In this document: piece by piece, positions 1 through 64,000 of the stretch
How the letters are laid out: the number at the start of each line of letters is the position of its first letter
Numbering within the stretch: position 1 is the stretch's first letter
Source: an uncultured Clostridia bacterium
GTDB lineage: Bacteria > Bacillota > Clostridia > Christensenellales > UBA1242
DNA length: 64,000 nt
NCBI GenBank assembly: GCA_947649575.1
Contig: CANSRZ010000005.1
Location: forward strand, 62,001 to 126,000
Direction of reading: 5' to 3'
The notes under the pieces: model-generated
What the model was told of the DNA's origin: nothing
The model's database searches: none
What the model saw: only the letters and a program-made list of their open reading frames with translations
Translations under genes and position numbers: made by a program

Positions 1-1
1 T

Positions 2-478
2 TATGAGGGTGCTAAGAAGCTTTTAAAACTTTTTAATAAAACTGAAGAAGATGTTAAAAATGGTGGACTTAGCGATTTGCCTCATTTGATTGAAGTTAAA
101 GGTGAAGACAAGGTGGCAAAGGAATGTGAAATTGGAGTGCCAACTTTGCAAGACATTGCAAAAGAACTTGTCAAGCCTGGTCGTGACATTCGCGAAAGCA
201 TGCCAAAACCAGTTCTCCGCAGTGATATCCTTTCTATGGAAGACCTCAAAGAGGGCATGGTGCTTACTGGCACAGTCCGCAATGTAATCGACTTTGGCGC
301 GTTCATTGATATCGGCGTTCATCAGGATGGGCTTGTTCATATTTCACAGATTTCTGACGCTTATATTCGCCATCCAAGCGAGGCTTTAAAAGTAGGTCAA
401 CAAGTTGACGTCAAAGTTTTAAGCGTTGACCCAGTTAAGAAGAGAATTTCACTTACGATGAAAGGAATTGAGAGTTAG
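2..478 (+). CDS. tex: Tex transcription accessory protein, C-terminal part (5' truncated)
   Basis: The window opens inside this gene, and the frame is open from base 2, leaving about 158 residues. They hold the end of the helical core (the GRDIRESMPKPVLRSD segment is very Tex-like) and one S1 RNA-binding domain (GTVRNVIDFGAFIDIG, then DGLVHISQISD and VKVLSVDPVKKRISL). Tex is a conserved cytoplasmic nucleic-acid-binding protein linked to transcription. The first internal ATG at 77 is not the start. No terminator of simple form follows; a long structured gap begins straight after the stop. Confidence 0.9.
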   Translation, partial: YEGAKKLLKLFNKTEEDVKNGGLSDLPHLIEVKGEDKVAKECEIGVPTLQDIAKELVKPGRDIRESMPKPVLRSDILSMEDLKEGMVLTGTVRNVIDFGAFIDIGVHQDGLVHISQISDAYIRHPSEALKVGQQVDVKVLSVDPVKKRISLTMKGIES

Positions 479-680
479 GACAGACACCACTCGGCAAATT
501 TTATTTTAAATTGTTTCAAATTAAAATAAAATTTGTGACGCGGGCACGATTTGCATTAGCAAATCTAACTCGCTATCCTCGTGGTTTCTCCGCCTAGTCC
601 TCTTCCATTAAGGTGTCCTTGCAGATTTCTTCAGTGGGCGAAGCCCTATCTTTCAGAAATCTTCCAGTCCTAATTTATAC
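479..680. repeat. Structured gene-free gap between tex and mcsA
   Basis: This gap has no plausible gene. It is packed with inverted repeats: an A/T-rich hairpin with arms near 500-514 and 521-536, GATTTGC/GCAAATC near 549-566, GGGC-GAA-GCCC near 637-647 nested in AGATTTCT/AGAAATCT, and terminal TTAGGAC (474-480) matched by GTCCTAA (667-673). It could be a small mobile palindromic element or a structured RNA. Function is unknown. Confidence 0.5.
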
Positions 681-706
681 ATTTAATAAAAAGGAATGAT
701 GTTGTT

Positions 707-886
707 TTGGATAAATGCCCTTATTGTGATACAAGTTATAGAGAGATTTTGCAAACTGGTTTTGTAGGCTGTGAAAATTGTTACAAAAATATTGACAGCC
801 TAAAAAGTCATGTTGCAAGCCTTTATGCTGGCAAAAAATATAATGGCAAAATTGCAAAACGGGGGAGGGGTTATGGAAGTTTTTGA
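707..886 (+). CDS. mcsA: Minimal McsA-like zinc-finger protein (short)
   Basis: A 59-residue frame starts at TTG 707, about 11 bases after AAAAAGGA; an in-frame stop at 671 and no ATG or GTG before the first cysteine force this start. It begins with CPYCDTSY, then CENCYKN, matching one of the two CxxC zinc modules of McsA, the activator of arginine kinase McsB. A normal McsA is about 150-185 residues with two zinc modules and a C-terminal UVR coiled coil, absent here. It overlaps the mcsB start by 14 bases, implying coupled translation. It could be a reduced functional McsA or a relic; intact spacing and overlap favour function. Confidence 0.65.
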   Translation: MDKCPYCDTSYREILQTGFVGCENCYKNIDSLKSHVASLYAGKKYNGKIAKRGRGYGSF

Positions 887-1877
887 TAACATCGCAATTT
901 CCTCTCGCATCAGGCTTGCCCGCAATGTTGCTGGCATAAAATTTTATATCAAAAACAACGATGAAGATGCTGAATTTATAGTTAGCTCAGTTCGAAAATG
1001 TCTTGATAAATTCGATTTGTTCAATTTTTTATCGCTAAAAAATCTATCTCTTGGCGAATGCAATGCGCTATTTGAACAACATCTTATCAGCAAGGAACTT
1101 ATTGCAAACAAAGACATCTCAGGGGTTGCAATAAGCGAGGATGAAAGCGTTATTGTGATGATAAATGAGGAAGACCATATTCGTGAGCAATGCATTCAGC
1201 CAGGCTTTAATCTTTTGAAAGCTTATAGAAAAATCAATGAAATTGACGACGAAATTTTAAATCAACTTGATATTGCATATGATGAAAACTTAGGCTTTAT
1301 CACAGCTTCACCCGCAAACCTCGGAACAGGTATGCGGGCTTCTGTCATGCTATTTCTGCCAGCGCTTGAATTTTATGCCAAGATAGGTGAAATTATCGAA
1401 AAAGCAGGACAGTCACACCTTACAGTTCGCGGAATTTATGGCGAGGGAAGTGAAGCGATTGGAAGTTTCTATCAAATTTCAAATCAAGGCGCGTTCGGCA
1501 TGAGCGAGCAAGAGATAATTGACCTTGTGACTGACTTTATTTTTAACCTTTGCAATGAAGAAAAAAAGTTGCGCGATGATATGCTTATTTTGGAGCGCGA
1601 CCGCATTTTGGACGAGGGTTATCGTGCTTATGCAATTCTCACTCAGGCTTATAAATTGGAAGAAAAGGAAACTATGGAAATGCTTTCTAGGCTTAAACTT
1701 GTATGCGAGCTTGGCAAAATGGAAATACTTGATGAAAAGGCGTTCCAAAAGTTATATTATGAATGTGGCTCAGCCAATCTTAAAGAAACTTTAAATTTTT
1801 CGCAAAAAATAAAGGAAAACGTGCTGCGCGCTGAGTATATATCTAAAAAGGTTAAAAATCTTGTCAAGAGGAGGTAA
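873..1877 (+). CDS. mcsB: Protein-arginine kinase McsB
   Basis: McsB phosphorylates arginines on damaged proteins, marking them for ClpCP. The 334 residues are normal length. The start is ATG 873, after GGGAGGGG; upstream in-frame ATGs lie within mcsA. Seen motifs are SSRIRLARN near the N-terminus, GTGMRASVMLFLPALE in the nucleotide-binding core, and RGIYGEGSEAIGSFYQISNQ, all of the phosphagen kinase catalytic domain. It lies between mcsA and clpC (5-base gap), the classic order, but no ctsR repressor gene is seen upstream; tex is there instead. Confidence 0.93.
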   Translation: MEVFDNIAISSRIRLARNVAGIKFYIKNNDEDAEFIVSSVRKCLDKFDLFNFLSLKNLSLGECNALFEQHLISKELIANKDISGVAISEDESVIVMINEEDHIREQCIQPGFNLLKAYRKINEIDDEILNQLDIAYDENLGFITASPANLGTGMRASVMLFLPALEFYAKIGEIIEKAGQSHLTVRGIYGEGSEAIGSFYQISNQGAFGMSEQEIIDLVTDFIFNLCNEEKKLRDDMLILERDRILDEGYRAYAILTQAYKLEEKETMEMLSRLKLVCELGKMEILDEKAFQKLYYECGSANLKETLNFSQKIKENVLRAEYISKKVKNLVKRR

Positions 1878-1882
1878 TTTTT

Positions 1883-4321
1883 ATGAGTTATCAAAGCAGT
1901 TCTTTTTCTGATAATATTGAAAAGGTTATCAAAAATGCAAGCAAGTTTGCACTCCGATTTGGAAGCAACTTAGTTGGCAGTGAACACATCTTGTATGGTC
2001 TTACTTCTGTTAAAGACTGCGTTGCAGCAAGGCTTCTTGCCGAAGAGGGCGTTACTGAACCGTCTTTATTTGAGTTCTTTGAAGAAAACGCTCCAAGTGA
2101 ACTTTTGTTCAGTGATGAGGTGGAATTAACTCCGCGCACAAAAGACCTTATCAGAATGGCTCAGCAAATTGCTCTGCAAATGAATCACTCTTTTTTAGGC
2201 ACAGAGCATCTTTTGCTGGCACTTTTGTCAAGCTCGGGCTCGGTTGCTTATAAAATTTTGATTGGCAGATATAATGTCGACATCAACGCACTTCGCGCAA
2301 AAACAATAAAAGCACTTCAAGCTGATATGCCTGTAACAGAAGAGGAAATAAAGGGTGACAAAAAACAGGCGGGCTCAACTTTGCCAGAAAAACTGCTTGA
2401 TATGGGAACTGATATCACGCTTAAAGCAAAAGAGCATAAGCTTGACCCGGTTATTGGCCGTGAGGAAGAAATTGAACGTCTTGTTGAAATTCTTTGCCGA
2501 AAGACAAAGAATAATCCTGTGCTTATTGGTGAGGCTGGCGTCGGCAAAACTGCTGTTGTTGAGGGCTTGGCTCAGGCAATTGTGGCTGGCGATGTGCCTG
2601 AGATTTTGAAAGATAAAGTTGTGTATTCGCTTGAAATTGGCGGGCTTATGGCTGGCACAAAATATCGCGGCAGCATGGAAGAAAAACTTAAAGACGCTAT
2701 TGAAACAATTATTCAAAGCAAAAATATAATCGTATTTATTGATGAAATTCACACACTTGCACAGGCAGGCTCTGAAAAAGGGGAAACAAGCCCAGCTGAT
2801 ATGCTGAAACCTTATCTTGCCCGTGGCGAACTTCAAACTATCGGTGCGACAACGACTGATGAATATCGCAAATTTATTGAAAAAGATAAGGCTTTGGAAC
2901 GTCGTTTTCAGCCAATTATTGTCAATCCGCCAACAGTTGAACAGACAATTCAAATCTTGAAAGGGCTCAAAGACAGTTATGAAGCGTTTCATAAAATTAC
3001 AATAACAGATGAGGCTATCGAGGCTGCGGCTGTGCTTTCTGACCGCTACATCATGGATAGAAGTCTGCCTGATAAAGCAATTGACCTTATTGATGAGGCA
3101 AGCAGTAAAGCGAAAGTTAACTTTACGGTTAAACCGCAAAAAGTGCGTGAGATTGAAGAAAAAATTAAAGGCTTGTCGGCAAGCCGAGATGAAGCTTCAT
3201 TGCAACGCAATTATGAAAAGGCTGCAAAATTGCAAAGCGAGATTATTAATCTTGAAAATGACCTCAAAAAAGAAGAGTCAAAATTAAATAAAAATCCAAA
3301 GCATAAACAAGAGCAAATTGGAGCAAATGAAATCGCTGACGTTGTTTCGAAATGGACGGGCATTCCTGTTACGAGAATAACCGAAAGCGAAAAACAAAAG
3401 CTTATTCATCTTGAAGAAATACTTCATAAACGTGTTGTTGGTCAAAATGAGGCTGTCGACGCTGTTGCAAAAGCAATCAGGCGTTCTCGCGTGGGCTTGC
3501 AAGACTCTAAACGCCCAATCGGCTCATTCCTCTTTATGGGTCCTACGGGCGTGGGCAAAACTGAGCTAAGCAAAGCGATTGCAGAGGCTATGTTTGACAA
3601 TGAAAATAATATAATCCGCATCGACATGAGCGAGTATATGGAGGGGCATAGCGTGTCTAAGCTTATCGGTTCGCCTCCTGGGTATGTGGGCTATGATGAC
3701 GGCGGACAACTGACTGAACAAGTGCGCAGACGACCATATAGTGTTGTGCTTTTTGACGAAATTGAAAAGGCTCATCCAGATATTTTTAACGCACTTCTTC
3801 AAATCCTTGACGACGGACGCTTGACTGACGGGCAGGGCAGAACTGTCAACTTCAAGAACACAATCATCATTATGACTTCAAATCTAGGTGCGAACGAAGT
3901 TAAAGAACATAAAAACCTTGGCTTTGGTGGCGAAGAGCATGAAGATATCGACGCAAAAACCATATATATGACAGCTTTGAAACGCAAGTTTAAGCCAGAG
4001 TTTGTCAACCGAATTGACGTTGTTTGCATATTTGACACATTGAAGCCAAATGACCTTGTCAAAATCAGCAAAATCCTTATCTCAAATATCAATAAACGCT
4101 TGCAAGAAAAAGGTCTTTCGCTCAAAATGACCCAAGAGGCACTTGAATTTATAGTTTCAAAAGGCTCTAATGTTGAGTATGGAGCAAGACCGCTTCGCCG
4201 TTACATTCAGCAGGAGATTGAAGACCAAATAGCCGAAAAAATCCTTTTAGGCGAAATCAACAACACTGGGGAAATCATCATAGATGTTCAAAATGGAAAA
4301 CTAACTTTTGAGAATAAATGA
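1883..4321 (+). CDS. clpC: ATP-dependent Clp protease ATPase ClpC
   Basis: AAA+ unfoldase feeding substrates, including McsB-tagged proteins, to ClpP. At 812 residues it is full length. Order: Clp N-domain repeats (about 1-150), first AAA module with Walker [10 protein letters not shown] near 215 and Walker B IVFIDEIH near 284, a coiled M-domain near 400-470 with UVR-like charge, second AAA module with GPTGVGKTE near 552 and [11 protein letters not shown] near 621, then a ClpP-docking-like loop LGFGG near 682. The start has AGAGGAGG upstream. It ends the mcs operon and is followed by a strong composite hairpin. Confidence 0.97.
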
Positions 4322-4326
4322 TTGCT

Positions 4327-4417
4327 TTACTTTTCTTTAAAGAAAAGTAAGCAAAAGAATATTGAACAAAAGCCTTTCAATATTATTTAAAAACTATAAT
4401 ATTGAAAGGCTTTTGTT
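4327..4417 (+). repeat. Composite two-hairpin element, copy 1 (terminator-like)
   Basis: Hairpin 1 is a perfect 24-bp palindrome at 4327-4350 (TTACTTTTCTTT and its complement). Hairpin 2 has 22-bp perfect arms at 4365-4386 and 4396-4417 with a 9-base loop. It sits directly after clpC and probably ends its transcript. Related copies lie at 27226-27313 (opposite strand) and 53025-53109. Confidence 0.75.
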
Positions 4418-4511
4418 AACTTTATTTATATAATTAAATAATAATTATTTTAAAATTCGTTTTGAAATTTTTGCAAAGTCTGCTAATATATAAATATAGG
4501 AGGAAACAATT

Positions 4512-5060
4512 ATGAAAATTGAATTTGTTGACCGTGAGGGTTATAAAATTTCAGCAAGATTTCAAAAAATTTTGACTGAAAAACTTGCTAAACTTGAAAA
4601 GTATTTTGATGAGGATGCAAAAGTTCGTGTAGTTTGCCGTAAGGTTGCTAAACAAGAAAAACTTGAAATTACTATTACTGCCAAGGGTGCAATCTATCGC
4701 AGTGAAGTTGTAAGCGGAAGCATGTATGACAATATAGACCTTGCTCTTCCAAAAATTGAAAAGCAAGTTGTTCGTTTGCGCGACAAGAAAAAAGATAAAC
4801 GCCAAGTTCGCAAGTCTATCAAAGACATGCCTGTTGAAGAGCCTACTTTTGAGTTCCTTGATGAAGAACCAGAAGAACTTCCTGCCGTATTCAAGAAAAA
4901 GACATTCAATCTTGACCCATTGACTATTGATGATGCTCGTTTTGCTATTGAACGTTTGGGACACAGCTTTTATGTGTTCTTAAATGCACGCACTGGCAGA
5001 GTTAATGTGCTTTACAAACGTAATGATGGTGCTTTTGGCTTGATTGACCTTAAATATTAA
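4512..5060 (+). CDS. hpf: Ribosome hibernation promoting factor, long form
   Basis: This protein binds the small subunit and dimerises 70S ribosomes into inactive 100S particles in stationary phase. At 182 residues it has the long form: an S30AE/HPF domain in the first 100 residues (FQKILTEKLAKLEKYF, VVCRKVAKQEKLEITI), a charged linker, and a C-terminal dimerisation domain from about 128 (KTFNLDPLTIDDARFAIERL, FYVFLNARTGRVNVLYKR). AGGAGGAAA precedes ATG 4512. It is monocistronic between the clpC hairpin and a regulator promoter. Confidence 0.95.
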   Translation: MKIEFVDREGYKISARFQKILTEKLAKLEKYFDEDAKVRVVCRKVAKQEKLEITITAKGAIYRSEVVSGSMYDNIDLALPKIEKQVVRLRDKKKDKRQVRKSIKDMPVEEPTFEFLDEEPEELPAVFKKKTFNLDPLTIDDARFAIERLGHSFYVFLNARTGRVNVLYKRNDGAFGLIDLKY

Positions 5061-5120
5061 TTATAAATATATTAAGTGGTTATGAGCCATTTAATATTTT
5101 TTATAAAATTAAAAAAACAG

Positions 5121-5160
5121 TTGACAAATTCCTCTCCCCCGTGCTAAAATTGAGGGGAGG
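5121..5160 (+). promoter_or_regulatory. Promoter with inverted-repeat operator before the HTH regulator
   Basis: TTGACA (5121-5126), 18 bases, TAAAAT (5145-5150). An imperfect inverted repeat, CCTCTCCCC at 5131-5139 and GGGGAGG at 5154-5160, brackets the -10 box, a layout typical of autorepression by the downstream HTH protein. G/C-rich arms stand out in this AT-rich DNA. Confidence 0.6.
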
Positions 5161-5233
5161 AATGGATAATAAAGGGGGGAAATATATGAATTATTCAAGA
5201 ATTGTTGAATTGCGTTAAAAAAACAAATTAAGC

Positions 5234-5983
5234 GTGGATGAATTGTCAAAAATGTTAGACGTGCCTGTTACTAACATTAAAGGTTGGGAAAATGGAGAAA
5301 AAGCTCCTACAGCGCTGGAGTATCAAAAACTTGCTTTGTTTTTTAATGTTTCTATTGAATACTTAATGGGGCTTACTGATAAAAAATCTAGTAAATCTGC
5401 AAACGCCAACAATGCAAAAGCATCTAATAATAAAAAAACACCAATTTTTAGTCGCTGGTTTTACATTGCTTTGCCAATTGCTATGCTTTTTGTTCTGGTG
5501 GGGCTTGCTTTTGTAATGTATGAAGCAAACATTGGCTCTTATGAATGGGTTAGTGTAAGTGTTTATGATGTGATATTCAAAAAGACTGCTGACGGATTTA
5601 TAAATCATGATTTGTGTGCTTTTGGCATTTTGATGATTCTTATAAACATATTTGCAATTGTGTATTATTCATTGATGATTAGCTTGAATAAACAAAACAT
5701 GACAAAATTAAATTTATCCAATACTATTATCAATGGCGTTTGGGGACTTATAAACCTTTTTATTGGAAGTTACTTCTTTGTTTCTTTAGGCGGATATCAT
5801 GATATGATTTGGTTTGGCTATATTGTTTATATTGTTTGGGGAGCTATGGCAATTTATGCAATTGTTCTTTCAATTTTGGGAGTTATAAAGATGCAACATG
5901 GCGGAGATATTGCTTTGCCAACTGAACAAACACAAACTTTGCCAGAGAAAAAAGTGACTAATAATAAAACTAAAGAAGACTAA
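5234..5983 (+). CDS. XRE-type HTH / four-helix membrane regulator, N-terminus interrupted by in-frame TAA
   Basis: The frame is an XRE helix-turn-helix (VPVTNIKGWENGEKAPT, then LALFFNVSIEYLMGLT) joined to a C-terminal membrane domain of about four hydrophobic segments from residue 75 on. The natural start is ATG 5186, behind GGGGGGA, reading MNYSRIVELR, then TAA at 5216-5218, then KNKLSVDELSKML in the same frame. The stop replaces the codon that is usually Lys or Glu in helix 1. The open part begins at GTG 5234, which has no good ribosome site and would lack helix 1. Either it is a recent pseudogene, a base-call error, or a restart/readthrough. Confidence 0.7.
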   Translation: MDELSKMLDVPVTNIKGWENGEKAPTALEYQKLALFFNVSIEYLMGLTDKKSSKSANANNAKASNNKKTPIFSRWFYIALPIAMLFVLVGLAFVMYEANIGSYEWVSVSVYDVIFKKTADGFINHDLCAFGILMILINIFAIVYYSLMISLNKQNMTKLNLSNTIINGVWGLINLFIGSYFFVSLGGYHDMIWFGYIVYIVWGAMAIYAIVLSILGVIKMQHGGDIALPTEQTQTLPEKKVTNNKTKED

Positions 5984-5994
5984 TTGTTAAGAAT

Positions 5995-6022
5995 AAAAAA
6001 TCTCGAACAATCGAGATTTTTT
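5995..6022 (+). terminator. Rho-independent terminator after the HTH regulator
   Basis: Stem AAATCTCGA / TCGAGATTT with an ACAA loop and a run of T. Confidence 0.8.
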
Positions 6023-6089
6023 TGTTTATTTTTTTAGCGATAATAATATTTTATTTGACATTATTTTTAATTTTCCAAATTATTTAATC

Positions 6090-6118
6090 TTGACAACATG
6101 GGAAGGTTATGCTATAAT
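6090..6118 (+). promoter_or_regulatory. Consensus sigma-A-type promoter of spoIIID
   Basis: TTGACA at 6090-6095, a 17-base spacer and TATAAT at 6113-6118 match the housekeeping consensus perfectly. In Bacillus subtilis spoIIID is driven mainly by mother-cell sigma-E. Confidence 0.75.
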
Positions 6119-6145
6119 ATAGTCCTTAAAGGAGGATTTATTTTA

Positions 6146-6457
6146 ATGTTACAGAATGAAGCTATTTTAAAAAGTAATAATTTGCAAGGCTACAAAAAAA
6201 CATTTTCAAAAGATATGGTCCAAAGAATTTATATGCTTGCTGAACATGTTATAGATACGCATGATACTATTCGACAAACAGCACAAATATATGGATATAG
6301 CAAAACTTTGGTTCACACTGATTTGAGCCGCCGCTTGCCACAAGTTGATATAAATTTGTATGAAGAAACGCAAAAGATTCTGGATGAAAATTTTTCAGCA
6401 AAGCATATCAGAGGCGGAGAGTCTACAAGAAAAAAATATTTAGAAAGATTTGTTTAA
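6146..6457 (+). CDS. spoIIID: Sporulation transcription factor SpoIIID
   Basis: SpoIIID is a small DNA-binding regulator of mother-cell genes between sigma-E and sigma-K. The 103 residues match along the family: RIYMLAEHVIDTHDTIRQTA, the helix-turn-helix YGYSKTLVHTDLSRRLPQVD, and the hallmark KHIRGGESTRKKY near the C-terminus. ATG 6146 is chosen because AAAGGAGG precedes it; an upstream in-frame ATG at 6098 overlaps the promoter. The N-terminus is about 20 residues longer than the Bacillus protein. A terminator at 6463-6489 follows, so it is monocistronic. Confidence 0.92.
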   Translation: MLQNEAILKSNNLQGYKKTFSKDMVQRIYMLAEHVIDTHDTIRQTAQIYGYSKTLVHTDLSRRLPQVDINLYEETQKILDENFSAKHIRGGESTRKKYLERFV

Positions 6458-6462
6458 AAATC

Positions 6463-6489
6463 AAATCCACAGCTTTAGCTGTGGATTTT
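6463..6489 (+). terminator. Terminator after spoIIID
   Basis: Perfect stem AAATCCACAGC / GCTGTGGATTT with a four-base loop and T-run. It may also end rpsT transcripts from the other strand. Confidence 0.8.
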
Positions 6490-6523
6490 TTGTTTGAAAT
6501 AAAAAATTCTCTAACGAGAATTT

Positions 6524-6796
6524 TTACGCTTTTTTCTTCATGTCATCTAAGAGTTTTGAGTAGTGTGCTTTTTTACGATTTGCTGAGTTTGCATGAATAA
6601 CATTGTCAGCAACAGCTTTATCAAGAAGTGCAACAACTTCTTTAAGAGCATTTTCGCTTACGGCAACATCACCAGAAGCAACGGCAGTCTTGAATTTTTT
6701 TGTGTATGTTAAAATCTTAGACTTAACAGCCTTGTTTTCAAGTGTTTTCTTTTCAATTACTTTAACTCTTTTTTCTGCTGATTTAATATTTGGCAT
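6524..6796 (-). CDS. rpsT: Small ribosomal subunit protein bS20
   Basis: bS20 binds 16S rRNA in the 30S subunit. The 90 residues begin MPNIKSAEKRVKV after AAAGGAGAA, so the start is the ATG ending at 6796 rather than the longer frame. The body is lysine/alanine-rich and helical (KFKTAV, KEVVALLDKAVADNVIHANSANRKKAHYSKLL). It is divergent from gpr, the same neighbourhood as in Bacillus. Confidence 0.95.
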   Translation of the reverse strand: MPNIKSAEKRVKVIEKKTLENKAVKSKILTYTKKFKTAVASGDVAVSENALKEVVALLDKAVADNVIHANSANRKKAHYSKLLDDMKKKA

Positions 6797-6896
6797 TTTC
6801 TTCTCCTTTAAAGTTAATCTACAACATTTTAGCATATAACAACAAAAAAATCAAGCATTTTTTAATAATTTTTTAACTTATTGACAAAATATCTTT

Positions 6897-7673
6897 ATGA
6901 TTGATTTGATTGATGAATGTGCAAGCGATCTTTCGCTCTATGGCTACAAAACAAAGTCGTTAGATAAGTATGGAATTTGTGTTGGCAGTTTGGCGGTGGA
7001 TAGTCGTGAAAAAATTGAAAAACTTGGCTTTGAGCGAGGGGATTATTATATAATCAATTCGCCTTTTGTGTATGAACTTGGTCATGAATGCCATCAGTTT
7101 ATGGCTAAATTGTTAAGCAAATATTTGAACAATATATTAAACTCTCTAAAAATTGAAAAGGGCGATAGATTCTTGATTGTGGGCATTGGCAATCCTGATA
7201 TTTTGGCAGATAGTCTTGGCAAAAAAGTTGTTGACAAAATTGCAATAAATCCATATGAGGAGGATAACAACGTTTTTAAAATCGCTCCGAATATATTTCT
7301 TAACACAGGCATGTCTACTTTTGAGCTGGTCGCGCTTGTTGCTAATGCGCAGAATGTAGATTGTGTTATTTTGATCGACGCACTTGCGACTCAGAAAATA
7401 GACAGGCTTGGAATTTCTTTTCAACTGAATAGTGCAGGAATAACGCCAGGAAGCGCAATGCAAAACAAAAACAAAAAGATTGATTTTGACAGTTTAGGCA
7501 TCCCATGTATAAGTTTTGGCGTGCCTTATATGCTGTTTGCATCAGACCTTGTCAAGACGGATAATCAAAATCTTGTTTTGGCACCAAAGGACATTCACGA
7601 AAATGTTGAAATTGCTTCAAGTATTATTGCCGAAGCAATTACAAAATCGCTCGGACTGGGGGAGTTTGTATGA
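6897..7673 (+). CDS. gpr: GPR germination endopeptidase
   Basis: GPR is made in the forespore as a zymogen and degrades small acid-soluble spore proteins at germination. At 258 residues it is shorter than the Bacillus protein (about 370) but keeps the core: FLIVGIGNPDILADSLGKK, NIFLNTGMSTFELVALVA, CVILIDALATQKIDRLGISF, NSAGITPGSAM, GIPCISFGVP, LAPKDIHENVEIASSIIAEA. No clear ribosome site precedes ATG 6897, and TTGACA lies only 15 bases upstream, so the exact start is uncertain. It overlaps the next gene by four bases (ATGA), starting a spore operon. Confidence 0.9.
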   Translation: MIDLIDECASDLSLYGYKTKSLDKYGICVGSLAVDSREKIEKLGFERGDYYIINSPFVYELGHECHQFMAKLLSKYLNNILNSLKIEKGDRFLIVGIGNPDILADSLGKKVVDKIAINPYEEDNNVFKIAPNIFLNTGMSTFELVALVANAQNVDCVILIDALATQKIDRLGISFQLNSAGITPGSAMQNKNKKIDFDSLGIPCISFGVPYMLFASDLVKTDNQNLVLAPKDIHENVEIASSIIAEAITKSLGLGEFV

Positions 7674-8239
7674 ATGCGTTATATTTATTAATCCCAACAT
7701 TTATTATATTATTGTTTTTAATGCCAGTCGTGACGGAGGCAAGAATAACTTTTAATTTACAATCTAAGACAGGCGTGCTGTGCATATTTGTTTATGGAAT
7801 AAAATTATTTTATTGGATTTATGAAATTAATGGGAAAAAGATTTTGATTAAAAACAAGGCTGGTACAAAAGAAATGGAGCTTGATATTTCTGGCGATGAC
7901 TTGCTTATATTTGAATATTTTGGCATGCAAATTAAGGATAAAATAAGACTTAAAGAATTGTTTGTTTTTTATAATCTTGGGGTTGGAGATGCCTTTGAAT
8001 CTGCAATGTTAGGTGGTTTTTTAAATATTGCCGTGTTAACATTTTTTACAACATTAAAGTCAAAAAAGCCGACAGCAAGTTTGGGGATTTATGACATAAT
8101 TTCTTATAACAAATCCATATTTGAAATCGCTTTAAAAGGAAAAGTTTCAATTTCTTTGATTGATATTGCATATTCTTTTTTAAATTCGGTTATTCTAACA
8201 TGGAAAACAAAATCAAAAGAAAAACACAACATGTCGTAG
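7670..8239 (+). CDS. DUF2953-type sporulation-associated membrane protein
   Basis: A 189-residue protein with an N-terminal hydrophobic helix (about 3-17), a short soluble part (KTGVLCIFVYGIKLFYWIYE, IRLKELFVFYNLGVGDAFES) and a second hydrophobic segment near 118-130. This resembles DUF2953 proteins, which commonly sit immediately before ytfJ/gerW in endospore formers, as here. Start ATG 7670 overlaps the gpr stop. No reaction can be assigned. Confidence 0.6.
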   Translation: MNALYLLIPTFIILLFLMPVVTEARITFNLQSKTGVLCIFVYGIKLFYWIYEINGKKILIKNKAGTKEMELDISGDDLLIFEYFGMQIKDKIRLKELFVFYNLGVGDAFESAMLGGFLNIAVLTFFTTLKSKKPTASLGIYDIISYNKSIFEIALKGKVSISLIDIAYSFLNSVILTWKTKSKEKHNMS

Positions 8240-8259
8240 TATTATGCAATGCATACTAC
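8236..8259. repeat. TAGTATGC palindrome, copy 1
   Basis: A near-perfect palindrome GTAGTATTATGCAATG plus CATACTAC lies at the stop of the DUF2953 gene. Related palindromes occur at 15038-15073, 41122-41166 and 56776-56809. Confidence 0.6.
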
Positions 8260-8307
8260 ACAATATTTGGCTAGTATGCAAAATAAATGTAAAAAGGAGA
8301 TTAAAAA

Positions 8308-8748
8308 ATGCGTATTTATACAGGTAACGAAACGATTAATAATTTGATTGACGGAGCTATGGAAAAAATCAAAACTATTGTTGACAGCAGCACCGTTATA
8401 GGTGAAAAGGTTGAGGCTGGCGATGGCACTACAATTATTCCAATTTCTAAGGTGGCAGTGGGCTATGTTGTGGGCGGTGGCGAGTATGCTGACCTTTCTT
8501 CACGTCGCGTGGCAAATCACTTTCCAATGGCTGGCGGTTCTTCTGGCGGTATGAGCGTAACACCTGTTGGCTTTTTGGTGGAAAGCAAAGGAGAGGTTTC
8601 TTTTATCAATGTTGAAAACAAAAGCATGTATCAAACTATTCTTAACATGTTTAATTCTTTGCTCGCAAAGATGGATAAAAAAGAAGAGGAAAGTCAAAAC
8701 TTAGAAAAGGAAGATAAATTCCAAAAATTTGAAGACAAAAAAAGGTAA
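8308..8748 (+). CDS. ytfJ: GerW/YtfJ family sporulation protein
   Basis: A 146-residue forespore protein; in Bacillus GerW is required for normal germinant response. Family motifs are clear: NLIDGAMEKIKTIVDSSTVI, GEKVEAGDGTTIIPISKVAV, the glycine stretch GGGEYADL and GGSSGGMSVTPVGFLV. The C-terminus is an acidic/lysine-rich tail. AAAAAGGAGA precedes ATG 8308. It lies between the DUF2953 gene and dacF, a conserved Clostridia order. Confidence 0.9.
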   Translation: MRIYTGNETINNLIDGAMEKIKTIVDSSTVIGEKVEAGDGTTIIPISKVAVGYVVGGGEYADLSSRRVANHFPMAGGSSGGMSVTPVGFLVESKGEVSFINVENKSMYQTILNMFNSLLAKMDKKEEESQNLEKEDKFQKFEDKKR

Positions 8749-8757
8749 AAAATAATA

Positions 8758-9936
8758 ATGTCATATTTTATAACAAAGATTGTTAAGAATTTTATAATAG
8801 CTTTGATTATTACGCTTATTCTTGTTGTTGCAACAGTTGTAAGCGTGGTTTGTTTAACAACAAAAACCGTGCCTGTAAGCAACACTCAAACAGAAAGCGC
8901 TTCAACTTCTGCAAAAGCAATGTGTGTTATGGAGGGTTCTAGCCAAAGAGTGCTTTATCAAAAAAATGCTCAGGCTAAACTTCCAATGGCAAGCACTACA
9001 AAAATTATGACTGCCATCACAGCAATTGAAAATTGCTCAAACCTTGATGAGCGATTTGTTATTTCGCCAAAAGCGGTGGGGATTCCTGGCACAAGTATTT
9101 ATCTTAGAAAAGATGAAACCTTAACAATGCGAGAACTCCTTTATGGGCTTATGCTTGTTTCTGGCAATGACGCCTCTGTTGCTATTGGCGAACAAATTTC
9201 TGGCTCAGCCAAAAACTTTGTTGAACTTATGAATAAAACTGCCAAAAAGATTGGAGCTAATAGTTCTCACTTTGACAACACACACGGTCTTGACAGCCAA
9301 ACTCACTACACGACCGCTGAGGATTTGGCTAGAATAACAAGTTATGCTATGGAGAACGACACCTTTCGCGAAATTGTTTCTACAAGAAACACAAAAATAG
9401 TTTCTGGTGAGGGCAAGACAAGATATTTGAAAAATAAAAATCGCTTATTACATAGCCTTGAGGGGTGTGACGGTGTTAAAACTGGCTTTACAGATGACGC
9501 GGGACGTTGCTTAGTGTCAAGTTGCGAGCGCGACGGCATGAGGCTTGTTTGTGTTGTTTTGAATTGTGGACCAATGTTTGAAGAAAGTTCGGCACTGCTG
9601 GAAGAGGGCTTTAATAATTATAAACTTTATGACCTTTCAAAATTTTATTCTTTTAAGAAAGCTTTGAAAGTTGAAGAAAGCAAAGAGCAATTTGTTAAAC
9701 TTGGCAGTGATAGTGAGATTTATTATCCTTTGTCAGTTCGCGAGCTTGACAAGCTTAAATTTGAATATGTTTTGCCAAATATGTTGACTGCTCCTGTTGC
9801 AAAATCACAAAAAGTTGGAGAAATTTCAATTTTTCTTAACAATGACTTGCTATTTTCTAAAAATATATATACAATAGAAGATGTAAGGAGCAACACTTAT
9901 TGGGAGAACCTTAAAAACGCTACTTCCAATTGGTGA
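8758..9936 (+). CDS. dacF: D-alanyl-D-alanine carboxypeptidase DacF (penicillin-binding protein)
   Basis: A serine-type carboxypeptidase that trims pentapeptides in peptidoglycan; spore-associated members set cortex cross-linking. The 392 residues hold an N-terminal signal/anchor helix (about 11-36), the serine tetrad STTK near 79, SGND near 135, KTGF near 240, and a C-terminal beta-rich domain. All three active-site motifs are intact. It is 10 bases after ytfJ with little ribosome site and is followed 10 bases later by rluB. Confidence 0.92.
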   Translation: MSYFITKIVKNFIIALIITLILVVATVVSVVCLTTKTVPVSNTQTESASTSAKAMCVMEGSSQRVLYQKNAQAKLPMASTTKIMTAITAIENCSNLDERFVISPKAVGIPGTSIYLRKDETLTMRELLYGLMLVSGNDASVAIGEQISGSAKNFVELMNKTAKKIGANSSHFDNTHGLDSQTHYTTAEDLARITSYAMENDTFREIVSTRNTKIVSGEGKTRYLKNKNRLLHSLEGCDGVKTGFTDDAGRCLVSSCERDGMRLVCVVLNCGPMFEESSALLEEGFNNYKLYDLSKFYSFKKALKVEESKEQFVKLGSDSEIYYPLSVRELDKLKFEYVLPNMLTAPVAKSQKVGEISIFLNNDLLFSKNIYTIEDVRSNTYWENLKNATSNW

Positions 9937-9945
9937 GTTAGATAC

Positions 9946-10650
9946 ATGAGATTAAACAAATTTTTAAGCGGAGCAGGAATTGCTTCCCGTCGCAAATGCG
10001 ATGAGATCATTGCAGATGGTCAAGTTTATGTTAATGGCAAAGTTGTTACAGAACTTGGCACTGTTATCAATGAGAAAAAAGACAAGGTTGTCTATCAAGG
10101 GGTGGAGGTTAAGCTTCCAACCTCTTTTGTGTATATAAAACTCAATAAGCCAAAGGGTTACGCTTGTACGGCTAGTGACGAGAAAGGAAGAAAAACCATT
10201 TATGACCTTATCAAATGCGAAGAGCGTTTGTTTTCTGTTGGCAGGCTTGACTATGACACTGAGGGGTTGATTATACTGACCAATGATGGCGATTTTGCAA
10301 ATAAAGTTATGCACCCAAAGTATGACATCGAAAAAGAATATCAAGTAACGGTTGAGGGCGAAATCTTGGAGAGCGAGCTGGCTGTTATGCGTAAGGGCGT
10401 TGTTGTTGACGGCGAAAAAATGCCTCCTGCAAGGGTTAAATTTTTGGAGAAAACAAATGGTGGAACAAAACTGTCTGTTGTTATCCATGAGGGGCAAAAC
10501 AGGCAAGTGCGCAGAATGTTTGAAGCTATTGGCAGAAGTATAAAACTGCTTAAACGCGTTAGGATTGGCGGAGTCAAGCTTGGTGGATTATCGCGCGGAG
10601 AATATCGTGACTTGACTGAGGCTGAACTCAATTTGTTAGTGAGGGGCTAA
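9946..10650 (+). CDS. rluB: Ribosomal pseudouridine synthase, RsuA/RluB family
   Basis: The enzyme isomerises uridine in large-subunit rRNA. The 234 residues hold an S4 RNA-binding domain (MRLNKFLSGAGIASRRKCDE) and a catalytic domain with GRLDYDTEGLIILTNDG, whose Asp is the nucleophile, and GQNRQVRRMFEAIG. Normal length. The stop runs straight into the flavoprotein start (10651), so translation is coupled. Confidence 0.92.
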   Translation: MRLNKFLSGAGIASRRKCDEIIADGQVYVNGKVVTELGTVINEKKDKVVYQGVEVKLPTSFVYIKLNKPKGYACTASDEKGRKTIYDLIKCEERLFSVGRLDYDTEGLIILTNDGDFANKVMHPKYDIEKEYQVTVEGEILESELAVMRKGVVVDGEKMPPARVKFLEKTNGGTKLSVVIHEGQNRQVRRMFEAIGRSIKLLKRVRIGGVKLGGLSRGEYRDLTEAELNLLVRG

Positions 10651-11937
10651 ATGCGAGTTGCAATAATTGGTGGCGGAGCTGCTGGTCTTATGTGCGGAGC
10701 AATTTTGGCTGAGGCGGGTTTGAATGCGACTATTTTTGACGGCAATGAGAAACTTGGTAAAAAGCTTTACATAACTGGCAAAGGTCGATGTAATCTGACA
10801 AATCTTTGCGAGCCGAAAGAGTTTTTGGATAATGTTGTCAACGGCAAAAAGTTTTTGCAAAGCGCAATCAACAAGTTTTCAAGTTTTGACACCTATTCAT
10901 TTTTTGAGGATAACGGATTAAAACTTAAACTTGAACGTGGACAGCGCGTTTTTCCTGAAAGTGACAAGGCTAGTGATGTGACTAAAACGCTTGAAAAACT
11001 GAATAAGAAGAATAAAATATTATTGAACGCTCTTGTGGACAAAGTAACAAAGCAAAAAAGTGGCGATAAAATTGCTTTTATTGTTAAAACAAAAAGTGGC
11101 GAGTTTGAGTTTGATAAAGTGATTGTTGCAACGGGTGGCAAAAGTTATCCGTTAACAGGCAGTACTGGTGATGGATATAATATCGCAAAAGCTTTTGGCC
11201 ATAAAATTGTAAGTCCAAAGCCCGCCTTAACTGCGATTGAGCTGAAAGATAAATATGCATCAGAAATTCAAGGTTTGTCACTCAAAAATGTGGCATTGCA
11301 TGCTGAGTTTTTGGATGAGAAAGAGAAATCGAAAAATGCAAATAAAGCAGAAAGCTCAGCAAAAACAGCGTCGCTGTCTTTTCAAGGCGAAATGATGTTC
11401 ACGGATAAAGGCATAACTGGCCCAATAGTGCTTTCAATGTCAAGCATGATAAATCGGGCAAAAGAGGTTAAACTTTGGCTTGACTTTAAGCCAGCATTAT
11501 CAAAGGAGCAGTTGGATAACAGACTTCTTCGTGAGTTTGAGGAAAACAAAAATAAGAATATCTCATATATAATTCATGGCCTGCTTCCAAAGAATTTTGT
11601 TGATGTGTTTATGGCAAAGGCTGAAATTTTGCCAAATAAGAAAGTGAACTCAATCACAAAAGAAGAGAGAATAAGGATTATTGATACGCTTAAAAAGTTT
11701 GATTTGAATTATAAAAATCTTTATCCGCTTGAAAGCGGAATTGTTACAAGCGGTGGCGTAAATCTAGACGAACTTAATCCAAAGTCATGCGAGAGCAAAC
11801 TTCATAAAGGGCTTTATTTTATTGGCGAAGTTATTGACGCTGACGCACTCACGGGAGGCTTTAATATTCAAATTGCACTTTCAACTGCTTATATTTGCGC
11901 GTGTGATATCATAAAATTACAACAGGAGGGGAAGTAA
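10651..11937 (+). CDS. BaiN/HI0933-type NAD(P)/FAD-dependent flavoprotein
   Basis: A 428-residue flavoprotein with a dinucleotide-binding N-terminus (IIGGGAAGLMCG), the family signature GKKLYITGKGRCNLTN, a second FAD motif VIVATGGKSYPLTGSTGDGY near 160, and the terminal EVIDADALTGGFNIQIALST. Members are widespread, with a physiological substrate usually unknown; BaiN in gut Clostridia was linked to bile-acid reduction, but the fold alone does not establish that. It shares its TAA/ATG with plsC. Confidence 0.85.
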   Translation: MRVAIIGGGAAGLMCGAILAEAGLNATIFDGNEKLGKKLYITGKGRCNLTNLCEPKEFLDNVVNGKKFLQSAINKFSSFDTYSFFEDNGLKLKLERGQRVFPESDKASDVTKTLEKLNKKNKILLNALVDKVTKQKSGDKIAFIVKTKSGEFEFDKVIVATGGKSYPLTGSTGDGYNIAKAFGHKIVSPKPALTAIELKDKYASEIQGLSLKNVALHAEFLDEKEKSKNANKAESSAKTASLSFQGEMMFTDKGITGPIVLSMSSMINRAKEVKLWLDFKPALSKEQLDNRLLREFEENKNKNISYIIHGLLPKNFVDVFMAKAEILPNKKVNSITKEERIRIIDTLKKFDLNYKNLYPLESGIVTSGGVNLDELNPKSCESKLHKGLYFIGEVIDADALTGGFNIQIALSTAYICACDIIKLQQEGK

Positions 11938-12638
11938 TGTACTTAATCGGATTTTTAAAATTTATGTTATATATTCCAGTATCGATATTTTATCCAACAA
12001 AGTTTATTGGCAAAAAAAATCTGCCAAAAGGCTCTGCAATCATGGTGAGCAATCATACTGCCAATATGGATTCTATTTTGTTTGCGGCGCATCTGAAAGA
12101 ACATAATTATTATCTTGCAAAAAAAGAACTTTTCAGCACTAAGTTTAAAGCGTGGGTTATTAAAGGCATTGGCGGAATTCCTATTGACCGTCAAACAAAT
12201 GATTTGGGAGCGATTAAGCAATGTCTTAAAGTTTTAAAAGAGGGGCATAAGCTTGTGATTTATCCAGAGGGGACGCGAAATCACAATGAGGACATGGAGT
12301 TTGGCGAAGTAAAGGGCGGTGCAACAATGCTTGCAATCAAGGGTAAAGTGCCAATTGTGCCAATATATATCAATCGCACGCCAAAGCTTTTCAAAAAGGT
12401 GATTGTAACAATTGGTCAGCCTTTTGAGTTTGACGAATTTTATGGTCAGCGTCTTGATAGTGAAGCACTTGACAAGGCAGGCGAAAAACTGCTTGCTAAG
12501 ATGAAAGAACTTCGTGCTTCTTGTATAGAACGCGATAACAACACTAAAAAGGCTATTCGCAAAAAGAGAAAGGCAGAAAAGAAAGTTGAAAAATTAAGAA
12601 TAAAAGAAGAGAAAAAATTGTCAAAAGCAAATAAATAA
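11937..12638 (+). CDS. plsC: 1-acyl-sn-glycerol-3-phosphate acyltransferase (PlsC family)
   Basis: Makes phosphatidic acid in membrane lipid synthesis. The 233 residues have one N-terminal hydrophobic segment, acyltransferase block I NHTANMDS (the NHx4D form), GGIPIDR and the YPEGTRN block. The last 40 residues are a strongly basic lysine tail, longer than usual. ATG overlaps the preceding stop; the genes form one operon ending at the hairpin at 12637-12664. Confidence 0.9.
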   Translation: MYLIGFLKFMLYIPVSIFYPTKFIGKKNLPKGSAIMVSNHTANMDSILFAAHLKEHNYYLAKKELFSTKFKAWVIKGIGGIPIDRQTNDLGAIKQCLKVLKEGHKLVIYPEGTRNHNEDMEFGEVKGGATMLAIKGKVPIVPIYINRTPKLFKKVIVTIGQPFEFDEFYGQRLDSEALDKAGEKLLAKMKELRASCIERDNNTKKAIRKKRKAEKKVEKLRIKEEKKLSKANK

Positions 12639-12664
12639 AAAATACGGATAATCCGTATTTTTTA
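12637..12664. terminator. Bidirectional terminator between plsC and a convergent unknown gene
   Basis: AAAAATACGGAT / ATCCGTATTTTT stem with A and T runs on both sides serves both strands. Confidence 0.8.
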
Positions 12665-13078
12665 TTTTTCTGCCGTTTGTTCAATCTTTTGTTTCTGTGC
12701 CATATCATGCTCAAGTAAAGCTCTGTTGATTATCTCTGCTTTATGCAGTTCTTTTAAAGAAGTTTTGCCATTATTAGGGCAGTAAGGTGCTAAGTTTTTT
12801 AATTTGCAGAGACCCTCCAAGTTTTCTCGCCTTGCCTTATCTGAGTAAAATCTATAATCAGGAGCGTTAATGCTAGCTTCGTGCGTCTCTTCGTCATGAT
12901 CGTTTTCATATAGACTTAGCAGCAAATAATCAAAGCGATTTTTAATAAACGGCTCAACTGGCACATAAAGGTTGGCAAATTTGACCATAATCACATGGTG
13001 CCTATGAAGTTTTTCGCCTCTAAGAAGATCCCCAGAATAAATATCTGCTGTGAAAATCTTTTCGTTTTTAATTTTCAT
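12662..13078 (-). CDS. Unknown 138-residue soluble protein
   Basis: Not recognised. It starts MKIKNEKIFTADIYSGDLL, has a HRHHVIMVKF segment, a beta-rich first half, a mixed-charge middle and a helical, glutamine/lysine-rich tail. CPNN and LCKLKNLAPYC give three cysteines without a clear metal motif. It lies 9 bases after a second unknown gene on the same strand, so the two form an operon. No signal peptide or membrane helix is seen. Confidence 0.65.
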   Translation of the reverse strand: MKIKNEKIFTADIYSGDLLRGEKLHRHHVIMVKFANLYVPVEPFIKNRFDYLLLSLYENDHDEETHEASINAPDYRFYSDKARRENLEGLCKLKNLAPYCPNNGKTSLKELHKAEIINRALLEHDMAQKQKIEQTAEK

Positions 13079-13087
13079 GTTTTATCC

Positions 13088-13747
13088 TTATCTATTTGCG
13101 ATCATTTCGGCAGCAGCGTCAATATCGTCACTATTAAGTCCAAGTTCGCGTGCGTCTGCACGAATTCCATTGTCAACCATAATCATCTTTGATGTGTTTT
13201 TATCAAGATTGATTGCATAACTTACTCTGTTTTTCAAGGTTGCTTCATCAACACTCTCTTCACGGATAAGCTCAACCTCAATCTCGTCAATAAGAGTAAA
13301 ATCAATCTTGTTTTCACTTAACGTGAATGGCTTGTCATCTTCTGTAATGTTTTGATTTTTATTGAAAGCGTCAATCAAAAGCATCATTTCTTGGCTTGGC
13401 ATATCAATAGATTCGATTAAAACTGTTTCATAATCTTCACACTCTTCTTCAGTAACATATTTTTCATAGAGTGAGTTGAAAAGTGCATAGCCTTTTTCTA
13501 ATTGTAAAATAGCTTCGGCTCTTTTTTGTGCTTTAACCCTTGGGCTTGCATTGATTTTTGCAAATTCTTGTTTGCCAAGCTCAATAAGTCTAGTGCGATA
13601 ATTAAGCTTTTTATGCATTTTTCTAAGTGTGTTAGCAATTGCAGTTTCTGTTTTTGTAAGATTTTCCTGGTCATTAATGCAAGTCCAAAGTCTTTCGTTG
13701 TAGATATAAGCTTTTTCTTCTGCTGATAAAATTTCATTTGTTTCCAT
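13088..13747 (-). CDS. Unknown 219-residue acidic helical protein
   Basis: Not recognised. The start is taken as the ATG ending at 13747 (METNEILSAEEKAYIYNERL), behind AAAAGGAGAAA; the longer frame has no ribosome site. It is largely alpha-helical and acidic, with a coiled-coil-like centre (LRKMHKKLNYRTRLIELGKQ) and a C-terminal ARELGLNSDDIDAAAEMIA that resembles a short ubiquitin-associated-like helical bundle. First gene of a two-gene operon. It has no membrane segment. Confidence 0.65.
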   Translation of the reverse strand: METNEILSAEEKAYIYNERLWTCINDQENLTKTETAIANTLRKMHKKLNYRTRLIELGKQEFAKINASPRVKAQKRAEAILQLEKGYALFNSLYEKYVTEEECEDYETVLIESIDMPSQEMMLLIDAFNKNQNITEDDKPFTLSENKIDFTLIDEIEVELIREESVDEATLKNRVSYAINLDKNTSKMIMVDNGIRADARELGLNSDDIDAAAEMIANR

Positions 13748-13910
13748 AATTTTTCTCCTTTTTAAATCGTTTTTATTATAACATACAAATTCACGTTCGT
13801 CAATACCCAAATTATAAATATTTTGATTTTGATTGCAAATAAATTGACAAACTATCTATGTTTTTGATAATCTATTATTGAAAGATTTTTTAAAAGGATG
13901 TTTTACTGTT

Positions 13911-14960
13911 ATGAACAACGAATTTAATTTAAATGCAATTGACCAGACTTTTGCGAGTTACAAAAAAGGACAACTTTTTGATGGGGTGGTGGTTATTAAA
14001 CGCGCTGACGGAGTGATTTTCAATATTGGTGGCAAGAACGACGCGTTTATTGATAAAGAGGATTTTGATAATTTTGAGGAAATTAAAATTGGTGACCGCT
14101 TTAAGGTTATGCTTACAGGTAGCAAAAACGAAGAGGGCTTGATTGAGGTTTCAAAAAGCAGAGCAGATAATCTTGTGATTGCTAATCAGTGTGCTGAAAA
14201 ACTTAAACTTGGAAGCAAGTTTTCCTTTGTGGTGACTGAGGCTAGCAATGCAGGCTTAAACTCAAAATTAGGGGACTATTCTGTTTTTATCCCAGCGGGT
14301 GAGGTATCTGATAAATTTGTTAAAGATTTTAAAACTCTGATTGGCAAACAGTATGAAGCGACTGTTACTGAAATTGACAAAGAAAGCAAAAATATTGTGG
14401 GCTCTGTCAAACTTTTGATTGAACAGATTAAAGAAACAAATGAAAATCTGTTTTGGAGTTCAATCTTTATTAACAAAATTGTGACTGGCAGAGTAAAAAA
14501 GATTATGCCTTATGGTGCATTTGTGGATATTGATGGCGTGGATGCTTTTGTGCATATTTCTAATCTTGCTTACAAGCGTATTGAAAATCCATCTGAAGTT
14601 TTAACTGAGGGAGAAACTTATCAGTTTAAAGTTATTGAACTTGACCGCGAAAGCAAAAAAGTTGCACTCAGCAAAAAGGCTCTTGAAGTTGACCCGAAAA
14701 TACAAGCGATTAAAGACCTTAAAATTGGTGAGGTTTATGAGGGAATTGTAGTCAAAATTTTGGCCTTTGGCGCAATTATCCGTCTTGATAGTGGAGTAAG
14801 TGGACTTCTTCACATCTCTAATGCGACAACTTCAAACACTCAACAAATTTATGAGGTTGTTAAACTTGACCAGCGTGTTAAAGTGGAAGTGCTTTCAGTT
14901 GACGAAGAGAGCGGAAAGGTATCTTTTAAACTTGACGGACTAAACAAGCAAGAAATGTAG
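13911..14960 (+). CDS. S1-domain RNA-binding protein (RpsA-like)
   Basis: A 349-residue protein built of about four S1 repeats. The clearest are the third (VTGRVKKIMPYGAFVDIDG, then AFVHISNLAYKRIENPSEVL) and fourth (YEGIVVKILAFGAIIRLDSG, GLLHISNATT). The first two are diverged. Such proteins are the short bS1 homologues of Bacillota; many are fused to or next to ispH, which is not the case here. ATG 13911 is chosen from homologous length, although AAAAGGA lies about 10 bases upstream and a TTG at 13878 is possible. Confidence 0.85.
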   Translation: MNNEFNLNAIDQTFASYKKGQLFDGVVVIKRADGVIFNIGGKNDAFIDKEDFDNFEEIKIGDRFKVMLTGSKNEEGLIEVSKSRADNLVIANQCAEKLKLGSKFSFVVTEASNAGLNSKLGDYSVFIPAGEVSDKFVKDFKTLIGKQYEATVTEIDKESKNIVGSVKLLIEQIKETNENLFWSSIFINKIVTGRVKKIMPYGAFVDIDGVDAFVHISNLAYKRIENPSEVLTEGETYQFKVIELDRESKKVALSKKALEVDPKIQAIKDLKIGEVYEGIVVKILAFGAIIRLDSGVSGLLHISNATTSNTQQIYEVVKLDQRVKVEVLSVDEESGKVSFKLDGLNKQEM

Positions 14961-15037
14961 TTTTTTAAGTTTGATTGAATAAATTTTGCAGTTAAATGAA
15001 ACAAAAAAAGATATTCGCGCAACATTTGATTATCTAT

Positions 15038-15073
15038 ATCTTGTGACTAGTATGCGCATACTAGCCACAAGAT
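15038..15073. repeat. TAGTATGC palindrome, copy 2
   Basis: Two 18-base arms, ATCTTGTGACTAGTATGC and its near-exact complement (one mismatch), meet with no loop just before tRNA-Thr. Same family as 8236-8259. Confidence 0.65.
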
Positions 15074-15081
15074 ATTGATTT

Positions 15082-15156
15082 GCTGGTGTGGCTCAGTGGT
15101 AGAGCAACGCACTCGTAATGCGTAGGTCGTGGGTCCAATTCCCACCACCAGCTCCA
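15082..15156 (+). tRNA. tRNA-Thr (anticodon CGT)
   Basis: Acceptor GCTGGTG pairs with CACCAGC; anticodon loop CTCGTAA; T-loop GGTCCAATTCC; CCA is encoded. A tRNA-Ser follows after 9 bases. Confidence 0.95.
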
Positions 15157-15165
15157 AATTTATTT

Positions 15166-15257
15166 GTTGAGATGACCGAGCGGTTGAAGGTGCACGCCTG
15201 GAAAGCGTGTGAAGAGCTTTAACTCTTCCGCAGGTTCGAATCCTGTTCTCAACGCCA
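15166..15257 (+). tRNA. tRNA-Ser (anticodon GGA)
   Basis: Acceptor GTTGAGA/TCTCAAC, loop CTGGAAA, long variable arm (GAAGAGCTTTAACTCTTC), encoded CCA. Confidence 0.95.
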
Positions 15258-15280
15258 AACTTATAATAAAATAAGGAGGA

Positions 15281-15817
15281 ATGATGCTTTCTATTCTTTT
15301 GGCAAGTCCAAATTATGCGTTAATCAGAACTTTATGTTTTATTATTGTTATTGCAATTTTAATCGTTGCAATTTTTATGGTTATAGCTCACAGGACTAAA
15401 AAGGCAGCGGATGCTGCGCTTAAAGAACGTGAGAACAGAAAGAATATTGTTTTTGTTGACTTTGATGCTTGGGTTGACAGAGTTATGGACTCTTGCCCAG
15501 TTGACGATGCTGAGGGCTATGTATTTAATATTTATGATATTGGAAATAAAAAATATCAGGTGGAAATTGTTGCAACGGGCAGTTATTATGAAAGTATTGA
15601 TGATTGGACGCTTGACGAATTATGGGTGAGCAGGCATGATTTTGAGGATTATCTTTTTACGGCAGAAAGCAAAGAGATAGCTTATGAGGATTTGAAGAAT
15701 AAAATCAATAAATATATAAACAATCCAAATGCAAAACATTATAGAGTTTTTCAAACTGCCAATGCAGTTGCGATGGGCTTTATAGACGATAACTATGAAG
15801 TAATTTATAAAAATTAA
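15281..15817 (+). CDS. Unknown single-pass membrane protein, 178 residues
   Basis: Not recognised. One N-terminal transmembrane helix (about 13-37) is followed by a basic stretch (HRTKKAADAALKERENRK) and a mixed alpha/beta cytoplasmic domain rich in aromatic and acidic residues (FDAWVDRVMDSCPVDDAEG, YESIDDWTLDELWVSRHDF). AAGGAGGAATG precedes the start. A weak hairpin near 15838-15864 follows. Confidence 0.7.
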   Translation: MMLSILLASPNYALIRTLCFIIVIAILIVAIFMVIAHRTKKAADAALKERENRKNIVFVDFDAWVDRVMDSCPVDDAEGYVFNIYDIGNKKYQVEIVATGSYYESIDDWTLDELWVSRHDFEDYLFTAESKEIAYEDLKNKINKYINNPNAKHYRVFQTANAVAMGFIDDNYEVIYKN

Positions 15818-15940
15818 TTTTGCGAAATTTTTGATATTAGAGAGAGTTTATCTCTCTTTTTTATTAAAAATAATATGAAATATTTTACTTTTGCATATAA
15901 ATATGATATAATATTTGCGAAAATTTAAAGGAGTTTAAAT

Positions 15941-17941
15941 ATGTTTAAGTCTAAAAGATTGAAAAGATTATTTATTTTTGCCTTTATTTGTATGGCGATT
16001 TTTGCTGTTGGGTTGGCAGTTATGCCTTTTGTTTGGCATAGCAATAATGCTGAAGCGTCACAGAATGAAACATATGCTCAGGACTGGAAAGACGCTAATG
16101 TAACTTATGAAAGCGTCGAGAAAAATATAATAATTTCTGCTGAGAAAGTTTTGGATGTGACTGAATATATCACTGTGACTTATGAACGCAGTGGGATTAA
16201 TGTTGGGCTTATGAGAAATATCTCAAAACTTAACAAAATCACACGCATTGTTGACGGTAAGAAGTATGTTAATAAAACATATAACAAGCTTGAATTTGAG
16301 GGTTGCAGAATTAAAGGCAAGGATGATGAAGATTTTAGGAATGAAACTGCTTGGCTTGAAGTTGAGGGTGATTATTTCTATATCATGATTGGCGCGGATT
16401 ATGATTTTAAAGATGCAGGCACTTATGTTTATGAAATAAACTATCAATATGACATGGGCGAAGATTTTATAAAAGATTTCGACGATTTTACTTTTGATAT
16501 TCTTGATTATGACTTTGGCTCTAAAGTTGAAAAGTTTTCAGCAAACATAACTTTTCCAAATGATATTTTAAAGGAAGGGCAGAGCGCGGATGAACTCTTT
16601 TCTTCCAAAGCTGTTACTTTTAGAACAAACAATATGCAGGGAATTGGTGATGATGCGTTAAGCGCTATTTATAACCCTGAAACTTTCACTTTATCTTGCG
16701 GATATGACAGACCTTTAGCTCCTGGCCGTGGCTTTACAGTGCAAGTTGTTCTTGACCAAGGCTATTTTAACACTCATTATGAAGTTAGTTTTCTGTATAT
16801 TATAATTGCAATTTCTCTTGGCGTTGCTGTTTTGGTATTTTTAATCTGCTTTGTAATAAGTCGCAAAAGCCAACATGTTATTGTTACGCCTGAGTTTTAT
16901 CCTCCAAAAGGATATTCTCCAATTGATGTTGCCAGAATTTATAGAGGAGAGGTTAGGCCAAAGGATATCGCTTCACTGATTATTTATTGGGCAAGTGTTG
17001 GGCTGGTGGAACTTGAGCCAAAGGCTAATAAGAAATATTATTTAATCAAAAAACTAAAAAACTATAATGATGTTGACCTTGCTGGTGGTGCTGAGCCATT
17101 ATCGGATAAACATGAAAAGGCATATTTTGATGCTTTGTTTGCAAAGTCTGATGTTTATGACACTGAATTTGCTTCTTCTGGAAATAACAGAAAAATTTCT
17201 AAAGCAGTTGAGTCACTTTATGATCGTGGTGAAGACGGTAAAAAGAAACAAACTGTTTTAAAAGCACTTGTTCACTTCTTCTCAACTTTGCCTTTTCTGT
17301 TGTTTATTATTTGGAATCTAACTTTTGATAGTTCTCAAATTTATTTATTCTTTATATTCTTGTTCCCATTCATTGGCGTTATGGTCTTTGTGTATATGCG
17401 ACTTCCATGGTTCATGCTATGGTTTAAATTTGTTTGGTGTGGCGGTTTTGCAGGTGTTCCTTTAGGTTTGATGATTGGCAGTATGCTTATCACAACTTAT
17501 GATGTTTGGAATTTGCTTTATATTATTGTTGCAATTTTCTTGCTTGGCAATTATGCAACCAGGGCTATTAAAGTGCGTCCTCAGGCAGACGTCGCGGTGC
17601 TTGGCAGAGTGCTAGGCTTCAGAAATTTCCTAGTCAAGTCGGAACTTTCTAAACTTGAAAGAATGGTGTATGATGACCCAGAATATTATTATCACATTTT
17701 GCCTTTCTGCTATGCACTTGGCATAACTAGGGTTATGGAAAAGAGATTTAAGTCCCTTAGCATTGATCCACCAGTTTATTGCAGTGGAGTTTCACATGCA
17801 TATTTGTGTACTTGTATTTCGCATACAATAGGTTATCACGGATCTTCTTCAGTAAGCAGTGGAGGCTTCGGAGGAGGCGGCGGAGGAGGCGGTGGCTCTT
17901 CCGGCGGAGGCGGTGGCGGCGGTGGCTGTCATGGTCGTTAA
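15941..17941 (+). CDS. DUF2207-type membrane protein with polyglycine tail
   Basis: A 666-residue protein: signal/anchor helix (about 8-30), an extracellular beta-rich DUF2207 domain (about 40-270, with TYERSGINVGLMRNISKLNK), a transmembrane helix near 283-307, a cytoplasmic region (FYPPKGYSPIDVARIYRGEV), two or three further helices near 445-540, and a C-terminal stretch of mostly Gly and Ser ending CHGR. This matches YciQ-like DUF2207 proteins, whose terminal glycine run is common. Function is unknown. AAAGGAG precedes ATG. Confidence 0.8.
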   Translation: MFKSKRLKRLFIFAFICMAIFAVGLAVMPFVWHSNNAEASQNETYAQDWKDANVTYESVEKNIIISAEKVLDVTEYITVTYERSGINVGLMRNISKLNKITRIVDGKKYVNKTYNKLEFEGCRIKGKDDEDFRNETAWLEVEGDYFYIMIGADYDFKDAGTYVYEINYQYDMGEDFIKDFDDFTFDILDYDFGSKVEKFSANITFPNDILKEGQSADELFSSKAVTFRTNNMQGIGDDALSAIYNPETFTLSCGYDRPLAPGRGFTVQVVLDQGYFNTHYEVSFLYIIIAISLGVAVLVFLICFVISRKSQHVIVTPEFYPPKGYSPIDVARIYRGEVRPKDIASLIIYWASVGLVELEPKANKKYYLIKKLKNYNDVDLAGGAEPLSDKHEKAYFDALFAKSDVYDTEFASSGNNRKISKAVESLYDRGEDGKKKQTVLKALVHFFSTLPFLLFIIWNLTFDSSQIYLFFIFLFPFIGVMVFVYMRLPWFMLWFKFVWCGGFAGVPLGLMIGSMLITTYDVWNLLYIIVAIFLLGNYATRAIKVRPQADVAVLGRVLGFRNFLVKSELSKLERMVYDDPEYYYHILPFCYALGITRVMEKRFKSLSIDPPVYCSGVSHAYLCTCISHTIGYHGSSSVSSGGFGGGGGGGGGSSGGGGGGGGCHGR

Positions 17942-18127
17942 CAAGCCTAACGCTTGGCGAATGTCATATAGGCTGAGTTGAAAATATGTATTATATTTGG
18001 TCATAACAAATCAGAAGTGCAATTGCATTAAAAAAATTATTTGCGATACTTGTCAAAGTCTTGTTTTAGCATCGTAAATGACTTTATTAATTATTTAATT
18101 AAATAATAATTACAAAAAGGAAAAGTT

Positions 18128-18772
18128 ATGGAAAATAAATTTAAAAATATTTGTGAATTTTATTCTACAACAATGAAGTTGAAAGAACTTATTCGCTCAG
18201 GCTGGAAGATTTGGGATATTTCAGCTCCGCGATTGGAAAGCGTTGCTGAACATATTTATGGGACGCAAATGCTTGCTTTTGCTGTGAATAGCGAGTTTGA
18301 GCTTGGCATGGATTTGCAAAAAGTTGTTTTTATGCTTGCTTTTCATGAGCTTGGCGAGTGCGTTGTTGGAGATATTACTTTACATGATGACATTACAAAA
18401 GAGCAAAAACATAAACTTGAAGAGAAAGCAGTTATTGAATTGCTTGAGCCACTTAAAGACAAAAGTATCATTTTGCAAATGTTTAACGAGTTTGAAGAAA
18501 ACAAAAGCAAAGAAGCAAGATTTTGTCATCAAATTGATAAGCTTGAGTGCGACCTTTGGTGCAAATATTATGACGAGGGTCATTATGCAAATATGAACAA
18601 ACAATACAAAGGCTCGCAAGAAGAGCTAAGACAAAATAGTTTAAAAAACGGGATTAATTCGTTTTCTCAAATGTGGATTAATTATGACAAGCAGGACAAA
18701 GAGCGGGTTAATTATGACGAACTCTTCCAAAAAATGGCTGATTATATAATTGAAAATAAAATATTTAAATAA
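18128..18772 (+). CDS. HD-domain nucleotidase-like protein (YfbR/HDDC2 type)
   Basis: A 214-residue HD-superfamily protein. The start RSGWKIWDISAPRLESVAEH supplies the first metal His, FMLAFHELGECVVGDI carries the HE...GD core in place of HD, and KLECDLWCKYY provides a late Asp. Relatives act as deoxynucleoside 5'-monophosphatases. The HD pair reads HE here, which is seen in some members. AAAAGGAAAA precedes ATG; a terminator at 18774-18803 follows. Confidence 0.75.
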   Translation: MENKFKNICEFYSTTMKLKELIRSGWKIWDISAPRLESVAEHIYGTQMLAFAVNSEFELGMDLQKVVFMLAFHELGECVVGDITLHDDITKEQKHKLEEKAVIELLEPLKDKSIILQMFNEFEENKSKEARFCHQIDKLECDLWCKYYDEGHYANMNKQYKGSQEELRQNSLKNGINSFSQMWINYDKQDKERVNYDELFQKMADYIIENKIFK

Positions 18773-18773
18773 T

Positions 18774-18803
18774 AAAAAACCACCAGTTCGCTGGTGGTTT
18801 TTT
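18774..18803. terminator. Bidirectional terminator
   Basis: AAAAAACCACCAG / CTGGTGGTTTTTT stem between two convergent genes. Confidence 0.85.
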
Positions 18804-18819
18804 ATTGATGAAATTTAGC

Positions 18820-19044
18820 TTAGATGTTAAGAAGTCTTAAAATTCTTCCCTTAACAATCATCAAGATAAGGTCACAAATCCATACGATTGTGAAACCAAA
18901 GATTAAGCGGATAAGAGCTGCAACGATTTTACCCTCAGTAAATCTTGTAACAGCGCCCAAAATCCAAGCTGTGAATGGAATGATAGCCAAGATAATGCTT
19001 ACAAGTCTACCAAGTCCAAAATAATCCTTAGATGATTTTGCCAT
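18820..19044 (-). CDS. Small two-helix membrane protein, 74 residues
   Basis: Not assigned to a named family. Two hydrophobic helices (about 11-30 and 42-63) follow a basic N-terminus, and the loop TRFTEGKIVAALIRLIFGF recalls small Pmp3/DUF-type membrane peptides. AAAAAGGAGATTG precedes ATG. Monocistronic. Confidence 0.7.
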   Translation of the reverse strand: MAKSSKDYFGLGRLVSIILAIIPFTAWILGAVTRFTEGKIVAALIRLIFGFTIVWICDLILMIVKGRILRLLNI

Positions 19045-19264
19045 GATTCAATCTCCTTTTTTTAAGATATTTTTATTGTACAACAATTCAAAATTTTTAG
19101 CAACTATATTTAATAAATATTTCAAAAAAATATAAAAAAATTATATTTAATTTAATATTCCAATTTATTTGTTGTCAAGATTAGACAAGATGACAAATAT
19201 TTTGACTTTTATCTCTTTTGTTAACTTTAAGCGATGTGCTAAAATTTTTTGCAAGGAGAATGTT

Positions 19265-20056
19265 ATGGCAAGAAAAATTGTTTTAACAAGTGGCAAAGGG
19301 GGAGTTGGCAAAACTACTTTGACCGCAAGTCTTGGTGTTAACCTTGCAAAGCTTGGCTTTCGAGTTGTCTTACTTGACGTTGATATTGGGCTTAACAACT
19401 TGGATGTTGTGCTTGGAATTGAGGACCAAGTTATTTTTGATATTGGTGATGCGATTGCTGGCAAATGCAGAGCTAGGCAAGCTTTAATCCAAGACCGCAA
19501 AATTTCATCGCTGTATGTTATGCCGTCCTCCCACTCCTATGACAAAACAAAAATTCTTGGTGAACATATCAGAAACGTTGTTGATGTTTTGGATAAATCT
19601 TTTGACTATATTTTGATAGACTGTCCTGCGGGTGTGGAAGCGGGCTTTCATAGAGCAGTTTTTTCTGCCAACGAAGCCATTATTGTTGTAACGCCTCATC
19701 TTTCAAGCATTCGCGACGCAAGCAAAGTGTTAGGGCTTTTGAAAGAATATGACTTGCAAAGTATTGGGCTTGTTATTAATCGAATGCGTGGCGACCTTTT
19801 ATTGAACGGTGAGTTTATGAATATTGAAAATATTGTTAGAGCGTTAAATCTTCCACTTTTGGGAGTTATCCCAGAAGATGACGCAATTGGGACAAGTTGT
19901 TCGACTGGAAGATTTATAAACTCAGTGGAAAGCGCAAGGGCGTTTACGTTATTGTCAGAAAATATCCATAATGGCTCAAAGAAAATATTTGATTGCACAT
20001 ATAAATATCGAGGCTTGTTTGGCTATTTAAAGCGCAATCTTCGCAAAAAAGTTTAG
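19265..20056 (+). CDS. minD: Septum-site ATPase MinD
   Basis: MinD is a membrane-bound ParA-type ATPase positioning the division site. The start is ATG 19265 after GCAAGGAGAA; the longer frame adds an unrelated lead. Deviant Walker A SGKGGVGKTT lies near residue 10, then LLDVDIGLNNLDVVLG and LIDCPAGVEAGF (Walker B). The C-terminus YLKRNLRKKV is a basic amphipathic membrane-targeting helix. The next gene encodes MinE, 12 bases on. Confidence 0.95.
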   Translation: MARKIVLTSGKGGVGKTTLTASLGVNLAKLGFRVVLLDVDIGLNNLDVVLGIEDQVIFDIGDAIAGKCRARQALIQDRKISSLYVMPSSHSYDKTKILGEHIRNVVDVLDKSFDYILIDCPAGVEAGFHRAVFSANEAIIVVTPHLSSIRDASKVLGLLKEYDLQSIGLVINRMRGDLLLNGEFMNIENIVRALNLPLLGVIPEDDAIGTSCSTGRFINSVESARAFTLLSENIHNGSKKIFDCTYKYRGLFGYLKRNLRKKV

Positions 20057-20067
20057 GAGGTGATTGT

Positions 20068-20304
20068 ATGCAAATTTCTCAACCATCGGTCAGCCGATTG
20101 TCAACTTTGCTTAGGCAAGATAAGTGCGAAAATCCGCAGTTTGTGTGTGAGATATTGAAAGGTGAGTTGGAGCCCATTATACAAAACTACATTTCATTAT
20201 CTTCGCCAGTTGTGGTCAGATTTCGCAAGTTCAACGAAAAGCTTTTGTTTTCTGTTGAAATTGATGCAGAGCGGATTAGGCCTTTTGGATATATTCCTAA
20301 ATAA
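20068..20304 (+). CDS. minE: MinE-like topological specificity factor
   Basis: At 78 residues it is a typical MinE length. The N-terminal half (SRLSTLLRQDKCENPQFVCE) stands where the MinD-binding strand/helix lies, followed by ILKGELEPIIQNYI and a beta-rich dimerisation region (VVVRFRKFNEKLLFSVEI). Identity is supported mainly by position after minD and by this pattern; direct sequence similarity is weak. GGAGGTG precedes ATG. Confidence 0.75.
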   Translation: MQISQPSVSRLSTLLRQDKCENPQFVCEILKGELEPIIQNYISLSSPVVVRFRKFNEKLLFSVEIDAERIRPFGYIPK

Positions 20305-20326
20305 CATTTTGTAGTTTTGAAAGATA

Positions 20327-20358
20327 TAAAAAACCACTAGTATAACTAGTGGATTTTT
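20327..20358. terminator. Terminator after minE
   Basis: AACCACTAG / CTAGTGGATT stem with T-run. A degenerate hairpin repeat (GCAAAC/GTTTGC, 20473-20496) lies beyond it at the degV 3' end. Confidence 0.75.
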
Positions 20359-20472
20359 ATTTAAAGCAATTTCCGTTGTTTTAACAAAATATTGATTGTG
20401 CGCTTTTTGTCATTTCCACCGAAATGATGTTTGTTAAAAACAAAAAAAGTTTTAATTTGAATAAACATTGCT

Positions 20473-20498
20473 GACAATGATGCAAACCAAGTTTGCTG
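20473..20498 (+). repeat. Single hairpin-repeat unit at the degV 3' end
   Basis: GACAATGAT then stem GCAAAC-CAA-GTTTGC then TGTTAGG. It matches the hairpin part of the 66-bp units at 29699-30002 and touches the degV stop codon. Confidence 0.55.
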
Positions 20499-21335
20499 TT
20501 AGGCTTGAAAGAAACAATAGCCATAGCATTTTGCTCCTACATGTGAGCCAACAATGCAACCGATTTCACATGTGTTAACCTCTTGTGAATTATTGCCTAT
20601 TTTAGGCTGTTGCTTTGCATAAACTTCCTCAATCTTTGCCTGATTGTCTGTATGCAAAAGATAGAGTGGGCGAGTTGTGTCCATATTTTTCAAGTTATCC
20701 AAAAGATAAGCATCCGCTTTAACTGACCCCATACATTTGGCAACATTTACAACTTTGCCGTCAACTATTGAAACGATAGGCTTGATGTTAAGCATTGAGC
20801 CTATTGCAGCACTTGCGCCTGAAAGACGACCACTTGCTTTAAGATATTTAAGGTCATTGATAACAGCAAAAAGTTTAACCTTTTCGCGCAGTTCATAAAA
20901 CTTAGCTTTAATCTTTTCAATATCGCTTTCTGTTTGAGCAAATTTTGCAAGCTCAACAATTAAAGCGCCAGTCGCGATTGTTGCGCCTTTTCCCTCTTCT
21001 ATAAATACGTTTTTCATGCCAAGGTCATCAGCTGCCATTTGAGCTTGTATTTTTGTTTGAGAAAGTTCCATAGAAATCACAACGGTGATAACAAAGATAT
21101 CTTTTTTGTTGTAAAATTCTTTATAGATTTCTTCAAATTTATATGCGTTTGGCATTGATGTTTTTGGAACTAATCCAGTGCTTGCCATTTTGCTATAGAA
21201 CTCACGAGTCGATAAACCGTCAGGATAAATATCCTCGCCAAAACGAACCTCAATTGGTACAATTTTGACATTATATTTTTCTTGTAAATCTTCTGGTATG
21301 TCAGTTGAGGCATCTGTCACGAATACAAATTTCAT
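20499..21335 (-). CDS. DegV family fatty-acid-binding protein (paralogue 1)
   Basis: DegV/FakB proteins hold a fatty acid for phosphorylation by FakA. At 278 residues it is full length, starting FVTDASTDIPEDLQEKYNVK, with GLVPKTSMPNAYKFEEIY and LKYLKASGRLSGASAAIGSM, the family's substrate loop, then SMLNIKPIVSIVDGKV. AAAAAGGAGATTT precedes ATG. This is one of three DegV genes in the window (others at 26265 and 28058). Confidence 0.92.
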   Translation of the reverse strand: MKFVFVTDASTDIPEDLQEKYNVKIVPIEVRFGEDIYPDGLSTREFYSKMASTGLVPKTSMPNAYKFEEIYKEFYNKKDIFVITVVISMELSQTKIQAQMAADDLGMKNVFIEEGKGATIATGALIVELAKFAQTESDIEKIKAKFYELREKVKLFAVINDLKYLKASGRLSGASAAIGSMLNIKPIVSIVDGKVVNVAKCMGSVKADAYLLDNLKNMDTTRPLYLLHTDNQAKIEEVYAKQQPKIGNNSQEVNTCEIGCIVGSHVGAKCYGYCFFQA

Positions 21336-21392
21336 AAAAATCTCCTTTTTGTTAGTATAACAACTTTCAGCAAATTTCGCAAATAGTTTTAG

Positions 21393-21869
21393 TTATTTTA
21401 AAAATTTAAATTCATTTTCCCATTCCTGAAAAGTATATCTTGGATTTGCTGGGCTTGTCGAGTTGAGATATATCACAGGCACAGACAAATTAAAATTTTC
21501 AGTTGTTAAAGTATATGCCAGTTTGCCGTTGCAAATAACTTTTTCAACATTGGTGTAGGGTGGCAAAAGCTTGTCAAGGTTGTTAATAAGTTCAAAATCT
21601 TTGCTAAGCGCTTTGTCGCTAGAGCCTTTCAAAGAAGATACAGCCACGATATCATATAAAGCAATATGATGTCTTGTTAATAACGCCTTTTTATCTTCGA
21701 TACTTTCAGGCACAGATTCGTTAAAAATATTGGAAAGCGTTTTCCAAAATCTGTTCTGTTTGTTGCCATAATAAAAGCCCTCTTGCCTGCTTTTCACGCT
21801 TGGGAAACTGCCCAAAATCAAAACTCTTGAGCTTTTATCATAAAATGGCTGAAATGCATAATTGTTCAT
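21393..21869 (-). CDS. DNA-deoxyinosine glycosylase (UDG superfamily)
   Basis: A 158-residue uracil-DNA-glycosylase-fold enzyme removing hypoxanthine-type damage. It shows RVLILGSFPSVKSRQEGFYY (motif 1, GSFPS), YGNKQNRFWKTLSNIFNE, LYDIVAVSSLKGSSD and a terminal LNSTSPANPRYTF (the S-P-A-N loop). These match the small deoxyinosine glycosylase subfamily. There is little ribosome site. It is isolated between degV and cmk. Confidence 0.85.
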   Translation of the reverse strand: MNNYAFQPFYDKSSRVLILGSFPSVKSRQEGFYYGNKQNRFWKTLSNIFNESVPESIEDKKALLTRHHIALYDIVAVSSLKGSSDKALSKDFELINNLDKLLPPYTNVEKVICNGKLAYTLTTENFNLSVPVIYLNSTSPANPRYTFQEWENEFKFLK

Positions 21870-21961
21870 ACATTAATATTAGCAAAAATTTATAAAATAA
21901 CAAACTATTTTGTTTGATTTTTTAATTTTGATTGTGCTATACTAACAAAAGTGGAGGGATT

Positions 21962-22624
21962 ATGATAAATATTGCGATTGATGGGCATGTTGGCTCAGGG
22001 AAAAGCACACTTGCAAAAGGGCTGGCAAAGAGGCTTGGATTTTATGTGTTTGACACAGGCGCAATTTATAGAGGAATTGCTTGCGAATACATGAGTAGAA
22101 ATCTTGGTGAGCCAAATGAGGAAATTATCAATGACTTTATCAAAACTTTTGAAGTTAAAGTTAAATTTATTGACGATGTTGAACATGTTTTTGTTAATGG
22201 CAAAGATTGGACGCCAAATTTACGTTTGGAACAAACCTCAGTTATGGCAGGTAAGATATCTCCATATCCAAAATTGAGAGATAAAGTTTTGTCAAGCCAA
22301 CGCGACTTTGCAAAAACTCATGATGTTGTAATGGAGGGTCGTGATATTGGTACAAGAGTTCTTCCAAATGCCGACTTTAAGTTTTTTGTAACCGCAAGCG
22401 AAGAAGTGCGAGCAGGTCGTCGTTTTGACCAAATCAAGGGCACGGCAAATGCGCCTACATATGAACAGATTTTGCAAGATCTGCGTGACCGCGATTATAG
22501 AGATGAACATCGTGAAGTAGCAGCACTTAGACCCGCAGAAGATGGAATAATCATAGATAGTTCAAATCAAACGTTGGAAGAAACAATTGAAAAATGTTTG
22601 CAGATTATTAATGAAAGAGCATGA
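21962..22624 (+). CDS. cmk: Cytidylate kinase
   Basis: Phosphorylates CMP/dCMP. The 220 residues begin IAIDGHVGSGKST (P-loop, with a His at the usual Pro/Ala site), then VFDTGAIYRGIACEYM, VMEGRDIGTRVLPNADFKFF and DRDYRDEHREVAALRPAEDG (NMP and lid regions). GTGGAGGGATT precedes ATG 21962. Complete and monocistronic; the promoter of the surface protein follows. Confidence 0.95.
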   Translation: MINIAIDGHVGSGKSTLAKGLAKRLGFYVFDTGAIYRGIACEYMSRNLGEPNEEIINDFIKTFEVKVKFIDDVEHVFVNGKDWTPNLRLEQTSVMAGKISPYPKLRDKVLSSQRDFAKTHDVVMEGRDIGTRVLPNADFKFFVTASEEVRAGRRFDQIKGTANAPTYEQILQDLRDRDYRDEHREVAALRPAEDGIIIDSSNQTLEETIEKCLQIINERA

Positions 22625-22659
22625 TTTTTTGTAATTTATAAAAAATATACTTAAATCGT

Positions 22660-22690
22660 TTGACTAAAAGGACGAAAATTTTATATACTA
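22660..22690 (+). promoter_or_regulatory. Promoter of GLUG surface gene 1
   Basis: TTGACT, 18 bases, TATACT, then AAAGAGGTGAAA before ATG 22721. The GLUG surface gene at 63477 has the same -35, spacing, -10 and ribosome site. Confidence 0.7.
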
Positions 22691-22720
22691 AAATCGTAAA
22701 TTAAATAAAGAGGTGAAACA

Positions 22721-25341
22721 ATGAATAAAACAAATTCAAAGTTATCCACATCGATGAGACAAAAGAATAAAAGAAATATAATAGTATCTCTTCTCGCAAT
22801 TATAACAGCTGGAATAATCGCGGGGGGGGGTACTTTTTTAGCACCCATTTCGCTTCGCGAAATGTAAACGAAAGTTATCCACAACCCGAGCAAACCCAAG
22901 GCGCTACTCAGCCAAATGACACAAGTAAATATTGGGGGGAAGAGGGTTATGATTATGCTAGCCACCTTTGGTCAGGAAGTGGAACAGAAACTGACCCATG
23001 GCTTATCCAAACACCACAAGACCTTGCTTGCCTTTCATGGCGAATTTATAATGACAATGTAACAGACGAAAGGCATAAAACATGGGAAGAGAATAAATAT
23101 CAAAAATGGAATTATTTTTATCCAGGATTCTATTTTAAACAAACAGCAAATATTGATATATCTGATTATTGGTGGGCATCTATAGGCAAGCGTATAGATG
23201 ATACAACATCTTACAGTTATACATATTATTTATATTATAAATTTTCAGGCAATTATGATGGCAATGGGTATACAGTTTCAGGCATGTTTACTTCAGTTGA
23301 AAAAGGAAGGAATAATGGCTTGTTTGAATATGTGAGTGGCTTATACTCATCATCAATTGAAGCAAGCATAAAAAATCTTGGCTTGATAAATGGAAATATT
23401 GAAGGAATGAGCGGGATTGTAAGCGATGCTTTTTATGTTACTATAGAAAATTGTTATAATGAAAATGATGTCACTAATGATAATGGTTATTATTCCGGCG
23501 GAATTATTGGACGTGCTTTTAGATCAAAAATATTAAGATGTTATAATGTGGGCTCTATAAAAAAAGGTGGAGGTATTGTAGGCAGAGTAGAACCATATAC
23601 AGATATTATAAATTGCTATAATACTGGATCGTGTAGCAGCGGTATAATTAAAGGTATTTATGGAGATAGTTTTAATTTCTTAAATATAACGATAAGCAAC
23701 TGTTATAATAAGGGTGTTCTTAGTGGAGCGGTAGATCTAGGAGGAATTGTAGGATATCTTGAATGTTTGATTACTGACGCGACTTTAGAGCAAAGAGATT
23801 TTTTGAAAACTTTAGTATTTACAAACTGTTTTAATTTTGGTAATGTTATTGAAACTGAAACAAATCAACATTGTGGTGGTATTGTTGGGCTTACAGGCTC
23901 TAATGTTCAGGTATCAAGCTTTATGGATTTTGACTACGGTGGCTATTTTATAGGTGTAACGAATTCTTATTATGGCGGTGATTGCACTTTGGATAAAGGT
24001 GTTGGTTATGATGAGACTGATAATAGTATAAAACTTGATAATTTGGCTGATTTGGTTAAAGATAAATCGTGGTATTCAAGTGATTCACAAACAAATGGAG
24101 CAGCAACTTGGAATAGTGAATATCCTTGGGATTTTGATAATGTTTGGGGAATACATCAAGATTATAATGACGGCTTTCCTACATTTAAAAATTTGTTACC
24201 TCCACCAACAAATTGGACTCAAGTTGCGGACACTTCGTGGGAGGGCGACGGCACTGAGGCAAGCCCTTACATAATCGACACGGCTGAAAAGTTGGCAGGC
24301 ATTGCTTATGATACAAACAATGGAAACGGTTTTAACAATAAATTTTTTAAGCAGACGGCTAATATAAATTTAAGTAGATATGAATGGACACCTATTGGAA
24401 AAGATATGTATAATAGTTTTTATGGAAGTTATGATGGTGGAGGATATACAATTAGCCATTTAAGGTTAGAAGATAATTCTGAATATTATTTTCTTGGATT
24501 GTTCGGTATGATACTTTCTGGTAATAACGGAATGTTACAAAATGTTAATATAACAGAATCTTATATTACAACTTCAAAAGTTTCAACTATTGGTTCGATA
24601 GCGGGATGTGCAGGTGTTCCAGTTAAAAATTGTTCTTCATCAGCTTATTTAACTTCTACTAGTGGAAGCGTTGGAGGCATAGTTGGATATGACTCTTCTG
24701 GGATAAATATAGAGGGTTGTTATTTTACGGGAACTATTATTGCGACAAAAAACAATGCAGTGGCTGGTGGTATAGTTGGGATTGGTGAAGGCGTTTATAC
24801 AGAAATAAAAAACTGTCATGTATCAAATGCAAAAATATCTGCAGCTTGCGTTGGTGGAATAGCGGGCGAAATGTATAACATGAGTAATAAAGTAAGAAAT
24901 TGCACAGTTTCAGCTGTATTAGAATCATCTGGTTGTGTTGGTGGTGTAGTTGGCAGGCGTTGTAATTTGATTGAAAATTGTTTTGTAAATGCTGAAATTG
25001 TATTCACAGGAACAGATACTTCTAAAATAGGGATGTTCTACGGCGCTGATAATTATTCAATAGAAATAACTGTTAACAATTGCGCATTTATTGGTGGGAG
25101 TAATATAAAAACAAGTACTTTCACAGGAGAATTAGATGCTGCAACTGTATTGGATTTAAAAAATTGTTATGGTTTAATAAATCAAAAAGGATATTTTTCA
25201 GACGGTGATTTTGCTGGTTTTGGAATTGTTGCTGGCATGAATGACGGTTTGCCTTTGCAGAGGGCGTTGTTCTTTATGGCTGAGTTCGCTCCTGATATTG
25301 AGGTTGGCTGGTTTGATAGAAACGGTTTTGAAAAAATTTAA
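22721..25341 (+). CDS. GLUG-repeat surface protein 1, frame broken at a nine-G tract (putative phase-variable)
   Basis: ATG 22721 reads MNKTNSKLSTSMRQKNKR, then a hydrophobic signal/anchor helix in which a run of nine G (22822-22830) occurs. As printed the frame ends at TAA 22865 after 48 residues. The long downstream frame (to 25341) is restored by one more G, or two fewer, giving about 873 residues. The mature part starts with QGATQPNDTSKYWGEEGYDY, shared with the 63477 gene, and holds many GLUG-type repeats (GGIVGR, CYNxG, GGIVGY). No LPxTG is seen. It is probably displayed outside, anchored by the N-terminal helix. Confidence 0.8.
22822..22830 (+). repeat. Nine-G homopolymer in GLUG surface gene 1
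   Basis: G9 in the codons for the signal/anchor helix. Length 9 is off-frame; 10 or 7 would be on-frame. Confidence 0.85.
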
Positions 25342-25368
25342 AAAATGAGCATTTGAATGCTCATTTTT
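25341..25368. terminator. Bidirectional terminator after GLUG gene 1
   Basis: AAAAATGAGCATT / AATGCTCATTTTT with A and T runs, between convergent genes. Confidence 0.8.
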
Positions 25369-26071
25369 ATTTTTCATTTTTTGAGGGATCTTCTGATTTT
25401 GCAAGTTTAACTTTTTTGCGTTCTTTTTTAAAAAGTAAGCGTTTTAACATGCGACCAATTTTGTTGTTAACTTTTAAATTGACTGCTATTGTTACAAAGA
25501 ATGCTATAAGTTGATAGCCTGCACCAATTACAAAGATTAAAACAATGGATTGCACCTTAATAAGCGAAACATACAGGCTTATGCAGGTGAGCCATCCAAA
25601 AGCGGACAGGCTGATAACTTCTAACATTTTGTGTATGACGCCAATATATATGCAAACGCTAAGTGCTGAAAGAGGGGTGATATAGAGATATAGCAGCCAT
25701 TTATTGAATGCAGTTACGCCTACAATGCCAAGCACATAAATTGCTATGCTTGCAAGGCCAAACATAATTGCATTTGCAAGCAGAAGCATTGTGAAGTTAA
25801 AAATATTTTTCTTGCGTTTATCCAAATGAGATTTAATTTCAACCATTTCTGTTGTTTCAACTGTGGCAGGGCTGAGCAAGTCATCAACTTTAATTCCATA
25901 GATATCAGCAATTTGTTTTAATATAAAAACGCTAGGAATAGTTTCACCATTTTCCCATTTGCTTATATTTTTGTTGCTATATTGCAGTTTCTTTGCAAGG
26001 TCAAGCTGGCTAAGGCCTGCTTTTTTTCTGTAATTTGCAAGATTTACTGCTATTATTTCTTTTTCATCCAT
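25367..26071 (-). CDS. XRE-type HTH regulator with membrane domain
   Basis: A 234-residue protein with an N-terminal HTH (NLANYRKKAGLSQLDLAKKL, SNKNISKWENGETIPS, LKQIADIYGIKVDDLL), a linker, then four or five hydrophobic helices from about 90 to 205 and a lysine-rich tail. It has the same design as the interrupted protein at 5234, whose HTH it matches, so it may be the intact paralogue. Membrane-tethered XRE proteins are thought to sense envelope state; that is inference. No strong ribosome site precedes ATG. It is divergent from the second degV. Confidence 0.85.
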   Translation of the reverse strand: MDEKEIIAVNLANYRKKAGLSQLDLAKKLQYSNKNISKWENGETIPSVFILKQIADIYGIKVDDLLSPATVETTEMVEIKSHLDKRKKNIFNFTMLLLANAIMFGLASIAIYVLGIVGVTAFNKWLLYLYITPLSALSVCIYIGVIHKMLEVISLSAFGWLTCISLYVSLIKVQSIVLIFVIGAGYQLIAFFVTIAVNLKVNNKIGRMLKRLLFKKERKKVKLAKSEDPSKNEK

Positions 26072-26264
26072 ATTGATATATTATATACAAAAACAATATG
26101 TTTTCAAAGCGATTTTGCCTGTATTTATTATATTTTTGTCAAATTCGCTTTAAAAGCGAAATGATTTTTTAAGTTTAGACTCGAATTTGCTGTTTCGCTT
26201 GTAAAAATTGTTATTAAAAAGTAAACTAATCGTGTAAAAACTAAAAAGTTTTAAGGAGTTGTAA

Positions 26265-27125
26265 ATGAATAAAGTAAAAATAATAACTGACAATTGTTCA
26301 AGTTTATCTAAAAAAGAACTCGCTGAGTTAGGCGTTGATTATGTTCAAATGTTTGTAAATGTTAATGATATTTCTTGCGAGGCATTTGATTATCCTTGTG
26401 AGGATCCTAAACAATTTTATCAAGACATTGCTCATGCTGAAAAATGTTCAACAAGTTGCGTGAACACTCAAACTTTTGTTGATGCTTTTGAGAAATATGT
26501 CAAGGACGGCGTTGATGTTTTTTATGTGGGACTTTCAGGTGGGCTTAGCTGTACTTATGATAATGCACTTCATGCGGCAATCGAAATCAATGAAAAATAC
26601 GGCGAACATGTTTATGTAGCTGACAGTTTATCAGGAAGCTATGGCATTGGCAAGATGGTGAGATTTGCTGTAAAACTAGCTAATAACGGAAAAAGCGCAA
26701 AAGAGATATATGATGCAATTCATAAAAACAATATGAAAGTGCTTGCTTTGTTTGCGCCAGGAGATTTGAAGTTTTTGGTTAAGTGCGGACGTTTAAGCAA
26801 ACTTGCGGGCAGTGTTGGTTCATTACTTAAAATTGTTCCTATTATTTCTACTGATGAGGATGGCAAGCTTAAAGTTATTTCAAAAGCGATTGGGCGTAAA
26901 CGTGCTATGAAAACGATTGAAAGCATGATTTTAGAACAAGCCGATTTGACGACTCCTGAAACAATTTATATTGGGCATACTGGGCAGGAGGAAGAAGCAA
27001 AAGAGCTGGCAGAAATTCTTAAAACGCATGCGCCTTGCAAAGAAATAGAAATCGGCTGGATTGACTACACAATGGGTTGTGCTTGCGGGCCAGAAACGCT
27101 TGCTGTGTTTGTAACAAAAAAATAA
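26265..27125 (+). CDS. DegV family fatty-acid-binding protein (paralogue 2)
   Basis: A 286-residue DegV/FakB with IITDNCSSLSKKELAELGVD, STSCVNTQTFVDAFEKYVKD, VADSLSGSYGIGKMVRFAVK and the loop LKFLVKCGRLSKLAGSVGSL, then HTGQEEEAKELAEIL. Ends with GCACGPETLAVF. AAGGAGTTG precedes ATG. Monocistronic; the downstream long hairpin at 27226-27274 is shared with the convergent SDR gene. More diverged from paralogues 1 and 3 than they are from each other. Confidence 0.92.
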   Translation: MNKVKIITDNCSSLSKKELAELGVDYVQMFVNVNDISCEAFDYPCEDPKQFYQDIAHAEKCSTSCVNTQTFVDAFEKYVKDGVDVFYVGLSGGLSCTYDNALHAAIEINEKYGEHVYVADSLSGSYGIGKMVRFAVKLANNGKSAKEIYDAIHKNNMKVLALFAPGDLKFLVKCGRLSKLAGSVGSLLKIVPIISTDEDGKLKVISKAIGRKRAMKTIESMILEQADLTTPETIYIGHTGQEEEAKELAEILKTHAPCKEIEIGWIDYTMGCACGPETLAVFVTKK

Positions 27126-27225
27126 ATTTTTTGCTAGTATATACAAGTTTTTAAATTAAATTAGTTTAGCGTTATATGCATAGATGATAAAATAAAGACA
27201 AACATTATAATAAAAATAAGAAGCC

Positions 27226-27313
27226 AAAACAAGCCATTCAATAAAAACAAAATTTTTATTGAATGGCTTGTTTTAAATTTTCTTTTGGTTACGTTTCTTG
27301 TTAAGAAAAGTAA
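27226..27313 (-). repeat. Composite two-hairpin element, copy 2
   Basis: Read on the minus strand, hairpin 1 is TTACTTTTCTTAAC plus AAGAAACGTAA (27289-27313), hairpin 2 has 22-bp perfect arms (27226-27247, 27253-27274) with a five-base loop. It is the same order as at 4327-4417, with a different second-stem sequence. Lies between two convergent genes. Confidence 0.7.
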
Positions 27314-27323
27314 TACATAAAAA

Positions 27324-28070
27324 TTATTCAAACAAAACTGCACCGCCGTTGACGGAGAGGGTGTGACCAGTGATGTATGATGCTCCGTCAGAGGCAAGGA
27401 AGAGTGCGGATGAAGCAATCTCTTCTGGTCTGCCTGAGCGATTAAGCGGAATATGTTTGCAAAGTGCTTTTATTTCGCTAGGTGAATAGCATGCCGTCAT
27501 TGGCGTTGCAATGTTGCCTGGGGCTATGGCATTCACGCGAATATTAAAACTTCCCACTTCTTTTGCAAGAGATTCTGTCAAAGCAATAATGCCTGCTTTT
27601 GCAGCAGAGTAAGGAGCGCTACAACTTGAACCCTCTTCGCCATAAATTGATGAGATATTGATGATATTTCCATGCTTTTGTTTTATAAAATATTTCAAGC
27701 ATTCACGATTGCATATGATTGTTCCTAAAAGGTTGATGTCCAGAACATTTATAATATCTTCGTCTGATTTTTCTATCAATAAAGTTTCAGATTCAGCAAT
27801 GCCTGCGTTGGCAACAAGACAATCTATGTATTCAAAGTCAGCAAAAATTTTAGCAAATGTTTTTGCTATTTCTTTTGGCTTTGAAATGTCAAGCTTATAT
27901 GCTTTTATGCTCACGTTTTCATGCGAAAGCTCTTTGATAAGTTTGTCGCAGTTTTGGTTATGATAGGTGAGAGCAAGATTATAGCCAGCTTGTGCAAATG
28001 CTTTTGCTGTTGCTGAGCCTATTCCGCCTGCTGCTCCTGTGATGATAACTGTTTTTTTTAACATATCCAT
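27324..28070 (-). CDS. Short-chain dehydrogenase/reductase (FabG-like)
   Basis: A 248-residue NAD(P)-dependent oxidoreductase. VIITGAAGGIGSATA is the nucleotide loop, LVANAGIAES the NAG motif, INISSIYGEEGSSCSAPYSA with YSAAK the catalytic Ser/Tyr/Lys, and VNAIAPGNIATPM follows. It resembles FabG 3-ketoacyl reductases. The start overlaps the degV stop by 13 bases, so the two are translated together, suggesting a shared fatty-acid theme; that link is inference. Confidence 0.9.
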   Translation of the reverse strand: MDMLKKTVIITGAAGGIGSATAKAFAQAGYNLALTYHNQNCDKLIKELSHENVSIKAYKLDISKPKEIAKTFAKIFADFEYIDCLVANAGIAESETLLIEKSDEDIINVLDINLLGTIICNRECLKYFIKQKHGNIINISSIYGEEGSSCSAPYSAAKAGIIALTESLAKEVGSFNIRVNAIAPGNIATPMTACYSPSEIKALCKHIPLNRSGRPEEIASSALFLASDGASYITGHTLSVNGGAVLFE

Positions 28071-28879
28071 GCTACTCCTATTGCTGGGCCTATATGTGCG
28101 GCAATAACTGGCCCAAGTTCGCCCTCATAAGTAGGCACTCCGTTAAATTTGTCTTTGATTGCACTTTTAAGCTGGTCAAAAAATTTTGTGTTGGCAATAT
28201 GAATTAAAAATAATTTTTTGATATTTTGCGGAATCATTGCTATTATCTCCTGAATTGCTTTTGCAATGCCCAATGTCTTTTTGGCACAGCCTAAAACTCC
28301 TGCTTTGAACGAAAGAATAGGTTTTAAGTTTAAAAGCGTGCCAAGTGTTGCACTAACTTTGCCAATTCGTCCGCCACGTTTAAGATATTCTAAACTGTCT
28401 GGCACAAAAGTTATTTGGCTGTTCAATTGAAGTTTTTCAATCTCTTCAACAATAGCCTGGCGGGTGTAACCTTTGTTAATCATTTCAATGGTTTCCATAA
28501 TATATCCAAAAGTTACTTGTGCGCAAGATTTTGAGTCAATGATAGTTATTTTCTCAGGACAAGAGCATTGCGCTTTTGCTAAGTTTGCCACGCTGTAAGT
28601 TCCAGACAGGGTGTAAGAAATTGTATAAACTATTGCTTCGTTGCCATCTTCAATAACTTTATTAAATTCGTCAATAAAAACTTGAAGTGATGGCTGACTG
28701 GTTTTTGGGAAAATCTTTGTTCTAGTAAATTTTTCAAAAAAACTATCAAAGCTTCCTGGATAACCCTCATCAAACTCGTCATCATCAAACAGAACTCGCA
28801 GAGGAATAACTTTTATATCATTTGCTTTTGCAAATTCCATAGGAATATATGCGGTGGAATCAGTTAAAATTTTAATCAT
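28058..28879 (-). CDS. DegV family fatty-acid-binding protein (paralogue 3)
   Basis: A 273-residue DegV/FakB: ILTDSTAYIPMEFAKANDIK, TKIFPKTSQPSLQVFIDEFN, then LEYLKRGGRIGKVSATLGTL with LLNLKPILSFKAGVL. Ends GAAHIGPAIG-like (VIAAHIGPAIGVAWIC), matching the conserved HxGPG end. AAGGAGTTAT precedes the start. First gene of a two-gene operon with the SDR. Confidence 0.92.
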   Translation of the reverse strand: MIKILTDSTAYIPMEFAKANDIKVIPLRVLFDDDEFDEGYPGSFDSFFEKFTRTKIFPKTSQPSLQVFIDEFNKVIEDGNEAIVYTISYTLSGTYSVANLAKAQCSCPEKITIIDSKSCAQVTFGYIMETIEMINKGYTRQAIVEEIEKLQLNSQITFVPDSLEYLKRGGRIGKVSATLGTLLNLKPILSFKAGVLGCAKKTLGIAKAIQEIIAMIPQNIKKLFLIHIANTKFFDQLKSAIKDKFNGVPTYEGELGPVIAAHIGPAIGVAWIC

Positions 28880-28954
28880 TGAATATAACTCCTTATTTTT
28901 AAGGTTAATATAATTGTAGCATAAATTAAATATATTTCAAAATACTTTGAAATA

Positions 28955-29617
28955 TTATTTTTTTGCTAATTTGTGGCTTTCTTCTATCAAAGCAAATATT
29001 TCTTGATTTGGCATTGAGTTGTCCAATAAAATGGATATCCAATTTTTCTTGTTCATATGATAAGCTGGAAATATGTTTTTTAAATTTATTATTTCATCTG
29101 TATTGCGGTTTGTTCTGATTATCAAAATTTCAACTAGGTCTTTGGTTTGTAAGCCAATTTTATTGCCTGCTATTTTGACAAATAGGCAATACCATTTTCG
29201 ATTGTCCGCTCTTCTGCAAATTGCATTGTTGTCAAACTTCTCCCATAGAAATTCAAGTTTGTCATGATGAACATTTTCTATGTAATCAATAACAGCCCGT
29301 GTTTGCAGATTTTTAAAAACATCACGTTCAAAACAATTGTCACAGACTGCTTGCAAAATGGCTTTATATTCCTCTCTGATTTGTCCAACAAAATTGCCCG
29401 TTGCATTTTCATTTAAAAAAAGAGTGTAAGGCTCGTTAAGTTCAAGGTCAAGCAGTTGGCTTTCTATTTTGTCGGGGAGTGAAATTATAATTGTTAATAA
29501 AAATTGTGCGTTGAAAAGTTTTGTTTGATAGACAAAAGTTTCGCCTTGTTTTTTAAAGCCGAATTGTAACAATTTGTGTGCATTTGCAATTTTGTTTTTG
29601 AATATTGTGTTTATCAT
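28955..29617 (-). CDS. YjbR/MmcQ-fold protein with extra N-terminal domain
   Basis: The C-terminal 110 residues are a YjbR/MmcQ domain (double-wing DNA-binding-like fold): RADNRKWYCLFVKIAGNKIG, then PAYHMNKKNWISILLDNSMP and IFALIEESHKLA, all conserved in the family. The N-terminal 100 residues (LQFGFKKQGETFVYQTKLFN) are a separate beta-rich domain often found with YjbR in longer members. The role is unknown. Monocistronic. Confidence 0.75.
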   Translation of the reverse strand: MINTIFKNKIANAHKLLQFGFKKQGETFVYQTKLFNAQFLLTIIISLPDKIESQLLDLELNEPYTLFLNENATGNFVGQIREEYKAILQAVCDNCFERDVFKNLQTRAVIDYIENVHHDKLEFLWEKFDNNAICRRADNRKWYCLFVKIAGNKIGLQTKDLVEILIIRTNRNTDEIINLKNIFPAYHMNKKNWISILLDNSMPNQEIFALIEESHKLAKK

Positions 29618-29698
29618 AGTTTTTTGTTATTTGCCAAACAGGTGACAATGGCACTTTCTAGAAAGAATAAAGTATTTCCTTTTATTTATATGCTTTCT

Positions 29699-30002
29699 GA
29701 TAGTTATGCAAACTAAGTTTGCCGCAAGCGCTTGGGCTTAAGTTGTACGGATAAAATTGATTTTTGTAATCTGTTTGTTGACAGTCGTGCAACATTTGGT
29801 TGCCTGTTATGAACGGATAAAGTTTTTGTTTTAATTTAGCATGTAGACAGTCGTGCAACATTTGGTTGCCTGTTATGAACGGATAAAACATAAATTGAAA
29901 AAATGATTGTTGATAGTCGCGCAGCGCTTGGGCTGCTGTTATGAACGGATAAAGCATAAATTGAAAAAATGATTGTTGACATTCGCGCAGCGCTTGGGCT
30001 GC
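29699..30002 (+). repeat. Array of five ~66-bp hairpin repeats next to tRNA-Pro
   Basis: Units start at 29699, 29780, 29846, 29912 and 29978. Each has GACAGTCG, a short stem-loop and then GTTATGAACGGATAAA, followed by about 24 AT-rich bases. Stems differ but stay paired: GCAAAC/GTTTGC-like, GCAAC/GTTGC (twice), GCAGC/GCTGC (twice). The last unit abuts the encoded CCA of tRNA-Pro. Not a CRISPR: the AT-rich parts of units 3 and 4 are nearly identical. Confidence 0.85.
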
Positions 30003-30077
<75 letters not shown>

Positions 30078-30256
30078 ATAGTTTTATGCTCACAAAAATA
30101 TTATAGCATATTTATTGCTTGAAATAGCAAATTTTGTTAAGAAGTTTTCGTTTTTTTAATTAATTTATAAAAAAATAAAAATAATATAAAAAAATGCGTA
30201 AATTCGCTTTGAAAAATTTGTTAAATTTTGTAAAATGTTTGTGAGGTAGGTTTGAT
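30078..30256. other. AT-rich gap upstream of the fusion gene
   Basis: No gene is seen. It holds the tRNA-Pro upstream region and the leader of the next gene (GTGAGGTAGG close to ATG 30257). Confidence 0.5.
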
Positions 30257-31750
30257 ATGATACGTAAAATAAAAGTTATTATTGATAGCGATACTGCAAA
30301 TGAAATTGATGATTCATTTGCTTTAAGTTATGCACTTGCAAACAATGATGTGCTTGATATTAAGGCAATTACGATTGCTCCTTTTACGGCTGGCTATAAA
30401 CATATTTCACCTAGGGATAGCATTCTTGAAAGCAAGAGTGAAGCAAATCGTGTATTGCGTCTTATGGGCATAAAAGATCCAACTCTTGTTTTAAAGGGCA
30501 GTGAGGGTTATCTTTCTGATGGATATAAAGAGGTTACTCCTGCTGTGGAAAAAATTATTGAACTTGGCAAAAAAGGCAAGTTGACTGTTGTTGCTCTTGG
30601 CGTTTTAACAAACATAGCAATTGCTATTTCAAAAGAGCCTAAAATTGCAGAAAACTTGACTGTTGTTTGGCTTGGAACAAAAAATTTGTTACATGATGAA
30701 TTTGGCGATAGCAATTATCGCTTTGATAAAACTGCTTTTGAAAAAGTTATTAAAAGTAAGGTGAACTTGACAATTGTTCCAAACTATATTGGCAAGTTTA
30801 TTGTGACCAGTGCGGAAGAACTTAAAAAGAATGTTGCCGTTAATGACATTGGCAGATATCTTCTCAGATTGTTCCAAAATGCAAATTATCCAACTGATCT
30901 TGCAAGCGTTAAAACAATCTATGACATTGCGCCTGTTGCTTATGTTGTTCATCCAGAAATGTTTGATTGCAAGTCAATTCCTGCAAACTATATTTTGAAA
31001 GAGCAAAAGAAAACTTTGATGTCAAGAAGAATAAATTATGTTTATGATATGGCTCCAAACAATGTTGTATGGGCTGATTTCACAAACAAAATTTCAACTA
31101 TTCAAAACGCAATAACACCTCCACAAATTTTCTTTACATCTAATACATATTTTGGAGATGCAAAACAGATTAGAACTAAGCTTACGCCTTATAAAACTTT
31201 GGAAGAGATGGATGCTGATTTAATTAAAAAATGGAACAGCGTTGTTGGGCCAAAAGATACAGTTTATCATATTGGAGATTTTGGCAAATATCGTTATATT
31301 AAACAACTTAACGGCAAAATACATCTAATTTGTGGCAATCACGAAAAATGGGTTTACGGCCGTGACTTTGAGGGTTTTAGAAAACAATTGTTGGATTTGG
31401 GCTTTGCTGAAGTTTATAAAGCAGGAATCTTTCTTGATAGCAAGGAACTTGGCGAAAAAGTGTTCTTAACTTATAAGCCAAAGGATTGCAAGAAAAATTG
31501 TATGAATTTGTTTGGTCAAATGCAATCATTGAGTTCAATTATTCCAAATGGCTTTAATGTCAGCGTGCTTTATAATGACTTTAAGCCAGTTTCAACAGCG
31601 CAAGTTAAGTCTAATTTGACATTCCTTAAAAAAGTGCAGGATGCTCAAATTAATGAGGGGAAAGAAGAGAATAATCAAGTGGTGCTTCACTCTTTGACTG
31701 AGGAAGAAGAACTTAAATATATTCTTGATACTCTTAAAGATGAGGATTAA
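30257..31750 (+). CDS. Nucleoside hydrolase fused to a degenerate calcineurin-like phosphoesterase domain
   Basis: Residues 1-285 are an inosine/uridine-type nucleoside hydrolase: IIDSDTANEIDDSFALSYAL (calcium-binding Asp cluster, D10, D12, D18, D19), VVALGVLTNIAIAI, DEFG near 147, and YDIAPVAYVVHPE with the late Asp near 223. Residues 290-460 resemble the small calcineurin-like phosphoesterases: FFTSNTYFGD, EEMDADLIKKWNSVVGPKDT, VYHIGDFGKY, HLICGNHEKW, FLTYKP, MNLFGQMQ, FNVSVLYNDFKPVS. GD and GNHE remain, but DxH is NxY, the first late His is Thr, and GHxH is GQMQ, so metal binding should be lost. Hydrolase likely active; the C-domain may be a sensor or a relic. Confidence 0.8.
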   Translation: MIRKIKVIIDSDTANEIDDSFALSYALANNDVLDIKAITIAPFTAGYKHISPRDSILESKSEANRVLRLMGIKDPTLVLKGSEGYLSDGYKEVTPAVEKIIELGKKGKLTVVALGVLTNIAIAISKEPKIAENLTVVWLGTKNLLHDEFGDSNYRFDKTAFEKVIKSKVNLTIVPNYIGKFIVTSAEELKKNVAVNDIGRYLLRLFQNANYPTDLASVKTIYDIAPVAYVVHPEMFDCKSIPANYILKEQKKTLMSRRINYVYDMAPNNVVWADFTNKISTIQNAITPPQIFFTSNTYFGDAKQIRTKLTPYKTLEEMDADLIKKWNSVVGPKDTVYHIGDFGKYRYIKQLNGKIHLICGNHEKWVYGRDFEGFRKQLLDLGFAEVYKAGIFLDSKELGEKVFLTYKPKDCKKNCMNLFGQMQSLSSIIPNGFNVSVLYNDFKPVSTAQVKSNLTFLKKVQDAQINEGKEENNQVVLHSLTEEEELKYILDTLKDED

Positions 31751-31780
31751 TAAAAAATCTAGCGATTGCTAGATTTTTTA
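31751..31780 (+). terminator. Terminator after the fusion gene
   Basis: Perfect inverted repeat TAAAAAATCTAGC / GCTAGATTTTTTA. Confidence 0.85.
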
Positions 31781-31793
31781 GTTGTTGTAATTT

Positions 31794-32020
31794 GATAGAA
31801 GTGTCTTGGTTGGAATTGTTGTGACTAATTAGGATTGTATTTCTCATGAAGTTATAAGACGGACGACAGTAATATGCTCTATTTGTTATGACCGATTATA
31901 ATTTTATTTTTAAAATTTGGATATAAGACAAACTGATGTACTAATCATAGTTGTTATGACCGATTATGATTGTATTTTTCATTAAGTTATAAGACAGACG
32001 GGCGACATTTGGTCGCTAGC
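31794..32020 (+). repeat. Second array of ~66-bp repeats (diverged)
   Basis: Units begin at 31794, 31858, 31927 and 31993 (spacing 64, 69, 66). The shared part is GTTATGACCGATTATGATTG plus TATTTTTCATTAAGTTATAA. The last has stem GCGAC-ATTTG-GTCGC. It is related in layout to the 29699 array but with another consensus. It supplies the last codons of the FakA-like gene on the minus strand. Confidence 0.75.
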
Positions 32021-32276
32021 CTTGTAGACCATTGGCTTGACGAATCATGTCCTCCACAACAATATCAAAAATCTCGCCAAGTGAAGAGCAGTATTCCAAA
32101 ACTTTCCATGGCTCATTAGTGTGAAAGTGGATTTTTATAAGCTCAGGATCGCCAACAGCTATTAAACAATCTCCCTCAAAATTGTTGTTAAAATAATCTC
32201 TAATCGCTTCTTCATTCAGGTCTTTTCCCTCAATCAAAAGTTGAGTGTCAAATCTGTATTCAATTTCTTCTTCCAT
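32016..32276 (-). CDS. Stand-alone FakA/DAK2 middle-domain protein
   Basis: An 86-residue protein matching only the middle region of FakA (YloV), the fatty acid kinase that works with DegV/FakB: RFDTQLLIEGKDLNEEAIRD, CLIAVGDPELIKIHFHTNEP, WKVLEYCSSLGEIFDIVVED. The HxH of the zinc site is kept (HFHTN) but the usual early Cys (YCTEF) is Asp here. No kinase domain lies nearby. ATG at 32276 follows GGAG; a 26-codon frame starting at 32340 behind CGGAGG overlaps it and may couple translation. Either a free regulatory domain or a gene fragment. Confidence 0.7.
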   Translation of the reverse strand: MEEEIEYRFDTQLLIEGKDLNEEAIRDYFNNNFEGDCLIAVGDPELIKIHFHTNEPWKVLEYCSSLGEIFDIVVEDMIRQANGLQG

Positions 32277-32340
32277 ATTTTTCTCCATGATTATAAGGCA
32301 CAACGATATCAAATTTTTTCACATCCATATTTTCTTCCAT
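32260..32340 (-). CDS. Short overlapping leader frame (26 codons)
   Basis: It starts at the ATG ending at 32340 after CGGAGG, reads MEENMDVKKFDIVVPYNHGE and stops at 32260, 17 bases inside the FakA-like gene in another frame. Its good ribosome site suggests it is translated and coupled to the next gene, or marks a frameshifted original N-terminus. Confidence 0.35.
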   Translation of the reverse strand: MEENMDVKKFDIVVPYNHGEKYGRRN

Positions 32341-32412
32341 AAAAATATAGCCTCCGATAAAAATATTATAGCATAATTTTATAAATTTTCAAAATGATAT
32401 GATATATTTTTG

Positions 32413-32967
32413 TTATAATATTGGCGTGCCATAAAAGTAGCTATATATTGCACAAGCGATTAAGAATATGACAAACAAAAATATGATAACATCTTGCAAA
32501 GTTATGGCTTGTTTTTTGGTTGCCACTTTGTTTGTTATATTCTTAACGCTTATAAAAATGTGAGTTACTCCAAACAATATAGAAAATGTTATAAGGGGAA
32601 TATTTAATAACATAACTCCGCTAAAAATAAAAATTGTTGTTGGCAAGATTGACAAAGACAAAGCTTTTAATTTATCATCTTTATTTTTACAAATAAGCCA
32701 AAAAGCCAGATATGCAATGGTTAATATTACGTTGACAGTTATATAAACGATGAAAGCATGCTTAAACCAAAAGTTGAAGTAAGTGTAGGGGATATTGAAT
32801 ATCATAAAAACTAAGCAACCATATCTTCCGATTTGCTCTAAAATCTCAACGCTTTTGTTTTGATAAGGCTTTGTGGTGTTTGCCTTTTTTGGATTTACTA
32901 AATAAAACAAGTTGGGAAGCAAAATTGCAATTATGATTGCAAGACCATAATAATTAAACCAATTCAT
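32413..32967 (-). CDS. Unknown polytopic membrane protein, 184 residues
   Basis: Not recognised. Five or six hydrophobic helices (about 5-23, 48-68, 72-95, 103-123, 126-140, 158-178) with short basic loops (NPKKANTTKPYQNKSVEILE, CKNKDDKLKA). No signature motif. No strong ribosome site precedes ATG. Confidence 0.65.
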   Translation of the reverse strand: MNWFNYYGLAIIIAILLPNLFYLVNPKKANTTKPYQNKSVEILEQIGRYGCLVFMIFNIPYTYFNFWFKHAFIVYITVNVILTIAYLAFWLICKNKDDKLKALSLSILPTTIFIFSGVMLLNIPLITFSILFGVTHIFISVKNITNKVATKKQAITLQDVIIFLFVIFLIACAIYSYFYGTPIL

Positions 32968-33133
32968 AGAATTATTATATCAAAAAAACGAACTTTTTCA
33001 AAGCATTTTGAAAAAGTTCGCTAAAATTAAAACGATGTTATTTTTCTATAACTTTTATACAGATTTTGTTCAGTGGGTAGAGATAGGATGATGCGTTTAG
33101 AAAACAAGATGGTAGTTTGTTTTTAGCCAAAGC

Positions 33134-33236
33134 CTTTCTTCGCAAGAGAGTTCGCACAAAATGCTTTAGCATTTTCGTTTGGTGCGAGAAAGCAAAAAGA
33201 TGGCGTTAAGTCGTAGTTTTTCGTAAGAAAAACATA
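33134..33236 (+). repeat. Structured hairpin element B, copy 1, beside tRNA-Tyr
   Basis: Outer arms CTTTCT (33134) and AGAAAG (33192), stem CGCAC/GTGCG, inner stem AAAATGC/GCATTTT and conserved TTTCGTTTGGT. A second hairpin GTTTTT-CGTAA-GAAAAAC follows. The copy at 44449-44555 has different stem sequences that still pair. It lies just downstream of tRNA-Tyr on the opposite strand. Confidence 0.65.
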
Positions 33237-33261
33237 GACAAAATAGCCTATGTTTTTGCTG

Positions 33262-33346
33262 TGGTGGGCAGAGATGGATTCGAACCATCGAAGACGTAGT
33301 CGTCGGATTTACAGTCCGATGCATTTGGCCGCTCTGCAATCTGCCC
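33262..33346 (-). tRNA. tRNA-Tyr (anticodon GTA)
   Basis: Acceptor GGGCAGA/TCTGCCC, loop CTGTAAA, long variable arm, encoded CCA. Confidence 0.95.
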
Positions 33347-33502
33347 ATATAATCAAAAACTTGCATTTTCTGCAAGCTGATTTGTTAAAATAGGGGGTTG
33401 CCAAACTGCTTAATTGGGGTTTAAGTAGTTTGGCGTTTTCTCTTTTATATAAGAGAAAGGAGGTATAGATTATCAACACCTTTTGGGAGGAGGGTGTTGA
33501 TA

Positions 33503-33577
33503 TGGAGCTGGTGATAGGAATCGAACCTACAACCTGCTGATTACAAGTCAGCTGCTCTACCATTGAGCCACACCAGC
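33503..33577 (-). tRNA. tRNA-Thr (anticodon TGT)
   Basis: Acceptor GCTGGTG/CACCAGC, loop CTTGTAA, encoded CCA. Acceptor and D-arm match the tRNA-Thr at 15082. Confidence 0.95.
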
Positions 33578-33599
33578 ATACGAGAGATAAACCCTGATA

Positions 33600-33866
33600 T
33601 TATTTGGCTTGTTCTTCTTCAAAAACCTGCTTAATAACATCTTCTCTTTCTTCTTCAAAGGTAAATCTTGGAACTTGAATGCCGTCTTTGTTTTTAACAA
33701 TTTCGTTAAAACTGCTTAAAGGTCTGGCACAAAATTCTCCATTTTGAATGCCTACATACACAACAAGAGGCTCTTCTTTGTCATCAGAATGTGTTGCCAG
33801 TTTTAATACTCGCACTGTGCCACCTTTAAAGTGTCTGTAAATTCCAGGTTTAACTGAATTTGTCAT
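33600..33866 (-). CDS. DUF1653 family protein
   Basis: An 88-residue single-domain protein: KPGIYRHFKGGTVRVLKLAT, EEPLVVYVGIQNGEFCARPL, then VPRFTFEEE. This is the DUF1653 pattern (YRHFKG, VVY, WvRPL, PRF); the usual aromatic-Val in the WVRPL motif reads CARPL. The domain has an SH3-like beta-barrel in some fusions and no known reaction. AAAGGAGAATTT precedes ATG. It sits inside the tRNA cluster, between tRNA-Thr and tRNA-Phe, and may be cotranscribed with tRNAs. Confidence 0.85.
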   Translation of the reverse strand: MTNSVKPGIYRHFKGGTVRVLKLATHSDDKEEPLVVYVGIQNGEFCARPLSSFNEIVKNKDGIQVPRFTFEEEREDVIKQVFEEEQAK

Positions 33867-33908
33867 TCAAATTCTCCTTTGAAACGCACTTTTGCAAGTG
33901 CTATAGTG

Positions 33909-33926
33909 TCCTAAGGTGGAATCGAA
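33909..33926 (-). repeat. Partial copy of tRNA-Phe 3' end
   Basis: CCTAAGGTGGAATCGAA repeats the acceptor/T-arm of the intact tRNA-Phe 75 bases away. The match ends abruptly at the T-loop. Confidence 0.7.
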
Positions 33927-33977
33927 AATCAACTTTCAAGAGATTTGAAGTTTCGCTTCCACGCTTATGTCACGCGA

Positions 33978-34053
33978 TGGTGCCCTAAGGTGGAATCGAA
34001 CCACCGACACAAGGATTTTCAGTCCTTTGCTCTACCGACTGAGCTATCAGGGC
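33978..34053 (-). tRNA. tRNA-Phe (anticodon GAA)
   Basis: Acceptor GCCCTGA with the matching 3' strand, loop CTGAAAA, encoded CCA. Confidence 0.94.
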
Positions 34054-34131
34054 AAGCGGAAATTTTGCTACATTTCCTCGTGATTTGCATTTAAAATCTC
34101 TGAATATAAGTATGCTTCTTATAAACAGATA

Positions 34132-34208
34132 TGGCGACGCGAAAGGGGCTCGAACCCTCGACCTCCAGCGTGACAGGCTGGCGTTCTAACCAACTGAACT
34201 ACCGCGCC
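34132..34208 (-). tRNA. tRNA-Asp (anticodon GTC)
   Basis: Acceptor GGCGCGG pairing TCGCGTC with two G-T wobbles, loop CTGTCAC, encoded CCA. Confidence 0.94.
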
Positions 34209-34256
34209 ACAATTTAATGTGGATTTTTGTCACTATTAAGTTTATGTTTAGGTTAT

Positions 34257-34333
34257 TGGTGGGCCCTCAGGGACTCGAACCCCGGACCGACCGGTTATGA
34301 GCCGGTTGCTCTAACCAACTGCGCTAAAGGCCC
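34257..34333 (-). tRNA. tRNA with anticodon CAT (elongator Met, or Ile2)
   Basis: Acceptor GGGCCTT, loop CTCATAA, encoded CCA. CAT may be read as Met or, if lysidine-modified, Ile; the acceptor start is paired, so it is not an initiator. Confidence 0.9.
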
Positions 34334-34370
34334 ATACTAACCTAAACTGCAACCACGTGTTAAGTGTTAG

Positions 34371-34446
34371 TGGTCGGGGTGGAGAGTCTCGAACTCCCGA
34401 CCTCATGGTCCCAAACCACGCGCTCTACCAACTGAGCCACACCCCG
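34371..34446 (-). tRNA. tRNA-Pro (anticodon TGG)
   Basis: Acceptor CGGGGTG/CACCCCG, loop TTTGGGA, encoded CCA. First gene of the cluster as transcribed. Confidence 0.94.
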
Positions 34447-34653
34447 TAACACAAGTTTGCTTAGTCATTTTATCAAAAGATAAGAATTATGTCAAGGATT
34501 TTTCACAATTTTTTCTAAAAATTTTTATCTTTTTTAAAATTTTTCTAAAAAATTAAGATTTATGGCAAATTTTTAATTAATTTTGGCTTATTTGTGTAAA
34601 TTAGGGTCTTGAAATCGACAAGAAAGAGTGATATAACATAGATAGTTAAGTGA
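34447..34653. other. AT-rich gap upstream of the tRNA cluster
   Basis: About 200 bases of A/T-rich sequence with no gene, containing runs of T (34500-34560). Presumed promoter region for the minus-strand tRNA cluster; no clean box is identified. Confidence 0.4.
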
Positions 34654-34905
34654 GGGATCAAGAATATTATAAATATTTATAAAGGCAAAATTCATATTGT
34701 TTACGATGGTATGTGGGGCTCTTGTGGAAAGGGCAAATTTTGTGGCCAGCTTGCTCGCGATAAAAGCCTTGGTATTAAAATTTGTGTTAATAACAATGCT
34801 CCAAACGCTGGTCATACTTTTGTTTACAACAATGGCACAAAGATTTTAAAATGGCTATATAATTCAATCAATTTAAAGTTTAAGCAGAGTATTAATATTT
34901 TTTAG
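34654..34905 (+). pseudogene. Adenylosuccinate-synthetase-like (PurA/PurZ) N-terminal fragment
   Basis: The reading frame gives IHIVYDGMWGSCGKGKFCGQ followed by NNNAPNAGHTFVYNNGTK and ILKW. This matches the N-terminal GTP loop and NAGHT motif of adenylosuccinate synthetases. The PurA loop is WGDEGKGK; here it is WGSCGKGK, with the catalytic Asp replaced by Ser. Phage PurZ enzymes, which make 2-aminoadenine precursors, carry this kind of substitution. Only about 70 of the 350 or more residues remain and no proper start codon exists upstream of 34711, so it is a relic. PurA versus PurZ cannot be settled on this length. Confidence 0.55.
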
Positions 34906-34939
34906 AAATCTGCACACAATAAAAGTGGGAGGTAGAATA

Positions 34940-35161
34940 ATGATAGTTGTCAACTATATTGCACTTATTTTGGTGTTGATAGGTGCATTGAACTGGGGAC
35001 TTATGGGCATTTGCAATTTCAATCTTGTGTTTTTTATTTGCGCAAGAATGACAATCATTGCAAGAATAATCTATGTCTTAGTGTTTATTGCAGCGATTTG
35101 GCTTATCATTGCGTCTTGTTTAGACGGTGGCATTTTGCTTTCAAGCATGGCAAGAGCATAA
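34940..35161 (+). CDS. DUF378 small membrane protein
   Basis: A 73-residue protein with two helices: VNYIALILVLIGALNWGLMG (the GALNWG signature of DUF378) and RIIYVLVFIAAIWLIIASC. DUF378 (YuzA-type) proteins are small membrane proteins of unknown role. ATG 34940 follows GGGAGGTAG. A terminator at 35172-35205 follows. Confidence 0.88.
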   Translation: MIVVNYIALILVLIGALNWGLMGICNFNLVFFICARMTIIARIIYVLVFIAAIWLIIASCLDGGILLSSMARA

Positions 35162-35169
35162 AGACATTT

Positions 35170-35257
35170 TAAAAAAGAATAAAGATTTTGCTTTATTCTT
35201 TTTTTTTATTTATTTTTAAATTGGGGGGTTGACATTTTGATATTTATATGATATTAT
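35170..35257 (+). promoter_or_regulatory. Terminator plus promoter module, copy 1
   Basis: AAGAATAAAG / CTTTATTCTT hairpin with T-run, then TTGACA (35229-35234), 17 bases, TATTAT (35252-35257). The 26 bases from TTGACA on are identical to the copy at 35945. Confidence 0.75.
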
Positions 35258-35276
35258 AATAAAGGAGGATATTATT

Positions 35277-35837
35277 ATGAATAAATTAAGTAATACAAAT
35301 TTTGAAAACAAGCAAGAAGAAATGTCAGAAAAAGAATGGCAAAAAAAATCTAAGGCTGACAAAAAAGTCGAGAAGCAATTGAAAAAGCTTGAAAAGCAAG
35401 AAGAAAAATTAAGAAGCTGTTCAGCAAAAAATAGGGCAAAAGGCATTGCAAAAGTGCTTTCAGGAGTTGCTTTGCTTTCACTTATGCCTGCTACGGAAGC
35501 ACTTACTGTATCAGCAGCTTTACATTTTTGGGGGCAAATGAACACCATAGAAAGACAAATGGAAGTTGAGCAAAATGAGGAAATGAAGGCTATCTTAAAG
35601 CAAGAATATGATGCATGCGGTGATAAAGCATTTCTCTTTGCTATGTGTGGCTCAGTTATTGGAGGCTGGTTGATTGCTCCTGGCATTACTATAGCGGCTG
35701 GCTCGCTTTATGCATCAGAGTTCGATCCGCTTGGGTGCGCGAGTATGGTGCGTGATGGCTTTAAGAGCATGGTTAGCGGGGATGATGAACGTGAAGGTTT
35801 TTATAGTTGTAATTCTTGTGAAGCGGTTGCTAAATAA
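35277..35837 (+). CDS. Unknown membrane protein with coiled-coil N-terminus, 186 residues
   Basis: Not recognised. A highly charged helical N-terminal 55 residues (KADKKVEKQLKKLEKQEEKL) precede two hydrophobic regions (about 65-82 and 118-140, MCGSVIGGWLIAPGITIAAG) and a Cys-containing C-terminus (YSCNSCEAVAK). AAAGGAGG precedes ATG. Preceded by its own strong promoter. Confidence 0.65.
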   Translation: MNKLSNTNFENKQEEMSEKEWQKKSKADKKVEKQLKKLEKQEEKLRSCSAKNRAKGIAKVLSGVALLSLMPATEALTVSAALHFWGQMNTIERQMEVEQNEEMKAILKQEYDACGDKAFLFAMCGSVIGGWLIAPGITIAAGSLYASEFDPLGCASMVRDGFKSMVSGDDEREGFYSCNSCEAVAK

Positions 35838-35897
35838 TAAAATTGTGAATTTGCATGAATTGTAAATAATTTAAAAATTGTTAAAGTAAATAATTTT

Positions 35898-35974
35898 TTA
35901 AAAAGAATAAAGTATTTTGCTTTATTCTTTTTTTATTTTTGGGATTGACATTTTGATATTTATATGATATATTT
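35898..35974 (+). promoter_or_regulatory. Terminator plus promoter module, copy 2
   Basis: The same AAGAATAAAG hairpin, then TTGACA (35945-35950), 17 bases, TATATT. Differs from copy 1 only downstream of the spacer. Confidence 0.75.
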
Positions 35975-36005
35975 TAATTGAATAAAAATTAGGAGGAATT
36001 AAGAA

Positions 36006-36200
36006 ATGTTGAAAAATGATAGAAAAGATATAAAATTAACTACAACTGATAAAGAACTATTGAAAGAGATTGGCGGAGAAGTGCGCATGATAGATGTTAA
36101 TCCAGCTGCAATGCAAGATGATGAAACTCGACAAGCACTTTTGAGAATGATGGTTAGAATTTCTAAAGGTGAAGTAAAAAATCCTGAAAGCGAGAGATAA
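36006..36200 (+). CDS. Small unknown protein, 64 residues
   Basis: Not recognised. A charged helical peptide (KLTTTDKELLKEIGGEVRMI, then DETRQALLRMMVRISKG) with no membrane helix. AGGAGGAATT precedes ATG and a promoter like that of its neighbour drives it. A terminator follows near 36236-36270. Confidence 0.6.
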   Translation: MLKNDRKDIKLTTTDKELLKEIGGEVRMIDVNPAAMQDDETRQALLRMMVRISKGEVKNPESER

Positions 36201-36348
36201 GCAAAAGTTCACAAGGTATTAAAGATGACAAATAAAAAGAAGAATAAGCAAATGCGTGCTTATTCTTTTTTTTATGCTCTTATTCGGGCGGGTTTGTTGT
36301 TTTTCGCAAGTTAAGGCGTGCTAAAATGTGCTTAGCAAAGGAGGGCTT

Positions 36349-36657
36349 ATGAATATCAAAAGCAAAGTGTATAACAATACACTTTATGTGCTTTTATGTG
36401 GAGAACTTGACGAACACAGTGCTACTCATACAAAAATTGTGCTTGACGAAGCATTTAGCGGAGTAAATTTTAAGCAAATTATTATTGACCTATCTGAGCT
36501 TGAATTTATGGACAGTACAGGAATTGGCGTTTTGATTGGTCGTTATAAAAAGATGAAAGACAAAAATATTCCGATTTACATTTGTAATCCATCTAAGCAC
36601 GCAGAGAAGATTTTTAAAATGACTGGGCTATATGAAATTATGCCTAAAATCGTTTAA
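36349..36657 (+). CDS. spoIIAA: Anti-sigma-F factor antagonist SpoIIAA
   Basis: A STAS-domain protein that releases sigma-F from SpoIIAB in the forespore. The 102 residues hold LCGELDEHSATHTKIVLDEA, IIDLSELEFMDSTGIGVLIG (the DSTG phospho-serine loop) and ICNPSKHAEKIFKMTGL. ATG 36349 follows AAAGGAGGGC. First gene of the spoIIA operon. Confidence 0.95.
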   Translation: MNIKSKVYNNTLYVLLCGELDEHSATHTKIVLDEAFSGVNFKQIIIDLSELEFMDSTGIGVLIGRYKKMKDKNIPIYICNPSKHAEKIFKMTGLYEIMPKIV

Positions 36658-36667
36658 GGAGTGAAAT

Positions 36668-37114
36668 ATGAATAATAATTTTATGGAAGTTAAATTTAAG
36701 TCAGAAAGTGTTAACGAGGGCTTTGCCAGAGTTTGCGTCGCTGCTTTTTGTGTTCAATTAAACCCAACAGTTGACGAATTGTCTGATATTAAAACTGCTG
36801 TTTCTGAGGCGGTTACAAATTGCGTTGTGCATGCTTATCCAAAGCATAATGGTGTTATCACTTTGACCTGCGAGATTGAGCATAATACTGTAAAAATTTC
36901 TGTTAGCGACGAGGGCGTTGGAATAAAAGACATCAATAAGGCTCGTGAGCCATTCTTTACCACCAAGCCAGGTGATGAGCGCTCAGGCATGGGCTTTGCT
37001 GTTATGGAAAGCTTTATGGACAAGGTGGAAGTTGTTAAAAACAAGCTAAAGGGCACAACAGTGACACTTTACAAGCAGATTGCGGGTGAAGTAGAACAAG
37101 TGGTTGGTGGCTAA
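36668..37114 (+). CDS. spoIIAB: Anti-sigma-F factor / kinase SpoIIAB
   Basis: A GHKL-type serine kinase that binds sigma-F and phosphorylates SpoIIAA. The 148 residues show the N box SEAVTNCVVHAY, the G1 box SDEGVGI and the G2 region PFFTTKPGDERSGMGFAVME. AAGGAGTGAAAT precedes ATG. Its stop overlaps the sigF start (TAATG). Confidence 0.95.
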   Translation: MNNNFMEVKFKSESVNEGFARVCVAAFCVQLNPTVDELSDIKTAVSEAVTNCVVHAYPKHNGVITLTCEIEHNTVKISVSDEGVGIKDINKAREPFFTTKPGDERSGMGFAVMESFMDKVEVVKNKLKGTTVTLYKQIAGEVEQVVGG

Positions 37115-37836
37115 TGGAGACAAGCGATAAAACACTAGAACTTGTTTCGCTTGCTCAAAAGGGTGACCAGAATGCAAAAACTCAGTTAATCCAGCAAAAC
37201 TCGCCACTTATCAAAAGCGTAATCAAACGCTTCAAGGATAAAGGCATTGAATATGACGACCTTTATCAAATTGGCTGCATTGGCTTTTTGAAAGCTATTA
37301 ACAATTTTAACGCGGATTTTGGAGTTAAGTTTTCAACCTATTGCGTGCCAATGGTGATAGGAGAGGTTAAGCGTTTTATGCGTGATGACGGAGCAATCAA
37401 AGTTTCACGAGCGCTCAAATCACTAAATTTGCAAATAAACAAGTTTGTTAATGAATATTCAGGGCAACATCAAGAGAAACCGTCAATTGAAGTGATTGCC
37501 AAGCATTTTAATGTGGAAGAGCAAGAAGTTATTCTGGCAATGGACTCAGCACGCATGCCAGTGTCGCTTTACAGCCCAATCGAGGAGGAGGGTGACAAGC
37601 TTTCTATCATAGACCGCATAGAGGGTGATGTTAATGAGGGCGAAGTGATGCTAGAAAATCTTGCACTTAAAGATGTTATCAAACGGCTTGATGAGAGGGA
37701 TAGAAAAATAATAATGTTGCGTTATTATTTTGATAAAACCCAAAGCGAGATTGCAAATGAACTTCATATTTCACAGGTTCAAGTTTCACGACTTGAAAAC
37801 AAGATTTTAGAAAATTTAAGGGTTAAATTATCTTAG
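37114..37836 (+). CDS. sigF: Forespore sigma factor SigF
   Basis: Sigma-F, the first forespore-specific sigma factor. The 240 residues carry region 2 (EYDDLYQIGCIGFLKAINNF, KFSTYCVPMVIGEVKRFMRD), region 3 and region 4 (LRYYFDKTQSEIANELHISQ, then VQVSRLENKIL). Full length. It ends the spoIIA operon; an inverted repeat at 37865-37909 follows. Confidence 0.95.
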   Translation: METSDKTLELVSLAQKGDQNAKTQLIQQNSPLIKSVIKRFKDKGIEYDDLYQIGCIGFLKAINNFNADFGVKFSTYCVPMVIGEVKRFMRDDGAIKVSRALKSLNLQINKFVNEYSGQHQEKPSIEVIAKHFNVEEQEVILAMDSARMPVSLYSPIEEEGDKLSIIDRIEGDVNEGEVMLENLALKDVIKRLDERDRKIIMLRYYFDKTQSEIANELHISQVQVSRLENKILENLRVKLS

Positions 37837-37918
37837 ATAGATTTTTTATAAATCATATCATAATAAAAAACATTTAAATTTGAATAAAGAATTTAAATGT
37901 TTTTTTTGTTGTTAAACA

Positions 37919-39136
37919 TTAAGCATGCTTAAAGTTTTTGATTTTTTTTACACCTTTGATTTGTTCCATTAACTTTTCAGAATTGCTTGGCTTGGATGAT
38001 GATTGAATAGCGTTTTCTTTAACTTCTAAATCATCATCTTGTGTGCTGGCTGGAACAACCGTATTTGGCACATTAGCGTTATTATATCCATTTCTGTAAT
38101 AGGCGTTGTTGTATAAGCCGTTGCCGTTTGGATTTATTCTATATGTGTCAATGTTGACTTTCCAAGGCCTGTAAGTATCCGTATTTCTGCCAGGGTTTGT
38201 CATATTTTGATAATAATAACCGCCACCATTATAGCCATTATAATATGGGTTATTCATGACATTTGGATTGTTATAATACTCTGCTGTATTATCGATAACC
38301 TGAGGCTGAACATTTGTGTTTTCAGGCTTCTCATTAAAGTTGTCAGGGATATTCAAGTTTCTACGCTTTCTTGGAAACTTCTTCTCTGGCTTTGCTTCAG
38401 GCTTTTCACTATCCTCAGTTTGCTCTGAAATTCTAGAAATATTTTGCTCTTCATTTGCTGATTGCGGACTGATTAATTCTTCGTCATTGTTTTCAGTTGG
38501 AGTTTCAATTTCAGTGTCTTGACCATTGCACACAATGCTTTCAATTTGAGAAAGCGTGTTTAAAAGGTTGTAATAATATGCTTTGCGCATTTCAAGTGCA
38601 TTGCTTACGCTGTTATAGCCAGTGCCAATGCCGTCAAGAGACATGTGAGTCACTTTGCGATTATAGTTGATAAGCTTCATTCCCTCATTTATATCGTTTT
38701 TGCTGTTCTTGATTTTTGAAGCGTACATAGAAACCTGAGAGGTCAGTTGTTTTAAGGCTTTGCTTTGATTTTTCTTATATTTTGTTTTGTTATTTTTTAA
38801 ACATGCTTGAATTTTGCTGATTTTGTTGGAAATCTGTTCGGCTAAATTTTTTTGGATTGTAATGTCATTTGATACTTTGCCTTGCAAGTTATACAAACTA
38901 TAACTTAAATAAGTGAAATTATTATTGAAATCACTGCCGTCTTGGGTGGAGTTTTTGACAATTGTGCTGTTTGCTATGCTAGATAAATCTTGCTCTTTAA
39001 GCAGATTGATAGAACTGCTTGCTCTGTCAAGCTGATTGTTAAGGTCTTTTACTGTTGCGCTTGAGCCAGAACCTGAACAGCCTACTAAAACCAAGGCTGA
39101 AAGTGAACAGATAGAGCAAATTAATAATTTTTTCAT
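37919..39136 (-). CDS. Unknown lipoprotein with Asn/Tyr/Gly-rich C-terminal half
   Basis: A lipobox LVGC ends the signal peptide (residues 1-20), so it is probably lipid-anchored outside. The first half (about 30-210) is helical and Asn/Ser/Lys-rich (TIQKNLAEQISNKISKIQAC). The middle is acidic and glutamate/proline-rich (EKPEAKPEKKFPRKRRNLNI), and the C-terminal third is rich in Asn, Tyr and Gly (NPYYNGYNGGGYYYQNM). The repeats and disorder-like tail resemble sporulation or adhesion proteins; no family recognised. It sits between spoIIA and spoVA, on the other strand. Confidence 0.7.
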   Translation of the reverse strand: MKKLLICSICSLSALVLVGCSGSGSSATVKDLNNQLDRASSSINLLKEQDLSSIANSTIVKNSTQDGSDFNNNFTYLSYSLYNLQGKVSNDITIQKNLAEQISNKISKIQACLKNNKTKYKKNQSKALKQLTSQVSMYASKIKNSKNDINEGMKLINYNRKVTHMSLDGIGTGYNSVSNALEMRKAYYYNLLNTLSQIESIVCNGQDTEIETPTENNDEELISPQSANEEQNISRISEQTEDSEKPEAKPEKKFPRKRRNLNIPDNFNEKPENTNVQPQVIDNTAEYYNNPNVMNNPYYNGYNGGGYYYQNMTNPGRNTDTYRPWKVNIDTYRINPNGNGLYNNAYYRNGYNNANVPNTVVPASTQDDDLEVKENAIQSSSKPSNSEKLMEQIKGVKKIKNFKHA

Positions 39137-39279
39137 AACACCTCCATGTTTAAAATTAGTTTGTGTAAAAAGAGTTATATTATACTTTGATTTTATAGAT
39201 ATTTAAACAAAATCCTGTGCAGTTGATATGTTTAGAAAACTTTATTTTTGGCAAAAATTGTGGCGAGGAGATTTATTTT

Positions 39280-39726
39280 ATGACAGAGAAAGAAAGGAAT
39301 GAAGCGTATAACAAATATGTTCAGAACAAAATCCCAAAAACGCGAGCGTGGCCAAGTCTGTTCAATTCTTTTTGGATTGGAGGCTTGATTTGTGTGTTAG
39401 GACAGGGCATAAATGACCTCTTGCTTTTATGGTTCCCAAGTTTAGCCGAGCAAACTGCTTGGACGCTTACACTTATTATTTTGATTTTCTTGGCTTCATT
39501 CTTAACGGCTATCGGTGTTTATGATTTGATAGGTAAGTTTGCAGGCGGTGGCTCAATTGTGCCAATCACAGGGTTTTCTAACTCAATCACAAGCCCAGCC
39601 TTAGAGTTTAAGCGTGAGGGCATTGTTTATGGAATTTGTGTTAAGATGTTTACTATTGCAGGGCCAGTTATCGTGTTTGGAATTGTGTCAAGCATGCTTG
39701 TGGGGCTGATTTATCTATTTGTTTAA
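39280..39726 (+). CDS. spoVAC: Stage V sporulation protein AC
   Basis: A 148-residue membrane protein of the SpoVA channel that moves dipicolinic acid into the forespore and out at germination. Four hydrophobic helices; SLFNSFWIGGLICVLGQGIN and GVYDLIGKFAGGGSIVPITG are very typical, with TGFSNSITSPALEFKREGIV next. The ATG at 39280, behind GGCGAGGAG, is preferred to the 21-residue longer frame. Confidence 0.95.
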   Translation: MTEKERNEAYNKYVQNKIPKTRAWPSLFNSFWIGGLICVLGQGINDLLLLWFPSLAEQTAWTLTLIILIFLASFLTAIGVYDLIGKFAGGGSIVPITGFSNSITSPALEFKREGIVYGICVKMFTIAGPVIVFGIVSSMLVGLIYLFV

Positions 39727-39738
39727 AGCGAGGATTTT

Positions 39739-40755
39739 ATGGGAAATACACAGACGGTTATATTTAAAAATAAGCCTGTAATCACGGGCAGTTATGCAAT
39801 AGTAGGGCCAAAAGAGGGCGACGGCAACTTTGGCGAATTTTTTGATTATGTGATGAAAGACGACAGCTTTGGCGAGGATAGCTATGAAAAGGCAGAAAGA
39901 AAAATGATTGAGCAGGCAATCACTGGGGCTATTCAGTCTGCAAAAATAAAACCAAGCAGTGTGGATTTGTTGTTGGCAGGCGATTTGCTAAATCAGATTA
40001 TTTCTTCATCCTATGCGGCTAGGCAATTCAATTTTGCATATCTTGGTCTTTTTGGCGCATGTTCAACAATGAGCGAAAGCTTGGCAATAGGTGCAAGCCT
40101 TATTGATGGCGGGCATTTTGATAATATAGTTTGCTCAACAGCCTCGCACTTTTCAACAGCGGAAAGACAATTTCGCTTCCCGTTGGAGCTTGGCAATCAA
40201 CGTCCTCCAACAGCGCAATGGACTGTTACAGGGGCAGGGGCATGCGTCTTATCTAAAAAAGGCAATGGCCCAGTGATAACAAGTGCAACTTTCGGCAAAG
40301 TTTTGGATTATGGCATAAATGACGTCAATGATATGGGCGCAGCTATGGCGCCCGCGGCAATGGACACAATGCTTTCACATTTTCGCGATACAAAGACAGG
40401 TCCTGATGATTATGACCTTATTGTTACAGGCGACCTTGGCAAACTTGGCAGTGAAATTTTGATTGACCTTATGGAAGATAAGGGGATAAAACTTGGCTTG
40501 AACTATAACGACTGCGGTCAGATGTACTTCACCCGTGAGCAGGCCACTTTATGTGGAGGCTCTGGCTGTGGATGTAGTGCAACGGTGTTTAACAGTTTTA
40601 TCATGAAAAAGCTGAGAGAGGGCAAATATAAAAGAGTTTTATTTATGCCAACGGGAGCGTTGCTTTCAACGACGGCAACTCAGCAGGGTGAAACAATTCC
40701 AGGCGTATGTCACGCAGTTGTTATAGAAAGCAATGTGGCAAAAAATAGCATATAG
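39739..40755 (+). CDS. spoVAD: Stage V sporulation protein AD
   Basis: A 338-residue thiolase-fold protein that binds dipicolinic acid for uptake. GSYAIVGPKEGDGNFGEFFD, LGLFGACSTMSESLAIGASL with Cys at the thiolase position, DDYDLIVTGDLGKLGSEILI, and GGSGCGCSATVFNSF near the C-terminus are family blocks. Twelve bases after spoVAC, with AGCGAGG before ATG. Confidence 0.95.
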   Translation: MGNTQTVIFKNKPVITGSYAIVGPKEGDGNFGEFFDYVMKDDSFGEDSYEKAERKMIEQAITGAIQSAKIKPSSVDLLLAGDLLNQIISSSYAARQFNFAYLGLFGACSTMSESLAIGASLIDGGHFDNIVCSTASHFSTAERQFRFPLELGNQRPPTAQWTVTGAGACVLSKKGNGPVITSATFGKVLDYGINDVNDMGAAMAPAAMDTMLSHFRDTKTGPDDYDLIVTGDLGKLGSEILIDLMEDKGIKLGLNYNDCGQMYFTREQATLCGGSGCGCSATVFNSFIMKKLREGKYKRVLFMPTGALLSTTATQQGETIPGVCHAVVIESNVAKNSI

Positions 40756-40764
40756 GAGAAAATT

Positions 40765-41121
40765 ATGTATTATCTTTGGGTGTTTTTGATTGGTGGAGCA
40801 ATTTGTATGATAGGCGAAATACTTATCATAAAAACAAATATAACCTCTGCAAGAATTCTTGTTTTGTTTGAACTGGTCGGTGTGTTTTTGCAAGCAATAG
40901 GAGTTTACGATTATATCTCAGGTTTTGCAAAGGCTGGTATAAATGTGCCAATCATTGGCTTTGGGGCAAGCCTTGCAAAAGGGGCAATCGGAGCAGTTAA
41001 AGCCAACGGAATTGCTGGCATATTTACAGGCGGACTTACGGCCACAGCAGGAGGAATTGCCGCTGCTGTTTTCTTTGCTTTTATATTTGGACTTATATTT
41101 AAAAGCAAGACCAAAAAATAA
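40765..41121 (+). CDS. spoVAE: Stage V sporulation protein AE (AEb type)
   Basis: A 118-residue membrane protein; FLIGGAICMIGEILIIKTNI, FVFLQAIGVYDYISGFAKAG and PIIGFGASLAKGAIGAVKAN match SpoVAE/AEb. Four hydrophobic helices. GGAGAAAATT precedes ATG, ten bases after spoVAD. With spoVAC and spoVAD it forms the minimal spoVA set of Clostridia; spoVAA, AB and AF are not present here. Confidence 0.93.
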   Translation: MYYLWVFLIGGAICMIGEILIIKTNITSARILVLFELVGVFLQAIGVYDYISGFAKAGINVPIIGFGASLAKGAIGAVKANGIAGIFTGGLTATAGGIAAAVFFAFIFGLIFKSKTKK

Positions 41122-41166
41122 CATACTAGCAGTAAATATAGTGTTATGCAATGCATAATATATACA
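41122..41166. repeat. TAGTATGC palindrome, copy 3 (diverged)
   Basis: CATACTAGC then TAGTGTTATGCAATGC plus ATAATATATA after the spoVAE stop; same family as 8236-8259. Confidence 0.45.
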
Positions 41167-41226
41167 ATATATAGATTTGTTAATATTTTAGTGTAGTTTA
41201 AGCATATTTAATCATATATATAAAAT

Positions 41227-41886
41227 ATGCAAGATTGCACATATAAATATGTCAAGAAAAAGAAAGCAAAAAAGAGATTTAAAACAAAGTTTAAGATTTT
41301 TCTTGCTATTTTTTGTATACTAATTTTTGGCTTAATTTTTTATTATTTTAAGGTTGTTAGCCCTATTGTTTGTTCGTTAAGTGAAGAAAAAGTTAGGTCA
41401 CTTTCAACACAGGTTATTTCAAGGTCTGTTTCCCTTGCTTTGTATGAAAACGGCATAACTTATGATGAGCTTATCTCAATTTCATATAACAATAATAATG
41501 AAATATCTTTAATCCAAACAAACACAGTGGAAGTTAATAAACTTGTTCGAAGAGTAACTGAACTTGTTCAACTTGAAATGGACGGCTTAGGGCAAGAGGG
41601 CATTCAAATTGCGCTCGGAACATTTACGGGCATTCCTTTTTTGTTTGGGCTGGGGCCACTTGTATCTCTTAAACTTGTACCAATTGGAACTGTTAACACA
41701 AAGTTTAATTCTCAGTTCCAAAGCGCAGGAATAAATCAAACAAAGCATTCTTTATATTTCGAAATCTCTGCAAATATTGGTATGATTCTTCCTGCAAGAA
41801 CGCATAATTTTGTAACCTCACTTGATGTTGCAATCGCTGAAAGCATAATTGTTGGCAAAATTCCTGAAATCTATTTGCGGCCATAA
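41227..41886 (+). CDS. yunB: Sporulation protein YunB
   Basis: A 219-residue protein with a basic N-terminus, one transmembrane helix (about 24-42) and an extracytoplasmic domain: LSTQVISRSVSLALYENGIT, GTFTGIPFLFGLGPLVSLKL, then GTVNTKFNSQFQSAGINQTK with HSLYFEISANIGMILPA. These are YunB blocks; in Bacillus it is a sigma-E-dependent sporulation membrane protein of ill-defined role. Ribosome site weak. It follows spoVA, as part of a spore cluster. Confidence 0.88.
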   Translation: MQDCTYKYVKKKKAKKRFKTKFKIFLAIFCILIFGLIFYYFKVVSPIVCSLSEEKVRSLSTQVISRSVSLALYENGITYDELISISYNNNNEISLIQTNTVEVNKLVRRVTELVQLEMDGLGQEGIQIALGTFTGIPFLFGLGPLVSLKLVPIGTVNTKFNSQFQSAGINQTKHSLYFEISANIGMILPARTHNFVTSLDVAIAESIIVGKIPEIYLRP

Positions 41887-42008
41887 ATTCTGCAAAATTT
41901 TACACATTTTTTAAGTAAAAATATATTAAATAATTTATTTTATAAATTTTTCAATAAAACACTTCAAATTTGCTTTACTTTTTGTTCTTTTTCGTCTAAA
42001 ATTGTCGA

Positions 42009-42686
42009 ATGACAAGAATGCAGAAATTGTTAACAATCATATGTATAGTTATTTGTCTGTTGGCTTGTGTGCTTACAATGGCACTTTATTTTGTGTTTAA
42101 GCCATACACTAAAAAGGAATTTATTCCGATTGCAATTGAGGATATCAACTTAAATTGCGGGCAGTCAACGCAAATAAAATATAAGTTGCGTGTAGACAAT
42201 GCCACTGTGGAATTTTCTGTAACCGATGAAAGCATTGCAAAAATTTCTACTGATAACAATGTTGAGGGTGTCAGCGAGGGTGTAACTTATTTGAAAGCAG
42301 AAGTTATTGCAAAATCGTTGTCATATTCCGCAATCGCTCAAATCAGAGTTCTTGAAGATGGTTCAAATAGCGAGGATGACAATCCTAATCAACCTCCTGT
42401 TGAGTTACATCAACTGCAAATAGAGATTTTGCCTATTCACAATTGTGAATATGTCACAGCGAAAATTTCTATGAAAAACAATATTGCTTGCTTTTCAGTT
42501 GAGTTATATTCAAGTTCATCAAAAGAAGAGCAATTGCAATATAATCGATATCAAATTGTTTGCTCAGAGGGTGTAAGCGTTGAGCGTGAGTTTAATTGGT
42601 TTTTGATTAAGGCAACAAAGGATGGCGGATTTTTTATATATTTTGAAGAATATAATTATGCCATTTATATTGAGGTTTATGTTTAA
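42009..42686 (+). CDS. Membrane-anchored protein with Big2-like domain
   Basis: A 225-residue protein with an N-terminal helix (about 6-29), then an Ig-like region resembling Big2: EDINLNCGQSTQIKYKLRVD, VEFSVTDESIAKISTDNNVE, GVSEGVTYLKAEVIAKSLSY (the typical G.xxGxxxxxA pattern). A linker (SNSEDDNPNQPPVE) leads to a second beta-rich domain of no clear family. Probably exported. No specific role is supported. Confidence 0.75.
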   Translation: MTRMQKLLTIICIVICLLACVLTMALYFVFKPYTKKEFIPIAIEDINLNCGQSTQIKYKLRVDNATVEFSVTDESIAKISTDNNVEGVSEGVTYLKAEVIAKSLSYSAIAQIRVLEDGSNSEDDNPNQPPVELHQLQIEILPIHNCEYVTAKISMKNNIACFSVELYSSSSKEEQLQYNRYQIVCSEGVSVEREFNWFLIKATKDGGFFIYFEEYNYAIYIEVYV

Positions 42687-42795
42687 AGCATAACAAGCGA
42701 CAAATAAAGTTGTGGCTTGTTATTTTATTAAAATTGTCAAAAAACTTTGACTTTATTGTTTTAACATGATATATTTATACAAACAAGGAGATATT

Positions 42796-43788
42796 ATGAA
42801 AAAACGAGTTTTGACAGGTATTAAACCAACTGGATATGCGCATATTGGCAACTATTTTGGCGCAATCAAGCCTGCTATTGAAATGAGCAATAATAACGAA
42901 TATGATTGTTTTTATTTTATTGCTGATAATCACGCACTTAACACTTTGAAAAGTGCTGAGGAGATGAAAGAGTACGCATATAATATTGCTTGCACTTGGC
43001 TTGCTTGTGGTCTTGATCCTGAAAAGGTTGTATTTTATCGTCAAACTGATGTACCTGAAGTTTTTCACTTGAACTGGATACTTTCAAATGTTACTCCAAA
43101 GGGGCTTATGAACAGAGCGCATGCATATAAGGCTAAAGTTGAGGAAAACCAAAAGAACGGTGAGGACCTTGATAGTGGAATTAATATGGGATTATATAAC
43201 TATCCAATTCTTATGGCTGCTGATATTTTGCTGTTTGGCACTGATATTGTTCCTGTTGGCCTTGACCAAAAGCAACATATAGAAATTGCTCGCGATATTG
43301 CTGAGAGTTTCAATAAAAAATATGGCAAAACTTTTGTTGTGCCTGAACCTTATATTGAAAAAGAAACTTGCACACTTGTTGGTCTTGACGGACGCAAAAT
43401 GAGCAAGAGTTATAACAACGCAATTCAGTTGTTCACTGATGAGAAAACATTGCAAAAATCAATTAATCGTATTGTTACTGATAGCCGTTTGCCAGGTGAG
43501 CCAAAAGATCCAGAATGCACGCTTGCAATTCTGTTTAAAATTTTTGCAGATGAGGAAAGATATAGCAAATTTGTAAATGACCTCAAAGCTGGACTTGGCT
43601 GGGGAGAAGCCAAAAAACAACTTTTTGAAGTTATGAATGCTCATATTGCGCCAATGCGTGAGAAGTTTGATTATTTTATGGCTCACAAAGACGAAGTAGA
43701 TGAGATCTTAAAACTCGGAGCAGAAAAAGCTCGCAAAGTTGCATCTGAATATTATGAAAAGACCCTGAAAAACATTGGGGTGAAGTAG
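42796..43788 (+). CDS. trpS: Tryptophanyl-tRNA synthetase
   Basis: Charges tRNA-Trp. The 330 residues start MKKRVLTGIKPTGYAHIGNY (class I HIGH-type motif), and hold LDGRKMSKSYNN (KMSKS) near 200. Length is normal. ATG 42796 follows AAGGAG; the longer frame includes only the leader. No T-box leader is seen. The next gene is 5 bases on. Confidence 0.96.
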   Translation: MKKRVLTGIKPTGYAHIGNYFGAIKPAIEMSNNNEYDCFYFIADNHALNTLKSAEEMKEYAYNIACTWLACGLDPEKVVFYRQTDVPEVFHLNWILSNVTPKGLMNRAHAYKAKVEENQKNGEDLDSGINMGLYNYPILMAADILLFGTDIVPVGLDQKQHIEIARDIAESFNKKYGKTFVVPEPYIEKETCTLVGLDGRKMSKSYNNAIQLFTDEKTLQKSINRIVTDSRLPGEPKDPECTLAILFKIFADEERYSKFVNDLKAGLGWGEAKKQLFEVMNAHIAPMREKFDYFMAHKDEVDEILKLGAEKARKVASEYYEKTLKNIGVK

Positions 43789-43793
43789 AATTT

Positions 43794-44351
43794 ATGAACA
43801 ATATTTCAAAAGAAATAGAAAATTGCAAGTTATGCGGAGATTTTCCGAAATTAACTTGCAATTCTATTAAACTTGGCAAAAGTCGAGTGTTGATATTGGG
43901 AGAGTCACCTGCCAAAGACGGCTGGATTGTTAGTGGCAGGGCTTTTTATAACAGCAAAGGGCAGTTGCAAGCGTCAGGTAAGATTTTGCAAAAGTTGTTG
44001 AGTCTTTGCGATTTGACTATTGATGATATAAACTTTACTGAGTGTTGCAAATGCATTATTGAAGACAGAAAAACTTTAAGTGCATGCATGAACAATTGTA
44101 AAGATATTTTATTTAAGCAAATTGGCTCATTTGACTGTGATATAATTTTGCCAATGGGGTTGTATCCTACACAAACAATTTTGGGAGTAAAGGTTGAAAA
44201 ATTGAAAGACTATGTTGGAAAAGAATTTAAAGTAAATTTTGGTGCAACTGAGAAACTGGTTATTCCAATTTATCATACTTCGCCAGCAAATCCTCTATGT
44301 TATAAAGGGAATGTTGAGATTTTTGAGAAGTTAAAGAAATATTTAAACTAG
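43794..44351 (+). CDS. Uracil-DNA glycosylase superfamily protein
   Basis: A 185-residue UDG-fold protein: CKLCGDFPKL (metal- or iron-sulphur-like Cys pair), VLILGESPAKDGWIVSGRAF (motif 1, GESPA), NFTECCKCIIEDRKTLSACM, ILPMGLYPTQTILG and a terminal IPIYHTSPANP (H-T-S-P-A-N). Cysteines at C11, C14 and several between 85 and 100 could hold an iron-sulphur cluster as in family 4/5 enzymes. It is cotranscribed with trpS. Confidence 0.8.
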   Translation: MNNISKEIENCKLCGDFPKLTCNSIKLGKSRVLILGESPAKDGWIVSGRAFYNSKGQLQASGKILQKLLSLCDLTIDDINFTECCKCIIEDRKTLSACMNNCKDILFKQIGSFDCDIILPMGLYPTQTILGVKVEKLKDYVGKEFKVNFGATEKLVIPIYHTSPANPLCYKGNVEIFEKLKKYLN

Positions 44352-44370
44352 CAAAATTTGCTAGTTTTTT
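44347..44370 (+). terminator. Terminator after the glycosylase gene
   Basis: CTAGCAAA / TTTGCTAG stem and T-run. Confidence 0.75.
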
Positions 44371-44448
44371 ATTGAAAAGTATAAAAAATGCTTGCTTTTT
44401 GTTTAGCTTTATGATATTATCTTATAGAACTATTTGCTAGCTCTTGTG

Positions 44449-44555
44449 TTCTTCGCATGAGAGTTGCGACAAAGTGCTTGCACTTTCGTTTGGTCGCAAA
44501 ATGAGAAAAATTGCGACCAACGCGTAAACTTTTGCAAGGCAAAAGTTGAGAGCAA
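44449..44555 (+). repeat. Structured hairpin element B, copy 2, near tRNA-Leu
   Basis: Stem TTGCGAC/GTCGCAA (44464-44499) and inner stem AAAGTGC/GCACTTT with the conserved CTTTCGTTTGGT, then a second hairpin AACTTTTGC-AAG-GCAAAAGTT. It matches 33134-33236 in layout with compensating changes in the stems. Confidence 0.65.
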
Positions 44556-44575
44556 AAAGCAATATTTTCTCATTT

Positions 44576-44721
44576 ATGCCGGTGTGGTGAAATATCTCCG
44601 CTTTACCCGTCGGCTAAGCCTCGCGTAAATGCTCGATGCGTCGCTTCGCTCCTAGTGCAGACGAGCCGTCTGCCACTATAAGCTTTTGACCTTGTAATAT
44701 CAAATTATCAACAATTTATTC
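44576..44721 (+). repeat. Partial tRNA-Leu 5' copy and short insert
   Basis: ATGCCGGTGTGGTGAAAT (44576-44593) is identical to the first bases of tRNA-Leu at 44722-44739, then the match ends. The 128 bases between hold GCAGACG-AGC-CGTCTGC and C/G-richer DNA unlike the neighbourhood. Confidence 0.65.
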
Positions 44722-44723
44722 AT

Positions 44724-44809
44724 GCCGGTGTGGTGAAATGGCAGACGCGCGGGACTCAAAATCCCGTGTCCGCAAGGACGTGTCGGTTCGACCCCGACCA
44801 CCGGCACCA
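44724..44809 (+). tRNA. tRNA-Leu (anticodon CAA)
   Basis: Acceptor GCCGGTG/CACCGGC, loop CTCAAAA, long variable arm (TGTCCGCAAGGACG), encoded CCA. Confidence 0.95.
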
Positions 44810-44812
44810 TGA

Positions 44813-44849
44813 GAAAAAAAAGATGTTATTTTATACAACATCTTTTTTT
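44813..44849. terminator. Terminator after tRNA-Leu
   Basis: AAAAGATGTT / AACATCTTTT stem with A and T runs. Confidence 0.8.
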
Positions 44850-45097
44850 GTTTTTTGAGGTTATGTTTTTAGGTCGTCGATGATTATTGTTCAACGGTTT
44901 GTTTAGGAGGGAATATAAAAGTAATTGAAACTTTCTTAAAAAGGTTGAAGTTTCTGTCAAAATGGAATTTTGCGATGATTTAAAGGATTTGCTTAAAATT
45001 TTAGCGGATTTGGCAATACGGGCAATGAAGAGAAAAAGCAGCTTGGGGAGAGGGCTGATGAATATTTTGGGGAAAGCATAGAAAAAAACTAAAAAAC
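44850..45097. other. Gene-free gap with a doubtful 38-codon frame
   Basis: No convincing gene. On the plus strand ATG 44972-ish reads MEFCDDLKDLLKILADLAIR to a stop near 45080; it is short, has no ribosome site and is not supported. Confidence 0.35.
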
Positions 45098-45126
45098 AAA
45101 AAACATCCAAGTTTGGATGTTTTTTG
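45098..45126. terminator. Terminator after the 45127-45540 gene
   Basis: AACATCCAA / TTGGATGTT stem flanked by A and T runs. Confidence 0.8.
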
Positions 45127-45540
45127 TTAGAAAGGTAAAACTTCAGGCTCTGGTTCTTCCTTAGGCGTCATTCTTTTTTGACAGTTTTCACATTTCTCTA
45201 CATCTGTGTATTCATCTGGTATAGTAATAAAACTTTCTAATGTCCATGGTGATTTAGGTAAAGAAACATCTTCATAGTAAGTTCCAGTCTCATAATCATA
45301 AGCATTTACTTGATATTGATACATGCCACAAAGTGTTCGATATTCTGCAGGACTCCCAGAACTTTTTTCATAGACGCCCAAGTGAATTGTTGTTTTTCCC
45401 ATAGACTTGATAATTAAGTACTGGTTGCAGTCTTGATAAGTGAGTGGGGCTGGTCTGTCATAAAGTTCACATCCAGTCATTGCTGGTGCAATAGCAAGAG
45501 TTCCTGCCATAAGAATTGTTGCTAATTTTTTTGCTTTCAT
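45127..45540 (-). CDS. Small putative lipoprotein, 137 residues
   Basis: An N-terminal signal (MKAKKLATILMAGTLAIAPA) ends in a lipobox-like MTGC, so it is probably a lipoprotein. The mature part is beta-rich and Tyr-rich (YQDCNQYLIIKSMGKTTIHL, YQYQVNAYDYETGTYYED) with a CENCQKRM motif near the C-terminus and an acidic Pro-rich end. No family recognised. AAAAAGGAGAAA precedes ATG; the 3' end has a terminator at 45098-45126 shared with the other strand. Confidence 0.7.
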   Translation of the reverse strand: MKAKKLATILMAGTLAIAPAMTGCELYDRPAPLTYQDCNQYLIIKSMGKTTIHLGVYEKSSGSPAEYRTLCGMYQYQVNAYDYETGTYYEDVSLPKSPWTLESFITIPDEYTDVEKCENCQKRMTPKEEPEPEVLPF

Positions 45541-45780
45541 GCTAATTTCTCCTTTTTACGAACTTATTATATCAAAAATCTGCAAAATTGTCAATAGAGA
45601 ATTTTAAAAAAATTAGAGAATGATTTTTGTTTAAAAAATAATTTTCTTACAATGGTAAGAAATAGTTGATTTTTCAGGCTAAAATGGGGTTTTTGACGTT
45701 AAAAGTGTGGCAAAAATTCGTCAAAATTCGACATTTTGTAAAAATATCTTAAAAAACTCAAAAATTGTTGGCAGCAAAAG

Positions 45781-45810
45781 TTGACTTAGGCTTTTGCTTC
45801 ATTTTATAAT
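45781..45810 (+). promoter_or_regulatory. Promoter of the 45837 gene
   Basis: TTGACT at 45781-45786, 18 bases, TATAAT at 45805-45810, then GGGGAGG before ATG 45837. Confidence 0.65.
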
Positions 45811-45836
45811 CTCACTTGTAAACGGGGAGGTTTGTG

Positions 45837-46367
45837 ATGAAAGAAAACGTTTGGGCTAAAACTATTTTAAGTGTTTATCGTTATTTGGAGCGCATTTGCG
45901 GTTCTATTGATAAAATGGTGGAGAGCAGAGCTATGGCATCTTTTTATGTTTGCTCTGTTAATTTTGCGAACAGCAATATAATCAATGTGGCTGATAAAAT
46001 TATCGCGTTGACTGAGCGCAAAAAGACTTTGATAAATCTTAAAATTCTGGCAAACAATGCGTTAGAGAAATGTAAACCCATTAGTGCAGAGATTTTGATT
46101 GAAAAGTATATTGATGGTGATAAATCCAATGATATAGCTGAGCGTCATAACTTGCCAATGAGAAGTTATTTCAGAAAACTTTCTAATGCTGAAACTGAAT
46201 TTGGAGAAAATCTTGCAAGTTTGGGTTATAATGAAAAAAAGTTAAATTCATTTTTATCAGGCGAGAAATGGATTTGCGATGTTTATGCTAGATTATCAGA
46301 TGAATCAAAAGAGAATAAAGTTAAGCAAAGTCCAATAAATAATTTGCAGTTGCAATTAGAAAGATAA
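45837..46367 (+). CDS. Unknown helical protein with HTH-like segment, 176 residues
   Basis: Not recognised. It is all helix, with ILIEKYIDGDKSNDIAERHN and LPMRSYFRKLSNAETEFGEN in a layout like region 4 HTH of sigma-like or phage late-gene (ArpU-type) activators. No transmembrane helix. It is monocistronic and about 1 kb before the lone terminase on the same strand, separated by a divergent gene. A phage-regulator origin is a guess. Confidence 0.55.
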   Translation: MKENVWAKTILSVYRYLERICGSIDKMVESRAMASFYVCSVNFANSNIINVADKIIALTERKKTLINLKILANNALEKCKPISAEILIEKYIDGDKSNDIAERHNLPMRSYFRKLSNAETEFGENLASLGYNEKKLNSFLSGEKWICDVYARLSDESKENKVKQSPINNLQLQLER

Positions 46368-46437
46368 AAAAGGCTAAGCTGAGTTAGTCTTTTTTATTAT
46401 AAGGGTTTGCAAGATATTTGCCAAGCTTTTGCATTTG

Positions 46438-47268
46438 TTAAGTTAAGTCATTTTCATCAAATTCAAAATAATCTCCATGTCGTCTTTTTTTGCGAACTTT
46501 CTGCTTATGTTTTTTGTTTGCAGAGTCAGTTATTAAGGTTGGCTTGATAAGTAGATAAATAATTACAACGCAGGGGAGACTGACGCCAACAACTATCAAA
46601 GTTTTGACTGTTCCAGAAAGTGATTTGCTTGGTTGTGCTTCTGGTTTTGTTACAGGAAACAGTTCACCCTCAATTTTATCAAAGGTTTCCATATTAAGAG
46701 GAATGTTTGTAAGTTCATCACAAAAAGTGGAATATAAATAGCCATATTGAGTTTGCTCTTCTGTTATATATTTGCAATAATACCACATTTTTGTTTTCTT
46801 TGGAATAAGCTGGTCACCCTCAATACTGCCATAATAAATAAGGTTGTCTTCGAGGTATGAAATTTTTGAAACAACATTCAATGGATTTTTATAAGGTGTG
46901 CTTCTAAGTTCAATTCCGTCTAAGGCAAATACTCTGAAACTTGCAAAGTTAGCATATGGCGTTGCTGGAGTTCCGTTCATGGCAACGACCTCTTCTTTTT
47001 TGACATAGCCGTTTAAGTCGCCATATCGGCAGGAATAAAATTTGTCATTTGCGTCAGCTGTTAATAACACAAAATAACTGGCAGGCAATTTGAATTTTCT
47101 AAACGTTTCACTGTCATTAGGTTGTTCATAAAAATACACCTCGTCTGAGTTGATTTTGGCATAATAAGATTTTTGTTCAGCAAAAGTCAGCCCACTGCTG
47201 ATTGCAGAAGAATACAAACTAAAAGAAAAATTTATTGCTATCAAAATAAACATCATTAATTTTTTCAT
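46438..47268 (-). CDS. Unknown exported protein with C-terminal membrane anchor, 276 residues
   Basis: Signal peptide (MKKLMMFILIAINFSFSLYS), an extracytoplasmic region with two SH3-like stretches (EVYFYEQPNDSETFRKFKLP, YSCRYGDLNGYVKKEEVVAM; then IELRSTPYKNPLNVVSKISY), a transmembrane helix near 222-244 (TVKTLIVVGVSLPCVVIIYL) and a strongly basic cytoplasmic tail (KHKQKVRKKRRHGDYFEFDE). This may bind wall or ligand outside. No family assigned. It starts close to a divergent terminase gene. Confidence 0.7.
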   Translation of the reverse strand: MKKLMMFILIAINFSFSLYSSAISSGLTFAEQKSYYAKINSDEVYFYEQPNDSETFRKFKLPASYFVLLTADANDKFYSCRYGDLNGYVKKEEVVAMNGTPATPYANFASFRVFALDGIELRSTPYKNPLNVVSKISYLEDNLIYYGSIEGDQLIPKKTKMWYYCKYITEEQTQYGYLYSTFCDELTNIPLNMETFDKIEGELFPVTKPEAQPSKSLSGTVKTLIVVGVSLPCVVIIYLLIKPTLITDSANKKHKQKVRKKRRHGDYFEFDENDLT

Positions 47269-47353
47269 GATTTAATTTTAAAACATTTGAATTTGAAATG
47301 AGTTATATAAAAATGTCAAAAAAAGTTTTTTCATGACAAATTTTGGGGGAGAT

Positions 47354-48781
47354 ATGAAAGATGTTTTCTATAAGTTGAAAATTGTTGAAGAAGAAATTAA
47401 AAATAGAAATAAAAGCGATAACTTGAAGCGTTATAATAAAGGTAAGAAAATTCATGAAAAGCAGATGAAGTTTCATAAATGCCAAGCCAAGAACAGGTGG
47501 GTGTTTGGCGGAAACAGAACGGGTAAAACTGAATGCGGAGCGGTTGAAGTTGTTTGGCTGGCTCGGGGCAATCATCCTTATAAAGAGAACAAGCCGACCT
47601 CTGGCTGGGTTGTTAGTTTATCCAAGCAAGTGCAAAGGGATGTTGCGCAAAGCAAAATATTGCATTATCTTCGACCTGACTGGATTGATAAAATTGTTGT
47701 GTCAAGTGGCAGTCAAGATAGTCCAGAGGGTAGTGTGATTGATTATATCATGGTGAAAAATCTGTTTGGCGGAGTTAGTAAAATTGGCTTTAAAAGTTGT
47801 GACCAAGGTCGAGAAAAATTTCAAGGAACTTCGCTTGATTATGTTTGGTTTGACGAAGAGCCTCCCTTTGAAATTTATCAAGAGTGTCGCATGCGTGTGC
47901 TTGACAAATGTGGTAAAATTTTTGGAACAATGACTCCGCTTAAAGGTTTGACGTGGGTGTACAATCACATATATTTAAACGAGTACAATGATAGTGAAGT
48001 TTGGTATGAAGAAATGGAATGGGCAGATAATCCTTTTCTTAATAAGAAAGAGATTGAAGCCCTTTCAGCCTCGCTTAGCGCAGAAGAATTAGACAGTCGT
48101 CGTTATGGGAAATTTATGCAAAACGGAGGGCTTGTTTATCCCGAGTTTGATGTCAACAAACATGTGATTGAGCCATTTGAAATTCCTGCTGATTGGCAGG
48201 ATAATATCTCGATTGACCCAGGTCTGAAAAACCCGCTTTCAGCGCACTGGTATGCGGTTGATTTTGACGGAAATGTGTATGTTGTGGCAGAGCATTTTCA
48301 AGCTGGATTAATGGTCAGCGAACACGCAAAAATAATAAAAGAAATAAGCACAAAATTGAACTGGAAAAAGTCATCAACTGGCATGCTGAATGCACTTATC
48401 GACAGCGCCGCTCAGCAACGAACTTTGGCGGGGACTCAAAGCGTTGTGGAGTTGTTTGCCAAAGAGGGAATTGCTGTTAATCCAAAAGTTAACAAGGACT
48501 TATTTAGTGGAATTAGTGTTGTAAAAAAATATTTAAAAGACGCCGACGGGAATGCGCATTTGTTCATATTTAAAAACTGTGTTAACTTGATAAGTGAGCT
48601 TAAAAGTTATTGGTGGGGGCATGATGATGCACCTGTAAAAAAGGATGACCACTGTTTAGACGAGCTTAGATATTATCTTATGAGCAGGGAAAGTTTAAAG
48701 GTTTCTCAGCCAAAAATCAAGCAAAAAAACATATTGCAAAAAAATAAAGAAAAAATGATAAAACGTTTAAAATACAGCTAA
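47354..48781 (+). CDS. Phage terminase large subunit (solitary)
   Basis: A 475-residue packaging ATPase/nuclease. Walker A VFGGNRTGKTE near 48, Walker B LDYVWFDEEPP near 160, then GTMTPLKGLTWVYNHIY (the coupling motif) and the RNase-H-like nuclease with IDPGLKNPLSAHWYAVDF near 286, LIDSAAQQRT near 353 and HCLDELRYYLMSR near 440. All acidic nuclease residues seem present. The start ATG 47354 follows GGGGGAGAT. No portal, capsid or small terminase gene lies nearby, so it is a domesticated or orphan gene. Confidence 0.85.
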   Translation: MKDVFYKLKIVEEEIKNRNKSDNLKRYNKGKKIHEKQMKFHKCQAKNRWVFGGNRTGKTECGAVEVVWLARGNHPYKENKPTSGWVVSLSKQVQRDVAQSKILHYLRPDWIDKIVVSSGSQDSPEGSVIDYIMVKNLFGGVSKIGFKSCDQGREKFQGTSLDYVWFDEEPPFEIYQECRMRVLDKCGKIFGTMTPLKGLTWVYNHIYLNEYNDSEVWYEEMEWADNPFLNKKEIEALSASLSAEELDSRRYGKFMQNGGLVYPEFDVNKHVIEPFEIPADWQDNISIDPGLKNPLSAHWYAVDFDGNVYVVAEHFQAGLMVSEHAKIIKEISTKLNWKKSSTGMLNALIDSAAQQRTLAGTQSVVELFAKEGIAVNPKVNKDLFSGISVVKKYLKDADGNAHLFIFKNCVNLISELKSYWWGHDDAPVKKDDHCLDELRYYLMSRESLKVSQPKIKQKNILQKNKEKMIKRLKYS

Positions 48782-48806
48782 AAATACAAAAATTAGCTGT
48801 TTTTTT
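48775..48806 (+). terminator. Terminator after the terminase gene
   Basis: CAGCTAA / TTAGCTG stem and T-run. Confidence 0.7.
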
Positions 48807-48827
48807 GTGTTTTTTATTGATTTTTGC

Positions 48828-48866
48828 TTAAATTTTGGCAAATTAAGTTTAAATTTTGGCAAATTA
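48828..48866 (+). promoter_or_regulatory. 18-bp direct repeats spaced 21 bp upstream of GLUG gene 2
   Basis: TTAAATTTTGGCAAATTA occurs at 48828-48845 and again at 48849-48866, start-to-start distance 21 bases, two helical turns. The second copy runs into a TATAAT at 48865. It looks like a paired-site operator. Confidence 0.5.
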
Positions 48867-49025
48867 TAATAATTTATTGCCTTTGAAGAAAAATAAATTT
48901 GATAAATATTTTTTATTATATTTTAATTTATTATTAATTCGTTTGGAAAAATATTTATTTTATGTTACATTAATATTATTCAAGACTGACCAATTGTAAC
49001 TATTTTTATTCAAGGAAGAAAATCT

Positions 49026-51482
49026 ATGAAAAAAGTTAAGTTTTTGTTTTTGGCATTTGTTTTTGCTCTGGTTGGGGCTGTGTTTGTTATGTCTGATTTT
49101 TCAGAGGTGGCAAGCGTGGCTGAGGAAGTTCAAGAACAAGTTGAAATATCTAACGGCAATCAGTTTTATTCAGTCTTAAATAATTCAGCAAATTATTCAA
49201 AAAAAATTGTGCTTACTGATGACATTGATTTAAACACAATTGATAATGGCACAGGTTTAAATAACAGCACTCTTTTTACAGGTGTTTTTGACGGCCAAGG
49301 TCACACCATTTATAATCTGAAAATTTGTTCGGATACTGCTTATATTGGCTTGTTCCAAAGGGCTAATGGTGCGACTATAAAAAACCTTAAAATTGGCGGA
49401 GATGTTACATATGAATTTACGTCAAATGACCCGTCTGAATTATATATTGGCGTGCTGGTTGGGCAAGGAAATAATGTAACTGTTGAGAACTGTGAAATCG
49501 GTGAAGTTAAGGCTGATGATTACACAAAATTGAAACTTAACACTTATAGTGAAAGCGGTGCTAAAACAACAATTGATAGTATTCAAATGCGCACAAAATT
49601 TACATATGGTGCAGTCGCTGGAAGTTTGAGAAATGCCTCAACTGTAAAAGACTGTGTTGCATATATTGACGGCTCTTTTATCACCACATTAACAGCTTCT
49701 GCGTCTATGAAACTTGGCGGACTTGTGGGAGTTATTGAAAATTCTAGACTTCAAAATCTTGTAGATTTTTCTAACATCCAAGTGCTTGCAGAAAGCGAAA
49801 ATATAACTTTCTTTAAAGGTGGAATTGTTGGCGAAGTTCAAGGTGATAAATCTGAAATTATCAACACTGTTTATCAAGGACAACTGAGCTATACAGCAGA
49901 AAATCATGCAACAATCAAAGAGGGCGCTGTTGTTGGCAGTGTGTTCACAACTTGCCCAGACCCTGGCAATATCAGTTTTAATTATTGGGTCAATAAGTCA
50001 TTAAATCCTTTTGGCGAAAACATGACTTATGAAATATTGGAAGCAAACACTGTAACTGCTGTGGATGCAATCACTTCAACTTTCTTGCGTAATATTGCAA
50101 ACTGGCATCCAAGATTTAGCAGTTGGGATTTGGATACAACTTGGAATTATGAGAATGGCAAATTAAATCTTCAAAGCTTTTTATATTTTGATTTCTTCTT
50201 CTCTTCTGACATTTTTAACGACGGCATTTTGGATGAGGCCGAGTGCAAATTTGAGGGCGGAATAGCGGTTACTGAAAAAGATGAATATACTGAAGAAGAA
50301 AAAGTTATTGCTTATTCATATAAGTATGGCGATGAAGTAAAAATGACTATCTCTTTTAAAAATGACTTTGTCGGCTATTATGTTTTAGACAGTGTTGTTC
50401 TTGCTTCAAACAATGTTACTTCACAATGCAAAATTAGCTCAATTAGTCTTGATGCAAATCATGGTGTTAAAAGCTATGAAATAACAATTACAAGTTCAAA
50501 CTCAACAGCGGGAGCATATTCTTTCACTTTCCAAGATGTTAAGTTTATGTGCGAGGTTGTTGTTGCCGATTGTATTAATGAGCAAGGCGAAATTGACACC
50601 TCTCTTGATGTTGAAAATAAGGGGGGCGTTAAATATGAACTTGGTCTTACAACAACAAAATATTTGCCAATCCATAATCTCTCAATTGAGAGCGCTCAAC
50701 AAGCAATCTCCGCTTTGCCTACTGCAGGAAGCAAATGGAGCTTTGCTGGCTGGGAATTGTATTACATTAATGTGACTAGCTCTGAGGATGGTGACGTATA
50801 TAGTTATGAAAAAGTTGACAATTTTTCAAAAACTTCTACAACAATACGCTTCAAATTTGGCGAAGATGAACATTTTAACAAACCTTTCCGTCTTGTTGCC
50901 AAATTTTCTGATGAAGAAGCAATTGATGTTGATTTTACTTATGATAATGAAAAAATCATCGACATTAGATTTAATGGCGAAGTTTATAGCAATGAGTTCT
51001 CTATTCGCGTTTCAAGCACAATCAGGGTTGAGCTTGTTGTAACTGTGATTGAGGGCTATGAATTTGATACAAAAGCATTCATTAATTTTATGAGCAGACG
51101 TTATGGCGGGGATGATACAAGGCTTTTAGAGAATTATACTGTTACTCCTGGTGAAGATAACACATCTGTTTATAGATTTTCTAATATCAATATGTCATCA
51201 ATCAATAAAGGCTTGGGCTCGACTAGCAATAAAAAGATTGATATTCAGTTGACGACTAATGTAAAACAAAAAGAAAATGATGGCAGTTTGTTGTGGCTTT
51301 GGATTGTTATTGCTGTTGGCGGTGTGATTGCTATCGTTGGCGGAATTATTGCTTTCTTTGTTATCAGAAAGCGCAATATGATGCGTAGACTTGGTGGCGA
51401 GGGCTCAACAGGCAATCCAACAAAAGACAAGATTAAGAAAACAAAAGCCAAAGATGTTGATTATAAAGATTTCTTTAATTGA
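49026..51482 (+). CDS. GLUG-repeat surface protein 2, membrane-anchored
   Basis: An intact 818-residue protein: signal peptide (1-30), a domain with FTGVFDGQGHTIYNLKICSD (the 'GQGHTIxNL' GLUG hallmark) and repeats (YIGLFQRANGATIKNLKIGG, LGGLVGVIENSRLQNLVDFS, FKGGIVGEVQGDKSEIINTV), several Ig-like beta domains (about 380-720), a transmembrane helix near 755-780 (GSLLWLWIVIAVGGVIAIVG) and a basic cytoplasmic tail. Unlike the two other GLUG genes of the window it has no homopolymer tract and no frame break. Confidence 0.85.
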   Translation: MKKVKFLFLAFVFALVGAVFVMSDFSEVASVAEEVQEQVEISNGNQFYSVLNNSANYSKKIVLTDDIDLNTIDNGTGLNNSTLFTGVFDGQGHTIYNLKICSDTAYIGLFQRANGATIKNLKIGGDVTYEFTSNDPSELYIGVLVGQGNNVTVENCEIGEVKADDYTKLKLNTYSESGAKTTIDSIQMRTKFTYGAVAGSLRNASTVKDCVAYIDGSFITTLTASASMKLGGLVGVIENSRLQNLVDFSNIQVLAESENITFFKGGIVGEVQGDKSEIINTVYQGQLSYTAENHATIKEGAVVGSVFTTCPDPGNISFNYWVNKSLNPFGENMTYEILEANTVTAVDAITSTFLRNIANWHPRFSSWDLDTTWNYENGKLNLQSFLYFDFFFSSDIFNDGILDEAECKFEGGIAVTEKDEYTEEEKVIAYSYKYGDEVKMTISFKNDFVGYYVLDSVVLASNNVTSQCKISSISLDANHGVKSYEITITSSNSTAGAYSFTFQDVKFMCEVVVADCINEQGEIDTSLDVENKGGVKYELGLTTTKYLPIHNLSIESAQQAISALPTAGSKWSFAGWELYYINVTSSEDGDVYSYEKVDNFSKTSTTIRFKFGEDEHFNKPFRLVAKFSDEEAIDVDFTYDNEKIIDIRFNGEVYSNEFSIRVSSTIRVELVVTVIEGYEFDTKAFINFMSRRYGGDDTRLLENYTVTPGEDNTSVYRFSNINMSSINKGLGSTSNKKIDIQLTTNVKQKENDGSLLWLWIVIAVGGVIAIVGGIIAFFVIRKRNMMRRLGGEGSTGNPTKDKIKKTKAKDVDYKDFFN

Positions 51483-51489
51483 TTAGGTT

Positions 51490-51527
51490 AATTAAAAAAG
51501 CATTCGTGTTAAGAATGCTTTTTTAAT
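51490..51527. terminator. Terminator between GLUG gene 2 and the binding protein
   Basis: AAAAAAGCATTC / GAATGCTTTTTT stem, A and T runs on both sides for the two convergent genes. Confidence 0.8.
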
Positions 51528-51535
51528 TGCAAAGT

Positions 51536-52543
51536 TTAGCCAACAAGTTTATTTGCTATTGTGTTATCAACGGCGTCTGCAAAACTTGGAGCATTAACAG
51601 CTTGATAGTTGTTGATAATCTCTACAAGTTTGTTGTAAGACGTTTCTGTCATTGCAGGATTTGAGCACCATGCATTTATTGTAGTGTATTGACGAACAGC
51701 AACTTCAAGGTCAGACAAACTTGTGCCAATAAATGATTTCTCAAGTGCTTTTGCAACATCGGCTGGGTTTGCGGTTGTGGTGTATTCATAGCCACGCTGT
51801 ACAGCTTTCAAGAATTTCTCGGCTTTGTCAGGATGCTTTTTGAGATAACTTGATTTTGTTATAAAGCAAGTATATGGCACAGCGCCCGATTGAGCTCCAA
51901 CTGTTGAAACTATTTTGTAGCTTGGGTTTTGAGTAACTATTGCAGTTGCTGTTGGCTCAAACAAGGTGCAGTATTCGGCACTTGATGTTTGGAACACGCT
52001 TGCAATATCGCCAAAACTTACATCTGTGCGTAAGTTAACTTGACCATTTGCAGTGTCTTTGCCAATTGTGAGACCAGCTTTCTGAATAACATATTGAAGT
52101 GTCATTGCAGGCAAGCCGCCAGCTCTTCCGCCAATGATTGTTTTGCCACGAAGCATGTCAAGAGTAAAGTTGTCATCCTGAGTTTTTGAAACGATGAACG
52201 AGCCATCACGTTGAGTGAGCTGCCCAAACACTTTTGGGCTATCCTTGGTTTTGGAAGAGTACACAACTGTTTCTGGCCCTGCCAAGATGATGTCAGCGTC
52301 GCCAGAGAGCAGTGCAGTCATTGAAACGTCACTGCCTTGACCATTTGAAAGAGTAAGCGTTAAGCCCTCGTCTTCAAAATAGCCATTGTTTATTGCAACG
52401 TAGAAAGGAGCATAAAACACAGAGTGAGTAACCTCGTTGACCTCAATTTTGTTGTCGTCTTTTCCACAGCCTACAAATAGGCATGAAAGAGCGCCAACCA
52501 TTAAGCACATGCAAAAGAAAGCAATTTTTTTGATTTTTTTCAT
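51536..52543 (-). CDS. ABC transporter substrate-binding lipoprotein, NMT1/SsuA type
   Basis: A 335-residue solute-binding protein: signal with lipobox FVGCGKD, then FYAPFYVAINNGYFEDEGLT (NMT1/THI5-like), GDADIILAGPETVVYSS, GGRAGGLPAMTLQYVIQKAG and FLKAVQRGYEYTT. Relatives bind aliphatic sulphonates, nitrate-like or thiamine-pyrimidine ligands. No permease or ATPase gene lies nearby. AAGGAGGAA precedes the start. Confidence 0.85.
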   Translation of the reverse strand: MKKIKKIAFFCMCLMVGALSCLFVGCGKDDNKIEVNEVTHSVFYAPFYVAINNGYFEDEGLTLTLSNGQGSDVSMTALLSGDADIILAGPETVVYSSKTKDSPKVFGQLTQRDGSFIVSKTQDDNFTLDMLRGKTIIGGRAGGLPAMTLQYVIQKAGLTIGKDTANGQVNLRTDVSFGDIASVFQTSSAEYCTLFEPTATAIVTQNPSYKIVSTVGAQSGAVPYTCFITKSSYLKKHPDKAEKFLKAVQRGYEYTTTANPADVAKALEKSFIGTSLSDLEVAVRQYTTINAWCSNPAMTETSYNKLVEIINNYQAVNAPSFADAVDNTIANKLVG

Positions 52544-52664
52544 TTTTCCTCCTTACAAAAGTTATTGTATGGGCATTTGTGCAAACTAGTTACAAATTTA
52601 CTATTGACAGTCTGATATTTTTATGTTAAAATAACCTTGAACTAATGAAAAGGAGATTGAAATT

Positions 52665-52904
52665 ATGTCAATTCTTTTAGATAATGATTTTTTTGCGAGA
52701 TTTACTCAAAGTAATGTTATAGTTGGGCTGGTGCTTCTTGTTTTGGGCATTTTGATAGGATGTTTGGCAGGCACAATCACAAAAAGAGTGAGAAAAATTG
52801 ATAAAAAACAAAAAGTAAACAGTTCTGACAAACTTTATCTTATTTTAAAAGCTTTAGCACTTGTTCTTGTATTGACCTCACTTATTGCAATGATCATCGA
52901 ATAA
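52665..52904 (+). CDS. Small two-helix membrane protein, 79 residues
   Basis: Not recognised. Two hydrophobic helices (about 17-35 and 60-77) linked by a basic loop (ITKRVRKIDKKQKVNSSDKL), so both ends are probably outside. AAAAGGAGATT precedes ATG. Monocistronic; the hairpin repeats at 52914-52990 follow. Confidence 0.7.
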   Translation: MSILLDNDFFARFTQSNVIVGLVLLVLGILIGCLAGTITKRVRKIDKKQKVNSSDKLYLILKALALVLVLTSLIAMIIE

Positions 52905-52913
52905 ACGAACCAA

Positions 52914-52990
52914 ATGTTCGACGACTGTCAGCAAACTTAATTTAGAATTAAGTTATTATCCGTTCAGCAGCCTAATACTGTGTGAATGTC
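52914..52990 (-). repeat. Hairpin-repeat units in reverse orientation
   Basis: Read on the minus strand, GACATTCACACAGTATTAGG leads to GCTGCTGAACGGATAATAAC and then GACAGTCGTCGAACATTTGG with stem CGAAC/GTTCG. Two units of the 66-bp family, about 61 bp apart. Confidence 0.7.
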
Positions 52991-53024
52991 AGAAAATTGA
53001 TAAATTTACTGAGATTTCTTTTGC

Positions 53025-53109
53025 TTACTTTTCTATAAAAGAAAAGTAATTGCCATTGGCACAAATTTAAGCAAGCAAATTTTATGTTTAAGCATTGATT
53101 TGCTTGCTT
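53025..53109 (+). repeat. Composite two-hairpin element, copy 3
   Basis: Hairpin 1 TTACTTTTCTATAAAAG plus AAAAGTAA (53025-53049), hairpin 2 AAGCAAGCAAAT/ATTTGCTTGCTT (53069-53080, 53098-53109) and T-run. Same order as copies 1 and 2. Confidence 0.7.
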
Positions 53110-53148
53110 TTTTTATTTATATATTATAAAATACATATTAAGAACTTA

Positions 53149-53239
53149 GGCTTTTGTTATGAACGGATACAATAAAATTTTGACAGCCTTTGTATGACAT
53201 TAATGCAAACTAAGTTTGCCGCGCAGCGCTTGGGCTGCT
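53149..53239 (+). repeat. Hairpin-repeat units abutting valS
   Basis: GTTATGAACGGATA at 53155, then GACAG and GACATTAATGCAAACTAAG with stem GCAAAC/GTTTGC, then GCAGC-GCTTGG-GCTGC (53221-53239). Its end is 15 bases from the valS start. Confidence 0.75.
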
Positions 53240-53254
53240 AAAAAGGAAAATGCT

Positions 53255-55864
53255 ATGTTAGATAAAAATTACGAACCTCAAAATTTTGAAAAAGACATCT
53301 ATAAAACTTGGCTGGATAACAACTATTTTACTACTCAGCCTGATGAAAGAGAAAGTTACACGATTGTTATGCCACCGCCAAACGTTACTGGCAAAGCACA
53401 TATAGGGCATGCATTGAATAACACTATTCAAGATATTTTGATAAGAACAAAGCGCATGCAAGGCTACAATACTCTTTGGGTGCCAGGCACTGACCATGCG
53501 GCTATTGCAACAGAAGAAGTGCTTGTTCGTGCGCTCAAAAAAGAGGGGCTTACAAAAGAGGGCGTTGGGCGTGAAGAATTTTTAAAGCGCGGTTGGAATT
53601 GGTATAAACAATATGGCAATATTATTTGCGACCAACTTAAAGCACTTGGAATTTCTTGCGATTGGAGTCGTTTGGCTTTTACTATGGACGACAATCTTTG
53701 CCGTGCTGTTAAGCATGTGTTTGTTGACTATTTTAATCGCGGACTTATATATAAAGGCACAAGAGTTGTAAATTATTGTCCAAACTGTCGCACTTCAATT
53801 TCTGATAACGAAAACGTATATAAAGAACAGCATACAAACCTTTGGCATATCAAATATCCGTTTGCTGACAGCAGTGGGTTTGTGACCGTTGCGACAACTC
53901 GTCCTGAAACTATTTTTGGCGATACTGCGGTGGCGGTTAATCCAAACGATAAACGCTATAAAGATAAGATTGGCAAAGATCTTATTCTTCCTCTTGTTGG
54001 CAAAAAGATTAAACTTATTGGCGATGAATATTGCGAGATGGGCTTTGGAACTGGCGCTGTTAAAATTACGCCTGCACATGACCCTAATGACTATAATGTT
54101 GGGCTTCGCCATAACTTAGAGATTGTTGCTTGCATTGGCGACGACGGAAAACTCAACGAAAACGCAGGGCAGTTTGCTGGCATGGACAGAATAGAGGCCA
54201 GAAAAGCTATTGAAGAGGAACTTAAAAAGCAAGGTTATCTTGTAAAAGTTGAAAAATATAAAAATCAAGTTGGCACTTGCGACCGTTGCGGAACAATAAC
54301 TGAACCAAAAATTTCAACTCAATGGTTTGTTAAAATGAAAGACCTTGCTCGTCCTGCAATCGAGGCGGTTAAGAAAGGGGAACTTAAATTTTATCCTAAG
54401 CGTTTTGAAAAGGGTTATCTCAACTGGCTTGAAAATATTCAAGATTGGTGTATTTCTCGTCAAATTTGGCTTGGACATCGCATTCCTGTTTTCTATTGCG
54501 GTGATTGCGGAAATATGTTTGCAAGCGAAGATGAACATGCAAGCACTTGTCCAAAATGTGGCAGTCACAAAATCGAACAAGATAAAGATGTGCTTGACAC
54601 TTGGTTTTCATCAGCACTTTGGCCTTTTTCAACCCTTGGCTATCCAGATAAAACTGAGGACTTAAAGTATTATTATCCAACAAGCACACTCGTAACAGCA
54701 CAAGATATTATTACTTTTTGGGTTTCAAAAATGGTGTTCTCTGGCATTGAATTTATGGGAGAAATTCCTTTCAAAGATGTTGTTATCAATGGCATTGTTC
54801 GCGACGCTAAGGGCGTTAAAATGTCTAAGCACCTTGGCAACGGAATTGACCCGCTTGATGTTATTGCTGAGTATGGCACTGACGCACTTCGTCTTAGTCT
54901 TGTCAGCGGAATGAGCATGGGAACTGATGTTAAATACAGCACTGACAAAGCAAAAGAGGCTAAGATATTTATCAATAAACTTTTCAATGCCTCTAAGTTT
55001 GTGCTTCAAAACATTGAGAGCATGAAGATTGAAAATTTGAACGAACTGTCTCTTGCTGAAAAAGATAAGTGGATTTTGGCAGAACTTGATAGCCTTATCA
55101 AAAATGTTACAAAATCAACTGAAAAATATGCTCTTGGCGTTGTTATTGGCGCGCTTCAAGAGTTTACAATTGCCAAGTTCTGCGACTGGTATGTTGAACT
55201 TGCCAAGGTTGACCTTTATGGCGAAAATGCAGAGCGCAAGCATGTTGTTCAAAATGTTTTATACTATGCACTTGACAAAATTTTAAAACTTTTTCATCCA
55301 TTTATTCCGTTTATAACTGAAAAAATTTATCAAGAACTTCCTGTTCATGACGAAACAATTATGCTTTCTGCTTATCCAAAAGCGGGAGAGGTTAAAAATC
55401 TAAAAAACAACTTTATCAAAGTTATAGAGCTTATCAAAGCTATCAGAAATGCACGCAGCGAGTTTAATGTTCCTGACAATAAACGCACAAACTTGTTTGT
55501 TTTGACAAATGATAAACTTGCTGAAAAAAATCTTAAAGAGATTGCAAAGCTTGGCTTTGGACTTGATGCAATACTTGTTAAAAATGAAAAGACTGATGAA
55601 AAATGTGTTAAAGTAATCAGCGAAATCGCAAGCATTTTTATCCCAATGGGCGAACTTGTTGATAACGAAAAAGAGCTTGAGCGAATAAATAAAGAATTGA
55701 AAGCAGTTGAATTTGAAATTACTCGCTCAGAAAAAATGCTTTCCAACGCGGGCTTTATGGCAAAAGCGCCTGAGGCTCTTGTGAGTGCCGAAAGAGCTAA
55801 GCTTGAAAAGAATAAGGCTCTTTATGAAAAACTTAAAAATGACTTGGCTGGAATGAAAAACTAA
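53255..55864 (+). CDS. valS: Valyl-tRNA synthetase
   Basis: Charges tRNA-Val and edits Thr. The 869 residues show YEPQNFEKDIYKTWLDNNYF, GKAHIGHALNN (HIGH, near 47), the editing domain around 190-330, VGTCDRCGTITEPKISTQWF, a four-Cys region, KGVKMSKHLGNGIDP (KMSKS-type) near 520, and a C-terminal coiled coil. ATG 53255 follows AAAAAGGAAA; the longer frame starts within the hairpin repeat and is not real. No T-box leader is seen. Confidence 0.96.
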   Translation: MLDKNYEPQNFEKDIYKTWLDNNYFTTQPDERESYTIVMPPPNVTGKAHIGHALNNTIQDILIRTKRMQGYNTLWVPGTDHAAIATEEVLVRALKKEGLTKEGVGREEFLKRGWNWYKQYGNIICDQLKALGISCDWSRLAFTMDDNLCRAVKHVFVDYFNRGLIYKGTRVVNYCPNCRTSISDNENVYKEQHTNLWHIKYPFADSSGFVTVATTRPETIFGDTAVAVNPNDKRYKDKIGKDLILPLVGKKIKLIGDEYCEMGFGTGAVKITPAHDPNDYNVGLRHNLEIVACIGDDGKLNENAGQFAGMDRIEARKAIEEELKKQGYLVKVEKYKNQVGTCDRCGTITEPKISTQWFVKMKDLARPAIEAVKKGELKFYPKRFEKGYLNWLENIQDWCISRQIWLGHRIPVFYCGDCGNMFASEDEHASTCPKCGSHKIEQDKDVLDTWFSSALWPFSTLGYPDKTEDLKYYYPTSTLVTAQDIITFWVSKMVFSGIEFMGEIPFKDVVINGIVRDAKGVKMSKHLGNGIDPLDVIAEYGTDALRLSLVSGMSMGTDVKYSTDKAKEAKIFINKLFNASKFVLQNIESMKIENLNELSLAEKDKWILAELDSLIKNVTKSTEKYALGVVIGALQEFTIAKFCDWYVELAKVDLYGENAERKHVVQNVLYYALDKILKLFHPFIPFITEKIYQELPVHDETIMLSAYPKAGEVKNLKNNFIKVIELIKAIRNARSEFNVPDNKRTNLFVLTNDKLAEKNLKEIAKLGFGLDAILVKNEKTDEKCVKVISEIASIFIPMGELVDNEKELERINKELKAVEFEITRSEKMLSNAGFMAKAPEALVSAERAKLEKNKALYEKLKNDLAGMKN

Positions 55865-55899
55865 AATTTCGTGAATAATCATGTTTCAAGGAGAGAGGA

Positions 55900-56727
55900 A
55901 TGGCTAAAACAAAATTTAAAGAACTTTCTAAATATGATAAGATTTTTAGAATTATCAATTTAAGTGTAATGGCAATTTTGCTTGGCGTGATTATTGGGCT
56001 GACAATATATTTTATGACTATCAAAGACCCAAACAATCGAGTTCCTGCAGGTTTTGCTATGATGTTTGCAGTCGTTGCTCCATATCTTTTTGAACTTGTG
56101 TTCAGAACTCGTATTTCAAATCTTCTTTTTATTGGCATAGAAGTCTATGCTTCAATCGCTGGCATCTGGGGGAGTTTACTTAACGGATACAATCAATTTT
56201 TTTGGCTTGATATTGTGACTCATTCAATTATGGGATACCTTTGCGCAATAGTTGGAATTTTTTTGATTTCAAGATTGACTGATTATAAAAAGATTACTCC
56301 ACTGGCTGTGCTGTTTTTCTGCTTTTTCTTTTCAATGGCTGTTGAGCTTATTTGGGAACTTGCAGAATGGTTTGCAGATTTGTTTATAAATCAAACAGCA
56401 CAAGGGATAAAGATTTTTGACCCAGCAACAGGGAAATGGGCTCCGCAAGTGACCGATACAATGGAAGATATTTTCTGTAATTTCTGTGGCGGGCTTGTGT
56501 TTATAATTCACTTTGCAATTGGGAAATTTACAAAATGCAGTCTTGGCATAAATCTGATTGAAAATGAACTTGCAAAGGGAGTAAAAGAAAGTAATAGCCA
56601 AAAAGTTGAAACTATTGTTGAAGCTCAAAAGCCTGAAAAAACAATTGAAATTGAAGAAAAAAATATTAAAGAAAATGCGGTTGAAAATATAAAAACAAAG
56701 CCTAAAAAAACTCGTAAAAAAGAATAA
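55900..56727 (+). CDS. Polytopic membrane protein (DUF2238/YjdF-like) with charged tail
   Basis: A 275-residue protein with about six hydrophobic helices (17-40, 47-63, 67-85, 104-125, 136-160, 195-215) and the motif HSIMGYLCAIVGIF then VELIWELAEWFADL and VTDTMEDIFCNFCGGLVFI. This D/H/E pattern in helices is like DUF2238/YjdF membrane proteins. A glutamate/lysine-rich tail of 50 residues follows. Role unknown. AAGGAGAGAGG precedes ATG. A terminator (56734-56766) follows. Confidence 0.7.
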   Translation: MAKTKFKELSKYDKIFRIINLSVMAILLGVIIGLTIYFMTIKDPNNRVPAGFAMMFAVVAPYLFELVFRTRISNLLFIGIEVYASIAGIWGSLLNGYNQFFWLDIVTHSIMGYLCAIVGIFLISRLTDYKKITPLAVLFFCFFFSMAVELIWELAEWFADLFINQTAQGIKIFDPATGKWAPQVTDTMEDIFCNFCGGLVFIIHFAIGKFTKCSLGINLIENELAKGVKESNSQKVETIVEAQKPEKTIEIEEKNIKENAVENIKTKPKKTRKKE

Positions 56728-56733
56728 TCAAAC

Positions 56734-56766
56734 AAAAAGCACTATTTGATAGAATAGTGCTTTTTT
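56734..56766 (+). terminator. Terminator after the 55900 gene
   Basis: AAAAAGCACTATT / AATAGTGCTTTTT stem. Confidence 0.8.
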
Positions 56767-56775
56767 ACAATATAT

Positions 56776-56809
56776 TGTGACTAGTATGCGTTGCATAATA
56801 CTATATATA
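56776..56809. repeat. TAGTATGC palindrome, copy 4
   Basis: TGTGACTAGTATGCG and TTGCATAATACTATATATA, beside the stop of the LRR gene. Confidence 0.55.
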
Positions 56810-57358
56810 TTAATCAATCTCGATAGGTTTGAAAGTTAAAATGTTATCTTTATTGTGTGCAATGATAACATCTTCTGTATTTTCAGAATTTTCGCATTTG
56901 TAATATGTTTTTGAAATTGATGCTCCATTAGAGGCTTTTGCAATTTTGAAAGTTTGCAAAGTTTTTGGTGTGCAAACAAAATCATAATTATTATCTGCTC
57001 CGAAAATAATTGATAGGTCATTGTTGTCATCCAACTGCATTGTCATATCAATTTCTTCAAGCATTGGGCAATGATTGAATGTGCTTTGACTAACTTTTAC
57101 ATTAGGGGAATCGCATTTGATTTTTTCAAGGCTTATGCAATGATTGAATGCAAATGCTCCAATATGTTTTAATGTTGATGGCAAAACCACAGATCTAAGA
57201 TTTGCAAGTTTATTAAATGCAAATCCCTCAATTTTTTCAACTCCCATTGGAATAACAAGTTCTTCATTTGCAAGAATGTAATAATCTATTATGTTCTCGC
57301 TAACAATAAAATTTCTATAAATAAATTCGCGATTAAGTCTTTTTAAATTGTTTGTCAT
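56810..57358 (-). CDS. BspA-type leucine-rich repeat protein (LRR_5)
   Basis: A 182-residue protein with LRR_5 repeats: IPMGVEKIEGFAFNKLANLR, SVVLPSTLKHIGAFAFNHCI and SLEKIKCDSPNVKVSQSTFN. No signal peptide or anchor is present, unlike the usual cell-surface BspA proteins, so it may be cytoplasmic. AAGGAGTATATT precedes ATG. Monocistronic. Confidence 0.8.
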   Translation of the reverse strand: MTNNLKRLNREFIYRNFIVSENIIDYYILANEELVIPMGVEKIEGFAFNKLANLRSVVLPSTLKHIGAFAFNHCISLEKIKCDSPNVKVSQSTFNHCPMLEEIDMTMQLDDNNDLSIIFGADNNYDFVCTPKTLQTFKIAKASNGASISKTYYKCENSENTEDVIIAHNKDNILTFKPIEID

Positions 57359-57519
57359 AATATACTCCTTGTTTTTTGCACGCTTATTTTAGCATATTAA
57401 AATAAGCGTGTCAAGAAATTAAATTTAAAAAAATCGCAAACAGGGCAAAATTGTTTGCAAAAAGTGAGCTTTTTGTTTATAATAAAATCATAAGAAGTTT
57501 AATTTAAGGTTTTATTACT

Positions 57520-59883
57520 ATGATTTTTAGAAAATTTTTTAATAAGGATGCTTCTCTTGTATCCTTAACTGCCGAGAAATTCAATCTTTCTCCTCGCGTG
57601 GCAGAACTCATTTTATCTCGCGGAATTTCTTCCGACGACGAAATTCGCGAATTTTTGAATCCTACAATTTATCATGACCCTTTTCTGCTTAACGGGATGA
57701 GGGAACTTTGTGATAGAATCAAACTTGCAAAGGCTATGAAAGACAAAGTCCTTATTTTTGGCGATTATGATGTTGACGGTGTGAGCGCAACAGCGATTAT
57801 GCTTAAAGCACTTGCGCTTTATGGCATTGAGGCGAGTTACTATTTGCCAAACCGCTATGTTGACGGCTATGGGCTTACAAACGATGTGATTGACAAAATA
57901 ATTGACCGCTATGAGCCAAATTTGATTATAACTGTGGACTGCGGAATTTCTTGCTATAAAGAAGTGGAATATGCTAAGACCAAAGGCGTTGAAATTATTG
58001 TGACAGACCACCATGAAATTCCTGATGTTTTGCCTGATACTGTTTGTCTTAATGCTAAGATTGAGGGCCAGGCTTATCCTTTCCGTGACCTTTGCGGAAC
58101 TGGCATGGCATATAAAATTTCTGAAGCTCTTTTGGGGAGTAAAGAAGCTAGGCAATTTTTGCCGATTGCGGCAATTGCTACAATAGCAGACATTGTTCCT
58201 TTAAAAGGCGAGAACAGAACTATTGTGACTGACGGACTTAAACTTTTGGATAAATATCTTCCAAAAGGGGTTAAAATGCTGTTTAAAGAATATGGCATAA
58301 GTGTTAACAAAGCCACAGCGACTGATATATCTTTTAAAATTGCGCCAAAAATTAATGCCTCTGGCAGAATGGGCGACGCGCAAGACAGCCTCAGGCTTTA
58401 TCTTGAAAATGACCCTGCCAAAATTTTGAAATATATCAATTTAATTAAAGAGCATAACACCAAGCGTCAAGAAATCTGCAATAAGATTTTTGATGATTGC
58501 GAAAAGGCTCTTGCTAAACAAGACATGAAAGCTATCCGTGTGATTTGCCTTGCTTCAAAAGTGTGGGATCACGGAGTTTTGGGCATTGTGTGTTCAAGAC
58601 TTGTTGATAGATATCACAAGCCTGTGTTTTTGTTCGCGCAAGAGGGGGATGTTTTAAGAGGCTCTGGTCGAAGCATTGATGATATCAATATTCATCAGCT
58701 TTTGTCATCTATGCAAGACATTTTGGAAACCTTTGGCGGGCATAGCATGGCAGCTGGCTTAACCTTAAAGCGCGAGAAATATCAAGAGTTTATCACAAAG
58801 GTGAATGCCTTTGCATTTGAGCATGTGAGTGATAAGGTGTTTATTCCAATAAGTTATTATGATCAAGACATTACTTTGGAAGAAATTACGCCAGAATTTG
58901 TCAAAGAGCTTGATGTTTTGGAGCCATTTGGCTGTGAAAATCCAACTCCTAAATTTAAGTTAACTGTTCCTAACATTGAGCTTAAAACAATGAAGCGTTT
59001 CCCACAACATGCAAACATAAAAATCGGCGAGCTTGAACTTGTTTGGTTTAACTTTCTTAATGATTATAACAAAATCAAATTCTCAAGAAATAAGAGTTTT
59101 ATTTTCTCATTTAAAGACAAGGGCTTGAAAGGCATTGTTGAAGATTTTGACGGCGGAAGTTTTATTGCAGAGGATGCTTTCAAACTTTTAAATCCGATTG
59201 AGATTTCTCAAGTTGTTGGTGGCAATGACGAAAAATTTTCATATAACATGTATGCAAAAGGTGAACTTTTAAATTTTGTTGGAGGCACTCTTGTGTCTGT
59301 TTTTGGCACTTGTTTTGTGACCTATTCTTGCTATGACTATGTAGACTTTGCAAAGAATTATAACACTCAAGGGGTTTATCATTTTGGCATTTATGATAAG
59401 GCTTGCGTGGGCTATAACAGCTTGCTTTTGTCACCAAAAGGAATAAATTGGGCTAAGAATTTTAGCAAAATTATATTTTTGTCACCAGTGCTTGACACAG
59501 GCTTTTTAAAAGCGCTTAAAGAGGTTTCAGGCGCTGAGATTTTTGTGCCAATTGATAAAAAACTTGACACAAAACATTTTAGTTCAATAGACCTTTCACG
59601 CGGAACTTTTGGCAAAATTTATACAGCACTTGCAAGCAAGAGTGGCAGAAATTTTTATAATGTGTTTGACCTTTTTGAAAATTTAAATTTGCAAAATATC
59701 AATTTTTATACATTCTTTTCAGCTTTTCAAGTGTTTAAAGAGCTTGAACTTATCTCTGTTAACGAAAATGATATGCTGACAATTTATGCTAATAAACAAA
59801 ACAAAAAACAACTTGACTCTTCATATATTTACGTTACGCTTAACGCATTAAAAAACTCTAATGGAGGTGAAAATGCAAGATAA
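57520..59883 (+). CDS. recJ: Single-stranded-DNA exonuclease RecJ
   Basis: A 5'-3' exonuclease of recombination and mismatch repair. The 787 residues hold the DHH domain: FGDYDVDGVSAT near 82, IITVDCGISCY near 128, VTDHHEIPDV near 161, and DHHA1 with SGRSIDDINIHQLL and FGGHSMAAGL near 405-415. The C-terminal 270 residues are an extra domain common in Clostridia RecJ. Overlaps rel by 11 bases, the start of a recJ-rel-hemZ operon. Confidence 0.95.
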   Translation: MIFRKFFNKDASLVSLTAEKFNLSPRVAELILSRGISSDDEIREFLNPTIYHDPFLLNGMRELCDRIKLAKAMKDKVLIFGDYDVDGVSATAIMLKALALYGIEASYYLPNRYVDGYGLTNDVIDKIIDRYEPNLIITVDCGISCYKEVEYAKTKGVEIIVTDHHEIPDVLPDTVCLNAKIEGQAYPFRDLCGTGMAYKISEALLGSKEARQFLPIAAIATIADIVPLKGENRTIVTDGLKLLDKYLPKGVKMLFKEYGISVNKATATDISFKIAPKINASGRMGDAQDSLRLYLENDPAKILKYINLIKEHNTKRQEICNKIFDDCEKALAKQDMKAIRVICLASKVWDHGVLGIVCSRLVDRYHKPVFLFAQEGDVLRGSGRSIDDINIHQLLSSMQDILETFGGHSMAAGLTLKREKYQEFITKVNAFAFEHVSDKVFIPISYYDQDITLEEITPEFVKELDVLEPFGCENPTPKFKLTVPNIELKTMKRFPQHANIKIGELELVWFNFLNDYNKIKFSRNKSFIFSFKDKGLKGIVEDFDGGSFIAEDAFKLLNPIEISQVVGGNDEKFSYNMYAKGELLNFVGGTLVSVFGTCFVTYSCYDYVDFAKNYNTQGVYHFGIYDKACVGYNSLLLSPKGINWAKNFSKIIFLSPVLDTGFLKALKEVSGAEIFVPIDKKLDTKHFSSIDLSRGTFGKIYTALASKSGRNFYNVFDLFENLNLQNINFYTFFSAFQVFKELELISVNENDMLTIYANKQNKKQLDSSYIYVTLNALKNSNGGENAR

Positions 59884-61981
59884 CAATTTAATAACTCAAA
59901 TTAAAGATAAGGTAGAAAATTATTTAACACTTTCAGAAAACGATAAGATAATTTTAGACAAACTTTTGCAACCTGAAATGAATTTAACTCGTTGCAATGG
60001 AATAATTGACAGTCTTATTGTTTTAAGACTTGATAAACCATCTTTCTATTCATTTTTGTGCTATCAACTTTTTAAGGTGAACGAAGAACTTTCTCTTGAA
60101 ATTGAAAAATCCCTTTCTGACGAAGAACGTCAAATGGTTGAAACTTTTAAGCAAATCAAAGACATAAACAAAATCACAATGAGCGAGGACAATGATGACA
60201 TCAGAAAAATGTTTATCGCTGTCAGCAAAGATGTTAGGGTTGTGATTGTTAAGCTTGCTGGCATTTTGCAAGACGTTCAGGAATTAAACCTGCCTTTAAG
60301 CAGAGAAGAAAAAGTTTTTGTTGAACAAGTGAGAGAAATCCATGTTCCGCTTAGTGAAAGACTTGGGCTTGACTATCTTAAACTTGGAATGGACGACAAT
60401 GTTGTGCGTTTGGAATATCCTCAAGAGTATAAAAATCTTAAAGAAAGACTTGACATTAAGAAAGAAGAAAACGAAGCTCAGCTTGCTTTGTCAAAATCAA
60501 GAGTTGAAAAGATTTTGCATGAACTTAAAATAAATGGATATATTCAAACTCGTCAAAAACATATTTCAAGCATTCTTAAAAAACAGCATAAACAAAATAT
60601 TCATTTAGACCAGATTTATGACCTTGTTGCTATGCGTGTTATTGTGCAAACTGTTGAGGAATGTTATGCAATTCTGGGCAAAGTTCATGCAATGTATATT
60701 CCAATCGGAAGATTTAAGGATTACATCGCAAATCCAAAGCCAAACGGCTATAAATCTTTGCATACAACGGTCTTGGTTGAAAATCAACATCCTATGGAAA
60801 TCCAAATCAGAACTGAGGCAATGCACAGAGAAAATGAGTTTGGCGCTCCTGCTCACTGGCTGTATAAAGAAAACAAGAACAAAAAGACAGAATTCGACAA
60901 GCGCATAACTTGGTTTAGAGAAATGGTTGAGGACTCAAAAGACCTTTCTTCTGAGGAGTTTGTGGAAACCTTGAAAGCTGACCTTTATGGCGGAGTTATC
61001 TTTGTTCAGACGCCAAAGGGCAGAGTGCTTGAATTTCCAGACGGAGCAACTGCTATTGACTTTGCTTATGCAATTCACTCGGATATTGGCAATTCTTGTA
61101 TAGGCGTTAAGGTTAATGACCGCATGCAACCAATTACAACGACGTTAAAGAACGGAGATATCGTTGAAATTATAACTTCTTCTCATTCAAAAGGTCCATC
61201 TCGCGATTGGCTTAATATTGCGAAAACCAACAGTGCAAGAAACAAAATCAGAGCATTCTTCAAGAGTGAGTTAAAAGAAGAGAATATCAAAAACGGGAAA
61301 TCTATTTTAGAGCAAGCATTTAAAAATCGCGAATTAAATATGAGTTTGCTTTTGACAGAGAACTATATTTCGCAAGTGCTTTTAAAATATAACATGAAAG
61401 ACATGGAAGAACTTTATGCTTCTTTAGGCACAGGAAGTTTAACTCCAGCACAGGTTATTGGCAAATTCACAGCGTTATATAATAAAGATAATTATATGCC
61501 TCCAAAGCCAACTCAAACTTTGAACATCAAGACCAACAAAGAGGGCGTTTTGATTGACGGTGATTCAGGAATGCTTGTTCGTTTTGCGGGCTGTTGCAAT
61601 CCTATTGACGGCGATGAGATTATTGGATATATTTCTCGAGGGAAAGGCGTGACTATTCATAGAAAAACTTGTTCAAATGTCAAAGCGCTTGAGCCTGAGC
61701 GTGTTATAACTGCGGAATGGTCTGCAAAAGATGACAGTTCATTCCTTGCAACAATAAAAATTATAGCCGATAAACGTGATGGCAATCTTGCCAAGTTCAC
61801 AACGGTTATTACAAATATGAAAGTGACCATAACTGGCTTTGAGGCTAGAGATATTGGTGATACTTTCAACTGCGTGATTGCGCTTAAAGTTAAGAACAAG
61901 GCAGAACTGACAAAGGTTATCAATTTGATACAAGGGATTAAAGGCGTTCAAAAAGTGTTTAGGAGTGAGGGGTGGAAATAA
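59873..61981 (+). CDS. rel: RelA/SpoT-family (p)ppGpp synthetase with degenerate hydrolase domain
   Basis: The 702 residues follow the long Rel plan, starting at ATG 59873 (AATGGAGGTG upstream). The synthetase domain is intact (IYDLVAMRVIV, GRFKDYIANPKPNGYKSLHT near 280, MEIQIRTEAMHRENEFG), with TGS (about 370-435), zinc-finger-like AGCCNPIDGDEI...HRKTC and C-terminal ACT. The RFKD motif is of the bifunctional type. The N-terminal HD region lacks HD: the HPLEVA and LLHDVVEDT stretches are absent and KLADRLHN reads KLAGILQD. It should synthesise but not hydrolyse (p)ppGpp. Confidence 0.92.
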   Translation: MQDNNLITQIKDKVENYLTLSENDKIILDKLLQPEMNLTRCNGIIDSLIVLRLDKPSFYSFLCYQLFKVNEELSLEIEKSLSDEERQMVETFKQIKDINKITMSEDNDDIRKMFIAVSKDVRVVIVKLAGILQDVQELNLPLSREEKVFVEQVREIHVPLSERLGLDYLKLGMDDNVVRLEYPQEYKNLKERLDIKKEENEAQLALSKSRVEKILHELKINGYIQTRQKHISSILKKQHKQNIHLDQIYDLVAMRVIVQTVEECYAILGKVHAMYIPIGRFKDYIANPKPNGYKSLHTTVLVENQHPMEIQIRTEAMHRENEFGAPAHWLYKENKNKKTEFDKRITWFREMVEDSKDLSSEEFVETLKADLYGGVIFVQTPKGRVLEFPDGATAIDFAYAIHSDIGNSCIGVKVNDRMQPITTTLKNGDIVEIITSSHSKGPSRDWLNIAKTNSARNKIRAFFKSELKEENIKNGKSILEQAFKNRELNMSLLLTENYISQVLLKYNMKDMEELYASLGTGSLTPAQVIGKFTALYNKDNYMPPKPTQTLNIKTNKEGVLIDGDSGMLVRFAGCCNPIDGDEIIGYISRGKGVTIHRKTCSNVKALEPERVITAEWSAKDDSSFLATIKIIADKRDGNLAKFTTVITNMKVTITGFEARDIGDTFNCVIALKVKNKAELTKVINLIQGIKGVQKVFRSEGWK

Positions 61982-63381
61982 TAAGCAATAATCAAGACCT
62001 TGCCATTGAAATTGAAAATTTAGTTGATTTTTTTGCTCCTGCTGACGATTTTTGTTTAACTCATGAAGAGAAGCAAGAGAGCGGAAAGCTGACAAATGTA
62101 TTTAATATCAAATGTGCAAGTCTGAATATAGATAAAAATTTTGAGTTTGATAATCAATTTAAAGATAATCTTGACGCGCTTAAAAGCAAAAGCATAAAAA
62201 AGCGCTTGGTCAAGGTTAACCTTTATGATGCAATAAGCTCTTTGCTTAACAAAACGCTTCCTTGGGGGAGTCTGACAGGGATTAGACCTACAAAGCTTGC
62301 GCGAGATATGGTTGAAAGCGGAGAGATTAAAGAGCATCTTATTGCTGAAACGCTTGAAAAAGATTTTCGAGTTAGCAAAGATAAGGCAAAGCTGACAGCG
62401 CATATTATCAAAAATCAGAAAGGAATAATCAGAAATGACAGCGTAATTGACCTTTATATCAATATTCCAATTTGTCCGTCAAGATGTCTATATTGTTCAT
62501 TTATTTCCAATGAGTTTGACAGAGTTAAGGATAAGATTGAAACTTATATTGACTGTTTGATTAAGGAGCTTAACGCGGTTAGACAAATAATCAATCAAAA
62601 GCCATATGTTGTCAGAAATATTTATATTGGTGGCGGAACGCCGTCTGTCCTTTCAGCACAGCAGTTGGACAGGCTTTTAAGTGAAATCAATTTTTCTGTG
62701 GACGAGTTCACTGTTGAATGTGGCAGAGCAGATACGATTACTGAAGAAAAGCTTGATGTGCTTAAAAAACATAAAGTTTCACGCATATCAATCAATCCGC
62801 AAACTTTTAATGAGTCAACTCTTAAACGCATTGGCAGAAAACACAAAAATAGCCAAGTTTTAGAGGCGTATTCTTTGGCACTTGAAAAAGGCTTTGTTGT
62901 TAATATGGATTTTATTGCAGGGCTTCCTGGTGAGCGTTTTGCGACCTTTAAAAAGACGCTTGCCACAGCGCTTGAGCTTTATCCTGAGAACATAACAATT
63001 CATACTTTGTCAATCAAAAATGGAGGACTCCTTAAATTTGACACTTCTGGGATTTATGAAAAAGATGTTGTTAAAATGATTGACTATGCTGAAAAGCTTT
63101 TGCCAGAAAATGGTTATAAGCCATATTATCTATATCGTCAAAAACATCAACTTCAAGGACTTGAAAATGTAGGTTATTATCGCGACGACAACATTTGTGT
63201 GTTCAATATAGACAGCATGGAAGAAACTAACACTGTTATTGCAATTGGCGCAGGCGCAATGAGTAAACGTGTGTTTAATATAGAACATCGCATAGAACGT
63301 TTGCCAAATCCAAAGTTTATTGATGATTATATAGCCCGCGTTGATGAAATGATTGCAAAAAAGAATGAGTTTTTTAAATAA
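61972..63381 (+). CDS. hemZ: Coproporphyrinogen III oxidase-like radical SAM protein HemZ
   Basis: A 469-residue radical SAM protein of the HemN/HemZ type. CPSRCLYCSF (CxxxCxxC cluster) lies near 168, YIGGGTPSVL near 217, FTVECGRADTI near 247, and VNMDFIAGLPGE near 313. The N-terminal domain (about 1-150) is the HemZ-specific part. Whether the true reaction is coproporphyrinogen oxidation cannot be told; many gut HemZ proteins stand without other haem genes. Start is GTG 61972 after AGGAGTGAGG, overlapping rel. Confidence 0.85.
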   Translation: MEIISNNQDLAIEIENLVDFFAPADDFCLTHEEKQESGKLTNVFNIKCASLNIDKNFEFDNQFKDNLDALKSKSIKKRLVKVNLYDAISSLLNKTLPWGSLTGIRPTKLARDMVESGEIKEHLIAETLEKDFRVSKDKAKLTAHIIKNQKGIIRNDSVIDLYINIPICPSRCLYCSFISNEFDRVKDKIETYIDCLIKELNAVRQIINQKPYVVRNIYIGGGTPSVLSAQQLDRLLSEINFSVDEFTVECGRADTITEEKLDVLKKHKVSRISINPQTFNESTLKRIGRKHKNSQVLEAYSLALEKGFVVNMDFIAGLPGERFATFKKTLATALELYPENITIHTLSIKNGGLLKFDTSGIYEKDVVKMIDYAEKLLPENGYKPYYLYRQKHQLQGLENVGYYRDDNICVFNIDSMEETNTVIAIGAGAMSKRVFNIEHRIERLPNPKFIDDYIARVDEMIAKKNEFFK

Positions 63382-63437
63382 AATTAAAATTTTTCACATT
63401 TTTTTGTCAATTTGTTTGACTAAAATCTCTTATATGG

Positions 63438-63468
63438 TTTATACTGAAAATATATTTATTTTAAAGAG
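63438..63468 (+). promoter_or_regulatory. Promoter of GLUG surface gene 3
   Basis: TTGACT (63416), 18 bases, TATACT (63440), then AAAGAGGTGAAA before ATG 63477; same layout as at 22660. Confidence 0.7.
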
Positions 63469-63476
63469 GTGAAAGT

Positions 63477-64000
63477 ATGAAATTGAATAAAAATTGTAAA
63501 AAATCCACCTTGTTAGGCGGGGGGGGGATTTAGCTTCCGCTAAAAAATCTTTAAAAACAAAATTAATATCAATTGCTATCGCTTTCACAACAACCCTTGC
63601 CTTAACCCTTGGCTTAGTCTTTGGACTAGGCAATTTTTCGTCTAAGCCAAATTTAGACCAGCCAGAGCAGTCAACCCAAGGAGCAACTCAGCCAAATGAC
63701 ACAACAAAATATTGGGGCGAAGAAGGTTATGATTATGCCAATCACCGTTGGGCAGGTAGCGGAACAGAAGCAGACCCATGGCTTATCCAAACCGAACAAG
63801 ACCTTGCCTGCCTTTCTTGGAGGATATACAATGACCAAGTGACTGATTCAAGCCATAACATTGTGTATGATAAATATAATAATCTTTTTTATTTAGGTTT
63901 TTATTTTAAACAAACAGCAAATTTGGATGTATCTGCATACTATTGGACACCGATTGGTGTTATTTATGATCGTTCAAATACAGAGGCGCTTAGAAAGTTT
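63477..64000 (+). CDS. GLUG-repeat surface protein 3, frame broken at a nine-G tract; 3' end outside the window
   Basis: ATG 63477 reads MKLNKNCKKSTLLGGGG, then ATT and TAG at 63531: 18 residues as printed. With one more G in the tract at 63519-63527 the frame continues DLASAKKSLKTKLISIAIAF, a signal/anchor helix, then PEQSTQGATQPNDTTKYWGE as in gene 1, and stays open to the end of the window. GLUG-type pattern is expected beyond. The tract precedes the helix here, while in gene 1 it lies within it. Confidence 0.75.
63519..63527 (+). repeat. Nine-G homopolymer in GLUG surface gene 3
   Basis: G9; 10 or 7 would be on-frame, exactly as for gene 1. Confidence 0.85.

What the first reader, a model, noticed from the sequence alone, without database searches (positions are those of the whole stretch)
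22822..22830. Putative phase-variable G tract in a GLUG surface gene
Seen: nine consecutive G in codons 34-36 of a 2.6-kb surface-protein gene that has a promoter, a ribosome site, a signal helix and a long conserved downstream frame. The tract is the only break: one extra G, or two fewer, makes the whole 873-residue protein. Known: slipped-strand changes in poly-G tracts switch surface genes on and off in several bacteria (contingency loci); such tracts in spore-forming gut Clostridia GLUG proteins are not something I know to be described. Inference: the printed state is the off form.
Basis: partly seen in the sequence, partly recalled or inferred. Interest (0 to 1): 0.85.

Follow-up and report, generated by a model that had tools for sequence, protein, structure and literature searches.

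The report
Poly-G switches across surface genes
A run of nine Gs that breaks one surface-protein gene is one of about two dozen such runs in this small, uncultured gut-type bacterium, where they appear to act as random on/off switches, either inside surface genes or inside their promoters.

Summary
In detail: nine G at 22822-22830 are the only break between a promoter/ribosome-site/signal-helix start and an 836-codon open GLUG frame. It is one of 24 G>=9 tracts in a 1.09-Mb genome where models trained on the window (~35% GC) expect about 0.6. Three tracts lie in the first codons of GLUG genes. Thirteen lie in promoter spacers (TTGACAC-G9-11-...TTGC-TATACT-like, 16-19 bp), each before a gene of the same GLUG family. 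The three broken genes have fixed-spacer promoters, so each of these 16 genes has one switch. In a sister species 13 paralogues carry G10, G11 or G12 in a shared context: 5 in frame, 8 not. Poly-G promoter spacers recur across the order (117 matches in 21 of 121 genomes, control 2) but are near background elsewhere in the phylum (8 in 298, control 3). Best reading: slipped-strand contingency loci, working like Neisseria porA (promoter) and classical coding poly-G loci. Length variation within one population, and expression, were not shown. The mechanism is known; the scale, the two-way use on one surface family and the apparently Christensenellales-type host seem undescribed in the literature I could search.

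The parts
22660..22689 (+). fixed-spacer promoter of the GLUG gene, TTGACT-N18-TATACT, no poly-G
22710..22715 (+). ribosome-binding site GAGGTG
22721..22867 (+). start ATG, basic leader and hydrophobic helix, read through the tract to a stop after 48 codons (printed, out-of-frame state)
22822..22830 (+). G9 tract, proposed phase-variation switch
22831..25341 (+). open downstream frame of the GLUG surface protein (836 codons, stop 25339-25341)
   Evidence: Pfam Glug PF07581 E 5.6e-12 for the piece 22903-25338
24661..24741 (+). best GLUG motif
63416..63445 (+). fixed-spacer promoter TTGACT-N18-TATACT of the second tract-bearing GLUG gene
63477..64000 (+). second GLUG gene with its own N-terminal tract (continues beyond the window in L023 and off the contig end)
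63519..63527 (+). G9 tract in codons 15-17 of that gene, out of frame in the printed state

Best explanation
The tract is one of about two dozen poly-G contingency loci. Replication slippage adds or removes G. In the coding form (this gene, the second gene at 63.5 kb and a paralogue on contig C1) the length sets whether the signal-anchor start is in frame with the surface domain. In the promoter form (13 further GLUG-family genes) the length sets the -35/-10 spacing, 16 to 19 bp as printed, and so the strength of transcription. The result would be a population in which each cell shows its own combination of about 16 membrane-anchored, GLUG-repeat surface proteins, useful against phage, host antibodies or changing attachment sites. 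Shown here: the tracts, their placement, their excess, the printed frames and spacers, and different lengths among paralogues and species. Inferred: slippage within a population, effect on expression, surface display and benefit.
For: 24 tracts G>=9 in the genome against ~0.6 expected, with no G7 or G8 in the window. 13 of 24 lie in TTGACAC-Gn-...TTGC-TA(T/C)nnT promoters with spacers 16 (8 sites), 17 (2), 18 (2), 19 (1). All 13 are followed by GLUG-family genes: 11 downstream proteins match the window protein by blastp, one is placed by Glug hits (C4:50-52 kb), one by blastp to siblings. Of 14 frames with a Glug hit, 11 have a tract in promoter or N-terminus. Sister species G023: 13 paralogues share one tract context with G10 (5, off), G11 (5 in frame, 1 off), G12 (2, off), using the shared ATG. 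G002, 27 tracts: 7 coding tracts in frame at G9, 8 off at G9, 1 in frame and 1 off at G10, 2 with no start found, 8 without a long downstream frame. Two genes shared by G002 and G001 carry a tract near the start in both but differ in state: a serine hydrolase (80% identical, G10 off / G9 in frame) and a PNPOx-like gene (69% identical, in frame / off, both G9). Promoter pattern TTGA-N-G8-N-TATA: 48 places in 14 of 41 genus genomes, control 5; 117 in 21 of 121 order genomes, control 2; outside the order 8 in 8 of 298, control 3, with the stricter TTGAC form.
Against: No raw reads and no second genome of this species were available. All three own coding tracts are G9 and out of frame by the same phase, and 21 of 24 own tracts are exactly G9, so for this genome alone a length miscall or a programmed frameshift is not excluded; one paper on a sequenced meningococcus warns that draft short-read assemblies need caution at such tracts (PMC4577077, passages). 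MutS is present in 40 of 41 genomes, so loss of mismatch repair does not explain unstable tracts. 9 of 41 genus genomes have no G9. Of 29 related GLUG loci fetched from other species only 3 hold a G or C run >=8 (5' ends are not always inside the loci), so the tract is not a fixed feature of GLUG genes. In G001 and G002 several coding tracts lie in frame in genes that are not surface genes (HAD hydrolase, glycosyltransferase, PemK-like domain; L130 looks by eye like thymidylate kinase), so not every poly-G tract in the genus need be a surface switch; G001 has 7 in frame, 2 off, 2 without a start among the 11 rows kept.
Confidence: 0.85

Rival explanations
1. Assembly or base-call error: the true tract has another length and the gene is simply intact.
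For: Homopolymers are error-prone (PMC4577077, passages); all three own coding tracts are out of frame by the same phase at G9; several contigs end inside this repeated family.
Against: A uniform miscall would put the 7 G002 coding tracts that are in frame at G9 out of frame. G023 shows three lengths in one context with three phases. An error in this one length would not remove the 24-tract excess or the promoter placement.
Confidence: 0.08
2. Programmed ribosomal or polymerase slippage on the G run makes a fixed share of full-length protein; the DNA does not vary.
For: Same phase in all three own coding tracts, and in 8 of 9 G002 signal-peptide genes.
Against: Cannot apply to the 13 promoter-spacer tracts. 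G023 has 5 paralogues in frame without any shift.
Confidence: 0.04
3. The gene is a decaying pseudogene.
For: The printed frame is broken.
Against: The downstream frame is intact for 836 codons and the Glug score is above cut-off. The same break sits at the same place in a paralogue whose matched protein is only 44% identical.
Confidence: 0.03

Closest known systems
Neisseria meningitidis porA promoter (poly-G between -10 and -35)
   Same: Poly-G inside the promoter spacer of a surface protein; one base changes spacing and transcription (review PMC3899988, passages read)
   Different: Here 13 copies of one promoter cassette serve one gene family in a Bacillota-type bacterium; expression not measured
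Homopolymer contingency loci of Campylobacter jejuni and Neisseria meningitidis
   Same: Multiple hypermutable repeat tracts per genome (PMC3025981 and PMC5084427, abstract starts in search listing); that early coding poly-G sets the frame is recalled
   Different: Different phylum, GLUG protein family; population variation not shown here
Candidatus Mycoplasma girerdii BspA-like surface proteins
   Same: Uncultured small-genome bacterium with a large repeat-switched surface family, several genes predicted off, found by metagenomics (PMC5476646, abstract start and passages)
   Different: Mostly dinucleotide repeats, with read-level evidence; the word 'promoter' does not occur in that text
Clostridioides difficile phase variation
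   Same: Phase-variable surface and signalling genes in Clostridia (titles and abstract starts in search listing)
   Different: The listed abstract start that names a mechanism (PMC9286219) gives DNA inversion by site-specific recombination, not homopolymer slippage; inversion for cwpV is recalled

Membership tests
SSR (homopolymer) contingency locus | repeat tract far above chance in length and number | tested here: met
   24 against ~0.6 expected; bimodal run lengths
SSR (homopolymer) contingency locus | tract placed where length changes frame or promoter spacing | tested here: met
   3 coding, 13 G-strand and 5 C-strand promoter tracts of 24
SSR (homopolymer) contingency locus | different lengths and states among relatives | tested here: met
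   G023 and G002 paralogues, two G002/G001 gene pairs; no allele of this exact gene from another strain was available
SSR (homopolymer) contingency locus | reversible length variation at this tract within a population | not testable with these tools
   no reads; two viral-contig scans gave 0
SSR (homopolymer) contingency locus | measured ON/OFF expression | not testable with these tools
   none
porA-type promoter-spacer switch | poly-G between recognisable -35 and -10 boxes upstream of a surface gene | tested here: met
   13 own sites, not the window gene itself, whose promoter has a fixed 18-bp spacer
GLUG-motif protein (PF07581) | Pfam gathering score | tested here: met
   45.7 bits against 20.5

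The most novel reading that the evidence does not exclude
A whole order of uncultured, apparently Christensenellales-type gut bacteria uses poly-G slippage as a general surface-diversity system. One promoter design (TTGACA-Gn-TATAAT) is placed before different surface families (GLUG proteins, lipoproteins) in many genera, and a second design puts the tract in the signal region, one tract per gene, giving in this genome in principle about 2^16 surface states.
Probability: 0.6. Interest if true: 0.82.

Novelty: new variant of a known kind. Interest (0 to 1): 0.7.

Why it matters
Poly-G phase variation is known mainly from Gram-negative mucosal pathogens (recalled). A dense poly-G switch system in small-genome, uncultured gut-type bacteria of the Bacillota would mean that MAG annotations of these species call surface genes broken or intact by chance of tract length, and that part of their strain-to-strain surface difference is switching rather than gene content. 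It can be tested now from existing metagenome reads.

Tried and rejected
Loss of mismatch repair as the cause: rejected as a simple cause, MutS in 40 of 41 genomes. The exact own promoter string in sister species: 0 of the 40 others; only the general architecture recurs. Same-species or near alleles in viral contigs: 0 and 0. Contig ends at tracts as evidence of heterogeneity: dropped, since own contig ends fall in repeated GLUG genes, which explains them equally well. Promoter inversion by the CCCGTGTCAACT/AGTTGACACGGG inverted repeat: unlikely, because the -10 box lies outside it. dN/dS: not attempted; the best match in another genome is 38% identical. Rows dropped before counts: one search left out tracts whose downstream frame was under 300 nt and did not run off (L090 of G023; 8 of 27 in G002; 12 of 23 fetched in G001). 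G001 has 26 listed tracts, of which 23 were fetched; G019 (25 listed rows) was not fetched in stretches. The table holds one downstream protein per locus and strand, so one protein each from L013 and L020 was overwritten; they were checked. The first regular expression missed 11 of 13 promoters; one search corrects it. No paper found that joins GLUG with phase variation (0 papers). Christensenella with phase variation gave 4 papers, judged by titles and abstract starts as unrelated; Christensenellales with homopolymer gave 2, likewise. Other searches, listings only. Passages were read of PMC3899988, PMC4577077, PMC6851277, PMC11868660 and PMC5476646; no paper was read whole. The library lacks most subscription papers and preprints, so absence there is weak.

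Full report
Observation. The G9 run is at 22822-22830. The gene has TTGACT-N18-TATACT (22660-22689), GAGGTG (22710-22715) and ATG 22721. The printed frame gives a 48-residue peptide with a basic leader and a hydrophobic stretch, then stops at 22865-22867. The other frame is open from the tract to 25341, 836 codons after the last G. The piece 22903-25338 scores 45.7 bits against the Pfam Glug cut-off of 20.5.

Not chance. The window (~35% GC) has G runs of 4, 5 and 6 (67, 10, 4), none of 7 or 8, and two of 9. Markov models of order 2, 3 and 5, trained on the window without its long runs, give 0, 0.57 and 0.57 G or C runs of 9 or more per 1.09 Mb (60 simulated windows each). The assembly holds 28 overlapping G9 matches, which are 24 distinct tracts: 21 G9, 2 G10, 1 G11.

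Where the 24 tracts are. Thirteen are in promoters TTGACAC-Gn-...TTGC-TA(T/C)nnT, spacers 16 (8), 17 (2), 18 (2), 19 (1). Five are in promoters read on the C strand, TTGACA-NNN-C9-N-TATAAT, spacers 15, 15, 16, 19, 19. Three are in the first codons of GLUG genes: 22822 and 63519 in the window, and L011 minus 9396-9404. The last three are a C9 just upstream of one of the promoters (L011 4269-4277), one intergenic (L017) and one at a contig end (L025).

One family, one switch per gene. After the 13 G-strand tracts the first start codon with a ribosome-site-like sequence follows at 125-321 nt and opens a signal-anchored GLUG-family gene. Eleven downstream proteins match the window protein by blastp (E 2e-116 to 1e-6); the first L020 gene is placed by its Glug hits (C4:50-52 kb) and the first L013 gene by blastp to siblings. 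The three coding-tract genes instead share TTGACT-N18-TATA(C/A)T promoters without poly-G. Fourteen frames pass the Glug threshold: 11 have a tract; two have none nearby (C4:~20-22 kb; C3:~16 kb, whose 5' end I did not read, but one search lists no G9 on C3 between 3.7 and 50 kb); one is cut at a contig end (C1:248 kb). The window gene and the C1 paralogue are nearly identical around the tract although their proteins match at 44%, as if the switch-bearing 5' end had been copied. The 13 promoters align as a cassette; by eye 9 of 13 carry a GTGTCAACTGAAA-like inverted copy of the -35 region upstream; of 6 loci tested for inverted repeats, 4 have arms of 12-15 nt at 93-100% and one at 83%.

Relatives. 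In the genus 32 of 41 sampled genomes have G9. I fetched stretches for all 14 tracts of G023, all 27 of G002 and 23 of 26 of G001. In G023, 13 paralogues carry the tract after a short conserved start: G10 (5) off; G11 five in frame and one off; G12 (2) off, using the ATG shared by the paralogues; two of the off genes have a possible in-frame TTG closer to the tract, one in-frame gene has a second ATG in the other frame, and one off gene is cut 42 nt after the tract by the contig end. In G002, coding tracts at G9 are in frame in 7 and off in 8; at G10 one in frame and one off; 2 have no start found; 8 were left out for lack of a long downstream frame; three of the off genes have an in-frame ATG just before the tract. 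In G001 the 11 rows kept are 7 in frame, 2 off, 2 without a start. Two genes are shared by G002 and G001 with a tract near the start in both and different states: a serine hydrolase (80% identical) and a PNPOx-like protein (69%). A named relative, L058 (CAOJZM010000010.1, 'uncultured Christensenella sp.', order Christensenellales by NCBI taxonomy), has G9 just before its GLUG domain; a candidate ATG 83 nt upstream, without a clear ribosome site, lies in another frame (sequence; offset counted by eye). Against a universal rule: of 29 GLUG loci from other species only 3 have a G or C run >=8, 9 of 41 genomes have no G9, and several G001/G002 tracts lie in frame in genes that are not surface genes.

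Beyond the genus. TTGA-N2-12-G8-N0-9-TATA gives 48 places in 14 of 41 genus genomes (reversed control 5) and 117 in 21 of 121 order genomes, 17 of 81 genera (control 2; a few rows overlap; 108 begin TTGAC by my count; own genome 9 of these). With the stricter TTGAC form the rest of the phylum gives 8 matches in 8 of 298 genomes, 9 of the 298 being of the same class (control 3); G+C differences between the samples were not corrected. In four order members from two other families (f32: G142, G184, G203; f15: G210), 20 chosen stretches held 21 such promoters, 19 with a gene start found; 13 of the 19 genes begin with a lipobox-type signal (judged by eye), and one G184 lipoprotein family carries otherwise like promoters with G8, G9 and G10.

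Mechanism. Shown: position, excess, printed frames and spacers, and different lengths and states among paralogues and species. Inferred: slippage at replication, expression change, surface display. GLUG repeats suggest an extended repeat surface protein (recalled); the fold job did not finish, so no structure supports this. Loss of MutS is not the cause (40 of 41 genomes have it).

Alternatives. A plain base-call error would be the best rival for this one tract, because all three own coding tracts are G9 and out of frame by the same phase, and such tracts need caution in short-read drafts (PMC4577077, passages). It cannot explain the in-frame G9 genes of G002 together with the G10/G11/G12 set of G023 or the promoter tracts. 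Programmed frameshifting cannot explain promoter tracts. Pseudogene decay does not fit an intact 836-codon frame.

Known or new. A poly-G promoter spacer that sets expression of a surface protein is known from meningococcal porA (PMC3899988, passages); repeat contingency loci from Campylobacter and Neisseria (abstract starts in listings); a repeat-switched surface family in an uncultured small-genome bacterium from Ca. Mycoplasma girerdii (PMC5476646, abstract start and passages). For C. difficile the listed abstract start that names a mechanism gives inversion (PMC9286219). My searches found nothing on GLUG proteins or on Christensenellales-type bacteria with homopolymer switching; the library is incomplete. 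So: known mechanism, new host group, and an unusual two-way use on one family.

Noticed in passing
window 63519-63527: A second G9 tract in the 5' codons of another GLUG gene that runs off the contig end; not part of the finding as given.
   Followed up: yes
L014 4335-4386, L016 4264-4315, L024 4198-4249, L027 4133-4184 (promoter cassettes): An inverted repeat CCCGTGTCAACT / AGTTGACACGGG mirrors the -35 box and first Gs, arms 22-28 nt apart; in L011 the upstream arm itself carries a C9. Role unknown (operator, hairpin that helps slippage, or remnant of a divergent promoter).
   Followed up: partly
L009 148-156 and 208-897: A C9 promoter-spacer tract precedes a small protein joining a sigma-70 region-4-like part and an RNA polymerase alpha C-terminal domain, perhaps a phase-variable transcription regulator.
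   Followed up: no
L026 4154-4162 and L022 4237-4245: C9 promoter-spacer tracts lie upstream of DnaG primase and of a glycosyltransferase; the primase case is odd for an essential gene.
   Followed up: no
L130 3097-3105: In G001 a G9 tract lies in frame inside a gene that looks by eye like thymidylate kinase, so some tracts sit in likely essential genes.
   Followed up: no
L114 3055-3063: In G002 a G9 tract lies in frame early in a protein with a PemK/MazF-like domain.
   Followed up: no
window 20499-21335, 26265-27125, 28058-28879: Three separate proteins that look like DegV-family fatty-acid-binding proteins lie near the GLUG gene (family recalled from the sequence, not searched).
   Followed up: no
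G023: All 37 overlapping G9 matches (14 tracts) of this genome are on the minus strand of their contigs, unlike the other genomes with many tracts; whether contigs were oriented or genes are co-directional was not resolved.
   Followed up: no
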